Positions 1-64,000 of a stretch of 64,000 bases of DNA are shown one piece after another; the first letter of the stretch is position 1, and each line of letters starts with the position of its first letter. Position numbers and translations under genes: made by a program. This DNA is from Styela clava. Taxonomy: Eukaryota; Chordata; Ascidiacea; Stolidobranchia; Styelidae. The stretch is from contig NC_135262.1 in NCBI RefSeq assembly GCF_964204865.1, positions 7,998,001 to 8,062,000 on the forward strand. Reading direction: 5' to 3'. The notes beneath the pieces are model-generated. The model did no database searches. It saw nothing but the letters and a program-made list of their open reading frames with translations, and had not been told where the DNA came from.

Positions 1-640
1 TTTTTTATTCTCACGTAAAACAATTTTGTCCAATGGTGGCCGGAGGAGGATAATGAACGGCTTCAGAGTAAAATTACTGTCAAATACATATGTGTACTTT
101 CCGAAAACGGTGGGCAAACGTTACCGTTATTCATACGAAATTGTGGGATTTTTTTTTTATAAAAATAGTAATCCTGGCATATAGACCGATTTCACAGTTT
201 TACTGACCCTTGACCCAGCAAATTTCATCTTCTACTTTACAATTATAACATTGTTTATGCCTATTTTGTCAGTGTTTTTGCGAGTTGACGCTTGGAAACC
301 TGAACATGTTTATAGAGTTCGTTTCATTTCAAAATGTTCAACCACGTGCCGACAGCTAATTTTAGCCTAGGTCGTAGTATATCACAGCTTTGTCGTGACT
401 ATTTTTTGATCAAAATAAATCTCAAAGACAAAATGAAGGCTAAGTTATTTGATTTAGACATAATTTTATTACAATATCTAAAACAGACGAATAACAACAG
501 TCAAGGCCACTAAAACAAGTCAATATTTACAACCATCAGTAGAGGTTGCGCGAGACTAACTCCCAGTCCTTTCTTGGCGCTAGCGGGTCCGTATGTGTAT
601 AATTCAAGGATGCCGTAGCAGGAATAAAAATATCATACTG

Positions 641-816
641 TGCAATTCAAGAGTTCTGCTGCACACTAACACGAATGTATTTCTGTAACGTTTCGTCTGA
701 CCAAAATCTGCAACCAGACTGTTGTAAACTGCTTGTCTGACGAAGTGTGATTTTGGTCAGACGAAACGTTACAGAAATACATTTGTGTTTTTGTGCAGCA
801 GGAATCTTGAATTGCA
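641..816. repeat. Foldback element with 68-base arms
   Basis: The arms 641-708 and 749-816 are inverted copies of one another with about 5 differences in 68, around a 40-base loop. Both ends read TGCAATTCAAG inward. This is the structure of a foldback MITE. As RNA it would form a long hairpin. No clear target duplication was seen. Confidence 0.75.
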
Positions 817-1616
817 TAATTTAAAATCATGCTAGAAAGTCATTCCGAGCAAAAAAAAGTTACCGGATAACTGCGAAAATATTAATTATTACGTCACATT
901 GAATTATTGCGGATCAGTCAATGATACGTTAATACAATATCATTTTAATGGTCAGGTAAGCATCGAAAGCGAAATACCCGTTATTTCGTTGGTTGTACTA
1001 AACAACAATAGCCTGGGTGATACGGATTTTTTAAAGAATCCTACGCAAGACGGTGAATTTATTTACGCAATACGTAAGACCATTTCGACCCCATTAAGAC
1101 ATATTTGTTGGACATAATCGCGACTACTATTCAGACATATTTGACGTCAGCAAAAAGGTAAAATAACAAATATCGATAATACTTACAGAGATCAAAGCAA
1201 TTGTTGGTAACAATAGTCGACTACTGGAAATATCAGACAACAACAATGTATTCATAATAATCTGATCAAAACTATTTTGGCAAATCATCAATGAATTTCC
1301 CGACAGATTATGAGCAACGACTTGAATAACTTTGGTCCCGGATCTTTTCGCATGCTCTAAATTGAAAGCAGCTTATGGCAACAGTGGCAGTTTTCAGCAG
1401 CTTATGAAGTATGAAAGTGAATTTCTATTTCAACATAATTGTATTTGTGTTTTGTGTTGGTAATTGATGTTAGTGGTATACAGAATGTTATATTCTTATA
1501 TTATGACATTTTATGCTGTTGCAAAATCAAAGCGATCAATAGTTTTTGAAATTTAAAAAAGGTAAAGGATCACTTTATAGAAGTAGAGGATCACCTGGAT
1601 AAAATCAATCTGTAGA

Positions 1617-1760
1617 CTTCTTGCCTCTTCCTCCACCATGCATCTGAAACAAATGACCGGTTAACTAATCCCATATCCCGTCTTGTCGGTATCCTTCTCC
1701 TCATGGATAATTGCAAAAATACGATTTTATGGCCACGGCGGTCATACATCTGTACCGTAA
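1617..1760 (+). repeat. Fragment of tRNA-derived SINE family 1
   Basis: The segment carries the SINE body words CCACCATGCATCTGAAAC and TTAACTAATCCCATATCCCG. These are found in reverse orientation in the copies at 21,918, 45,419 and 52,354, and in the same orientation at 39,668. The tRNA-like head is missing. Confidence 0.55.
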
Positions 1761-4700
1761 CGCTTAGTCCTGAATGCACACGGTTTTTAAGAAAAACGTC
1801 GGGCAAGCACTACGTAGGTCGTAGTAGACGGTCGAGTATGCAGAACAAAAGTGTTTCCTTTTAATTAAAATAAAACGACAACATTTTGGTGTAATATCGG
1901 GTCCTATGGAACTCAGAAGAAAATTGAATGAAAAACCTCTTTTCGATTATCATCTACTGACATATTGAAAACCATGATTGCTCGAATAATTTCCGATGAA
2001 AAGTGTTTTTCTAAATGTGCTACCGCAACAACATTACCAACTTAGCACATGATCCATATTTACCCTTAATGTCCAACAAATGTAAATTCAACAAGCTTCA
2101 GTCATAATCCAGTAGTGGAGTAATGAATACAGATTTGATATAAATGTGCTGTTTTTCGGTAAAATAAAGGTATAATAAGCATACAAGATGCAGAAAGTTT
2201 CATAGTCACTTATCACAAATATTTTGTCAGGTTATCGTTTAAATACGTTTCGTACTCGCCTAAGTTGTTCAGCTTATTCAAACCATTCATATTGATGATG
2301 GATTCGAAATATGTGTGACTTCTAATAGAGATTAGTTCGTAAAAAAAAAATGTTTTTAAATAAAATAGGGCAAATCTATTCATTTGACTTCACACTTGTC
2401 GTGAAACCTTCAATTCCGTCGTTCAGGCCACCTTTTAAAAGAGATTGCGAAGATAAGAGAAGTATGTATATTGTAAAAAAAAATTAGTTTAAAACCGAGA
2501 TTAATATACTAAACCGAAAACGGTAAACCAATGAATAATACAAATGCGCAATTAATCATCCCGAAAATTTCAAAAAAGGAATAATTTTCGACACAAAATC
2601 ATACGACAATTTACCGTTGTTTCTTGTTGTGAGATATATTTCAGGGTTCTCATCATTTGTTTACGTCAATACAACGTCACGTCAATACTAATATAAATCA
2701 AGAAATTTTTGGCTTCCTCCTTTTAAACAAATCAGAGGGTTATTTATTTATTTCACGCAAATTGATAGCTTTCTACCATGACGAGGTTAATTTTATTTGC
2801 CATTACCAACTCATCATAATAATGATAGTACATCGACGAAAAAGCGTGTGCAAATTTTTATTTTTATCCAAAACCGAGGACATTTTATACATATATGTTT
2901 GCAAAAAAACGCTGTTACTGTTTTTGTAATATGGCGGATCAGCGTATGATATCTCCCACAATGTTGCTCGATTGAAAATGATAAATGTGGGTCTTCTCCT
3001 TGTTTACTAACACTTAGGGATCCGTATGTGTCCTTATTTGAATCGTGAATCCGGTCCCAATTAGAATTGGGAATTACTAAGTACAAGTTTATGAATAGCA
3101 TATTCTATAAGCATGCAAATTTTGATATTATATCCCGATTGTTCATTGCCCGAAATTTTCAGACAAAACAAGACATGAGTATACTAAGTATTTTGAATGA
3201 ATTATTGTTGAAACTATTGAGAATTCATTTGTAAAATGGTCCACGATTAGACTCATAGAATTTGTCAGTTTTATGATGCGCCACATTTTTTTCACATCAA
3301 CAATAGACATATATCGAATGGTAAATGGAAAAGAGATTACATAAGAAAGAGGAAGCAAGCATGTAGCAAGGTACATGTATGTTTTGCTTCTAAATAAAAT
3401 GCCATATGTAAACGATTCTATCTTATTTTAGTAACACTTTATTGTAAAAACTGCCTGCAAAACGAGCACAGCCAGATTTGTTAATTAAAATATATTACGT
3501 GTTTTTATCATTTTTATTATTAATTGTATGGATGCATAAAAAATATCTCCTCATTATTATTTTACATAAAATTCAAGTTTTGATAGAAAATCTATCATCC
3601 CGTGTTATTTATTTGATTTTTCATTTGATATTTTTGTCAAAGAATGAAAGTGCTTTTATCATATTAATAGAATAATAAAATAACAAATCGATAAAGGACA
3701 CCTGAGCAAACTCACTGTATAAAAATAGCTGACAAAATGTAGACAGGATTGTTATATACATCAATCATTTACTGTGACAAAATTAAATTAAATACACTGA
3801 AATCAGGCAGTATATGTTTGCTGCTGCTCCATTTATAAAATTAAAAAAAATATATTTAAAAGAATTCTATTTAAGACAGTTTATATCAAATACAGCTAAC
3901 GTTAACAAATGCTCACGTGCCGTGACAACAAACATTATAAAAAATAAACGATGAAAAAATTGACAAAACTCGTATTTTGACTATCTCAAATATGCAATTT
4001 TCTAATAAAGTGTGAATGTAAAACAACTATCTGTACTTGGTTATTATCAACCTACTCTTCCTAATTGAAATATTTTTTGTTACGACTTCACGAATCTTAA
4101 TTGATTGATTATATATGTATGCATACTTCATAGTCAAATATCGAATTGTTCTCATACTAATTCATGCCTTTCAAAACAATATGTTGAATAAATATGTTAA
4201 AAAAATATTTTATCAGCACAATATAGTTTTAGGACATAGAATTATAGTCTTCGCTTATATAATGGTCGATAAATTTGAATCGCTCTACATATGCTCAAAA
4301 ATTTATTCATAAATGTAAAGCAAATGTCATACCTGAATATCGACGTCAATTTTGACACAAATGTATCCGTTGAAAAATCATTTTTATCTTTTGTTCTGCA
4401 ACAATAGTAATACACGTTTGATATTTTTTGAGCCAACTGTCAATATCGTATGTTTTTCAACGATTCTAGGCGAAAATTCAATTTAAGGATTAATAGTCAA
4501 TAAAAATGTCCAAATATGTAAGCTGATTATGACGGAAAATTCTTTGATCTTTACAAAAGCATATAATGGTTTAAAGTCGCCGAATTTACAAAGGGTTTCA
4601 ATATGAAATTGACCATTAATCTTTACTTAACCATGGTTGTTTTAATGGAAAATTATATTTTGTAGCTTATACTGTGCTCGGCCTTTCTTATGCAGAAATT

Positions 4701-7700
4701 ACGTCAATGAATTATGTTGAAATAAATACAGAACATCTGTTAGTGATATATTTTCATTTTTGCCTTAAAATCACGTAATTCGGATTAACCAGTTGTTCGT
4801 GCCCACGCTACAATTTTAGCCCGTTTGGGTACCAATTCATTCGTCTTATTCCATCGTCTCTATCCAAACTGTAATCCGTCTGGTTGGCTCCGGAATAGAA
4901 AAGAAAATGACTGTTGAAAAGCACGTCAAGAAGTATCATATGTCAAGTATGAAAATGTATATTAAAACTCATAGAAACTTCCTTGGCGGGCGTGGACGGG
5001 AATGAAGAGTCACGTACAAAATATTCTCTCATCAAAGTTGCATAACATAGTCATCAATCAGTGTTTACATTCCCGGTATCATTGACCCAAATGAAGTATA
5101 TCTGAGGCTATTTAGCCATTTGTAATCCGCATGCTACTCTATTACTGGGTCGTGCGAAAATTGTATAATTGAGTTATCCCGATACGCCCATGAGATAGAA
5201 AAGTCGCGAAAGTTTTCCAACGTTGGTTGCCCCGATGTGCATATGAAACTTCAAATTTTCTTTACTGTTGAATAATGTTCAACTTTTCTGAAACTTTTAA
5301 TCGTAACAACGTCATTAATTAATGTTTGTATGACTTATTTTGTTCATTTACACACAAACAGAACTACATACGGATAACTAATGAACATGACCTACCAGGG
5401 GTGGGGGTCTTTTCGAATGGGCATGCCATATTTGAATTTGTAAAAACGAGATATGTTTAGCGAGATGGTAAAACGATTGGTGGCGGCGCACTGTATCACA
5501 AGCTTATTAAACAAATATTTTTTCGTCATTATTTTATTCGCTTCTGTTGAAAAACGGGGCCCTCATCATTTTTTTTTTGCATCCGGCAAAACTTCGAATC
5601 TAGTCAATAAAATCACGTGGCGACCCAAAAATATTCAACGTCGTGAGAGTAGATCATCCATTGAACAGATAAATCATCGTCGACGTCGAAAATGTGACAG
5701 AACGGCGGAAAAAGACGATCGCACGTGCCGCATAAAATTACAAAGACTCCAGGGTTGACTTATTGTCTTTATGTTGGTTCACCTGGCGCGATGTACGACG
5801 ACGCCCAACACGACAACGAGCCAATCCCGTCACGAAATTTTGACGCGATTCAAATGATTATTTACAACTATAAACTAAATCGTTTTATGGGCTACTGCAT
5901 GAGTAATCAGTCGGTTACTAAAGTGGTTTGATGTTCAAACAAAAACGAACATCAATCTAATAAAAGAAACGATCGGGAATACTGAGAATTGGATTATTTA
6001 AAACTAATTTCTTATTTTTAGTAAAAATCAAACTGTACTCGCTTGTTTAGATAGATATAATGAACCCTTAGGTAGAATTATCTTAAAATTTCGAGAATAT
6101 ATAGAATTGAATTCCCAGTTAGAATTGGTTTAAAGTGGTCCTCCATGCCTACTATAAGTCCTATAATATTTCAGGTCTCACAATGTACAAATGACTATCA
6201 AAAATCTGATGCTTAGTTATTCCAAACTTCATTTACACTTCTGAATTATTAGTTATTACAGCTAAACAGTCGCTAACTTTATTTGAAATTCATGCCTTCT
6301 ACAGAAAACTTTGTTTGACAAGGAAAAATGAAAATCAATTCGTGACTTCCATATCCTCATTATGAGAAGCTAATATTATTACTTTACAAAATGACTTCAA
6401 AAACCACCGTCATAAAAGTTGAGACAATATTTACAATTCGATTGCTTTCATCTCATATGGCGCGAATATAATTGTTATGAAGTAGAAAAGTAAATCATTC
6501 GTAAATCAAGAAGAAATTAAGTATTTCTCATAAATTTCAAACAGGAAATGAATATTCATTAATTATTTGAATTAATTTCAACTACACAATGGAAACTCAC
6601 TGAATTGGATGACGTTTCCCATGAATTTTATTACCGCTACTTTAATCATCGGCTTTGAATTATAGACTCAATGTTGGTCTTCAAGTTCTTTATAAAAGGA
6701 CTTGGTTGTTTGAACTAACCACTTTGTGTAAGTTAAAAAAAAATGTTAATATTCTTCAAAAATAATTATAAATCTGAAAATATTGCTGAAAATACGATAT
6801 TATATAAACATTCATTGTTGACTATTTGATGCCTTTCTGGCGATATCGTTGTGTTGAGAGATCTGATAATGCTGTACTTTTCCTGAGATAAATACATATA
6901 GTGATAAATAGCCAATATCGATATTTCTATATATATATATTCTTTACATATTTTGGGTCTGGGGCTAGGTTACAGTCGTAAACTTTTAAAAGAGAAAGCG
7001 AGATTCGAATCACTAATGTAAGGACTACATAGAGCTCAGGAAATGCTATTAATTGCCCGTAGCACCAACGCTTAGCGAGCGCAGGTAAAACACGACGTAA
7101 AACTTGAACTGGCGTTATGGAATGATAGTTAACAGCTATCACAGAATAACTTTCTTCTAAAATTGGAAACTGGTGCTAACAATTCATCGTTAAATATTCT
7201 CAAATTTGCACCATTTCTGTGTTTTCAAAATATTTATTCGATTTGAAGTATTGGAATTGGATTTGTCCATCTCTCGTTCTCAACAATTAGTTATTTCTTG
7301 ATTCCTGCCCGACTACATACTCGCTATTCATCAATTATATTTCACCGACTATCCAGTGGTGTATTTCAACGTTATTCGTCATTCGTAACCAATAAATTTT
7401 TACAGATAGATCAAGATTTACCATTGGCAACTTGTAAACTGGCAAGTTCATAGTTCGGTCTCCCATTTTTCACGCTTGACATACGTGACGGCATTCCAGT
7501 AACTTGCCTCTTGGACACTTAGAAAGTATTTTTGTTGTCGCAAAGTCAAGTGAAGGCTGGCAGGTTGACAAATACAATAGCAAGCAGCGATACCCAAGGT
7601 TATATCTTACATTTGGACATTTACCTAATTTCAGGTCGATTTGTTTATAGTATTAAATGAAACAGGTTAGATTGCAGCACTCATATTGGCCTGGAAAAAC

Positions 7701-9106
7701 GGAGAATATCCTATTCTTGTGTATTATTTACAGGAAAATATATTAATTTTAAAATTATTCCACTGTAAGGTAAGGAAAATGGAAATTTTGAATTGCACTT
7801 AAAATTGGTATCAATTTAATTAATTATCAATGCATGGTATTAATCTTAATTTAATTGGAGGTACAGCATGTTTATTGTGGTGAACGGTACCAAAATGGTG
7901 GATGATTTGTGGTAATTGTAACGAACTACCTTTATTATATACTAACCAATGTGTATTGTGAGCGGGAAGACCTCCGCGGACGCCATTTTATTTTGCCACA
8001 TAAATTTGCTTTTTATTGTTGTCGCAGCGACGATTATCGCCATTTATAAAATGTTAGTCGAGGAATGGATAGACTAGTGTTTTGAGATGTGACAGTGAAA
8101 AATAAACGTTTAAAATGCAAGTGCAAGATAAGAGCGATGGCTTACTAAATGTACATGAGACGTATTTTCAGTATTAAATTGTTACTGAAATAGTTTTATT
8201 CGTAAAAAATGGTCGTTTTCATTCCCAGAGGTATATCTCACTATAGTTAGTTATATTTGTGATTAGGGAAAATTTAAATAAATATTGTAACTTGATTGTA
8301 CAGTTATTGTATCCCCATCTTATTTCATTTATAGCTTATTTTCGGGATTTTTGTAACCGTGCCTTGAGCAAAATTCTCATAAAATACTGTAAGGGATGTT
8401 CCAATTGTGAATGCATAACTACGCTATTGAAGAAAGTTTATACAAAAATGTTTTTGAGTCTCAATTTCCATACAAGATACATGGTAATATCACAGGTATA
8501 TATATATAACTTATGTGAAACTGCCCATTATCCCTCTATGAAATAGGAATAAAAATGAAAATTGGAATCCTATAGCCATCCCAATTCCCACTTCTTTAGA
8601 TATTTATAAATGTTCAACAAAGAGAAAGGTGGTTGTCATAGAAAATTTTAATTATATTTTGTTAAATGAATACTATCTAAATATAATATCTATTGTGTTT
8701 ATGATTTCTCTGGGATTGTGGTTAGCATAAGCAATAGGCTAGGTTGATATGTTTGCTATTCTTTTATGGAATAACAAAACGTTGCTAGCCAAAGTTTCTA
8801 GATAGTTTAATTGCAATATTTCAAATATCGAAATTTAAAAATGTATTTAGTTGTTGTAATAATATTTACCACATGACAAAATAAATAATAATTAAAGCAG
8901 ATGCCATTTGAAATGCCAATCGAGTCGTTTCGTATAGAGTAGTTATAATCACTGTCAGTTTAGTTCTAAAATTTCTGCAAAGTCAAAGCATAGTGGTATA
9001 AAACGAAAATTACCTATTATTTTTATCTGTTTAGGAAATATTGTATTAATTTATTCACTAATCGTGTTTCCAGCTCCCTCGAAAAAGCAGATTAAAATTC
9101 TGCAAT

Positions 9107-12100
9107 ATGGATATAGACAGGGACAATACGGGGGCCTTATTCTACTGTCGGGCTGGGTTGCTAGAACCACGTTTATTGTGCCATACCTTCCCATCACCAA
9201 GCCACTTTTCTATGGCATGTTGCACACCAGCTGTACATGGACATAGTCAGCAAAACTGTAATATATTATGGCCTTCTCCAATCTGGAATACAGATCTCAA
9301 TGATATTGCTCGGAGATTGCTCATTGAACGTCGTTGCGTGAGTGAAAATAATTTTAACGAACCGAGACGTGAAGATAAAAACTTGACCCTGAGAAGTAAT
9401 TATATGGGTCGTTGCTATAATCCTGCTAAAAATTTGCAAATAAATGTCGAAGGTTGGGGATGTTGTGACAAAACTGACAATGAACTTGGAGACGAGACTA
9501 AACATCATAAAATTCTGTCAGAAAACCGACTTTATGACGTCAAAAACAACGAAAATAATAACGACGACATATTTTCGTCTTCTTCCGCTTCAACAAATAC
9601 TTTTTCTACTTGTGATAATTTAAATATTTCATCAAAATCTGATATTTTAAAAACGGAATCTGATGACGATACTCCCGATGAAGATGACGATAGCCAAGAA
9701 CACAAAAGCGAACCGTTTTTGAAATTTGGTGTAAGAGCAATTCTCGCCAAAAAATCTCACAAAGAATCTAATTCTGGTGTTTCGTCAGGTTAGTAATATT
9801 TTATGTCATCCATTTTTCGACTCATAGAACTTCTAACTATAAACGTTATCAAAAGATCCAAAAAACTTCATTGAGCATGCCCCAGATCCAAGAGCCCTTC
9901 ATGTCCATTAACATTCTCGACCATGGCTGAAAAGACAAATATCTTCTATCGCGCAATCATTTTAGTTGAAAACAGTTTTGAAAATCAAATATCAATAAAT
10001 ATAGGTATCGAAACATGTTCCAATTGTTATTACAATTTTTAAGACGATTTTTTCAAGCTATTTTTCAGGTGAATAATGAGTAGTTTTGTTGTTTCACACT
10101 TTTTTATATACAATTTATGGGTTTGATATAAAATTAACAGGAATGATGGTTCGAATCATTTATTCCCGTTTCTGCTTGTATTTTTTTGTTTCTCTATACA
10201 TCCATCACGTTTATGGTTAAAATAAATCGGTCGGTATCCCAGCAATTCGAACAGGGCAAGCATGAAAACTTTGCAAAATTTGCACCAATATTTTCTCCTT
10301 CCGGTCGAAGTAATGACATTTGAATTCGTTTTTAAAAAGCCAAATTTCGAGACTCGAATGGAGCCATAATTTGTAATTTAAAAATCTTTTTATGTTCTTT
10401 ATATATCTATATATACTTAAAAATTTTGTGCAAATCCGTTTGGTATTCGATAGCTTATTGCGTTAAAGTTGCTTCCATCTAAAAATATTAACCGTAAATT
10501 GGCTGCGCTTTTAAAAATCTTCTTATAATTTTGAAACACGAGATATACTTGTAATAAAAGGTATATATTGTGTGTAGTTTTATGGCATAAGTATTGGTCC
10601 ATATCCGCCATGTCAGTTTAAAAAGCGTTTGAATGATGAATTCCATTGTTGTCGTTTGGGACATGTATTGCCAACTTCAGTATACATAATAAGGCTTAAG
10701 CAAACACCTTCTTTCCACACTTTTAAAAAAATAACGACAAAGTTTACCATTTCTATTATGGGCAATAAATTAACCGTGCACATAGCGCGTGACTCTACAC
10801 AACTATGGAAGAAAATTCGTGCTACTCGGCTCCTAAATCAATCCACAAGTTATAAAGTTACTTCACTAAATCACGTTCAAGTAAACAATTGTTTTGAAAG
10901 CAAGTGCCGAAACGGACTAAATCCACAAAACACTATTCCGTGTCTCGCAATTCTGGTCATGTTTTCAAGGCTAATTTAACACGATTGAAATGTGTTTTTA
11001 TTTGAAATTTTTTGTCACATTATTTTCTATTGTAAGAGAAAAGAGTAAATTGATATACATTTTTCGGTCAACTTGATCAGTTTAAACGAATCAACGATCT
11101 TTAAACTGGTTGCTCCGAATCACCAAATCATATGTTTGAAGTAGCTCTTAAATCGCAAGCACAAAAAATTTTTGTAAGTAAAAATGAAGACAAATTTGTT
11201 GAGAATGTAGCAATTTGTTGTTTTCGATTTATAATGCTACCAATAATGAAAGGTTGCAGCGTGGGATTCATGACAATGAAGACTAAAGCACTCATCAGCA
11301 ATCAATTTTACATTTATGCAGTTATCCTCACTCACCAATGTCAATCTAAATTGAATCCTACTAATTTAGATAAAGTTTCAGTGAAAACAATCCACTTAGT
11401 ATGACATGGGTTTATCTAATACCAAGTAAATTTAGGTTTTATTTTTCTTCAAACTGTTTTGATGAGTTAACTGTTGTCTCGTCCAATATTTTTGTTTAAT
11501 TAGTATCCATTTTAGTCTATGAGTAAAAACGACGATCGTTTTAATTAACCGTCTACAATTTCAATGTCCACTACATTGTCGAGACAGGCATTCTACGGTA
11601 TAAGGTTACAATCCCACGGCTTCAATGACCCTTGCCTTTCTAGGTAAGCAGTATATACGTCTTTTCATCAGGAGATGGGTTGAGAAGCTTTCTACTGGAA
11701 TCAACACCAAATGCCATTGACCATTTGTTAGCCCTCCGTCACGCCATGCCCCTAAATTCACAATACGTCATTAGCTTTTTAACCTTGCCGTGAAACTGAC
11801 CTCAAAGGGTAAAACTTTGGCAGATGCCTCAAGTAGACTTGTTTCCGTTTTCGCTAATTCGTACCTACCGCTTGTTAAAGTAGGCCGACTTTCCTGTGAC
11901 ATTTTTGTTGAACTTCGATTGTAATTTACGCATTGCCGTATTTAAATCACATATAATCGTTGCCAGAAACGATCTCGTACTATTCTAGAGTATATACTGG
12001 TCGACATATTAGTGACAATGAGTGTAGTTCATTATAAAACATATATTGATTTTCAGTTAATCTTCTACAAACAAAAACTAATTTGTTGGATATGAATCTT

Positions 12101-15100
12101 CTTGACATTTCTTTGAACAATTTTTAGCAAAATTTTTTATAGTAAATCAAACTTGAATCGAGCATAAAATGATTACCTGAGCAAAGTGCAATTTTGCGAC
12201 AAAAACGTAAAGTAAGCACTTTTTAAACAAACAAAACCAAAACGCAATAAAACGTGGAATTTAGGCAAACAACGTGTCAAAAAACATCACTCCAAAAACC
12301 AACTGACAAGTTAACTAAGCCCGCTATAAATGACACACATCGACACCGATATTTAAATTAGGTGTGAAAAGCAAACTGAAACGTCTCAAGGCCGCGGGAG
12401 GAGCCATATTGCGGTTACGCTACGATACGCGTGATTGAAGCAAAGATTCTAACAAGGATTCCTTGAACAGATTAATGCAATTGCCTTGTCAAAACAAGCT
12501 CAAGTTTTTCATAAAAAAACTTATATCACCTTCGTCGGTTGCAAGTACATACCATGTTTAAAATGGCGTCAAACTTAACCACTTTTACAGCTAATACAAA
12601 TTCTCGGCAATGTACAATTTCAAAGTTTCTAACGAACATGAAATAAAAGAAAATGCATCATATAATCTACTTATGTCTGCTGAGTTATTTTAATTTTTGG
12701 ATAAATTTTTATATGCTTTGCAGATTTTTTTGAAATGTCAAATTATTGATTTTTGCAGGCACCAAATCAAGTCCATCTCACATTCCACCCACCTTACCAT
12801 CTTCTCAGCAATTTGATCCGATTGATCAATATAAGAGCTACTTCCAGCAATTTGCTTTCCCTCTTCATCGAACTACATTTGGAGGTAAGCTATTTTTATA
12901 TTTTTATGAAATGCTTTATAATTGTATTCCCGACAAGTCATACTGCACGACGAATTTACACATCTTTCTCCTCGAATAGGGCTATGAACAACACTCCACA
13001 TACACAGAAGCAATTTTAATTTGGTACGATCGCAGTATTTTCAGATTCGGCATTGCCTACCGAGTGAGTATGGATTTTGGACGCGACGTCTTACCCTGCG
13101 ATGCCGTTATAGTTAATTCTACCGCTTTGAAGGAAAGTGCCAGTGCGCAACTTCAATTTCATCATTTGTAGTTAATCTCATGTAGGGTATATAGAAAACT
13201 ACGCAACGAGTTTTGTTTTGTGTTACTCCATATGTGAAAAAGTTACTTTTGTCTTATTTCCCCATCACAATTATTATTACGCAGATGTAGTTCAGCTTCG
13301 CTATTTGGTCTATCAACTTGTGGTTCAAACTAAAAATAATTGTTCTAAACTTTTTATCTTTTGATAAATGACGATTTTTAGTAATCTGATTATTTTAGAT
13401 TTGTCTTTATAGAAAACGTACATTATGAGTATGAGTGTTTTCAATAACATTAATATGTATAAATTAGAGACTATTGAAAGAAGTTGATAAAGTGAGAAAA
13501 AAATTGATATTTATATTTAATGGATATCAAATTTTAGTTTTTTAATTCATTCGTCAGATTTAAAAAAATTCGAAAACAATCTTTCTTGTTTTCTAATGGA
13601 ATTCCGAGGAAATTGGGGTTAACCTCAATGTTTGTTCAGTCGCTGTTTGTTTGAAAAATAACAGAATTTCCACATCGTCTACTTTTTCTCACTAATAACG
13701 TACAAGTAAGTAACAGCATCTGAAATAAAAGCATTCCAAATTGAAATCCAAACCACGCCAAGGTGGTTAAAAAAGAATCTATCTAGGTAGAAAAAATAAA
13801 AAATAAATAATTTATCAAAAACTTGATCGTAGGGCACTCAATTGTTTTTCTGAATGAGAATTATGGAACAAAAAAATTCCTATGGCAGATGAATTATTCG
13901 TCGAGATTGGGTTTACATTTTTTTCCGAATTTCCGAATTACATAGTTAAAAAAAAAACTTCAATATCATTTAGTCATGATATTTGTACGAAAAGATAGTC
14001 AAAAAAACTAATTTCACTTAAATGATTAGGTTACTGTGATGCCCAAGATTACAAGAGTGTAAATAAAATCATTGGAATCACTCTTACCCACCGTGGGTGT
14101 TATCCATTTGTAACTTTAATTTAATTAATTAATAAAAAAAAATTATTAAAAAAAATCACAAAACATTACATAGAAAATTAATGTATGTATGAGCAACGTT
14201 TATGTTAAATAACATAGGGTGTCCATAAAGTCTTACATTTTTTTTTAATTGCAAGAGAATTTATCGATGCCATATATTGTCAAACCTGGTTAAGATATAT
14301 TGAGAACTGACTTCATAACAAAATTGAAATTGTAAAGGGACTTTATATAAATGAGTTGTACAAGTAATCGAAAAAAAGTAATACAAAGTTATACAAAATC
14401 TAAGAGTATTGTACAATTTTTGCAGAAATTGTGTTACCTGGGAGTTGTTGAATTCATTACCACACTAATATGCTTCATTTATAAAATACCTGTACTTATT
14501 TAATTTAACTCATATTTTGACTTTTTACAGACTTTTGGTGCTAAACATCATATATTATAGACTACAAAAATTCTCATTAATTGTGATCAAGAAAACTAAT
14601 TCATGGTATTTTAAAATGTACTTTTAATTTCAACTGTATTATTTTGCCGTGATATATGGCAAAAGTGGATTACTAAGATGAAATATACGTCACTTCAATG
14701 AATTCTTTTGTGTCGTTTGCGTAGAAAGGTAATAATAATCGGAAAAGTTAATATAACATAATGTAATTTGCTCATATCTCAGTCAAAAAGTCGACATCAA
14801 AGTTAGAACGCCGCCATGTTCCATTGTATTAGATAATTCTTCCCAAATAAAGCGGTGTGTTAGACAAATATCTAAATCCTCTCTCACAATGTTATCACGC
14901 TCATAGTCATCTTACGTAAATCTTAGATAGACTGCCTTCGAACTACTGTTGAAAAATAAAAAAAATTATTGGAATTTTGATGGATTACCGGATGTGAAAA
15001 ACGTCCCGCCATACGAATAAAATATGGTAACAAATTAAATTCTTGTAACAACAAGGGTTACAATTGAGAAAAGCTTAGGAATAACACTTACGTTTATTTC

Positions 15101-18100
15101 TATTTAAAAAATAAATTTAGAAAAATAAATTCTAAAACTCCGTAAAGGGTGATAATGTCTTAAATAATTTCTGAATTTTCGAAAATATGGAAATATAACT
15201 TACAGAAATAGGGAAAAATATAAGCTGAAAATATGACTGTAATTATAAAATCATTTTCTAATCGTCCCAAAAGTAAACTCGCACTAATTACGGTTATTTA
15301 TTTACAATAGGTGTCTTTATGAGAAACATAATTTTTGTTTATTGCTCATAATATCGGGTATGTTTTATAAAACATTTGTTATAATATACCCGTATAATTT
15401 AGCGAATACAGCACCGCTTTCTAGAATACGCGAAAATAGTGACTATAATACGTTTCCCATGTTAGAAATATAAGTTTTGACCATATGTGATCAGGCACAT
15501 ATTATAAATATACTGCATTCTACAGAAGCGAATTATTTCTCGTCTTTACTCAACTAACTATTGATGAGTAGTTTTGTTATTTTGTTGTTTGAGATTTTGT
15601 TCTTATATTGACATGTTTTGAGAAAAAGACATGCTAATCAAATTTATCAAATAATTCAATGAAATTCTAGCGAGAAGTCAGAATTTTCTTGGTTAGAAAG
15701 CACTCAATAATCGGAAAGGACAGATTGTATTTTGGCAATGGCCTGAATAGACAACATACCAATGCTCAAATATAGGAATACGTCAAGTCAACTAGAAAAA
15801 TTTGCCATTTTTTCTCTCTAAGTTACCGAGAAAAAATCGGTAGGATTATTATCGGATCGGCATAGTAAATAAACATAAGATTTCAAAACTCAGTCTAAGC
15901 TAGGGTTTTGAGGTTCTACTAGCTAGATCGGCCATACACCAAACATGACATCTTGTTCACAATATATAGAAATTATGTCTGATTTTGTTACATCTATCAA
16001 AAGTTCAATCGAGTCATCCAAATTGAAATGTCTTTTTTTTTGAAAAACATATGCCATTAATCCTAACGCATACTTTTTGGTCTGCATTTCTCTTATTAAA
16101 CTGAAGGAATCTTAATCGAACCACATTTTATTGACCGTGGTTAAATACCCGCCCATATGGAGATACAATATTCTGGGTTTAAGCACAAGTAAATAAATAA
16201 ATAAATAACACAACTCTTCAAGCTTCATATAACTAATTAAAATAATTTTCATCGAGTAAAAATTCGAAATTTTGCATCGCACAATATTACCGATATGTAT
16301 CCATTATTTTGCCGTTTCGATCACGGCTGATATACTTTACTAATCGTTGCGACAGAAAAGTGGATGCAAAATGGCGGTGCTATAGTTTTACAAGCATACG
16401 CGTGATTTACGGCAAGTGACACCTGAAGATGCCATAAAATATCACTTTATTAATGTATATTAAAACGCACCTGTGACATTAGCTGAAGCTACGATTGAGT
16501 AAATGTTATCGCAAACAAATTTTATAGTTTAATTTACGTTCTACATGCTTTATACTAATTTTATTATTGTGTTAATAAAATGCCCTAAGCCAATACATAT
16601 TTGAATTTCTAATATAAATATTTATTATGTTAGCTTGAGTTGGTTTAACTATTTTAGAATCACACATCTTGGAATCAATTTCTCTTTTCCCATGCAAGCC
16701 ATCGATGAACTCCAGAATATAAATGCTAAACGAATGTTTAAAAATATAAAAACTAGTGTCGAACAATAACTATTCGAGTATTTGAACTAGTTCGCATAGT
16801 CTCAATGTCTCAAAGAATATCAAATCCCACCTGTCCGAGTTGAAACTGCATTTTCAATTATAAGTAACTGAAGGAGACATTAAAAAAAAAATTCCAAACT
16901 TTGTTTTGCAGTGCGAGTTATAATTTCAAATATCCTGATCACCAAATATTTTGGAGGATTACAGGCCCTAGGTTGTGTTTCTAGTTCCTTTATGTGATGT
17001 TTTAAATCTACGCTGCAAACAAGAATATATAAAAGCAAATAGTTAAATGTAAGAATCTGTGCTAGATTTTGAATATTTATTTTCGACCTTATACAGCCTA
17101 CTGCATTATTTACGTCGTAAAAAAGCGGGACATCAGATTTAGTTGTGAAATATTTTAACGGGGTTGAATGTATTTTTCAGTACCGCATCACAATGTGGGC
17201 GAAATAGTTCCTTCCTATTCGTGGCTTCCTATAACAACAAGAGGAAAACCTAGACGAGGAATGCTACGAAGAGCTGTCTTTTCTGACCATCAACGAAAAT
17301 CATTAGAAAAGAAATTTCAGCAGCAGAAATACATTAGTAAACCGGAAAGAAAGAAACTTGCAAATAAACTGGGTCTAAAAGATTCACAAGTACGTTTATT
17401 TACAAAATGTATAAAGATTTATGACTTCATAAATGATTGATTGCGTGTTTCCGAAATATTATAATAACCACTTTCTGATACTGAAGCGTATTGTTGTTGT
17501 GCGATCATACGATATTGGAAACTAATTCCAGAATTACGATAGTTCCAGTTTCACCATATTGCCCAGACAAAGAAAAGTATCGCCCTGTATGTAAATTGTT
17601 TCTTTATCGCATTCAACAACGACGCAAAATCCAGAAAAATCCAGTATTTAGGGATATGGAACTTACACGATTTTATTTTTTGAAAATATTTTTAATAAAA
17701 CTAATAGAATACGCAGATTATTAGTCAATAAAATATCTTTAAATTCAAAACTTCGAATAACTTAAATATAGTATAAATGTTTTGTGAAGTAGAAGATCAA
17801 TCGCAGATTTGTTCCTATACTCAATCCTAACACGGTAATTTGTTTGTTTCCATTAGAAACATAATATCTCGAATGAACTGGAATGAGACCATAATTTTAC
17901 CTCCACATAAAACAGGATTTTGTTATTTGAGGCGGTTTTGAGACGGTTTCGGTCTCCTACAACAGGAGACTTAGAAAACATAGATACCTCAACATCTCTA
18001 CTTTATACATCCATTCAGAACTCAATATTTAACAATTTATAGGTTAAAATCTGGTTCCAAAACCGAAGAATGAAATGGAGAAACACAAAAGAGCGGGAAC

Positions 18101-18387
18101 TCCTCGCAAGTGGTGATGGAAACCGCAATTCAACTATTCCTCATAAAGACAATCCGAATCCCGATCTTACAAACACGAAAATCGAAACAGTAAGGGTACA
18201 CACTTCTATTGTGGACGACAACGAAAAATCAATGTCTACTGCTGGTGAATCAGTGTGCCATTTATCCAAGCCTCTAGTAAATGGTGTGAACCCGGAAGTG
18301 GCACCCAACTATGACGAACCGGAAACGTCAACTTCTAGTAGTTTTCTAAAATTCTGTCAACGATATGAAGGAAATCCAATCCCGTAG
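9107..18387 (+). CDS. Dbx: Dbx (developing brain homeobox) homeodomain transcription factor, 4 coding exons
   Basis: Coding exons 9107-9788, 12759-12884, 17181-17389 and 18043-18387 join in consistent phases (1, 1, 0) at GT-AG introns. The homeodomain starts near GMLRRAVFSD. It has L16, F20, W48, F49, Q50 and N51, and is split by an intron between residues 44 and 45; WFQNRRMKWRN lies in the last exon. Flanking signatures are Dbx-specific: FLKFGVRAIL at the end of exon 1 (an eh1-like Groucho-binding motif in the family), RGKPRRG before the homeodomain, and KERELLASG then NPNPDL after it. Exon 1 also has an acidic run (SDDDTPDEDDDS). Dbx proteins pattern interneuron progenitors as repressors. 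A good acceptor (cag at 9071-9073) lies 33 bases before the chosen ATG, in an open frame, so an upstream exon may supply a different N-terminus. The first 150 residues match nothing I know. The family assignment is firm; the start is not. Confidence 0.93.
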
Positions 18388-18397
18388 ATAACTTAAA

Positions 18398-18403
18398 AAT
18401 AAA
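18398..18403 (+). terminator. Candidate polyadenylation signal of Dbx
   Basis: AATAAA lies 11 bases after the Dbx stop codon. The spacing is very short, so the real signal may lie further on, for example among the AT-rich stretches near 18,640. Confidence 0.35.
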
Positions 18404-20519
18404 ACCGAGCACAAAAGACAGAGCCAACGTTGGCAGTGGGCGAAGGTAAACTTGAACTTAAAGCCAAGCAACCAGATGCTGAATCAACATTGGTATTCTG
18501 ATATGCGTGTTGTAAAAATCATAGAAAACTTACTATATCAATCATTACACCACTGTAACGCCACCAACATCTTAAATTAGGATATGTGTTAAGAGTTGGA
18601 TTTGACTTTTAAAGTTGACGAATGTTATTTTTATACATAAAAATATATTTTGACTTATTTTGTATATTTTCTGCTACTTGTGCTCACAATATAATTGAGT
18701 TATTTTTCGCCTAAAATTGGAGTTTCCTGTAAAAAAATTACAAAAAACCTTGGCAAATGATCGTGTACATACAAATCATCCAGTTAGTTGGTTCATATTC
18801 ACAAAATCTGCTTTCGTTGGTCAATATAAAAAGTTTCGAAGTTCGTTAATGAGAAAACAAACGCTGCTCATGTAGCGCGCTGTGTGACAACAATGGAATT
18901 TTGATGATAAAATAATGCCACAGTCAAATTTCAGTAAATGTGTCGCGCTTTTGATATAGGGAGATTGGTTGTACTATAAACCATTACAATGCTGCTTTAC
19001 ATTGCTTTTTTATATGATGTAGTGATAAGAAAATGTCCATGTAGAGCATTATTTCTACAATACTTCCGAACTTTGAACTCTTGAAACGAGGACCACGAGT
19101 ATCGAATATGTTCCTAATTTAAGTCTACATTCTATTGTATATATCTTGTTATTTAGAATTGTCGATGCAAAAATTAAATTTTGTAATAAGTGTCTTTAAA
19201 CTACTACCGGGAAGTTGAAAAATTTTAGGTAAATGGTAAAAAATTTAGAATAATTGATTTTTGTTACAAAGAAAACTGTAAAATATGACAATTGATTTCT
19301 GTTGATGGATGCAGTGAATTATAGTTACACAAATAAAAATAAACTAGACCCTTTATTCTTTTATAGAGAAAAATACATGCGCTATATGATGCTCATGTCA
19401 TATGTGTAATACTTTTGGTTCAGCCTTTATCTACATGAGGAACGATACCAAAATGAACAGATTATCGCTTTAAATGAAAGGCTTATATGAGTTTTTTCAA
19501 AAGTTCGTTTCCATCTTCATAACCATCATTCTGATCCAAAATGATAAAACATCTTTCATTTGAAAGTACAGTACTAATAACAAATTTTAGCTTAGTCTAT
19601 CCCAACTTTTTATGAGCTGGTTTTCGATTATTGCTACTGAACCAACAGTTATAGGAAGGCAGTACGACAATTATATGATTTATTCCCAAATTGAGGGGAC
19701 ACAACTAAAAACTAACAAATTGGTGGAAAAACCACAAAACAAAAATGAGCTTAGATTTACAATCATATCAGAACACTTGACTGAACGGCCGCTAATCTTC
19801 CAATAATTACACCACCTATGACATCTTGCGGATTACCCAACGTTACCGAAGTAACCAAGGAAGTCGATGCCCTGAGGAACATCCATTATTGTAGCCTACA
19901 TGGAAGTTAAAAATATATAAAAACATCATTTGTAATATACACCTCTGTCAATTTGAGGCGACATCAAAAGAAATGTTCTACGAGAACACATTGATTGACT
20001 TCTGCTGCACAATTACCATGTATGTAGGAAATTAGGTGTAGAAATGTTCTCTTCATTTGTGCAAGAAGCATGAGTGAATGGTTAGGATGTTGGAACGGTA
20101 GAGCAACAGGGATGACAGTATTGTCAAATTGGTAAATCCTAGACAAATAATCGTCGAGTCACTGTCATAGAATTGCGACTGTCACTGTCTTCTGAAACGT
20201 GAAAGATGCCGAAGTAGAAGAAAATTGACGGTTTCAACGTCAATTTCTCCGTTGGTGAGCTCTTCGATTCGAAGCAGCATTGAAGTGATTATATATATAA
20301 CTGGTTAATGGCTGTTGCTGTTAGTCATGGGCCCTCGTATGCATATTACTGAGAATTGTTCTGTTTTTTTTTTATTATTAATATAAAGCAGATTTAATCT
20401 GATGAAAATATATAACATAAAACACTGCCAGAGAGGTTGGAAATGGCAGAAGAGATTTTTAAAAATCGGCCACTATTTTACCAATCAAAATGAAGAAAAT
20501 TCTGACTACCAGCAAAAAG
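18404..20519. other. Intergenic stretch between Dbx and zinc-finger pseudogene
   Basis: AT-rich, with no recognisable exon, RNA gene or element boundary. The open frame at 19612-19806 starts without a clear promoter and shows no family similarity. It could be a decayed 5' part of the zinc-finger locus, but nothing shows this. Confidence 0.4.
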
Positions 20520-21455
20520 CGAAACGTAAAAAGATAATCTACAATTGTGAGGTATGTGGCAAGGAATCTCAGAATAACATCATTATTTCCGACATCAACA
20601 GGTCCATTCAATTGAATAGCACATAAATGCGAATTGTGTTCGAGAAGTTTTTCAACTAAAGATAGTCTACAAGTACAAGCACACATATATTGACATACTG
20701 GACAGTTGCCACATAAGTGTGTTCACTGTGACAGGGGTTTTCGAAGCAAGTCAAGCCTAACGGCACACGTTAGGGTGCACATTGGCCATAAACCTCACAT
20801 CTGTAATATATGTGGGAAAGATTTTATACCCGTGCCGACCTAAGAAAACATCTACGAAGTGACACACATTAAATCATATAAATGTGAAGAATGTGGGAAG
20901 TGCTTTGTTGATAAGGGGGGTTTGTGTAAGCATGTTGTCATTCGTCTTAAAGAAACAGAATTTAAATGTGATGAATGTGGCGAAGATATGGAAAACAAAC
21001 AAAAAAAAACACTGAAGGAGCATATGCAACCCATGCAAAGGAAAAGCTATTTTCCTGCACAATTTGCTCTGCTTTATTTGTCAGAAAAAAGGTTCGAAAA
21101 ACTATCTGATATGTCATTCAAACAAAAGACCATTTCCATGTGTATGTATGTGAAATTCAAGAGCTCATTAAAAGGCCATTTTTAAACTCATCTGAAACTG
21201 CATATTAAATCCATGCATACAGTGATTCGTGAATTTGAATGCACAGTTTGTGGTAGAAAAGTTCTACATCCCATATCACTTCGCAGCCATATGAAAACGC
21301 ATTGTGATAATAGGCCATTTTATTTTGAGATATGCGGGAAATCATTTCAAGAATAAACATCTTTAAAAATACATCGACGTATACACATGAGTGAAAAACC
21401 CTTTTCGTGTGAAACATGTGGAAAACGATTCAGTCAAAAAGGGGGTCTGGTGATT
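20520..21455 (+). pseudogene. Decayed multi-finger C2H2 zinc-finger gene
   Basis: About nine C2H2 fingers can be followed only by changing frame: KCELCSRSF near 20,627, KCVHCDRGF near 20,713, HICNICGKDF near 20,797, KCEECGKCF near 20,880, KCDECGE near 20,963, ECTVCGRK near 21,237, FEICGKSF near 21,321 and SCETCGKRF near 21,404. Linkers such as HTGQLPHKC and HMSEKPFSC remain. In-frame stops occur (after QAHIY, and after GKSFQE), frames shift several times, and one finger has lost its first cysteine (YFEIC). The parent was a DNA-binding regulator of the large KRAB-less C2H2 class. Introns could explain one or two breaks, but not the stops inside fingers and the lost cysteine. Confidence 0.8.
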
Positions 21456-21917
21456 TTAATTGTGTTGATCGCAATTGCTGTTTATAAGTGTAGAGTGATA
21501 TTTCGAAAAATCTACCGGAAGTGGAATCATAAAATATGTTTGTCGTCATTTGGTGTGTCTTGTCGCATTGTTGGTTTTGTGTTGATTTTTAGTAATAGTG
21601 TCGAACGGGTTCAGTAACCGACAGTACCACGAGGAAGCAGCTGATGACACAGTTTAATTATACGGTCGAGCATGGACAGTCGTCAATTCATTTCAAAGAA
21701 GGGCACGCGATACCTAGGCAGTTGTCTTTGAATTGAGCGAAGTCAGGGAACGGAAAGCGCAATAAACGTGCTGTCACGCGAAGCTCTACCTCACAGCGAG
21801 GGAGATCTTTTATTACCCTCTCCCGGAGATTCTGATAGTAGTTAGCGAAGTCCTGGCGGTACCACAATTACCGTGAGTTCTTCCGACTCTTTGCAAGGTT
21901 AGATAAATTACGTATGG

Positions 21918-22345
21918 GATAGGATTTACATATATATCGCGGGGTGAGCAAAGGCGATGCGATGGCTTAATTGGTGACCGTACATTTAAACCCACGTACA
22001 TTTGAACCCATACATTTGGACCTGTATATCCGCGGTTCAATCTACATGAGGGTGCTAAAATCCATGGGTTAAGGTTAGCATGGGTTCAAATACCCGTAAG
22101 AAAAAAATTCCATAGGTGCAATTGTCGTGCGTTCAAATTACGGGTTCAAATGTACGTGGGTTCAAATGTAATGAAACCGGCTTAATTATATGGCGAACTG
22201 CGGCCTCTCGTCCGGATACCAATACATGTCGGGTTATGGTATTAATCAGCCAAAACAGTTATTTGTTTTCAGATGCACGGACTTAAGGGTGTAGGAAGCC
22301 GTAACCGGCCAGCGGTTATGTGAACCACCCTACACGCCGAGTCAC
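21918..22345 (-). mobile_element. SINE family 1 copy, head-truncated, interrupted by a MITE
   Basis: It begins with the family 3' word GGATAGGATTTACATAT and carries GGCGAACTGCGGCCTCTCG and AAGCCGTAACCGGCCAGCGG. These align with the copies at 45,419 and 52,354. The tRNA-like head is absent. A 207-base element is inserted at 21972-22178. Confidence 0.75.
21972..22178. mobile_element. Nested MITE with 8-bp target duplication
   Basis: GGCTTAAT flanks the insert on both sides (21964-21971 and 22179-22186). Removing the insert restores a SINE continuous with its paralogues. The ends are imperfect inverted repeats built on ACATTTGAACCCACGTACATTTGAA-like words, with GTACATTTGAACCC repeated several times. 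The 8-bp duplication suggests a hAT-type transposase. Confidence 0.75.
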
Positions 22346-22668
22346 ATGGACTACTTTCGATTGCTTTTGATGCACAAGTGAAGTCACAAAGAAGGAGATT
22401 TCGTTGTTTATATAATATCGAAGCGAGGCAGCAATATTTAAATATTCATGTTGTGATATCGGCGTGTTTGTAATAATAACATTATAGGTATAAACATATA
22501 TATATTTCAAATAGGCAGGATAAAAATTAAAACGATTAATTTTAGAGTCAAATGTTTAAGTGTTTCACTGTTTATCAAATGTTTAAGTATTTCACGAATA
22601 AAATTTTCTTGACATAAATATTTATGGTTTTTTAAACACATTGAAAATTGAGAAAATCATTAGATTCA

Positions 22669-24839
22669 CTACCTAAACATACAAATAGGTGGCAGGACGT
22701 ACTTGTATCTTAAAGTATAATAATTAGGTACTTTCGTATTTTCGGGTCGTAACATTTCGCTTGTGTGAGAAACAAAACTTGTGTGGGGCCGGGAGCTTGA
22801 TCTCGAATATCCAATCGGTACCTGAGTTACAAGTTTATTATCGTACATAAAAGTTTTGTATTCCTCTGCTTCTTCGATAAGTAAAGATTTAGATAAAGTA
22901 GGTTTGACGACTTCATGGCGTCTATTTTTATTTTGAGATATTGATACTCTTGTTAGAGGTGTCTGTACTCTCTTTTCCCCAATTGGTGCGCTTGTTACAT
23001 TTCGATGTCCTTCCATAGCTTTACTCTCATTTTCTAAATTGAAAGATGTTAAATAACATAAAAACACTTCCACAATTTTGTAAAGCAATGAAACGTATTT
23101 TGTTGCATTTCTTGCATTTTCGCTATCGGTGGAAGATCTTATATTCGCGCCTCTTGTCCAAGCTACCAATTTATGGATATTACAATCAGTTTCATATACT
23201 TTACGACAGGAGTCGGCAACCTTTTGTCGCTCACGGGCCAGAATCAAGGGTTACAAGTCATTGTCGGGCCGCACATATTTTTAAAAAGTTGAAAACCCAC
23301 GGGTGATACTTTTTACAATAAAAATAAAGCAGTGATAAATCTCACGAATAGAATATAGATTTATTTTCTCATTGCAATGCATCTCAAAAAATTCCACTTG
23401 AATATTTCCGGCGCCATTGAACCATTTGCACTTAGTATCAACTTTTCTGCGTTTTGGTACCATTTGTGCAATTATAATTAAATTATACGCTCATTAAACG
23501 AGTAATTGTGAATTATATACTTGTTAGGTTGTAATATAATCTAGTCTACACGTGTCTCACAATAAATTATGTTACGTAATGAATATAATCGTCAAAACAG
23601 CTGTTTTATTACTATACTTCAGTAAAGCATCGCGGACCGGGTTATATTACTCCGCGGGCCGGATCCGGCCCGCGGGCCGTAGGTTGTCGACCCCTGCTTG
23701 ACGACGTCGCCCTATGGTACAACGACGTAGAGGTCTTTCAGTTTGCAAAATAATATTTTAGAAATGCCAATATAAATACACGTTGCCAAAGTTCAAACGC
23801 TCGACGCTCTTTTTTGTTTAAAAATCTAAATATATATAGAAGTTTAATTTATGTTGACTTGAATGTCCACTGTCGGTGGCACAGGCCACCCAGTCACGTT
23901 TGATTGTCGTCAACGGACTGTCGTGTAGTTACTAGTCCATGTCTTTATGGGATCAGTTAATCAAATATACGACACATATTTTATCAACGAGTGTTTCACG
24001 GCCAATTATAGTATATATACAATACAATATATATAGTATATATATTGATTTGAATTAAAGGTTACCTGATGCATCAAAAAATATTCGGTTCATGTTCGAA
24101 CAGAATAATATATAATGAACTAGTAAAATAAAATTTTGTACACTTGCCATTTTCATTTCCGTTTTCTACTTTTCTCTTTTTCGCTTTTCTTCCAAGGAAG
24201 TGTTTCAGTAAGACAGGCCTTTCTCCCATTATCATGCCATACATGACGCAACATGTAGGTCTTGTTTCAGGTACAGTCTAGGAATGAAATTAGTTTAGGT
24301 ATTTCATAGAGAATTTGGATTTTTGTGCGCTTTTATATCAGTATTTTAAGTGACACCGATGCTGCAAACACATACAAAGTCGCTTACCTTAGGACGACTT
24401 TGAATATTTCTCATTCTGGCAGGGTTTGATCGATACGTTCGCCCAGTAGTTTGCCTCATATTCATCGCCCAATCGTACGCGTTGGTACTTGCCGTATTGT
24501 GATAATTAAATTGTCTGAAAGACAATATTTTAGAACAAATTACGGAGATAAGAATGAAAATATTACTTTTAATAGGGCATTTACTAAGAACGGTCAGCAA
24601 AACTGAGAATAGGCTACATGGTTCGCCATAAGAATAAACGGCGTGATCCACTTTGTGAATTGAATACGGTTATATTTATACCAACAAACAAACCTTTCAA
24701 AATCATTTTCTATCTTCAATTGGATTTTCTTCAACTTATTATCTTCGAGCCGATTCACTCTCAACGCGCTTTGATAAAACACAGAATCAAGCAGTGAAGT
24801 TGTCGGTTCTTTCTGCTTTTGTTGAATTCTGGTGCTCAT
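22669..24839 (-). CDS. Unrecognised 4-exon gene, about 255 residues, nuclear-type basic motif
   Basis: Coding exons on the minus strand are 24839-24694, 24514-24388, 24277-24148 and 23033-22669. Phases agree at every join (2, 0, 1) and the reading frame ends in TAG at 22669-22671. The acceptors are good (TTGTCTTTCAG, TTCATTCCTAG, TTTCAATTTAG). Donors 1 and 2 are GT; donor 3 reads ATG|GCAAGT, a GC-AG donor that fits the phase. Features seen: a charged N-terminal helix (LEDNKLKKIQLKIENDFER), then NPARMRNIQSRPK, and a KKRKVE nuclear-localisation-like cluster at the end of exon 3. The C-terminus is rich in Ser, Arg, Tyr and Pro and ends PPICMFR. I do not recognise the family. Intron 3 holds a hAT-like MITE (23207-23696). 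Coding status rests on phase and splice consistency only. Confidence 0.6.
23207..23696. mobile_element. hAT-like MITE (GC-rich ends) in intron of the unrecognised gene
   Basis: Ends are CAGGAGTCGGCAACC and GGTTGTCGACCCCTG, inverted with few differences. Flanks are CTTTACGA and CTTGACGA, an 8-bp duplication with one change. Near the right end is a CCGCGGGCCGGATCCGGCC block shared with the elements at 44,894 and 48,073. Confidence 0.85.
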
Positions 24840-27185
24840 GGCAACTGTACGGTAATTTTTAACAGTCAGCCTATAATGCTATTCTAGTAATTTTATTTTC
24901 CTAACAAAATAATACCCTTAGTAAAAATAAGCTTAACTTCAAACTGCTAGCCATTTTAAATGGGTGAACCGATAATAAACTAGTTTAGTCTAGCGGCCTA
25001 AATAAAGATCAATTGTTAGAAGAATAAAGCAAACAATACGCCAATTCATAAGCACGGCTATCCTAAGCTTTCGACAACTTTATACGTGATTAGATACACA
25101 CGTTCAGCAATCATAATATCCACTTCACATTGTTTGGTCTAACTCGGAATCTATGCTATATTGAATTCGTTATCGGGCTTGAATAGAAGGCTACATCGCT
25201 TAGTTTGGCTTCTAATCGCGTTGTCAGTAGAGCTTATTTGCAGTCTATTAGTTACAACGGGTGTCGTGTGCTGTTCAATGTTTCGCATGGTATAAGTTAC
25301 ATTAAATTAAGACAGAACCCTCTTATAAGTTAGGCTTTCCGGCGTGTATTTATATTCATTTTGGACGAAATGATAAAGCCGCTGTTCCGGTATATACTGG
25401 GACATGATGTATGATATCCTGCCTGAAATTATTAGTCTAATCCTGTCCACTGATGTAGTCTGTTTTAGTGGGTATGTTGCAGGATCCCAAGAGAGCGTTG
25501 ATCTCACTCAAATTCGATCGCGATAGTACCTCATACAACTTAGTTTAAATGGTTGGCATCTTTCTTGTCTATGAAGTCTTGGTAAATGATTCTTCGTGTT
25601 TACTATGTAACAATACGCTGAACTGTTTCGTTCAGTCTTTTATTTACAATGGAACCATATCGCTTGACAATTGTTATTTATGTATCATTGGAGACTAATT
25701 AGGTGATATAACAATACAATGGTATTTAAAAGGAAACTATATTTAAATAGTGATATTTGCTACAACCCGATAAAAGGCACCTTTCACAAGTATAGATGCA
25801 ATATATGAAAGTTTTATTCCCCATGTACAAAATACCCTTTTGGTTGGCATTTTAACGTTCGCCTATAACATTTGCTCGCATTGGCCTAGAGACAAATCAA
25901 AATAATGCAGGCGCCTATCAAGGCAATACAAAGCTGAAGTATCCTTATAATTTTGTTGCGTTCACCCCGACGAAGAACGACTCAATCATATAGAGAAGCC
26001 CCTAATTTTGTTACTAGATCAAACTAGCCAAATATTCTAAACCAAGTTATCTTTCCTGATGGGTGGACATAGCATTCGGATAACACTAAAGGTAAAACAC
26101 CAAGATATCCACCAATTGGCGTTGAAGCCTTATTACTCCACAGAAAAGCCACGATAAAAATAAAATTTTGTCTGAACCACAAATATTCCTGGGTAAAATC
26201 TGTACGTGGTTTTAAAGACAAGGAAATTGAAATTTCAAATGGAATTCTTGATACCAATACTTCCGATTTGTGAAACAACTCTTCGAAAAATAATATCATA
26301 AGACACAATTCATCATTCGATATTAGTTCTCAGGAAATAAGCATCGGTATACCCCACTTTAATCAATAATGAAAGCCTCACAACATCATGCAATTTTTAT
26401 TTTTAAAAACCAAATTGACAAACACGATTGAATCATTGCATGTATAAAGTAAACGTGCCACATTCCAATCCCACAGACACCATATTCCCAATATGTGTGC
26501 GCATACAGGACAACACAAATATAAGTGATAAAATAAGCACAGTGGTACAACAACGATACACTCTTACAACAGAGCTTGAAGATTATATTTAACATATATT
26601 TCGAAATACTGAATTTTATTTGCCAACTCTCATTTCAATTACAGCATATATAAGGAGAACTAAAAGAAAAATCGCAATATAGTTTATACAGCATCTCTGA
26701 CACTCAGTTAATAGGCTCCACACCATAGAAGTCACTTCTCCAGAGACTTAGAAAGATTTATTATTAGTTGTCATCCAAAAAAAGTACATTTGTGAGTTGT
26801 GACTAAACGGGTTATTATTATTACATGAATTCTGATGTGGACTGAGAGACAGCAATACGACCTGACTGAATCTTGAAGTCATCTGCCGGGCTGTTAGAAT
26901 TTAATAACCTATAAAGAAAAGCCTGAAAATATCAGACATTCAGTATATGATAATGTTACAAATACTAATTCTGGAAGGTATCAAACTACTTAAAATATTG
27001 GCACTGCATCGAGAATAGTCTGTACCTTAGAGTATATAAAAAGTAAAAAGGACACTTCAAATTTTATACGTAAAAATAGCAAGAAAGAAAACGCAACAAA
27101 TCATCTACATGGCAATGCAATATGGAACATTATATGGCTTCACCATTCGCCACTCACAAAGGCACACATGATCGCACCCTATGTT
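24840..27185. other. Intergenic stretch and probable SLC9A8 3' untranslated region
   Basis: No exon recognised. On the minus strand AATAAA occurs at 26757-26762, about 425 bases past the SLC9A8 stop, and is a candidate polyadenylation signal. Open frames at 25307-25507 and 26024-26308 (minus) show no family similarity. Confidence 0.4.
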
Positions 27186-30100
27186 TTAAATTTCAGTTTC
27201 TTCTTCGTCTTCTGAAGCTGACGGCCGACCTCTGACCTCCTCATACCATTTGTTGGTTAATTGTTGCATTTGAGTTCTATTTCTAATCAATTCCTGTGAA
27301 AAGAGATGGAAACAGGCATTCGAGTATATGATTTCATTCTGATGAAGAGCAATGTCAGCAAGACATACCAAGCCTCTCATCCTGCATCAGAACAGTGATG
27401 AAAATTAAAACTGACCAGCCATTATATGTACGATAAGGCTGGTAATATCAGCAAAAACCATTAACTTGACAAAATATATCTTGAGTTACTATCATGGATT
27501 TATGCAGCGGTTTTACTTTCGAGTTTCCAGGTGCTAACCAAATACTAATCATACCAACTTCATTACTCTTTGCAATCATTCACTACCCAAGATCAATTAA
27601 GTGATAAACGAACGGGCTAACTATTCTCAACTGTAGTCAACACCCTGTACGAAAGGGAAGAAAAGTACAACAAACTTGCACATTGCAAAACCCACACATT
27701 TGATCTGTAGAACAGGCTCTCTCTCAGTCTCACCCTTTACTTATTTATAAATGTCAGTTTACCCCTCTTGTGGACTGTTTATGATATCGCACTGTAAGTA
27801 AACTATGAAATATAGCACAGAGGCTAGAAGTCTCTGCAGCAAGAGCATATTAGTATCTATTCAACAAAAGTACTTCTATGCTGTCAACAGCCACATTTGG
27901 CCTTGTACCCCTAGTTGAGAATCGCTGCTGTAAGTATGTGTACCAATATGGAGTTAACTAATTTTGTTCGCCTACTTTACATCAAGTTGTGTAAAGGGAC
28001 TGAAACCTATGGGCAGGGGGTATATCCATTTGGCTAACACAGCCATTCCCATACTCGTGATAGAACTAAAATAAGGGAAATCGGAATAAAATTATGGCCT
28101 AACCCTAACCTGGTACACATATTACGGAAGTACCGGCCACCAAGCATAATACATTAAAGTGTCAGGTAAAAAGCCTACCATTTTTGTTATTCTTCTTGTA
28201 AAAAACGGCATTAGATATTTTGCATCAAAATATGCAAATCCTTTCAATTCTGGTCTCGCAGAAATATATTTTTCTTCGTATTCTTCTTCCGTTAGCTCAG
28301 AAATATGATCTGATTCGATCGCTTTTCCTAACTCTTCAGTTTTACTCATTGTTAAACCGAGTCCGACTGTTTTTAAATCCTGAACTTTCAGACACTGAAA
28401 TAAATTGTAAAGAGCTTTAAAAGTAGAAAAAGTCATTTCTAGGGTAGGACTGTAAAGATAAATGATCAACCCTTACCCTGACAACTGGGAACGTTGCTCC
28501 GCCAAGTAATAATAAAGTGAACAAAACAATAATTAGAGAAGTTGTGATGATAACTTGACGTTTTTCATCGCTGTCAAGCTCCAGATGAAGACTTAAAACA
28601 TAACAAATGGCTCCTCTCAAACCTGAAAAAGGATGACATATTATATTAGAAAACAAAATATCCAAATCTTTGACCAATCGCCATTGTTCTACAATTTCGG
28701 GTCACGAAAAGCGAATTACTGTGTGTATATTTCAAATAATTTGGTTATGATAAGTCGAAAAAAATATTTATGAGATATCAACTGCTTGTTCACAACCCAC
28801 AATGCGAGGGATTTGATGATGATACTTTTTTAATTTTTGTAAAAAAAAAATTTTGACTAAAAAATTTGAAAATTTGAAATCCAGTGAAAACAAGCCAAAA
28901 CTCCGAATCCACAACCCTTCGTCAAAGATTGTTAACATTAGTTTTGAGAATATAAAAAAACACATATACAGATGACAATCAGCAAATATTTTATTACTTA
29001 CCACTAAACCACATGATAAACTGCATTCTTTTTGTTATTTTTGTATCTCGGAAATGATTTAATATCCATGATAAAGGATAAATATTAAGAGCTCTGGCGA
29101 GTAACAGGAGAACCTATAGTAAAAGGTAGCGTTCAAATAATAGAATGAGCGCCTTGCTTCATACAGTCATGTCAGTATAATCTGCTAGGATTGAGACAAT
29201 AACTGTCAATTTGATAATTCTTTCGAACTTCCTGGTGTCAGGTTAACAGTCTGAATTTAGGATTCAAATTATGATTATTATTTAAATTAATATGAGTCAA
29301 GACTTTAAAAACCCAATAATGACTATTTGTGTGACAACATTATGATTCATATCAGAGATATAATGATTTTGTTATGAGGCCATAAATCAATCGAAAAATG
29401 TGAGGAGGGGCAGCTACAAGAGGTTCTTTTATAACTCAAAACTCCCTAATAACAAATAGGAGTACCGAACAAAAATTAATATCAATAGACTTAATTACCA
29501 GTAATAACATTGGCAAATGGAGGAAAACCAAAATTTGAAATCATCATCACACATTTTGAACAGAGCTCGAAAAATTATTACAAATCTAATGAAAGAAAGA
29601 AACTTGTCCTTTTGCCACAAAACCAAGAATTAAACAAATTGTTATCGTGCCGAATTCGTGGCCTAGTGGCTAAATTGTTAGAGACTTAGATATGTTAACA
29701 TTGAAAGGTAAAATCTCAGGTTCGAATCCCATTCCCATCACCTCACCCAGGGTGTATGAATTGCGTAGGCTCTGTCGAACCCTAAATATTCCCGTTCTTC
29801 AGGGCAATAGTAGATTCTTACCCAGCAGTCAGCTGCTTGTATAGAGCCTTGTATGAAGTGAAAGACGCACAAAAAAAATTTAAATATTCACATTGAATAC
29901 AACTGTAACATGAAAAAATATTCAGATTGTTAAACTATGAAATTTTAGATTACAACTCACAATGCTCCAAATAACAAATGCTGGTTGGAAATTGTGTTGA
30001 AAACTGAAGATTGCCATTCCAAGATATGCAAACACACTTGTTTCTGTATAAATTAAGTGAAATTAAATGTTCCATATTACTACTACTATTATCAATATTA

Positions 30101-33100
30101 TTACTATTCAGTGTAGAAAAGGCTCGAGTAACCATTTATAAAACACTTAGAGCATTCAGCAGTGGTTCTCAAACTTTTTACTACCCACCCCCTTGTTTAG
30201 AATTTGCCAAGTCTCGCACCCATCCTCAAAAATAAAGAGCTAACAATAAGCTACGATACAAATAACAGGTAGTAAGGTGAAAGTATGTTTCAGTCAAAAA
30301 ACCTGTTAAATATCCGCAATAAGGCGGGCGAGATCAAACCTAACAAATATTTTCATTTTTAATGGGGAGCGCCCCATCGTTTGCAAACCACTGACTTAGA
30401 GTGACTTAAGTCACTCGTAAATATTATCAACTGCCCACTAGTGGGTTGTGACTCAGTGATAGACTCGATTTCTCACTCAGATGACCGGTGTCTCGACCTG
30501 TGACCTACAGACTCCTACTTAGCACTGTTACTATTAGTGAGTGACTATAAATTCATTATACCTGCCATATAAGCCAGTGTTCTGAGTGTCTGCTGAATGT
30601 TTATTTGTGTCACGAGTGATAGATTGTGATGTGTATAATGTGACATAACTATCCCAGCAAACAGTATTGCCATTATGCCTGAAAATTGAAAATATTTTAG
30701 GAATACATTTGGGAGAAATCATAAAACCATGGATGGGTAGGATAACTGTACTAGAAAACATGATTTTATACTATTCCGAATACTTTAATTTTCTTAAGAT
30801 GATTAATACCATAATTTCAAATATTGGAGAGTAATTCTGATCATGTCATTCCCATCCTATGTTTTATATTAAATAACAAGACCATAATTTATGCCAACTT
30901 TTGATTTGTAAAATATACCGGTAACATAAAATATAATTTTCTGTTTTAGAAAGTCAAATTGAGCATTCACATGATTTGCGTGTTGTCAATCTTTATCAAA
31001 ATAACAAGATTTTAACACATTGACTACAGAAACACTATTTCATAAATTTGAAATTTTCAGGAAAATAAATATAAGTTTAATAATAAAGTCGATCAGAAAA
31101 ACATCTTAGTTTCCATATACACACTGCAATTTGGAAAAGTTCAGTAATCCTCTCACACATTAACACAGTCCTTGGACAAAGGCAATATTATCATAACTTG
31201 ATTAAATAATATCATAGAAAAAGTGGCACATATTAAAAAAAACATAAAGATGGTATTTAGGCGTACATGGTTGACTGGCATGTTTCTAACTACTGCTCTG
31301 TTGACTCTGCCTGTGTGTTTAGTATACCTATATCAACCAACTGTAAGGATAATGTAGCAAAAATCAAAACTAACTCAATAATAAATTTCTGTAACTACTA
31401 TCAAATTAATTTAGAAATAATATAGAAATTGATTATTTTCAAAATGAAACACAAGAAATTATTTGTTTAAAGCAGGATTTGAGAGCAACTAAATATAAAT
31501 GCAATGGATTACTAAATTAAGTATTAAGACAAACTGCATGACAAGCCTACAATAAATAAATGATTTTCCATTCCACAAAATGTTAAATCTGACACAAAAT
31601 CAGTTCTAACAAAAGCAAGACTTCAAACTGAACGCAATACCTGAAAATCCAGCTGCATGAACAATAATAGAAAAAGCAGTTTGATGTGAATTTATTTATA
31701 AAAGCATAGCATTTGTTATTGAAAAATTCAATTATCTTGTTATCTGGATTTCAGACCTGAGGTGCAGAATGCATAATAAAAATTTAATATAGAGAGCACA
31801 AAGAAAGTAAATCATAAATCACTAACTAAGAAGCTTAAAAAAAGTTGGGTAAACAAGTCAGATTTGACAATTTTATCATTGCACAAAAACAAAAGTTATG
31901 GCATTAAAAGTTATGTTTGTAATATTGACCTTTACAATAATTTGTAACTTTTTACTGTAGAATTGACAAAAAAAGACTCTTGAATCAGAAATGAGGTTAA
32001 ATTGACAAACACAAATTAAACAAACCATATAACAACTTACCCGAGAGTTTTAGTCCTTCTGCAAGACCATATGGAATATATGAAAATATCAACATCATTC
32101 CCATCTCCAAAGAAGGAGTTTTACGTAAATCAACCCACTTCATCAAGTAAAATACAGGTTAAGAAAACTATTCATTTGAATGCGTTGAAATTACAGGTTA
32201 AAGTAAGTTCAATAAATAAATAAATATTAATGATAAAAATAAGTTTTCAAATTAAATATCAGTGTATTGGATAAAAAACGGTGAAATGGATAAATATATG
32301 TCACATTGACACTAATACCACATTGTGTTTGACTAAAGTGATTTTAAAAGTCGAATTCGGATTTAGTAATATATTGATATCATTTACTTCCTCACTGACT
32401 CCAGTCTCCTCGACCCTGATCATCTTATTTTCTACAATATAAAATCTCTGAAATAATAGTTTATGCATTTTGTCCGGTTAACGAGCAGGAATTCAAAATA
32501 GGTATTAGAGACTATTTTTCAGATTTATTTAAAAAGATAATCCCTGGGTAATTCAATTCAAACAAAAACAATATTTATAAAGTTTTAAGTGATTTGAGCA
32601 TGATTTGAATTACAAACTAAGCCCGGAAGATAGAAATTGAGCTTAGAAATTGTGGAAAAGGATATCAATGCGCTGATTAAACCCAGCAGAACACCAAGTA
32701 ACGCAGATCCAAACATCATTCTTAAGAAGTCTGTGATTGCATGAGCGAATCTTGAGGATGTGTCATCCTCCGTTTCATTTGCTAATGCTTGGAAAGTGCT
32801 GAACAAAATATTAAAAAATTCATCAATAAATATTACATTTTCATTATCATATATCATTCAAATCTTTCCATTGGCTCAGAAAAAGTAACATTCAAATGCA
32901 AATTTCTATTTCAGTTGTAATGCAGCAAAATTATGATATTATATGCTTTATTGTATTTCAATTTATTAATGTTTAAAATTGAGTATTATTCTATGAATGT
33001 CACATGCACCCACATTATTATCCTGCACGCTAAAAGCCATCATCGGTAAATGCAATAAGTATACATATTATTTTTATGAAATAAACTTTTGGATCAATAC

Positions 33101-36100
33101 TTTTTCAAGTCATAAAACATAATTGTATTGGAAAAAATCATGTGACTATGTATGTCATGTGACATGATCACATGTCTCGGGATCAAGAATAACAATAGAA
33201 ATTACATTGTAAATCTTTAGAAATTTTTAACTGATTGAAGATCACTAGTATTGAAAATTGAACTGAACAAAATCACTCATTTTCTCAAATACCCAAATTT
33301 TTCACAGCTATAATTTTTATTATGCAAGGTTGCACACCAATAAACGTTTCTAACAAAAAAAAATTGTCTGCCTAATATTTGAAAATGTTTAAATTTGATC
33401 CAAAAATTTACATTCGTAATCCTTACTTTGTCAGTACAATCGACACTGCATCGTTGAGAATACTTTCACCAAACACCAACATATTGAGAACGGGATCCAC
33501 ATTTAATGCATTAAATATTGCAATAGTTGCTACAGGATCTACTGCTGATACGAGAGATCCAAATGCAAAACTGTAAAGTAAAAGACTTTTTTTTTATTAA
33601 CCAGACGACAAAGCTCAATTACAATTCGTATCTATAATTCATATTAAATGAATAATAACATGAAATTTACTGAAAAGCTCAAAATCAGCGAAAGCGAAAA
33701 ATTTAGGGTAAAACAAGAGCCCCACGAAACCCAGAAAACATATGAAAAAAATGATAGCTTCCGATTCCGACACTGCTCACGCTCAGTGTAAAATTTATTA
33801 TAAAAATTGATTCAATCCGATGATATCACTGCGCAAACCAACATTTGAAAATGAAAAGAAGAGTATAATTGCTCTCTTCATTTTATTAAATTGGTAGCTG
33901 TGATATAACTTGTAATAATAAACTCTACCTGTCTAACAAAGTAAGGTTATATGCAATTCCTGCAACTCCCATCAAATAAATTCCTCCGCCTACAAACATT
34001 GCAGATATTGTTGTTCCGATCACAGCAAATACCAATATAGATCCGATGTTTTGAAAAAAGTTTCCCTGAAGAATTATATATGATTGTATTATGGACGAGT
34101 AATACAGCTTGCTTTTGTGCATGTAAATGATCATACCACGATAGGATGACCAATACAGACCATCGTACTTATCTTTCAATGTTAATTTTGAAGAAATTTG
34201 ATTACCGTATTTCTATGTGTATAATACGCACATATGTATAATACGCAGGGCTCTTTTAGAATATGGATTGTACAATACACCAAGATCCATGCATAATACA
34301 CATGGCCGATTTCCATCACTCACTTGCGTTGACCGCATTTTTATCTTCGAGAAGCCAGACTGGACAACAACAACAGTCAAACTTTATCTTATCACTTATT
34401 TACACTGGTTATTGGAATATATGTGTTTCCCTTTCATAAACAGGATAGTCCATTCCGCGGGTGTGATTCTACTGCGACAAGCATGATCTAGTTATAACGG
34501 ACCTTGTCACATAAAATTAATATAAATAGGACGGAAACATGTATTCAGCAATTGCGTGTAAAATATCGATCAAGATTTTTTTAAAATTTTTCTATGCCAA
34601 TGCATAATACCCCCTAACTTTAGAGATGAAATCCGGTACCAGAAGTGTGTATTATACACAGAGAAACACGGTATTTTATGTCAATTTCTAAATGCGTTCA
34701 GATAAGAAGTACCGTCATTTTTAAGGAAGTAGATCGAATTTCAGGAAAGCACTTTTAATTCATCATGACAAACAGTTTGGAAACTCTCAGAGTAGAATAC
34801 GGTAAAAGTCAAACAAAAAATTAAATTTGTGATTACAAACCTTATGTAAAGAATATCCGGCTTCAAAAATGATTGGTGGAAGCAATAACAGGAAAAAAGT
34901 ATTTGGACTCAACATCTCTGCATCCTGAAAAAATAAGGAATATATTTATAAATAAGGAATCTTTTAAAACAATTAGGATAAAGAAAAAAAAAACATTTAA
35001 GATCTTTGTTTCTGGAGTCAGGAGGTAAGAGTTTGGCACAAGTTCTTCAGGGTGGAGAACTATCCAGAGTCGAGAGATAAGAGTTGAAATTTTGAAACCT
35101 CCAGAATCCGGAGGGATTTCGTACATTCAATGGTGATAATCAAATTCAAAAATTCAAATCTTCTTGCAGAAATTAAAAAAGCGTTCACAGTCTATTAAAC
35201 AGGGGTTGCATATATAGTTTTCAAAAACAAATTTATAAGAATCCTTTCTTAATTTTGAATTGGAATTATACTTGAACTAGACATCAAGACATGACCAATT
35301 TTAATTCCAGACAAAATCCTAAAAAGTTAATTTCGAATCATTCGAAAAACAAAAATCCATTAATAAATCATGATTTATCAATATGATTGATTTAAAAAAA
35401 TTTAAAACACTCTTTATATAATCAAACGAGAAAGATGAATTATTCCTACGTTGTTATATCTTACCAGCCAATTTCCAACTCCTGCTTTTTGCATCATCCT
35501 TACTACCCCTCCAATAGCAGCCCCTGCAAAGTGAAAAAGTAACAGTATTTTAGAAAACAATATTATGTGTTTCTCAAAATCAGAAAATACCCAGTCAAAC
35601 GTTCTCCATAGCCTACTGGAAACATTGCTAGTTCTTGAACTTCATCTGAAGTTTTGCTTGAGTGTCAATGACTTGAGGACTACTCGGAAGACAAAACAAT
35701 ACAAACTTTATTCTGCGTTCATGAATCATGAATAAGTAAGTATTAGAGAATAATAAAAAACTAAAGTATATTAGTAATACTCCAGCAAATACAAAGCAAA
35801 ATTCCACCCTGGAGAATTATTCCTGCCCTGTTGAGAAACATTGTTCTAACCATTGAAATCCCTGATCGGAATAAAATCATTTAACATTTTATTGCCATGC
35901 TCAGAGTAAAACATGTACAAAAGCTACAAAATCACAACTCCCAATATTTCAGATGATATACATTTTCTTATTGAATAATAAGAACTAAACAACTTACCTA
36001 AAAATACAACAGCAACACTGTCTGGCAAAAGATGAAATTTAAATTTGATGAGAAGATGAGTGAGCAATATGCATAGTGCTGTAAAAATAAAAACATAAAA

Positions 36101-38040
36101 TTGAAAACCAAAGCGATAAAGGCTGTTATCTGCTACCAAGGTCAACCAGACTTAATTCATTCAGTGATCGAGAATCGAGATACTAAGTTTTCAGAGTCGA
36201 GAAATCAGGGATTCCAAAATTTAATATTTCCTAAAAAAAAATTAAATGTGAATGAAATGAGCCTTTTTTTAGTCTGGGTAATTTTCTGCAGCCAGGGGGG
36301 TAAGGTGAGAAGGGATAAAAACACCCCTTATTTGAAATTTTTAGAAAACTGAAAAAGACGCCAATAATACCGGTAAGTTATTTTCAGAGGGTGATGAAGA
36401 GCTTTGTCCAAAGCGAAAAGCATAAATATGTTGTAAAAGAGGAAAATTGTTTATTCAGTTTAGGATTAGACAGTTTATGTATTTATACTCAACATATGAG
36501 GCTTTAACACAAAATATCAAAACTTGAAAAATCTGTCTTGAGAAAATAAGAAAACTGAATTCCCTGTAACTTTTTATTGAAATATTTTGGTGACTAATGC
36601 TAATTTGGTAACTAATCTAAACATGATTAGATACCAAGAATGCATTATTTTTGTTAATGTAAAATATCCAAATTTCAACATTTGCCTTTCCGGCTTGAGA
36701 CATTTGAATCAGCTAAAGTCAATCAATCAACATCATAATCAATCTTACCTAAAACAATTAAAATAAAGAAAATCTTCATGCTACTGCTCTGTTCTTCCTT
36801 CTGGGCTTCTTGGCCAGTTTGAATATTTGATATGGCTTCTTCAACTTGCTTTTTTCCTTCATCTTCTGTTGTTGTACTTATTGCTGTTGTTGTTGTTGTA
36901 AAATTATCAGACGCTGTGCTTTTGATTTCTTGAGGCCTAAAGTGATAAAGTGGAAAACAGTTAAGCTTCGTGCCAAAACTGAGCTATATTTTAGCCTAAA
37001 CAGTAAAATTTGGTTTTAGTTAGGTTGTGGCCGCATCAGACGGGCCAAATTGATGTACCCAACGAGCCAGATTTGGCTTGCGGGCTGTAGTTTGCCCATG
37101 TCGGCCTTATGGTCACAAAATTAACTGACTAGTATAAAACAACCATTTTTAAATAAAATTTATTTTCTCAAAAATTAACTAACGTGAGATATTCTTTTCT
37201 AATGACTCTATTAGAGTTATATAGCATATCGAACATACTGGAAAGGTAAGTGTAAAACATTTAGAATATTGTTCTGCCGCATTCACACTTCATTACAATA
37301 AGAGACAGAAACAAATCTCAACAAAACACCATAATAAAACCATTTACTGTATTAATTGCTACAAGAAGCAAATACATGTTCCAATTTCGTTCAATTACAT
37401 ATGTCGTAGCGAAATCAACATGTAAATACAACATATAATATAGCATTCTAAAATACGACACTGAATCAGAATAATGCCTCAAAAAAACTTGAAACATAAA
37501 TCATTTTGAAATTTACTTTCTTACAAAACATTGCAAAACAACCTAGAATAAACCTGTATTCAATTTTAGGACCCATGTCAAATAGAGCCATTTCAATATC
37601 TCTGAAGTAAAAGCTGATTATATCTCAGTGAAGGCTTGTTCAAAGCAAAGCAGTTATACACTTTATATTAATTTACCAAGCTTGTATAAGATTTTATTAT
37701 TTCTCAATAAAATTGATAATTATTCTCAAAAAAATAAATAATTTAAAATTCACAAAAATCATTTTCAAAGGCAGTTTTCGAATACTAAATCTATTCCATT
37801 ACCCAACATTCCACTAAGATTGTTCACCAGTTTTCTCTATTTATATTACTTTAATTAAATTGCTTTTATAATATAGAAAAAAACATACAAAGAGTCCACA
37901 TTCGTGTTTTTTGGTGCATCTTCTAAGGCTTGGCATGATATACAAAGAAATAAAACCAGGAATAATGATAATTTCCAAGTGCGGCCGATGGTTGAATATG
38001 TATTTATTTTCACTACGTAATTTACATTATTAAAAATCAT
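27186..38040 (-). CDS. SLC9A8: Sodium/hydrogen exchanger NHE8, 15 coding exons
   Basis: Exons (minus): 38040-37889, 36936-36749, 36078-35998, 35523-35465, 34924-34841, 34065-33929, 33570-33427, 32798-32666, 32146-32041, 30678-30562, 30043-29961, 29113-29002, 28622-28477, 28394-28179 and 27293-27186. The sum is 1866 bases (621 residues plus stop) with all phases closing. It is an electroneutral Na+(K+)/H+ antiporter of Golgi, endosome or apical membrane. An N-terminal hydrophobic leader ([12 protein letters not shown]) and a polythreonine luminal stretch come first. Family landmarks follow: [48 protein letters not shown] with the CPA1 Asn-Asp pair, [17 protein letters not shown], and the NHE8-type tail [20 protein letters not shown] and SASEDEE. 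The tail distinguishes NHE8 from NHE6/7/9. Fourteen introns are 0.2-2 kb; one is U12 AT-AC. It is longer than the human protein (about 580), mainly in the N-terminal leader. Confidence 0.95.
29649..29875 (+). mobile_element. tRNA-derived SINE (family 2) in an SLC9A8 intron
   Basis: A-box-like TGGCCTAGTGGCTAAA and B-box GGTTCGAATCCC are spaced as in a tRNA-derived Pol III promoter. An unrelated body and an A-rich end (CAAAAAAAATTT) follow. There is no tRNA acceptor stem, so it is not a tRNA gene. Confidence 0.75.
30153..30393. mobile_element. hAT-like MITE in an SLC9A8 intron
   Basis: The inner ends CAGTGGTTCTCAAAC and GTTTGCAAACCACTG are near-inverted. ACTTAGAG flanks at 30145-30152 and 30394-30401. 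Seven extra bases (CATTCAG) lie between the left duplication and CAGTGG. Confidence 0.7.
32147..32665 (-). other. SLC9A8: U12-type AT-AC intron in SLC9A8
   Basis: On the minus strand the exon ends GCATTG and the intron opens ATATCCTTTT, a perfect U12 AT-AC donor. Its 3' end is TTTTCTTAACCTGTATTTTAC. TTTTCTTAAC is a U12 branch-point match, with the branch A about 12 bases from the terminal AC. Splicing here joins GLISAL to [12 protein letters not shown], as in other NHE8 proteins. No GT donor in this exon gives that protein. Intron length is 519. Confidence 0.93.
36941..37106 (-). mobile_element. Truncated MITE abutting SLC9A8 exon 2
   Basis: Read on the minus strand, it follows the element at 48,073: GGGCAAACTACAGCCCGC, then GGCTCGTTGGGTACATCAA, then AACTAAAACC, and later GTTTTCCACTTT. 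Similarity stops a few bases before the exon-2 acceptor at 36937, so the pyrimidine tract of that acceptor appears to come from the element. Confidence 0.65.
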
Positions 38041-40092
38041 GTTTAACTATCATCTGTTAACAAAAATTGCACAGTACAATGAATCCATTGAAAAGAAAAG
38101 AGCAAAAAAAAACACAGATTAAACCTTATAGTATCGCAGGATACATTCCAGTTCCAAATCCCAAGCACCCCCCCCCCCCCTCACCCAGGATATAACGTAT
38201 TGAAATGGCAATTTCGAACCAGAACAATTCCAGCCCCCAAATTCCATACCCCTAGATATCAGTGGCTGCCCATACAGGCCTTCATTTCCGAGAGAAAATG
38301 TGAATTAGCGTCATATAAGGAAATTAATAAACACACAATACATTAGAAATATCATAGTTCAATTTTTCAACAAAACTTATGATAAGGAAAACAGCATTTT
38401 AACTGTAATTCACCAAAAGCATGGCTTGTGAATAAAGTTTTCTTTGAAAAATAAAGTAGTTCTTGAAACAAAGTTGCAGAACTGTACAATTGATAAATGG
38501 GAAGTTTAGATTTTAGAATATTCAGAAAGCCTATTCATAAGAATTCAAAGATACCGGTAACTCCCATCCCAATATCCAAAAAAATTGAAAAGTAAAACCA
38601 AAATTCCAATTGAATTTTTTATGATATCGCCATACTCAAAAGCACTCACTCACTATAACAAGTAGTAAAGCACGCACAATTATAAATCAAAGTATGTATA
38701 TTGAAATCAAAATATAGATTGATCTTTGACAACGCACCATTCATGATAACCAATGCTTAAATTTTTTTTGATCAGATTCACAAGATGTGCAGTACCAAAT
38801 GTTATTCAAATATCCAATAAGCGACTCTTATTTATTCTGCACTACATTTTGTCTCAATGTCAATCAACAGATAGATATGTCATTGAGAGGTTTCATAACC
38901 AATAGCCTTATGTGCAAAAATAAATAGACAATACATTGAAACATTTAAATTAACAATCTCATATGAATACAGGATGAAAGGACCTGGTATTTCCTGCAAA
39001 AATAGCACGGAAATGAGTAATAATTGTAACAAAGAACTCATGTACTACCTAGTTATGTTGTAAGTATTGTCCAATTAATTAATACAATTCAAAAAAACAA
39101 AAAAATTTCTATCTGAAAATGAGTTTAATTAAACCAGAATTTCGAATTCTCAATAATTGGGAGGCAGTATATCAGACTTTCATTGGCTATAAGTGGTCTC
39201 AAAAGAAAAAAAATTGAATTGAAGGCTTGCATACCCCAAGCTTTTGTTCGATTTGGTTTCATGAAGTTCAGAGCTGAAGTAAAAATTTTCTTTAATCTGG
39301 AATTAGGCGAGATTCAAAAGTCAGTATTTATATGGCTCTCGGAATTTGAGGTCAGACGTAAATTTTTCCCATCCCTGATCCATATATTCAAAAATAGTTT
39401 GATTTAAATGATTTGAAATCCCACAAATATAACTCAATTCATGAAAAATATTTTCTGTGATACAACTTTATAAGTGAATTTGAAACAAGGCACATAATGA
39501 GATGTATAAGAAATAGATATCACCAATGAATAAGTCTAAAATAAAATTATGTTTGATGCTTCGTTATATGATTTAAATACAATATTTGTGACTGTAATTG
39601 ATTATTATAGTGTTATGAAAACTGATGTATCATTCATGTTATGATGACAACGGTGGTTCATGTAACTGCTGGTCAGTTACAAGCTACAGTTTCCTCCAAC
39701 ATCAAGTCCATGCATCTGAAACAACTGGTTTAACTAATCCCATACCCGACAAGGACCAGAAACCAGACAAGAGCACTTGGTCGCCAGGTGTATTGACAAT
39801 TGATAGCACAGCTGTGATATAATTTGCTATACAAAGGAGCATTTGTTGAAGTTTACGGTACAGTAGCTGTGCTTGCTAATATCCATGTTAATTTGTACAT
39901 CTTGACAATTTAACCACAAGTTCAGAACCAGATCATTTGATAGCTAGGTTGTTAGGTGGATTTGCAATTAAAATACATCATTTGCCAATTTGCATTGCAA
40001 TTTCAGCTTCTTAGAAAAATGTATTCAAATATTAAGATACCCACATACAAATAACTAATGTTAAAGATTAATCCCAGTGAAAAATTACATTC
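38041..40092. other. Intergenic stretch between SLC9A8 and SNX25
   Basis: Holds the putative SLC9A8 promoter side, a C-homopolymer run near 38,167, and a SINE fragment near 39,668. No exon or RNA gene was recognised. No clean AATAAA was found on the minus strand just after the SNX25 stop. Confidence 0.4.
39668..39760 (+). repeat. Fragment of tRNA-derived SINE family 1
   Basis: Contains TTTCCTCCAACATCAAGTCC, ATGCATCTGAAAC and TTTAACTAATCCCATACCCG. These match the complement of the copy at 52,354. The head and tail are missing. Confidence 0.6.
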
Positions 40093-43000
40093 CTATTTAC
40101 TAATAATGTCTGGAAAAACCTCTTCAACCATTTCACATAGTAAATTATAGAAAATATGTTTGTTCAATTTCTCATCTTGTAAGGCATGAAAAATCTTAAG
40201 AATGCCACGTCTCGCATTCTCTTGGCCAATTAAGCTTTGAAACGCTTCAGGGATATTCTGTAACAATTTAACTTGTGCCTCCAAAGCCGTTTGAGTTTTC
40301 TCTTCTTCAGATCTTGAGGATGTTAATTTTGGCTTTAGTTGTCCATCGGGCCACATCGAATCCATAAATAATTGAAGATAGTAAGTTAGCATTGGATCAG
40401 AAATAAGCCAATGTAAAGTATCTTTAATTTGTTTATTAATGGTTCCACCGAAAGCAAGCCTCACAAATATAACTAATGTTTTACGTAACGGACGAAACAA
40501 TCCTTGAATTTCAAATATTTCTCCGACAAGTTCATACAACGGTTCAGCAATTGAATCTAAATCAATCACATCATCTGCATCTGTTTCATCGCTGTCAGAA
40601 AGATCGTCTTCGGATCGCAGAACCGACTCAAAAATATCTTTTGGTAATGTAAAAAGTAAATCACCAATTTGCCATAATGATTTTTTACGAGAAGTTTCAC
40701 CGGTAGAAAAAAAGGGATTTGAAGTATTCCTGCGATGACTTTTTCCTCGTAGCAGAGAATCATTTTTAGATTGTTCTGGTGGTTGACTGAGAAAGGCATA
40801 AACTAATTCACTTCGACTTAGTATTTCATCTTCTAAAATATCTTTCAAATATTCGTTTAAAACTACCTTTGATTTATCAAGAAATTTATCCGATATACCA
40901 CCAAACATAGGAATATTTGGTAAACGTTTCTTTTTTAACCAAGGTCGGAGATCACGAAGACTACGGTGCAATAATTTGAATTCATCAAGATTTCTTGCAA
41001 CGACCCAACCAGAAACATCATCTGTAACTTCCAAAAGAGGGACACCAGAACACAATACAATTATACTGTAAACAGGGACTTTCGTCGCATTTTCATCATT
41101 AATAGGCAAAATAGCAACATTATCAATATTCGCACTCCAATTTCCCATTCGAGACCACCACGTTTCCGTTCTTTCGATGTGTAATTGTTGCTGCAATTTG
41201 TCCTTCTGTAAATCAGCGATATCTTGTTGCAATTGCTTCGTCAATTTCTGATCTTGCTTGCCACCAGGTTTGAGACTCTCCAAAGCTTGTGCTTTATATT
41301 CCAATTTTTCTTCAATGTTGCGGAGTTTTTCTATTGCTCCATCAGATGGTGACTTTCTATTTCCAAAAGCAGCTGTACGGTGCGAATAAGAATCGTCTTG
41401 CTCAGGTTGAAATATTGCATCCTCGGAAGTACTATCATCCCTTAATTGTGGCATCAATTGGTAGATGTAAAAATCGCTGACCAAAAAAGATGGAAAATGA
41501 TCCTTTTCTAGTATTTTATAAATCTGTTCTTGGAGAGTGAAAAAGTCATCTGGAGCTTTATTACCCACAACACAAGTTTGCATGCCCTTTAGTAATGATT
41601 TCTCAATATCAATTCCTAATTCATCAGAAGTGCCTGGTACTACATAAGTTTGATAAATATGACTTATGATTTTAGCAAGGTTTTTACCAGTAGGTTCGGT
41701 ATCACGGATAATTTCAACTTCACTCCAAAATTTTAACAACGACCCACGTCCAATTTTTTTCATGTATTTCATGAAATAGCTGCGAGCCATGGGAGATGCC
41801 ATTACCTCAGAATAAGAAAGCAAATGAACGCTTGATGTAATGGCTGCCCCAGATGCCTCGTCTCCAAATTTAGGTTGATTTGAATTGCCATCTCCTCCTA
41901 GTGCTTTTATTCGTTTTTCGCACTGTTGTCTTGCGACTTGACACTGATTAATATAGCGTTTCAAGTCTCGAGATATCAGTAATTCTCCCTTTGCCATACT
42001 CTTCGCTTTCCCCAATTTTTTTTCGTTTTTTTTTAAACTGCTTATTGCAGTAGCATGCATGAGTTCTGTCATGATGTGACGTCTGATTTGATATAATTGA
42101 TTAATATTATCAGTACTGCTAATTATTCGAATAAAATCTTCGTAAGTTGCGGCATACATATACGCTCGTGTTTTCTCCTCTTGCTCAGATTCTCTATGTT
42201 TGATATAAGCTAATATGCTTAGATTAATATAGTCAGGATCACAAATACTATCAATCATTGGCAAAAATACCAAACCAGCCAGAATTTCTCTCAAAATCAA
42301 TTTTGAACTAGAATTTGACGATATATGAATGGGGAAACATAACTTTATAATATATCCACTAATACGGCGAAGAAATTCCTTTTCTGAGTTGGTATCATAG
42401 AGACAAGGGTGAAGACTAAAAAGTTCAGCATTCTTTCGTGAAGGATCTGATGCACTCAGTTCTTTAAAATATTGTACCAATGTTTTTACGAATCTATCCA
42501 TCACTAGATGTGTTATGTCAACTTTGGAGAGATGTTTTGAAAAATATCGATACGCCTCCCAAAAGTCAGCCTTGACTAACTTATGCAAACGTCCATGATC
42601 ATTGCTAACAGTGGCATACCATGTTTCCACAAAGTCTCGGAATGTGTATTCAAATATTCTATTCATAAGCATATCAACATTTTGTGAAACACAAACATAG
42701 GTTCCACTTTGTACACTGCTCCGATCAGGAATTTTACCAAGCATGGCTATTTTGGTTTGTATATGTCGAAGAGATGTACGAGGAGTCTCATGCATGCGGT
42801 AATGCATGTGAATACTTTTTGATAAGCCTTTCAAGAGAACAACAAAAAACTTTTTAATATGGAAAATGAATCCCTCACCAGTTGGTATATCATAATAAGT
42901 GCGATTCCGTAATATTCCATTCTGATTTTGCGACCACGGATATTTATCAACTGCATAGTCAACAGTTTTAATCGCAATATAGATTCCAGTCAATATACCA

Positions 43001-43155
43001 ATCAATGCAGCAACAATCGCAGAAACCATATTGAAAACTTTAGAAGGGATTGCTGTGTCAAACATGTATACGATCCACAAGATTAACAAAATGAGAGTTA
43101 ATTTCCTCCAATTAGAAAAAACAGTAAAAAATTTCAATTTCCGCAAGACATCCAT
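40093..43155 (-). CDS. SNX25: Sorting nexin 25, intronless, second gene of operon
   Basis: A single open frame of 1020 residues. Order seen: two hydrophobic N-terminal segments (LTLILLILWIVYMF and VSAIVAALIGILTGIYIAI) anchoring it in the membrane; a PXA domain (about 150-330, containing IFEYTFRDFVETWY); an RGS-like domain (about 455-580, RSYFMKYMKKIGRGSLLKFW); a coiled coil (about 630-680); a PX domain (about 700-810); and a C-terminal nexin domain with GEIFEIQGLFRPLRKTL, FGGTINKQI, LLQNIPEAFQSLIG and QENARRGILKIFHALQ. The last motifs match SNX25 rather than SNX13, SNX14 or SNX19. The family acts in endosomal sorting, ER-organelle lipid contacts and TGF-beta receptor turnover. The start is 9 bases after the VMA21 stop and gives the expected membrane anchor. 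It has no introns, unlike its vertebrate counterpart. Confidence 0.95.
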   Translation of the reverse strand: MDVLRKLKFFTVFSNWRKLTLILLILWIVYMFDTAIPSKVFNMVSAIVAALIGILTGIYIAIKTVDYAVDKYPWSQNQNGILRNRTYYDIPTGEGFIFHIKKFFVVLLKGLSKSIHMHYRMHETPRTSLRHIQTKIAMLGKIPDRSSVQSGTYVCVSQNVDMLMNRIFEYTFRDFVETWYATVSNDHGRLHKLVKADFWEAYRYFSKHLSKVDITHLVMDRFVKTLVQYFKELSASDPSRKNAELFSLHPCLYDTNSEKEFLRRISGYIIKLCFPIHISSNSSSKLILREILAGLVFLPMIDSICDPDYINLSILAYIKHRESEQEEKTRAYMYAATYEDFIRIISSTDNINQLYQIRRHIMTELMHATAISSLKKNEKKLGKAKSMAKGELLISRDLKRYINQCQVARQQCEKRIKALGGDGNSNQPKFGDEASGAAITSSVHLLSYSEVMASPMARSYFMKYMKKIGRGSLLKFWSEVEIIRDTEPTGKNLAKIISHIYQTYVVPGTSDELGIDIEKSLLKGMQTCVVGNKAPDDFFTLQEQIYKILEKDHFPSFLVSDFYIYQLMPQLRDDSTSEDAIFQPEQDDSYSHRTAAFGNRKSPSDGAIEKLRNIEEKLEYKAQALESLKPGGKQDQKLTKQLQQDIADLQKDKLQQQLHIERTETWWSRMGNWSANIDNVAILPINDENATKVPVYSIIVLCSGVPLLEVTDDVSGWVVARNLDEFKLLHRSLRDLRPWLKKKRLPNIPMFGGISDKFLDKSKVVLNEYLKDILEDEILSRSELVYAFLSQPPEQSKNDSLLRGKSHRRNTSNPFFSTGETSRKKSLWQIGDLLFTLPKDIFESVLRSEDDLSDSDETDADDVIDLDSIAEPLYELVGEIFEIQGLFRPLRKTLVIFVRLAFGGTINKQIKDTLHWLISDPMLTYYLQLFMDSMWPDGQLKPKLTSSRSEEEKTQTALEAQVKLLQNIPEAFQSLIGQENARRGILKIFHALQDEKLNKHIFYNLLCEMVEEVFPDIISK

Positions 43156-43164
43156 TATTAATGT

Positions 43165-43200
43165 CTAATCAGTCTTTTTCTTTTCTACAACTTTTTCTGT
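43165..43200 (-). promoter_or_regulatory. Candidate trans-splice acceptor between VMA21 and SNX25
   Basis: The VMA21 stop TAG is followed by ACATTAATA and the SNX25 ATG, leaving no room for a promoter. The best acceptor is CGCTTACACAG|AAAAAG, inside the last codons of VMA21, giving a 41-base SNX25 leader from 43196. The TAG stop itself is a second AG, but the stretch before it is purine-rich. Use of either would cut into or abut the upstream gene. Confidence 0.45.
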
Positions 43201-43482
43201 GTAAGCGGCGTAAATAAAAAGTCCGAGAACAACATGAACCACTACAATTGAAGTTAAAGCAGATGGCACAATACTCGCATCTTCTGTGAGTTTGAAAAAT
43301 CCTTCGAAAACCAAATTTTTTGCAATATAATATGATGATATTGGACCGGTCACCATAAGAAAAGTATAAAATAGCATTTGTATCACTGTTGAAGCTGGGA
43401 CAGCACCTTGTTCTGCTTGTTTCACTGTTTCTTCATGTAGTTTTTTCTTTAAATATTCTTCTGAACTGGTATTTTCTGACAT
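43165..43482 (-). CDS. VMA21: V-ATPase assembly factor VMA21, first gene of operon
   Basis: 105 residues in one exon. Two transmembrane segments (MLFYTFLMVTGPISSYYIA and the ALTSIVVVHVVLGLFIYAAY region) surround the family motif KNLVFEG. The C-terminus is KKTD, a KKXX-type dilysine ER-retrieval signal in the right place for Vma21. The protein is an ER-resident chaperone for assembly of the V-ATPase membrane sector. A good acceptor (AATTAACAG, exon from 43511) lies 29 bases before the ATG and could accept a spliced leader. A short upstream ATG lies in the leader. Confidence 0.93.
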   Translation of the reverse strand: MSENTSSEEYLKKKLHEETVKQAEQGAVPASTVIQMLFYTFLMVTGPISSYYIAKNLVFEGFFKLTEDASIVPSALTSIVVVHVVLGLFIYAAYTEKVVEKKKTD

Positions 43483-44053
43483 TTTATATCAGTATTTCAT
43501 TTATGAATTAGCTGTTAATTATGAGTATTTTCTCTGGATCAGAATATAGGCATAGCTTATTTTGAATTGTAATCCAATCACATAACACTGTACGGTAACA
43601 CTACAGCATTACTGCACTAAGAGAGAAAACAATCAAAACATAAAATACAGTACTGCAGTAATACCAGGGACCCTTCAGAACCGCTGTACCTACCCAACTT
43701 GTAGACGAGTCTGCCAGTGCTGTAGTGTAGTGACACAGTGATACCGGTACGATTGCTTGCAAATGCAGAAATGTTTGAATGTAATTAGCTATAGGTAGTA
43801 CTATATTTACCTTTCTAATGCGAAACTGTTCGTTCATCACATCACTAAAACACATGATTGAAAACATTGACTCGTCTTCGTAGGTTAGCGAAATACTAAG
43901 AACGATAAACCCTAAGTGACTATAACCCTTGGATAACCCCAACCTCTAAATCTAAATGATTGACTTGCATCTTGTCTCATGCGACACAACAGACAGACAG
44001 ACTGACAGTGACAGGTCAAAATTTATTCAATCAGGAATAGCGGACTTGCACGG

Positions 44054-44083
44054 TTCACGTGACTTTGTTTACGCCGCCATTTT
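44054..44083 (-). promoter_or_regulatory. CLEAR-like E-box and YY1-like site upstream of VMA21
   Basis: 44054-44063, read on the minus strand, is GTCACGTGAA, nine of ten with the TFEB/MITF CLEAR consensus GTCACGTGAC. 44074-44083 is CCGCCATTTT, a YY1-type element common near animal transcription starts. Both lie about 570-600 bases before the VMA21 ATG, separated from it by a stretch that could be an outron. Confidence 0.5.
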
Positions 44084-44357
44084 GGACGGCAAAAAATAAA
44101 TAAAAACGTCCAGACCTCGCTCCTGTCAGTTGCAAGTCGCGTTGATTAATGACATAATAAATGACAAATCAGGCATAGGGCAGATCTCCAAATGTTTAAA
44201 TTCAAACTGTGAGTATTTCAACTTACAATGTATGTGTGGATTCAAACAAAATATTTTAGATGTGGAAAATCACGGGACTTGCCATTTTAATATCAGCAAG
44301 ACTACAAGAAGATTTATCTAAATTGTGATCCAACAGGCGGAGTCTCAAAAAGGTCGT

Positions 44358-44519
44358 GTCCCACTAGTCCCACGTGTCTCCCTTGTCCCACTTGTACCAC
44401 GTGTTCCACTTGTCCCACGTGCCCCACTCATCCCACGTGTCGCACTTGTACCACGTGTCCAACTTGTCCCAATTGCCTCACGTGTCTTACATGTCCCACT
44501 TGTCCAACTTGTCACATGT
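44358..44519. repeat. 9-bp minisatellite forming an E-box cluster
   Basis: Eighteen consecutive 9-base units close to GTCCCACKT, without length drift. CGT and CTT endings largely alternate, giving an 18-base higher period. Six units create CACGTG (first bases at about 44371, 44398, 44416, 44434, 44452 and 44479) and four create CACTTG. Translation gives a Val-Pro-Leu/Arg repeat, which is a by-product. Confidence 0.9.
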
Positions 44520-44893
44520 GACAAGGGGGGTCAATGAGTCATGCACTAGGTGACTAGGGTGTCCATTTGACTTGTGTAAGAAATTAATCATCAGTTGTCA
44601 TAAAGTATTATGCCCGATACATTGGTACATTTTTAATTCGTGGTACTAGAAAAAAGTAGTTCCCGGCATTCTTATTGTATGCTAGTTTCTAGATTGTTCA
44701 GAGAGGGAGATTTGTTGTCACTAAAACAAAGTTAACGCTATACTGTATAAACATAAGCCAATAAAGGAAATAATTCAACAGTGATTGATTATTGTTTTGT
44801 GCGGATCGGTTTGTAGGACTGATAATGGTGATCTGGGCTCCCGATCCATGCGTATAAGTTGTATGAAAGCTATCATGATGGCATGGTATAGTA

Positions 44894-45372
44894 CAAGGTG
44901 GTCCGAACCCAGGCCCGCGGGCCACATGTGGCCCGCCGCTTCATTATCTGTAGCCCGCGTCACATTCGGAGAGTAATCGATAAATCGCATTTCGTGTTGT
45001 TTCGTAATTAAATTAATCAGAAAAATCTTTTGACATCCTGTTACATCACTAGTGTCAATGAATTTACTAGTGTTATGGCTAGCTGAGGCAACTAGCGAAG
45101 TTGAATGATGTGCTTGGCAATCTAAATTATTATCTGGCTTTCTATCTTTTTGGTCGGGAATATATGCTAACAATATAGGCATCATAGAGAACTAAAAATC
45201 GAATGCGGATTCTATTAGCCTGGGATGGCTATGTCTGATAACTATGTGTTTGCACAATAAAAGTGTTTGTTTTGTATTGCACTGTTCAACTATTCTTGGC
45301 ACTATTGTGGCCCGTGAACAATGAAAAAATAAATTTGTGGCCCGCGGAGCCGACAACCTAGGACCACCCTGG
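44894..45372. mobile_element. hAT-like MITE with perfect 8-bp target duplication
   Basis: GTATAGTA flanks both sides (44886-44893, 45373-45380). Ends are CAAGGTGGTCC and GGACCACCCTG. Internal blocks GGCCCGCGGGCCACATGTGG and GTGGCCCGCGGAGCC lie near the ends. It is non-autonomous, with no transposase. Confidence 0.9.
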
Positions 45373-45418
45373 TATAGTAAATGATGGCAGACAGTAAATC
45401 GTTCATATAACATAAGGA

Positions 45419-45735
45419 TTAGAATTTACATATTTATCCCGAAGTAGAGCAAGGTCTATGAAGCGGCTCCTATTGCGAGCACCAGTCACCAGTGCATGTC
45501 GGGTATGCGATCAGTTCGCCAGTTATTTGTTTCAGATGCATGGACTTGATGATGGAAGAAGCTTTTACCGACTAGCGGTTACGTGAACAACCCTGAGGCG
45601 GGTAGGAGTCCAGTAACCTTCTTGCACATAATTATCTTCCGGGATTCGAACGTGCGAACACAGGCAGATTAATCATACTTGAGGTGACGAACGCATGCCT
45701 AGCGCTTAGAACGATGAGCCTTGTGGGATGGGACT
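45419..45735 (-). mobile_element. tRNA-derived SINE family 1, near full length, diverged
   Basis: The minus strand starts with a tRNA-like head containing AAGGCTCATCGTTCTAAGCG (A box) and CACGTTCGAATCCC (B box). The family body follows (CACGTAACCGCTAGTCGG complement), ending in ATAAATATGTAAATTC. It is more diverged than the copy at 52,354. Confidence 0.8.
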
Positions 45736-45739
45736 CTGC

Positions 45740-45905
45740 CTTTGATGTGGCCCATTTTTGAGATGTTCTCCCCATTTTGAACATATTGTTTCCGACCATT
45801 TACATATGATGAGATCAGATAAAATGCTTCCCCGCGAATTCCGCAATGATATAGACTTTCTAATAGAATATAATGATTTACTGTGTCGAAAGCTTTCTCA
45901 AGGTT
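45740..45905 (-). pseudogene. Fragment of LINE reverse transcriptase
   Basis: The minus-strand translation contains LEKAFDTVNHYILLESL, HCGIRGEAF and YVNGRKQYVQ. These are the palm-domain motifs of non-LTR (Jockey/CR1-like) reverse transcriptases, equivalent to DLSKAFDTV..LL..L...GI.G. Only about 55 residues remain. It lies directly before the SINE head in the same orientation. Confidence 0.8.
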
Positions 45906-46369
45906 TAAAAAAAACAGATGTGTTCAATAAGAGAAAAAACTGCCGACTTGAAATTCAAGATTTTAATAAAATTTAAAACGAGTCGAAACTAGTCGTGTCG
46001 GATTTTCCCAGAATTTCAACATACAGTAGTTGTTTGAATGTGTGTCCATTTATTGATGATAGCTTTATGTTTCTCTGATTCCCTCAGGTCTATAAGAAAA
46101 ATTATATATTTTTTTCTATAACAACAAAAACTGTATTATATGATGGTTGGATAAATAATAAAACTTCTCTTTCAACACGTCGATGCTTTGTATTCCAAAT
46201 TGACCAACTGATTCCTCGTGACATAAAGAGAAAATCTGGCAAGCATGCTGAGGAATCAACGTCCCGTTTGTTTTGAAAATCCAAAGATATTTCGGCTAAC
46301 CTTGTCAACGTTCTCTGACGCTCGAGGTTTGCTATCTGTTTTTTGTAGCGTTATCTGTCCAGTATCGAC

Positions 46370-47802
46370 ATGGAAAAGCCACAAATAATAAGTCATATCG
46401 AGAAATCGCTAGACTTCACGTTATTTGACTGCAAATGGATACCCAGGAGTGCAAGGTTTGTTGTTCTCGGAAGTTATCCGCGCGGTACTGGTGCAATTTT
46501 GGTGTATGAAATATCCCATAGAGAAATCAAGAAAATTAATGACAAAGAAACACCAGCCTCTATGAAATGTGGAACGTTTGCTGCATCGTCATTACAGGTA
46601 TGTCATATACTGATATAGGTTCTGACTTTGCGAACATTTGTACTGTATGGTACCGTAACGTCTGAACGTAGGTACGGTACCTGCAGACACAGAGACATGA
46701 ACTGGCAAAAAATTCCCGGTTTTTATTATCTTTTTTTCACCGAATGGTATAGGCCTACCTAAAATCCTTTGTTATATGGTAGGCCTACCACTCTTTTGAC
46801 AAACTTCAAAGAATACTAGACAGATACGAAGGCATGATCTTTTGTATCACATGATTTAATAATGTTTTACTTGTGAAATTTGTTGAGGAATAGTCATGTT
46901 TGACTCCCTCTCTATCATAGCATATGACATGAAATTGCAAAATATTTCAAAAATTTTAAATCACTTTTCAGTCACGGAATCTAGCAACTGGGGACTTTAG
47001 AGGGCACCTGACAGTATGGGATATTGAGACTATGCAGGATGTATATTCAGTACCAGCACATAATCAAATCATTAATGCAATTGATGGTGTAGGAGGATTG
47101 GGTGTTGGAGAAGGTGCACCAGAAATTGTCACTGGAAGCCGTGATGGTTGTGTAAAAGTGTGGGACGTTCGCCAGAAAAATGTTCCTGTGGCCAACATGG
47201 AGCCGGAAGAAGGGCAGGAGACGAGAGATTGCTGGACTGTTGCTTTCGGAAATGCTTTCAATTCAGAAGATAGATGTGTATGTGCGGGATATGATAATGG
47301 TGATATCAAATTATTTGATTTGAAAACAATGTCTATTCGTTGGGAGACTAATTTATCAAATGGGGTTTGTGCAGTTGAATTTGATCGGAAGGACATAGCT
47401 ATGAACAAATTAGTTGCAGCTTCACTTGAAGGAAAGTTCCAAGTTTTTGATTTACGAACACAGCATCGTACTAAGGGTTTTGCTTCGCTTACTGAGAAAG
47501 CACACAAGTCTACTGTGTGGCTGTGCAAACATTTACCGCAAAACCGAGACGTGTTTGTGACAACTGGAGGTGCTGGGTCATTAAATCTATGGAAATATGA
47601 ATATCCTCCCAAGAGATGTAAAACAGAAGACAATGAACAAGTCGGTGTTGTTGGTAATGTTCAGCTACTGCAGAATGCAATGCTTTCAACGCAACCTATT
47701 TGTGGATTTGACTGGAGTCCAGATAAATTAGGCCTAGGAGTTTGTACAGCTTTTGATCAATCACTGAGGGTAATTATAACCACAAAGCTAAACTCTTTGT
47801 AG
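46370..47802 (+). CDS. DNAAF10: DNAAF10/WDR92, WD-repeat axonemal dynein assembly factor, 2 exons
   Basis: Exon 1 is 46370-46597 (donor CAG|GTATGT) and exon 2 is 46972-47802 (acceptor TTTTCAG). Together they encode 352 residues, near the human 357. Near-identity to the family is clear: [12 protein letters not shown] at the start, [105 protein letters not shown] and [15 protein letters not shown]. It forms a seven-bladed WD propeller and works with R2TP/prefoldin-like chaperones in cytoplasmic preassembly of ciliary dyneins. No clear RFX X-box was seen upstream. ATTAAA at 48035-48040 is a candidate polyadenylation signal. Confidence 0.96.
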
Positions 47803-48072
47803 TATCTGTGCACTTCACATGCTTTTTTACTGGGATAGATTTTTAAACAGTGCCCATCCTGCATCCTTGGCTTTCAATATTGAGATGAATATATAATACA
47901 AACCCAACTTTTTGATTTATTGAAGCTCTCAATTTCATTGTATGTTTGCAGTTGAAGAGAGCAATATAGAATATTTTCGTTTCAAGTAGTTTCCTTTATA
48001 CTTAAATATTGACCTTTTTGTACAGTAATCCAAAATTAAAGTATTTGTATAACAACTAATTACTCTGTAGAC

Positions 48073-48381
48073 CAGAGGTGGGCAAGCTACGGCCCGCGGG
48101 CCAAATCCGGCTTGTTGGGTAATTCAATCTGGCCCGCCTCATGCTGCCGCAATCAAACTAAAACCATATCTTGATGTTTCAGCTAAAAATAGCTCAAGGA
48201 ATTTGTTGAGGTTGCGATTACATTTAGTTTTGGAACAAGGCCTATTGTTTTCCACTTTTGCTTCTGTAACACTGTAAATATTGTGCATAAAATGTAACAT
48301 TTTACGTCACACTTACATGGCCCACCAGTCTAGATGGCTGAAATTTTTGGCCCCATGGTCTAAAAACCTTTCCCACCCCAG
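48073..48381. mobile_element. hAT-like MITE with perfect 8-bp target duplication
   Basis: CTGTAGAC occurs at 48065-48072 and 48382-48389. Ends are CAGAGGTGGGCAAGC and CTTTCCCACCCCAG. The left block TACGGCCCGCGGGCCAAATC is shared with the copy next to SLC9A8 exon 2. Confidence 0.9.
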
Positions 48382-49781
48382 CTGTAGACGATGGTTTTTT
48401 CATATAGAAGTTGCCAAAATTGGATTTAGAATGTTTGTTATTCTTTGTCTCCTTACTGTGATTAGTTATTGTATGTTCCACACAGAAAATATGCCTTTGT
48501 GCTCACTGTTTGTATTTGGACGAATATTATTTTCTGTAATCTGTACATACTTTCCTAATGATTTGTTCTATTGTTTTTACACACCTATGTAGTATATTTT
48601 TCATAAGATACTTATCATTGATGAGTTGGGGTGGACAAGTGAGATCAGTGACTTAGCTTAGTTGAATTAGGCCTACTGCCCTACTCGTAGGATAATGAAT
48701 ACAGGTGCCAACATGTTTTATAATTTATTTTGTGGCTAGGAATACTATATTTGATAACTACAATCATGTTGCGAGCAGTTGACTATGGTCATCCCTCATA
48801 TTGACTCATACGTGAGAACAGAAATCCAGTGATTGTTCACTCCTGGGCAGTAAGTAATACGCTGTTTATTTTTCATGTTGCTGAGAACGCACAAAAAATA
48901 TGCGAATCGAGGTTTCAAAAAGATAGTAAATGATTAGGAATCAGAGATGCCGTCAGTGCGATCTAACAATACAATGTTAAAAAAAATTTGAACTTCATTC
49001 CTGATTTAAAACAATGGATGTTTTCCTTGACCCCAGAAAAATATTACCTATACTTTAATTTGCAAAATTTTGGATGCTCATATTGAAAGTATTTTCGATA
49101 ACTGGCACTTACAAACTGATTTACATGCTGAAACCATCATTTTTCAATATAAAATGCGACCTCGTGCCTCTTACAGGTACCGGTACTGCTAGCTAATTTT
49201 CGAATATTGCAACTAAACATAAAGCTCATCGGAACACACCATGACAATTAAATTACTACATTCCCAACTAATTTTTGGAAACACAACCGGGAAACTGACA
49301 AATAACAGGCGAAAACGAGACAATGTTTATTATAACCATGCTTGAATATCTGTCGGCGCAAACGGAGTGTCTGCAAAAATTGCAATTGTTGCGTCCTCGT
49401 TGATTTTTTTGCTAATTGGCCATTTTTAAAGAAATCGATGCTCGGGGAAGCATCCATAGGATCTGAATTTCAGTGTAAAGTGAACAAAACCTGACACTTT
49501 CAAAAAGAAGGAAAATTATGGAACGTAGGGTACCTTGAATTCTCACTATAAAACTGCCATACCGGGTGATTTGAAGCGAAGTAGAAACAAGTCTTTGCTC
49601 ATTTGATTATATCGAGCCTGATCCGTAGCCTATTATTGTCGATCGTCACCGGTTACTGAGTTAGCCTTTTTCGACAGAGACCACACAAACCCCCCCGATC
49701 ATGTCTATATCAGAAAGGTATTCGACGGGCGTTTTATTCGCATATGGCATTCATTGGGGCCATATGATATATATCTAATCA
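48382..49781. other. Intergenic stretch before the hAT element
   Basis: AT-rich, with no recognised exon or element boundary apart from scattered GGCCTAC words. Nothing else seen. Confidence 0.4.
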
Positions 49782-50322
49782 CAGTGGCGGCGCGCCAATA
49801 GGGCCAACCGGGGCAATGCCCCGGTTGTTTTTTCGGTATAATAAAGAAATATTCGAAAAATACCTCAATATCGGTTGCACAGACTGTCTACACTAGCCAT
49901 ATTCTCCCGACATGGTTCATTTTTCGCTCGCAAAGCCTTCGCCGAACGTCGACGGGGTGACGTCGATTTTGCCCCGGTTGCTCATTGTATATCGTATTCT
50001 CTCTTTTATCTTCCACTCGCCGCGTTTGCCTCGTTTGTTTTCTGTTTCTTTTACTAAATCAACGGGGCCGATCGGGGCTAGCCCCGAAATTATGACGACA
50101 CAATGCCGACGTTTCTTACAACAACGTGTTGACATATTCACGCATTCCTTCTCGTTCGTTGGTTGCTTGAAGAGTTGATAGTTTCCTCGCCTTCGTTTTT
50201 GTCGCTTGTTTCGCTATTTGAATCAGTTAGAGACCTTCAGTCCATTTGCTTTCGATTTTCCACATTCCTTTTGAGCTCCTCACTTCTTTCCGGCTTCGCA
50301 TTTCTTAGCCTTAGACCTCAAA

Positions 50323-52368
50323 ATGAATAAGGTTGATGCACTACTTCGCACTCCGTTTTCGCAGCTGCCGCTGGAACAAAAATTAGAGGTACAACGTCTT
50401 GGGCCTTATCAACCAAAAAATTGTTCACTGGAACAATCCCATGACGGAGGAAAGCGTCGGCGTACATTCTGCGCAGAAACTTGGTATAAAAAACACGAAT
50501 GGTTGTGTTACAGCAAGGACAAAAATGCACTTTTTTGTTTTTATTGCCTACTTTTTGCTACCGCCCGTGACTCACGTTGGTGTAAATTTGGTTTTAGAGA
50601 TCTTAAACATCTTTTCGAGCGTGCCAGGGATCATCAATCTTCTATGGAGCATCTGGACAATGCAGTAAAATACCGAACATTCGGAAATGTTAATATTGCA
50701 GCACAGTTGGATGAAGGACGCGCGGTTTCTATGCGTCGGCACAACCAAAACGTCGAGAAAAACCGCCATGTTCTCGGTCGATTGATAGATGTTTTGAAGT
50801 TCATTGGTTGTCACGAGCTGTCCCTCCGTGGGCACGATGAACGGGCTGGCTCTTCTAATAGAGGGGTATTTTTGGATATGGTGGAATACACCGCATCCCT
50901 AGATACAGTATTGAGAGATCATCTTGATGCCGCAACTGTTTCAAAAGGGACATCTAAGGATATCCAAAATGATTTGCTCGACTCAATGTATAAAATTTAT
51001 TTACAACATTTGGCTCTGGAAATTGAGAATTGCCAGTTCCTTTCGATTCAGTCTGACGAGACAACTGACATCACGTGCGTTTCCCAACTGGCTGTGATTT
51101 TTCGGTTTGTGAAAGATGGTAAACCTACCGAGAGATTTCACAGCTTTGTACCAATCGTTGATCGCACGGCTTGCGGGATATCGGCTGTACTGAAAGAAGT
51201 GTTACAGCCTCACAACGCGAAGTCAAAATTGATAGCTCAAACTTATGACGGCGCGGCAGTCATGAGTGGGTTGAAACAAACATGGTGTTCAAGTTTATAT
51301 AAAAGAAGATTTTCCTCATGCGCATTTTTTACATTCTTATGCACACCAATTTAACCTCGTTATTAAAAATATGTGTCTTGATACCCCTCTCGTCCGTATA
51401 TTTTTTGCAAATGTTTCGGGGTTTTCTTCATTTTTTTTTCGTTTCGCCGAAGCGCTCTGACCTCCTTCGCCATCAATGTAGCCACCGTCTCCCAGCTTGT
51501 GCACCAACACGTTGGAACTTCCAATCACGCGTGGTGCAGGGCGTGTCCGAAATTAGGTCTGAGCTCATTGAGTGTTTCAATAGCATTCAGAGCTCTCCGG
51601 TTTGGGACGAACGCTCTGTGAGGGAGGCGGCAGGTCTAAAGCGTCTGCTAGAAGATGGTGAGTTTTCATTTTTTCTCCACAATATTCTATCACGTGGATG
51701 TATTATACGGCGCATTGCAGTCAAGGCTAATGGATGGAGCGTCTGTGCAGTCGTGTATTTCAGATTTCTGCGATGCTGTATCTCGTATCCGGGAAACAAT
51801 AAAATACGACGACACATGGAGTGCTTCTTTACGCCGCGGGCAAACAACGCAGCGTTTGATTTTGTCTGCAAAGGAATGCTGTGACATTCTGGTGAATCAA
51901 ATAGGCGATCGTCTGCGCACTGAACACCTTGCCGCGTTCTCTTTGATGAACCCCAAAAATTTTTCAAAATTTGCACGTCAATTTCCCATCCATTTGTTGG
52001 CTACTGTCTCCAAATTTTACCCCATGATAAACGTGGGTAAATTGGAAAATGAATTGCGATGTATATACACCAATCAAACTTTTTTGAACATCACATCAAC
52101 TTGCGCGCTCTATGGGTTCCTCATAGATAACACTCTAGTAACTAACTACCTTTGCGGCGTCTGCAAAATTTCTGGACATCATTTTGACGACGCCTATTTC
52201 TTCCGCCGACGCAGAGCGAACATTCAGCACGCTGAAGCGTATTAAAACGTATTTCAGAAACACAATGAAGCAAGATAGATTAAATTCCTTGGCTGTTTTA
52301 TCCATTCACAGAGACGTTATATCTGGGATGCATGACTTTAATCATCGCGTTAGGATAGGATAGGATTT
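50323..52368 (+). pseudogene. hAT transposase (TTF/ZMYM-like class) with at least four frameshifts
   Basis: It begins MNKVDALLRTPF. A cysteine-rich TTF-type zinc-finger region follows (RRTFCAETWYKKHEWLCYS, FCFYCLLF, HLFERARDH), then a DUF4371-like block with SIQSDETTDI (catalytic first Asp region) and AQTYDGAAVMSG. The frame then changes at about 51275, 51455, 51665 and 52150. The recovered parts include HSYAHQFNLVIKN, the CAPTRWNFQSR block, and the hAT dimerisation domain with TTPISSADAERTFSTLKRIK. The last codons run into the nested SINE, so the true stop is displaced. Class II cut-and-paste transposase in origin; not functional as read. Confidence 0.9.
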
Positions 52369-52694
52369 ACATATTTATCCCGGGGGAGAGGAAAGCCGAT
52401 AAGACGGCTTATCCATATGGCGAACCACGGCCTCTCGCCCGGTTACCATTCCGAGTCGGGTATGGGATTAGTTATATATTGTTTGTTTCCGGAAGCATGG
52501 ACTTGGTGGTGGAGGAAGCCGTAACCGACCAGCGGTTACGTGAACCACCCAACGACGGCGAGGAGTCCAGCAATCCTCTCGCACATAACCATCCCTGCAT
52601 GGGATTCGAACCTGCGAACCCACGCAGAGTAATTAGAGGTGCGGTGGCGAGCGTATTCCTAACGCTTAGCCCGTTGAGCCACATCGCCGCGCCG
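52354..52694 (-). mobile_element. tRNA-derived SINE family 1, best-preserved copy, inside the hAT element
   Basis: The minus strand opens GGCGCGGCGATGTGGCTCAA, with A box TGGCTCAACGG and B box GGTTCGAATCC about 60 bases later. A conserved body follows (CGTAACCGCTGGTCGGTTAC) and a 3' end GATAAATATGTAAATCCTAT. It inserted after the hAT element, since it interrupts the transposase 3' end. Confidence 0.88.
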
Positions 52695-53371
52695 AGCATT
52701 TTGCTTCCAAGAAACCAACCGCGGCGTGTTGCATATATGTTCAAGCAGTAGAAGTCTAGCAGCATATATATCTATGAGTGAGCGACGCATGTCCTTATCT
52801 TTGCATTACCTTTCTTCACATTTTCACATTTCCTTTCTTCATAGTAACGTTTTAAACCCTATTTTAGGTTTTGTCTGCTTTCCCGAAGTTTCTGTTAATA
52901 AGTCATTGTATTTATCTGGGTAAATATTGCCTTTCCTTTTGAAAGAGGTTTCAAAATAAACTCTGTCTATATTTATCAATCCCTTGATTTGGACCGGTTT
53001 TAAAGACACTTTCTTATCGTTAAGAATTGTCGCTTTTGCCGATTGGTTGTTACCGATGGAATGGTTTTTATACTCATAAAATGATGGGAGAACTTACAGC
53101 GCTCATCCTGTCCCCTTAGATGGGGGTGACTTGGTCCCGCAGTAGCTTGCCCCGGTTGTCAAAATGACCACGCGCCGCCACTGTCTAATCATATGCCAGG
53201 CCTAACTTATATAGCCTCATCTATGCGTTTTCTCAAAATTTAGCAACAATCTTCATCTTAAGTCTCAACCCTCCGTGCCCCGAGTCTTTGACAAAAAAAT
53301 ACAAATATATCGAGTTCCATTAGTAAACCGTATTCAATTGGTGAACAGGAATATATGCGCTTTATCTACAT

Positions 53372-54148
53372 CAGTGGTCGGCAAACTTTATGTACTTGCG
53401 GGCCAAATATACACATTTCCGGCAGCGCGCGGACCGCAATATTTCCGCCTTCGAACAATCGCTACATTAAACTTCAAATTATGGCGCACTCGCACATTCG
53501 CTGTGTTAAAAGCATGCAACAATGAGTTGTGTATGTGGCCTTTTATATAATCTTATCAAACAATACATCGTTTTTATTTACTTATTATCTATGTGACGGA
53601 TGATGTTTTTATGGCAACTTGGTTGCCGTCGTCCAAATGACGATCTGACAAGCCAGTACGAAATTTATAAGTGTAATGCATTTTAGATAAAGCAATATGA
53701 CTTCCGAACTTGCAGATTACACGTTTTGCACTGTCGCACAAATAAGCTGTGGCGTAGTCCCGGGGTCGAATTTTCGATGGCACGTTATGTAACGAGTTAA
53801 ATCCCTTGATATCCTCGATGCTGACCGGGCATATAGAGCAAAGTAGTTTTGGAATGAGCAAAAAAGAAAAAAAATTCGCGTCTAAGCACTTTGGAATGTT
53901 CGACCCTCGTCCAAAATTTCCTCCGTTTCCAAGACATTTTAAAATTTTAAAAATCAAAATTATCTTGAACCACATATTACTGACGCTACTTATTACAAAA
54001 CAAGCGCCGTACTGCTGCACTTGTCACTACATAAATCCTTCTAGAGACAATAATAAATTTAGGATCAATTTTTGTTATATTTATTGAATGTTAGGTCGTT
54101 GGGGGGCCGCAACAAATTAGCTCGCGGGCGGCAGTTTGCCGATCCCTG
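53372..54148. mobile_element. hAT-like MITE with perfect 8-bp target duplication
   Basis: ATCTACAT flanks at 53364-53371 and 54149-54156. Ends are CAGTGGTCGGCAAACT and AGTTTGCCGATCCCTG. GCGCGGACCGCAATA lies near the left end and GGGGGGCCGCAACAA near the right. Internal open frames show no similarity. Confidence 0.9.
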
Positions 54149-54520
54149 ATCTACATGCTAAACAAATTATTTCAGGCGCAGACCTTGTTTGTACGTGTGT
54201 GCTGGAGGACGTACGAACAACAAAAGAATGTCTTTCATTTCACGAGTACCAGCATAAACAGGGCCGGTTTATCAAGTGCCATAAAAATCCCCTTTACATT
54301 TGGTCTTCGTTAGGCAATAATTGATAGAATAACAAATAAAAACCATCAACCTCATTTATGGAAAATATACAGGTGAATGGTATTTCATATCCTGATTGAT
54401 CAATTTTATAAATAGCCTGATAGGATTTTTCACATTCATAGTTCAACAGTCAACTTAATAATAGTGGTAGCAATGATTTTTATACTCAGTATTTGAATGA
54501 CTTATATGACGAATTTTTCG

Positions 54521-57500
54521 TTACACCCCTGTTTGTTTGTCTTTAAACATATTCTTCAGTGTCCTTAGCTGGAAAAAAAAACAGTTATTAATTTGAGAAG
54601 GAATAGGGAACCGAAATTATAACCGCTCTCTAATCTTGTGAATAATTTAATAAAAGTGTCCGTTTAGTAACTGATATAACTGAGTAACTAATTCAAATAA
54701 AATATTTGCTTGTTTGGAACACCGTATTTATATATATATATATATTCGCGCAAAAATTTGAAAAGGCCTGAGTGAATGATTTTTCAATTTGAAGAGATTA
54801 GAAATTCTTTGATAGATTCAATGATATCATCAGCAATAATGTTGTTCCATTCATACATCTGTGTTAACGAAGGACACAGACATGTCGCAATCTACCCGTC
54901 TGTCTATCCACAAATATATACATATATGTTTCATTTGATCGAAAATGTATATCACCTGTAGTGCGCAAAGCATCAGTATAAGTCCCACTGAGACAGCAGA
55001 AAAATTATTGATCATATTCAAGTTGGACGTAGTTGTTGAATAATCATATTTCAAGGTTGATCTTGAACTCAACATGGCTGATCGCATGTAATCTATTCTT
55101 CTTGAAATGACGAAAAGATCATCCTGCATTGATACAGATGAATGTTTGTTATATTTTCTTCCAATATTAGATAATTAATACTTAACTTATACTACAATAG
55201 AAGGAAGCCAATAGTAGGCATAGCCATAACCCGAAAGTCGAACCACGACTTGTTGACCCTTAGGTATATTCTGGTATCGGAAAGCAAACTTGTTCATTCT
55301 TTTCAGAACCATGAACTCGAATAGAGGAATATGCATTACCGGCATGCGGTTACGTGAACCACCACGCAATATCGAGGAACGCTTCAAGTGATCGTCACCA
55401 TCGTTGATCGTCACAAAATACAAAAGATTCAAATCGCCAACCATCCCGATAAATAATATACTTTTATACAGTGCTAACTGGAGCTGTATATTATGCATAT
55501 CCTGTACATTGCTACATATTTTGGTATAGTAAAAATACATCGATCCATTCACATATTAAACATATTGAAAAAATAAAACACAGCTACAGAGCCAATTTAA
55601 TGTCTTACCAAAATATGAAACATGGTCCCGTTTCCAAGCTTATTTTCCTTGTGAAATTCCACCACCTTGTCTAGTCTGTATATTTGCATGAATATTTGAA
55701 CTAAATGGTTTGATCGAGATAGTGTATTGTCCAAACAGAATACCAATGTTCCTAAAATTATCACGTTTCATGATTTGTAGCAAATGAGGTAGCAAAAAAT
55801 TTATATTTTATATAAATATTTTATATTTTTATAAACGGCGGACCTAAAAGAGCACTTTCCTCTGCATAGCATGTAACACTCCACATACACGGATTCAGAT
55901 TCCAGCAAATTAAGTATTTGTTAGTTTTCAGTTAAGTATCCAGAATTTGAGTTTAATTAGATAACTCATCCGTCATTTTGTCTTCGCAAGCGTTTTTAGT
56001 TTAGTTGTTGTAATCCAAAACAGTACCGAAATACAAGATAGACTGTATGTAATCTTTTGAAATTAGCAGCCAGTACTTTATGGTAGCAGAAGCCTCAACA
56101 TTTAGAAAAAAACGTGATTTTGAAAATGTAAACTATATTGCATGCGCCGACACAATAATTATTCAAAATGTCGCAATGGTTAAGAACAGGAATAATACAC
56201 CTGAAGTCAAAGTTCGGTGAAACATCCATCCTGACGCGGTTCAAAAATTTTTGTATTACTGATTTAGAAAATAATCCTGTTCCCCCCTTTTACTAATTCA
56301 CACACGGTCTATGTTAGGAATGTATTAGGCTTTTCCAAAAACAATTTTAATGAGGCTTTTGAAAGCATTTACAATTACAATTTATGTTCGAAAGTCAACA
56401 ACTACCTGTTTCGTTTGCAATAACTTCAAAATGACCGCCTCGTGAGTGTCGATTTTTCTGAATTACCGTTGAATTTTCAGCAAGTGCAACGAATGCTGCT
56501 ATCGTAGCATCAGATAGGAAGGTTGGGGGAGAAACACACTGAAATATTGATAAATAGTTTTATATATATCATAATATGTCACTTTATTTCCGTTTGTAAC
56601 CGACGGCACGGGTTTACAACAGAACCGAATAATGATGTGTCACAAATAAACTGGTCTTCGAGTGCGAATTTCAACAGTAAAGTATTCTCGGCAATAAAAA
56701 TGATTGACATACCTCATATTCAAATAATATTTCTGTTGATCTTTCAACTTCTTGCATGAAACACTGAGTTTGTTTTCTCTTCACGACAACTTTAAATTCA
56801 TATATTGAACGAAGTTTGTCATCTGTGAGTTCTTCCATATAGTTCGTGTATCTGTGCAATGCTTTTCTCATCTCTGACAAAACAATAGATTATATTTGTA
56901 TTTTGTATTCTGAGTTGTATGCGCATTAAGATGGCGCATAACCTGAACTCAGGCTGTGTACCAGGTTAGGGTTCAAGTTATGCGACATCTTGGTGCGCAT
57001 ACTTCAGGAGTACCGTATTTTGTATATATCGTTTTAGAGCTCACACAGACACCAAAGAGTTACAAATTTAAATGTGATTCAATCGGGTACTGAGATTGTT
57101 TACCTTGACTTAACGTAACGTAACCCCGCTTATTGACCTCATGCTAATGGACTTTATTTTTTTAGATGCGTATAGCGCATTATCTAAAAAATTGATTGCA
57201 AGGACTATCACAATATGTAATCATCGCCTTTCAATGTCCTCTTGTATCGGTTTGTCGGATTCGAGTGGCGTCATTGAGTCGAGTCTAAGTGATCTTTAGA
57301 TTCAATAATATATTATCTGAGTCAATCTTGTGAAGCATGTGGTTAGGAATCGGAAGAATATGTATATACATATGTAAAGATTGTGGCGTATTGCAGTGAA
57401 ATTCTTACAAACAAGTTTTATACAACTACAATCATGAACGAATAATTTTTGCTGCCTTTTCGCAATTTCATATCATCAAATCAATATCAACATTTGACTT

Positions 57501-57690
57501 AATTTAGGTGGAAATTTAGCTTGAATATGCAACCTTTAAAGTCAGTTTAATAGGCTTCTTGAAAAATCGACCTACCTTTCATCATCAGTACTTCATGTTC
57601 CTGCGTTTCACAAATCTGGATACTAACAAAAATATTTAGACCTATCAACAAAAAGCCAACGCTTCTAATTGCACTTTTAGTGTATTTCAT
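54521..57690 (-). CDS. p24/TMED cargo receptor (gamma-like), 6 exons
   Basis: Exons (minus): 57690-57576, 56873-56713, 56538-56406, 55751-55609, 55123-54956 and 54568-54521. Phases 1, 0, 1, 0, 0 close to a TAA; 255 residues. The signal peptide is MKYTKSAIRSVGFLLIGLN. The GOLD domain carries the paired cysteines (KRKQTQCFMQEVERS and GTLVFCLDNTLSRSNHLVQI). Then come a short coiled segment (DDLFVISRRIDYMRS), a membrane span (FSAVSVGLILMLCALQ) and a cytosolic tail LRTLKNMFKDKQTGV. That tail matches the LKSLFEDKR-type ends of TMED1/3/5/7. p24 proteins cycle between ER and Golgi in COPII/COPI vesicles as cargo receptors. The sequence is diverged, so the exact orthologue is not assigned. A SINE-like fragment lies in intron 4. 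Confidence 0.87.
55330..55395. repeat. Small fragment of SINE family 1
   Basis: CATGCGGTTACGTGAACCAC followed by CACGCAATATCGAGGA resembles the SINE word CAGCGGTTACGTGAACCACC and its downstream CGGCGAGGA. It is short and diverged. Confidence 0.45.
56918..57001. repeat. Imperfect foldback repeat upstream of TMED exon 2
   Basis: TATGCGCATTAAGATGGCGC on the left is mirrored by the complement of GACATCTTGGTGCGCATA on the right. AACCTGAACTC is mirrored by GGTTCAAGTT. The middle word GTACCAGGTTAGGGTT recurs in complement near 28,100, so it belongs to a dispersed family. Confidence 0.6.
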
Positions 57691-58605
57691 AATGTTCGTG
57701 CCGAAGCTGATACTGAATTTACTCGAAGCTTATTTAATATCCAGTTTTATGCTGGAATATCAACGAGTTGCCGGGTAGAGTCATACACAGATGATACATC
57801 CTTAAATATGAACTGATTTATGACTTCCTGCCGATGGGAAGTCGTATCGATTATCATTTTGACACTGCAGGCTGCTCCTGACAATGTTTAATTCTACGTG
57901 GTATATAGCCTAATATCCAACACACATAGCAAGCTTAAGAATTTGTTGCAAACTATTTATTATTATTATAAAAAAGTTTTTTAACGTGAGTAATCTTTTT
58001 AATTGTTGGGCAAGAAAATAGCGTTATCGGCTATAGGTCAAATATCTTTACATTGAATCTGTTTGCTTCAATTGCAAAATTTTGGAATCTCAATTTTTTT
58101 TTTAAATAGGACTTATCGTTTCACATGTTTTAATACCTAAGCAATCTTCACCTAGGCATGACTCATTTTGGAATACACGTACATACATCTTTCAACCGCA
58201 ACAGCAAGCTGCTTTCAGTCACTTATTTCCAGTTCGTTGATTGGCGTCGGATGCTATCTCGGATTCTTTCACGTATATATAATAAATAAAATAAAATGCT
58301 ACATTTTAGAGTTAAAGTTAAGATTTATATATTTCACATTGCATATTATGCTGTTGAAACGACTGTGAATAAAATAAAATTCATCGATCATGCTGGGCTC
58401 ATATATGAATTTTATTTTGATCGTCTTTTTACATTATTTGTATTCCTATTATTATATCTTATGAAATGAGTTAGTGATGCTGTTACATATCAAAATAAAT
58501 AGACACTAAACATGGTTATTTTACTCACACACGCGAAAAAGTAGTTTACACAGATGAAAGTTAATTTGGCAATTGAGGAAATATAAACATCACCTAGTTT
58601 CATTA
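57691..58605. other. Intergenic stretch upstream of TMED
   Basis: AT-rich. No exon, RNA gene or element boundary recognised. Confidence 0.4.
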
Positions 58606-58621
58606 CTCTATAGTCCAGGTC

Positions 58622-58941
58622 CAGGGCTACTCAACTATTTTACCAAAGATCCGCATACAAAACTGAAAAGTTATCTGGGTCCGGTCTTTCCAGAAAATAT
58701 ATTTCGGCATCCTTAAACAAGCAATTCCTCTGCCGACTAATGATTGTTAGATAATCAAGATTGTTTGTTATGGCGTTATAGTTCTTTTCATATATATATA
58801 CCTTTAAATCTATAAAAGTGATTTTATAAAAGGAAAGTTCAAAATTGGGGCTAATGATCCAAAATAAAGAATTATGCGCGGTCCGAATCAAATACCCAAA
58901 AGGTCGGATTCGGACCGCAGTCCGCCAGTTGAGTAGCCCTG
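58622..58941. mobile_element. hAT-like MITE, first of an adjacent pair
   Basis: Inverted ends CAGGGCTACTCAACT and AGTTGAGTAGCCCTG. CTCTATTC follows at 58942-58949. A related CTCTATAG is at 58606-58613, with 8 extra bases before the left end. GGGTCCGG and CGGACCGC blocks lie near the ends. Confidence 0.8.
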
Positions 58942-58949
58942 CTCTATTC

Positions 58950-60137
58950 CATAGGTTCTCAAAGTGCTCCGTACGGAGCCCAGGGCTCCGCGAGAGTAAC
59001 CCAGGGGCTCCGCGAGCTATTCGATTACTTTTCAAAATACTGACTTGGCTAATTTAAAACTGTTCCTAGAAGCAATAACAGTTTTGATGAAATTTGACAA
59101 CAACATAGCCTCGAAATATGGCAAAGGGGCGGAATTAAGAAATGACATTATTTTTATAGGCAGGAGCGCAGCCAGGATTCTTAAGAGGGAGGAGGTTCAA
59201 AAGTGGAATCGGAAATTTACGCGCAACATTTTTGGCAATTAAAAAAAAACGGATAACGAGATTTCTGTTGCGTAAAATATTCAATTCATGACCGATGCGA
59301 GCATCTAAATTCTAAAGTGTCTTGTCGTAATAATTTAATTGTGCTCATCGTTACTCACGTTCGATTCGAAATTACTATTAGGATTACTAAAATGATAAAA
59401 TACTATTCTAAAATAATATAAACTGCGTGATAAACTGCTAACTATAAATAAATTGGAGTCGTATTTTTGTGATCTTGGGATTTGTTAAACTTGATTTGTT
59501 CTTTCGCACTCGAGATTATTTTTAAGCAAAATGTCGCCGTTTGAAAAATCACAAGGTCTTGGCAAAATACGAACGATTGAAATTTATTTTAGTGCATGCG
59601 GCTCTGTCGGTAGTTTCAGAAAGGAAAAATGGTACACCACGCGCATAATTAATTGACTGTGTTTCAATTTCGCAGTTACTACGATGAATAACCGAAAACC
59701 TAACATAACACCAAATTTATGATTTACGATGTCTATAACAGCGTTTTTATTCTGACGTGAGTCTGCTGAAACAAAACTTATGGTGTTATCATCCATTTTA
59801 AGTTTTAGTTCTAATATTTTAGAATGCCGCTTTTTAATCGAGAAATTTGAATTGCGGATTTACCTCTTTATTAACTATTATTTTTAGCATTTCGTCGCCG
59901 ATGATTATAATATGGTAACATGTTTTTCACATTGAACTCATAATTCCCCACGAGATTTATTTATGACATCTATTGACCCTAATAAAAGTGTTTAGTATTT
60001 AAATTGAGTAAAAGTACGTTTAACTTACTCAGGAATATTAATCGGAAAGTAACAATTTTAACATTTATTATGGGGCTCCGTGAATATTGGTCAACCTTTT
60101 CAAGGGCTCCGCAACGCCAAAAGTTTGAGAACCCCTG
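58950..60137. mobile_element. hAT-like MITE, second of an adjacent pair
   Basis: Left end CATAGGTTCTCAAAGTG; right end AGTTTGAGAACCCCTG. Flanks are CTCTATTC (58942-58949) and CTCTATAC (60138-60145), one difference in eight. GGGCTCCGCGAG blocks lie near the left end and GGGCTCCGCAACGCC near the right. No transposase. Confidence 0.8.
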
Positions 60138-60145
60138 CTCTATAC

Positions 60146-62454
60146 AACTAATGAAAAGTGAGGTTTTAATATGAAAGACACGTGTCGTGAATTATCAGGA
60201 AAAAAAAACGTGACCCACAATTGCTGAAGTCAGCCTAGAGTCGAAAGAAATATAACTTTAAGAATTATAAACTTATGCAACTGCAAAATTAGAGCTTATT
60301 TGGGTCAATGTTAATCAAACATTAAATGAAAAACACATGAAATTTTTTTAATATATCTTTTTATCTTAATAATTATCTTATATAATTTTTATTTTATTGT
60401 TGTATAGTGTTCTTTCCTGCAAGTTACAAAATAAATGTTGACAGTAATCTATGTCCTTTATTGAAACTTTTCATAGTTGGCAACCCTAATGATCATCCAT
60501 ATAAAACGTTATGCCTATTTCTTAGTTTAAACCAGAAAACAGCCAAGAACAGTATAATATTCCAGTAAGATATATATGAACTTGTTGCGATCCTGCAGGT
60601 GGTCACGAAACGCGCAAAAAAGGATGGGCCGCAGAGATCTTTTCCAGTATTTTGAGCAGGCATAGTAGGATTTTGAGCAAGGTGCCAAGTTATCGACGAC
60701 TTTGTCATTGTAATGTAAATTCATTTCGTTTGGGGCGTAGATCAACTACAGAATGATCAATATGATGAACCCGATGAAAAAAAAAGCTTGATGGAAATTG
60801 TGATTCTACTTTACAGTCCAGATTCAAAAAAAGAATCACCATTACAATTTTGGATATATATCTCTTGATAACGAATACCCATCGCTAGGTAATCGAGCAA
60901 TCAAACTGTTGTCCGTATTTTCAACCAGTTACTTATGCGTTATGCGAAAAAACATTTTCATCACTAGTTTTAATTGAAACGAAAATCGGCTGCACGCCCC
61001 TGCAGAGCTACGTGTTGCAAAAACTTCTTTAAGGCCTCGTTTGGCGTTTGCAATCCTATATTGGAAACGAAACAGAAGCGAAATTCTCACTAGAGTTAAT
61101 TATGTTTGGCATGTACATGTTTTTATGTGAGATGTTTTATGTGTGCCTTTCTTACGCATAATGGGTGCCCCGCACTGCATTTCATTACGCAAATATATGG
61201 TATTACTTTATGTTCCACCCATTTCAATTTTTGGTCGGCACATTATTTGATAGTTTTTCTTCGTGTAAAATGTTTTCAATTGTGATTTTTTGTCTAAAAA
61301 CATTGCATTATATCACGCAAATATATGTTATTCTTTCTTTTCAACTCATTTCAATTTTTTGTCGGTCCTCGGGTACGGTACATTTTATTTAATTTTACCG
61401 GTACGCCAGGGTAGAAAGGTTGGGAACCACTGTATTAGACTCTGTTGCGAATACGATGCAACGAATAGCTTCGTTTTGCAACAAAACTAATGGTTTCAGT
61501 GTTGTTATATTCGTCGCTCTGACTAAGAATGTCATAGTACCAATGAGAATTAAATTTCCTAAAATACCATAATCAGTTTTTATTTATTTGTTTTTATCAA
61601 CCGTTTTATCGCCTATCTGCTGATTATGGAGTCGAAATAAACTTATCTTATCTTCCTGAAATGTAGCTAATGTATTTTAGTGGTGAGATGCCATCAATGA
61701 ACTGTTATCTTCCACACAAAAAGGAATTTAATAATTACAGGGAAATACTACGAATACCGTGATGAAACCCGCGATTATCTCTCTATCATACATATGTTTT
61801 GATTGTGTATTTTTATACTTTTGCCAATTCAATTTCTATTGTAAAGTTATTTCGTAACCCGAAATGATATTCATTTAGTTTCTTTTGATGAAATAAGCTA
61901 CTACCCAGTAGTTTGAGATTTGTATTTTATATCAAATAAACTGAAATTACAATTAATAAGCTAATGAATTGGTACAAATCAATATCAACTGGTCCGAATA
62001 TGGCGTGAACCGATTTTGATGACGTGTCCCGTCCTCCAGTCCATACTCGTGTGTTACTTTATTATGCTTTCATTGTGATGCATGTTTTATAATGTTTGAC
62101 GAAATATTAAATCTCTACGTGGTCCATTTTTGGTTCGTATATCAGATTTGTATCAAACATTGTGTCGGACCGGTCGGACCGATGACACATGACATGTTGT
62201 GGGACTGTATGAACAAACACAATGAATTCACCGGCTTGAAATGTAGCATTATTACCTTTCTAAACATACGTGAACGAAACAATACTACGTAATATGAAAC
62301 CTTCTCAAGATTCGCGTTTTAGCATGGCCCGGGGCGGAAAGCATCTCCATATGTTTACAATTACGAGAAAACGGTTAATTCCTACACACGAAAACCGTTT
62401 GGACACGGGGAAGACTCAAATTTGTTTAGTTTCCTGGTTTGTACAGATTTTAAA
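60146..62454. other. Intergenic stretch before PDIA4-like gene
   Basis: No exon recognised. There is a diverged direct repeat of about 55 bases, 61183-61238 and 61313-61365, sharing ACGCAAATATATG and TCATTTCAATTTTTTGTCGG-like words. A lone MITE end, GGTTGGGAACCACTG, lies near 61,418-61,432. Confidence 0.5.
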
Positions 62455-62525
62455 CCAATCATATTGCCACACGGTTATAACTTGAGGTCACAACGCATGC
62501 GCAATTCGCTCTAACGGCGCCACGT
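62455..62525 (+). promoter_or_regulatory. Stress-response-like promoter sites of the PDI gene
   Basis: CCAAT at 62455-62459, nine bases, then ACACG: one mismatch to the ER stress element CCAAT-N9-CCACG. CGCATGCGC at 62494-62502 fits NRF1. GCCACGT at 62519-62525 is the XBP1/UPRE-type core. All lie 140-210 bases before the ATG on the coding strand. Confidence 0.45.
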
Positions 62526-62665
62526 AAAAATGACAGTGTCTTAAAATAACCATAAGAGGCATAGGTCGCTCTATAGTTTTCTTTTACTAGTTTCGTAGTT
62601 GGACTGACATCTGTCGTCGTTTTAGATATAACAAGGTTTTAGGATTGACTAAACAAATAGGAAAA

Positions 62666-62819
62666 ATGTTATTTCGAATTGTACCTGCATTTTTGGTTGC
62701 CCTTTTCGTGTTCGCACGGGGAGATGAAGAAGTGAAGACTGAAGATGATGTTTTAATTCTGACAGACTCAAATTTTGATGGCGTTATTGAAAAAAACAGT
62801 ATGGTTCTTGTTGAATTCT
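62666..62819 (+). CDS. Protein disulfide isomerase, PDIA4/ERp72-like, first coding exon only
   Basis: 51 codons plus one base, ending at donor TCT|GTAAGTATC in phase 1. MLFRIVPAFLVALFVFARG is a signal peptide. Acidic DEEVKTED follows, then the start of a thioredoxin fold: DDVLILTDSNFDGVIEKN and MVLVEF. The next exon should supply the rest of the EFYAPWCGHC active site; it is not in the window. The VLILTDSNFD and VLVEF combination is closest to PDIA4 among PDI family members, but other PDIs cannot be excluded from one exon. It acts in the ER lumen, in oxidative folding. Confidence 0.85.
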
Positions 62820-64000
62820 GTAAGTATCTTTATGCATTTTACCGTATTTTACTTAAATTAGATATAACGCATTTGCATATGTACTGTATGTAAGTTACTT
62901 CAGTACTGCAGTACTTACAGCTGTGCAGATCTCTGAATCTGCAGATGCACCTTCTGACTGTCTGACCTTCCTGAAATTTGTGAAAAGTCCATTCTTAAAT
63001 TCTGCAGTTCAAGTAATTCAAACTCGCTTCTGCATTGAAACTAAGCTAGTTGTTGATGAAGTCTGGAAGTGCTGACAGAGTGGAGATCATGATTGTATTG
63101 CACTAGTTTTATTGTCCCATGCTGTAATGCATTAATGGCCGGAAGGTTGAAGCATTGCAGCAGACTTTATTATCAGCATCACATCTGCACATGCCTGGCA
63201 TGCCGTTAAGTATAGCGGCAGCGCCATACACAGTTCTCCGCTTGCAGGAATAGACCCCAAATTAAAAGACATCAATTACCGGTACCAGTTCTTGCAAACT
63301 GCTCCGTTTCAGTGCGGTAGGGTACTCTCGATTCCAAAATTAGCTCCCACATTGAACGGCATTATAACATTGAGTGCACACAACTCTATTACAGTATTAT
63401 GAGTCTGTTTGAGTTACCATATCTGCACAAATCAGCAAACAGCACTTCACAGCTAAACTTAAGGGAAACCCAATCTGAAAACGCCACAGATTCTTCGAAT
63501 TCGATATCCTGAAAAAAATATTTTATAGCAGCATCTGAGATTTTTTTGCAAAAAACACAATTTTGACGATGTGATGCCTGACGCATGTCAGTAGTTATTT
63601 AAATTGTTATCAGAGACGAGCATGGCACGATCTGGCGCATTCTGCATTCAGAGACAAATAGTTTCATTGAATCGGATGTCGGGACATTTTAGAATCAGAA
63701 CTGTATCCTATTGCAAAGGGTCACTGAATAGCCTATTGTCCCATGTCCACTTAATCATCATCAACTGTGCAATCGTCAACACAAATGCTAAAGTGATGTT
63801 GTTGTTTCTTGCTCCATATTTTGCCTAAAGTTGTTTTTATCACTGTTTAATAATATTAGCTACCTATGCTCTGAACATGCTGTTCGCCAAACCATGGGTT
63901 TAATTCATAAAATCTGACATTTTAGTGTTATTATGTTTTGGGGTCACGCTGTAGAACAAAAAAATGAGACATAATCATTTTTGGCTTTACAACGACTATC
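62820..64000 (+). other. First intron of the PDI gene, running off the window
   Basis: No APWCGHC-encoding exon was found to the end of the window on the plus strand. The sequence is unremarkable, with no clear element boundaries. Confidence 0.6.

Follow-up and report, generated by a model that had tools for sequence, protein, structure and literature searches.

Spliced-leader (SL) use is known in tunicates, and the leader of Ciona is 16 bases in length (PMC7986045). Candidate operons in Ciona are defined as same-strand gene pairs separated by less than 100 bp, of which 1,310 were found (PMC2760879). In that study, single-exon genes account for 38% in operons versus 15% elsewhere, and a single-exon gene occupies the first position in 60% of the operons. 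An earlier first-pass annotation of the locus described here had stated that intronless genes are reported to be common in ascidian operons. The median distance within Ciona operons is 1 bp; the published distances are those between the poly(A) site and the SL site and not those from stop to start (PMC7986045). In the same paper, the operons of Oikopleura dioica are given an intercistronic distance of at most 60 bp, and the SL1-type operons of C. elegans are presented as a parallel to those of Ciona (PMC7986045).

The locus presented here contains the VMA21 and SNX25 genes of Styela clava, placed end to end on one strand. It lies in a window of 64,000 nucleotides, which is the whole stretch of DNA that was analysed. 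Among the papers searched, those that combine VMA21 with the term operon do not mention SNX25.

Anatomy and surroundings of the VMA21-SNX25 pair

The pair and the remaining features recognized in the window are as follows.

43165 to 43482, minus strand: VMA21, V-ATPase assembly chaperone, 105 amino acids, single coding exon (PF09446, 4e-17)
43156 to 43164, minus strand: 9-base spacer, divisible by three and free of stops, from the VMA21 stop to the first SNX25 ATG
40093 to 43155, minus strand: SNX25, endosomal sorting protein, 1,020 amino acids, PXA-RGS-PX-Nexin_C, single coding exon, one copy in the assembly
46370 to 46597 and 46972 to 47799, plus strand: exons of WDR92/DNAAF10, one intron, divergent from the pair
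33426 to 33593, minus strand: piece of a Na+/H+ exchanger gene, downstream of the pair, 43 bits and above the Pfam cut-off
28420 to 28701, minus strand: piece of a Na+/H+ exchanger gene, 16.9 bits and below the Pfam cut-off, with an NHE9 chain (8.4e-6) as the best PDB match
50275 to 51351: DUF4371 frame

The VMA21 and SNX25 frames are open from ATG to stop, neither contains introns, and the TAG of VMA21 is separated from the ATG of SNX25 by 9 bases. The PX, RGS, PXA, and Nexin_C domains of the SNX25 frame all score above the Pfam cut-offs, with values from 7.8e-10 to 9.4e-29. Because the best six matches of a PDB search with the long frame are all RGS or PX chains of SNX25, the frame is assigned to SNX25 and not to a sister nexin. 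The first-pass annotation had described two complete intronless genes on one strand, 9 bases apart, and the frames, Pfam domains, and PDB matches confirm this. Its further statement, that the other well-read genes contain introns, holds for the two neighbors that could be resolved, WDR92/DNAAF10 (one intron) and the exchanger gene (in pieces).

The spacer is free of stops and its length is a multiple of three, so SNX25 shares the frame of VMA21 and is in phase with it, with one stop codon between. This in-frame relation is absent from the first-pass annotation. The C-terminus of VMA21 is KKTD, a KKXX-type signal; the C-terminal KKXX of Vma21 serves ER retrieval (PMC10309153; PMC4894975).

The 9-base distance takes the earliest in-frame ATG of SNX25 as its end point, and the gap would be 99 bases with the next in-frame methionine (residue 31). 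The Pfam domains begin no earlier than residue 158, and the first ATG is the likely, though unproven, start. The best-scoring stretch of the SNX25 codon score starts at 43059, and the first 32 codons are therefore not vouched for by that score.

Besides VMA21 and SNX25, 30 frames of the window were scanned, and further genes may be missed. Neither Rfam families nor tRNAs were found when the window was scanned, and an Rfam scan of ten other stretches was likewise negative. No SNX25 relatives were confirmed in viral contigs, and no WDR92 relatives in genome contigs.

The assembly containing the window is 376.6 Mb in 379 contigs. Contig C9 carries a cellulose synthase/glycosyl transferase (CesA) frame at 16177232-16178056 (PF13632, 1.9e-16; PF03552, 8.6e-7) and a glycosyl hydrolase family 6 (GH6) frame at 16179889-16180170 (9.9e-11). 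The two frames are on the same strand, 1.8 kb apart, and probably belong to one gene. Adjoining cellulose synthase and GH6 are a tunicate hallmark (PMC7464555), and with the two side by side on C9 the genome is taken to be that of a tunicate. The GH6 control, in which 0 of 14 control genomes matched, is a weak one, since the one named control genome is an archaeon. A second tunicate GH6 gene, GH6-1, has been described (PMC7464555); one place passed in the search of the present assembly, and no second was found.

Candidate splice sites, promoter, and spliced leader

Sequence elements that may take part in the processing of the pair are listed below.

43196 (first base after the site), minus strand: candidate 3' splice or trans-splice acceptor TTTATTTACGCCGCTTACACAG, inside VMA21 codon 96, 5.0% level of AGs
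43611 to 43616 (first bases after the sites), minus strand: two candidate acceptors upstream of VMA21, TTTTCTCTCTTAG and TTAGTGCAG, 4.3% and 0.9% levels
43805 to 43810, minus strand: candidate 5' splice donor AAAG/GTAAAT (cut after AAAG), which may open a 5' UTR intron
44053 to 44082, minus strand: probable promoter, with ATGGCGGC, which we take to be YY1-like, and GTCACGTGAA, presumably an E-box, approximately 600 bases before the VMA21 ATG

A good acceptor in the last codons of VMA21 had been claimed in the first-pass annotation. It is present, and its strength matches that of the real acceptor of WDR92 (5.0% and 5.9% levels, respectively, by a generic score over 6,086 AGs on both strands, with generic weights not trained on Styela clava). 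As a chance occurrence it is unremarkable. It ranks 6th among the 188 AGs of the VMA21 and SNX25 frames, and 2 of the 10 AGs at 43150-43300 reach its score where about 0.5 would be expected. The strength of the 43196 acceptor is thus compatible with use and is not clearly better than what chance supplies. The alternative acceptor at 43165, whose AG belongs to the TAG stop, ranks very low, with 92.6% of AGs scoring the same or better.

Splicing at 43196 would take off the last 10 residues of VMA21, KKTD included. The human VMA21 variant p.93X, which is also without KKXX, impairs lysosomal acidification (PMC10309153), and a cut at the 43196 candidate, by deleting KKXX, would have a clear consequence.

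The acceptors at 43611 and 43616 may belong to an intron of the 5' UTR or receive a spliced leader. With the generic donor model, the candidate donor at 43805 to 43810 scores no more than 4 bits. There are 12 ATGs in the stretch from 44080 to the VMA21 start, so a 5' leader beginning at the putative promoter is probably shortened by splicing. A canonical AATAAA is absent both from the VMA21 end and from the spacer. The closest variants are AATAAT, which is located at the junction, and ATTAAA, which lies inside SNX25 (42972).

The assembly was searched for an SL RNA with two patterns. The Ciona leader followed by GT (ATTCTATTTGAATAAGGT, at most one mismatch) gave 2 matches, compared with 3 in the reversed control, and an Sm motif is absent after both of the 2 matches. 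A looser pattern (AATAAGGT...AGCTTTGG) gave 3 matches, compared with 6 in the control. A Ciona-type SL RNA was therefore not detected by either pattern search of the assembly, and trans-splicing at this locus is a matter we infer. It is possible that Styela clava has a diverged leader.

A second closely spaced pair, URM1-MTERF4

One further operon-candidate gene was examined. URM1 was picked from the Ciona operon DTL-URM1-CHERP (PMC2760879), and as the sole such gene (1 of 1) it provides no frequency. At a separate locus of the genome (L018), URM1 is a complete single-exon frame at 1489-1785 (PF09138, 1.8e-36). Its stop is followed, after 6 bases, by the first ATG of an uninterrupted 382-amino-acid frame at 1792-2940. 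This frame matches Pfam mTERF (1.7e-10), and its best PDB matches are MTERF4/mTERF domain-containing protein 2 (4e-31). The start of MTERF4 is placed provisionally at this first ATG, with matches running from residue 138 at the earliest; the next methionine is residue 13, and the gap would then be 42 bases. The downstream partner of URM1 here is MTERF4, whereas in Ciona URM1 lies with DTL and CHERP.

The 6-base spacer between URM1 and MTERF4 is a multiple of three and also keeps frame. The ATG of URM1 directly follows a good acceptor (TTCTATTTTACCAG/ATG, 2.8% level), which is the arrangement that leader splicing would be expected to give. The presumably YY1-like motif ATGGCGG, of which there are 7 sites in the window with both strands counted, lies approximately 500-600 bases ahead of the ATG in both first genes (VMA21 and URM1). 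In trans-spliced genes of Ciona, the stretch that precedes the first acceptor has a median length of 458 bp (PMC11155486), so leader regions of approximately 500-600 bases would be normal.

Operon model, alternatives, and comparison with known systems

The reading given somewhat better than even weight is that VMA21 and SNX25 form one dicistronic tunicate-type unit, with SNX25 mRNA produced by SL trans-splicing inside the VMA21 frame. Its start codons, co-transcription, leader splicing, splice site, and exclusivity are inferred from the DNA sequence, and the steps would be as follows. A promoter near 44.05 kb would drive a precursor through VMA21 and then SNX25. The SNX25 mRNA would most likely arise from a leader trans-spliced to an acceptor within the VMA21 frame, for which 43196 is the best placed. 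The VMA21 mRNA would come from precursors that are uncut at that acceptor and that end within or past SNX25. Should splicing take place at a VMA21-internal acceptor, SNX25 mRNA and intact VMA21 mRNA could not come from the same precursor; each precursor would give one or the other, never both, with the cut deleting the VMA21 KKXX.

With the first ATGs taken as starts, frames 9 (and 6) bases apart leave no room for a 3' UTR between the genes, and either the mRNAs overlap or the first gene is read from a long RNA. Gaps of 6-9 bases would thus demand one of two solutions, either-or RNA processing or the translation of two proteins. Access to SNX25 by leaky scanning past the start of VMA21 was considered and is unlikely because the VMA21 frame contains five further ATGs ahead of SNX25.

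The operon proposed in the first-pass annotation is likely right. Its operon-like pair is upheld by the anatomy, by URM1-MTERF4, and by the rules known from Ciona, while resolution by a leader did not gain a Ciona-type SL RNA from the two pattern searches. The accompanying proposal, that making SNX25 mRNA may truncate or exclude VMA21 mRNA, follows from geometry if a VMA21-internal acceptor is used, and loses force in that the acceptor is not clearly above chance.

Several other explanations were weighed. A shared 5' UTR exon ending near 43810 could be cis-spliced either to 43196 or to an acceptor shortly ahead of VMA21, so that a single promoter would yield two mRNAs with no SL. The donor-like AAAG/GTAAAT at 43810, the acceptors at 43616 and 43611, and the lack of a Ciona-type SL in the searches fit this arrangement. 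It is nevertheless unlikely, given that the donor does not exceed 4 bits in the generic model and that SL use is known in tunicates. A dicistronic mRNA might yield both proteins by termination-reinitiation across the 9-base spacer, or by rare readthrough, as the frame is kept. The spacers of both tight pairs, at 9 and 6 bases, are divisible by three, and no canonical poly(A) signal lies between VMA21 and SNX25; however, two of two in frame is expected by chance in 1 of 9 cases, and reinitiation is normally poor after a frame of 105 codons. This explanation is slightly less probable than cis-splicing. Either of the two would be favored if this tunicate proved to be without an SL. Pairs of this kind, in phase and 6-9 bases apart, might also constitute a class with zero room between genes, marked by obligate either-or processing in the upstream frame or by dicistronic reinitiation/readthrough. 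The existence of such a class is doubtful, with a probability between those of the two explanations above; if true, its dicistronic reinitiation/readthrough branch would be a prokaryote-like arrangement in a chordate.

VMA21 and SNX25 could also be two independent genes, packed tightly by coincidence, with SNX25 transcribed from a promoter that lies within VMA21 or immediately ahead of it. The 9-base spacing, the similar URM1-MTERF4 pair, and the prevalence of such pairs in Ciona all stand against it, and it is given a little less weight again than reinitiation or readthrough. The pair could, lastly, be a retrocopy of a spliced locus, as might be suggested by a 1,020-codon SNX25 entirely without introns. 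A six-frame search of the assembly with SNX25 yielded 2 matches out of 6 scored candidates, namely its own locus, at 100% over residues 1-1020, and a match to C18 in the RGS domain (28.6 bits), and a DNA search across the VMA21-SNX25 junction gave one match in the assembly. No second SNX25 copy or spliced SNX25 parent was found in the assembly, no long A-tract was seen by eye in the 800 bases around and after the SNX25 stop, and both frames are intact. A retrocopy, which the first-pass annotation had named as evidence that would overturn its reading, is excluded for SNX25 in the form with a surviving parent, as there is a single locus. Retrocopying in general is very improbable, by far the least so favored of the explanations considered; a replaced parent, or an older loss of introns through cDNA, may still be compatible with the SNX25 data.

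The preferred reading, a dicistronic unit resolved by SL trans-splicing, places the pair closest to the SL-resolved operons of Ciona intestinalis/robusta (PMC2760879; PMC7986045), with which it shares a tunicate genome, a common strand, a distance of less than 100 bp, and two single-exon genes. The distance is 9 bases, and at 99 bases, with the next methionine as the start, it would still fall below 100 bp. Both coding regions are uninterrupted, including that of the first gene, and the tunicate origin is indicated by the CesA and GH6 frames. Unlike in Ciona, where the close neighbors are the poly(A) site and the SL site, the reading frames themselves nearly abut here (9 bases), and the two pattern searches gave no Ciona-type SL RNA. 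The tight same-strand genes in a tunicate resemble the operons of Oikopleura dioica, a species with one SL; the genome here differs in being 377 Mb, and an overlap of coding region and acceptor is proposed for it. For the SL1-type operons of C. elegans, either-or processing is expected. The pair resembles these in being without an intercistronic region and differs in that the proposed overlap extends into the upstream coding sequence, as well as in phylum and in leader. The VMA21-SNX25 arrangement is real and beyond chance, but the kind of system is already known. The more interesting point is the frame-keeping spacing, with zero room between genes, in both of the pairs examined.

A second single-exon pair

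Besides VMA21-SNX25, a second same-strand pair of single-exon genes was identified, composed of URM1 with MTERF4.

L018 (stretch around URM1, own coordinates) 1489-2940, common strand: URM1 and MTERF4, both single-exon; G000:C4 (a contig of the assembly containing the window), near 11166364

The gap between the two is in-frame and is 6 bases in length, counted up to the first ATG. A good candidate acceptor lies immediately 5' of the URM1 ATG, with no bases between.

Other frames in the window

28420-33593, - strand: Na+/H+ exchanger gene, in pieces; best PDB match NHE9
46370-47799, + strand: WDR92/DNAAF10, one intron
50275-51351, + strand: DUF4371 frame
20844-21182, + strand: C2H2 zinc finger frame; Pfam match of 27.9 bits, barely above the cut-off of 27

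The exchanger pieces lie downstream of VMA21 and SNX25 and share their strand. VMA21, SNX25, and the exchanger are perhaps three consecutive genes for endosome acidification or sorting. DUF4371 is connected with hAT transposases.

Sequence upstream of VMA21

44357-44513, between VMA21 and WDR92: tandem array, unit TGTCCCACT, approximately 17 copies
44054-44080, upstream of VMA21, a V-ATPase assembly gene: E-box GTCACGTGAA and adjoining YY1-like motif

The array contains six CACGTG sites. The E-box resembles the CLEAR-type element of lysosomal genes.
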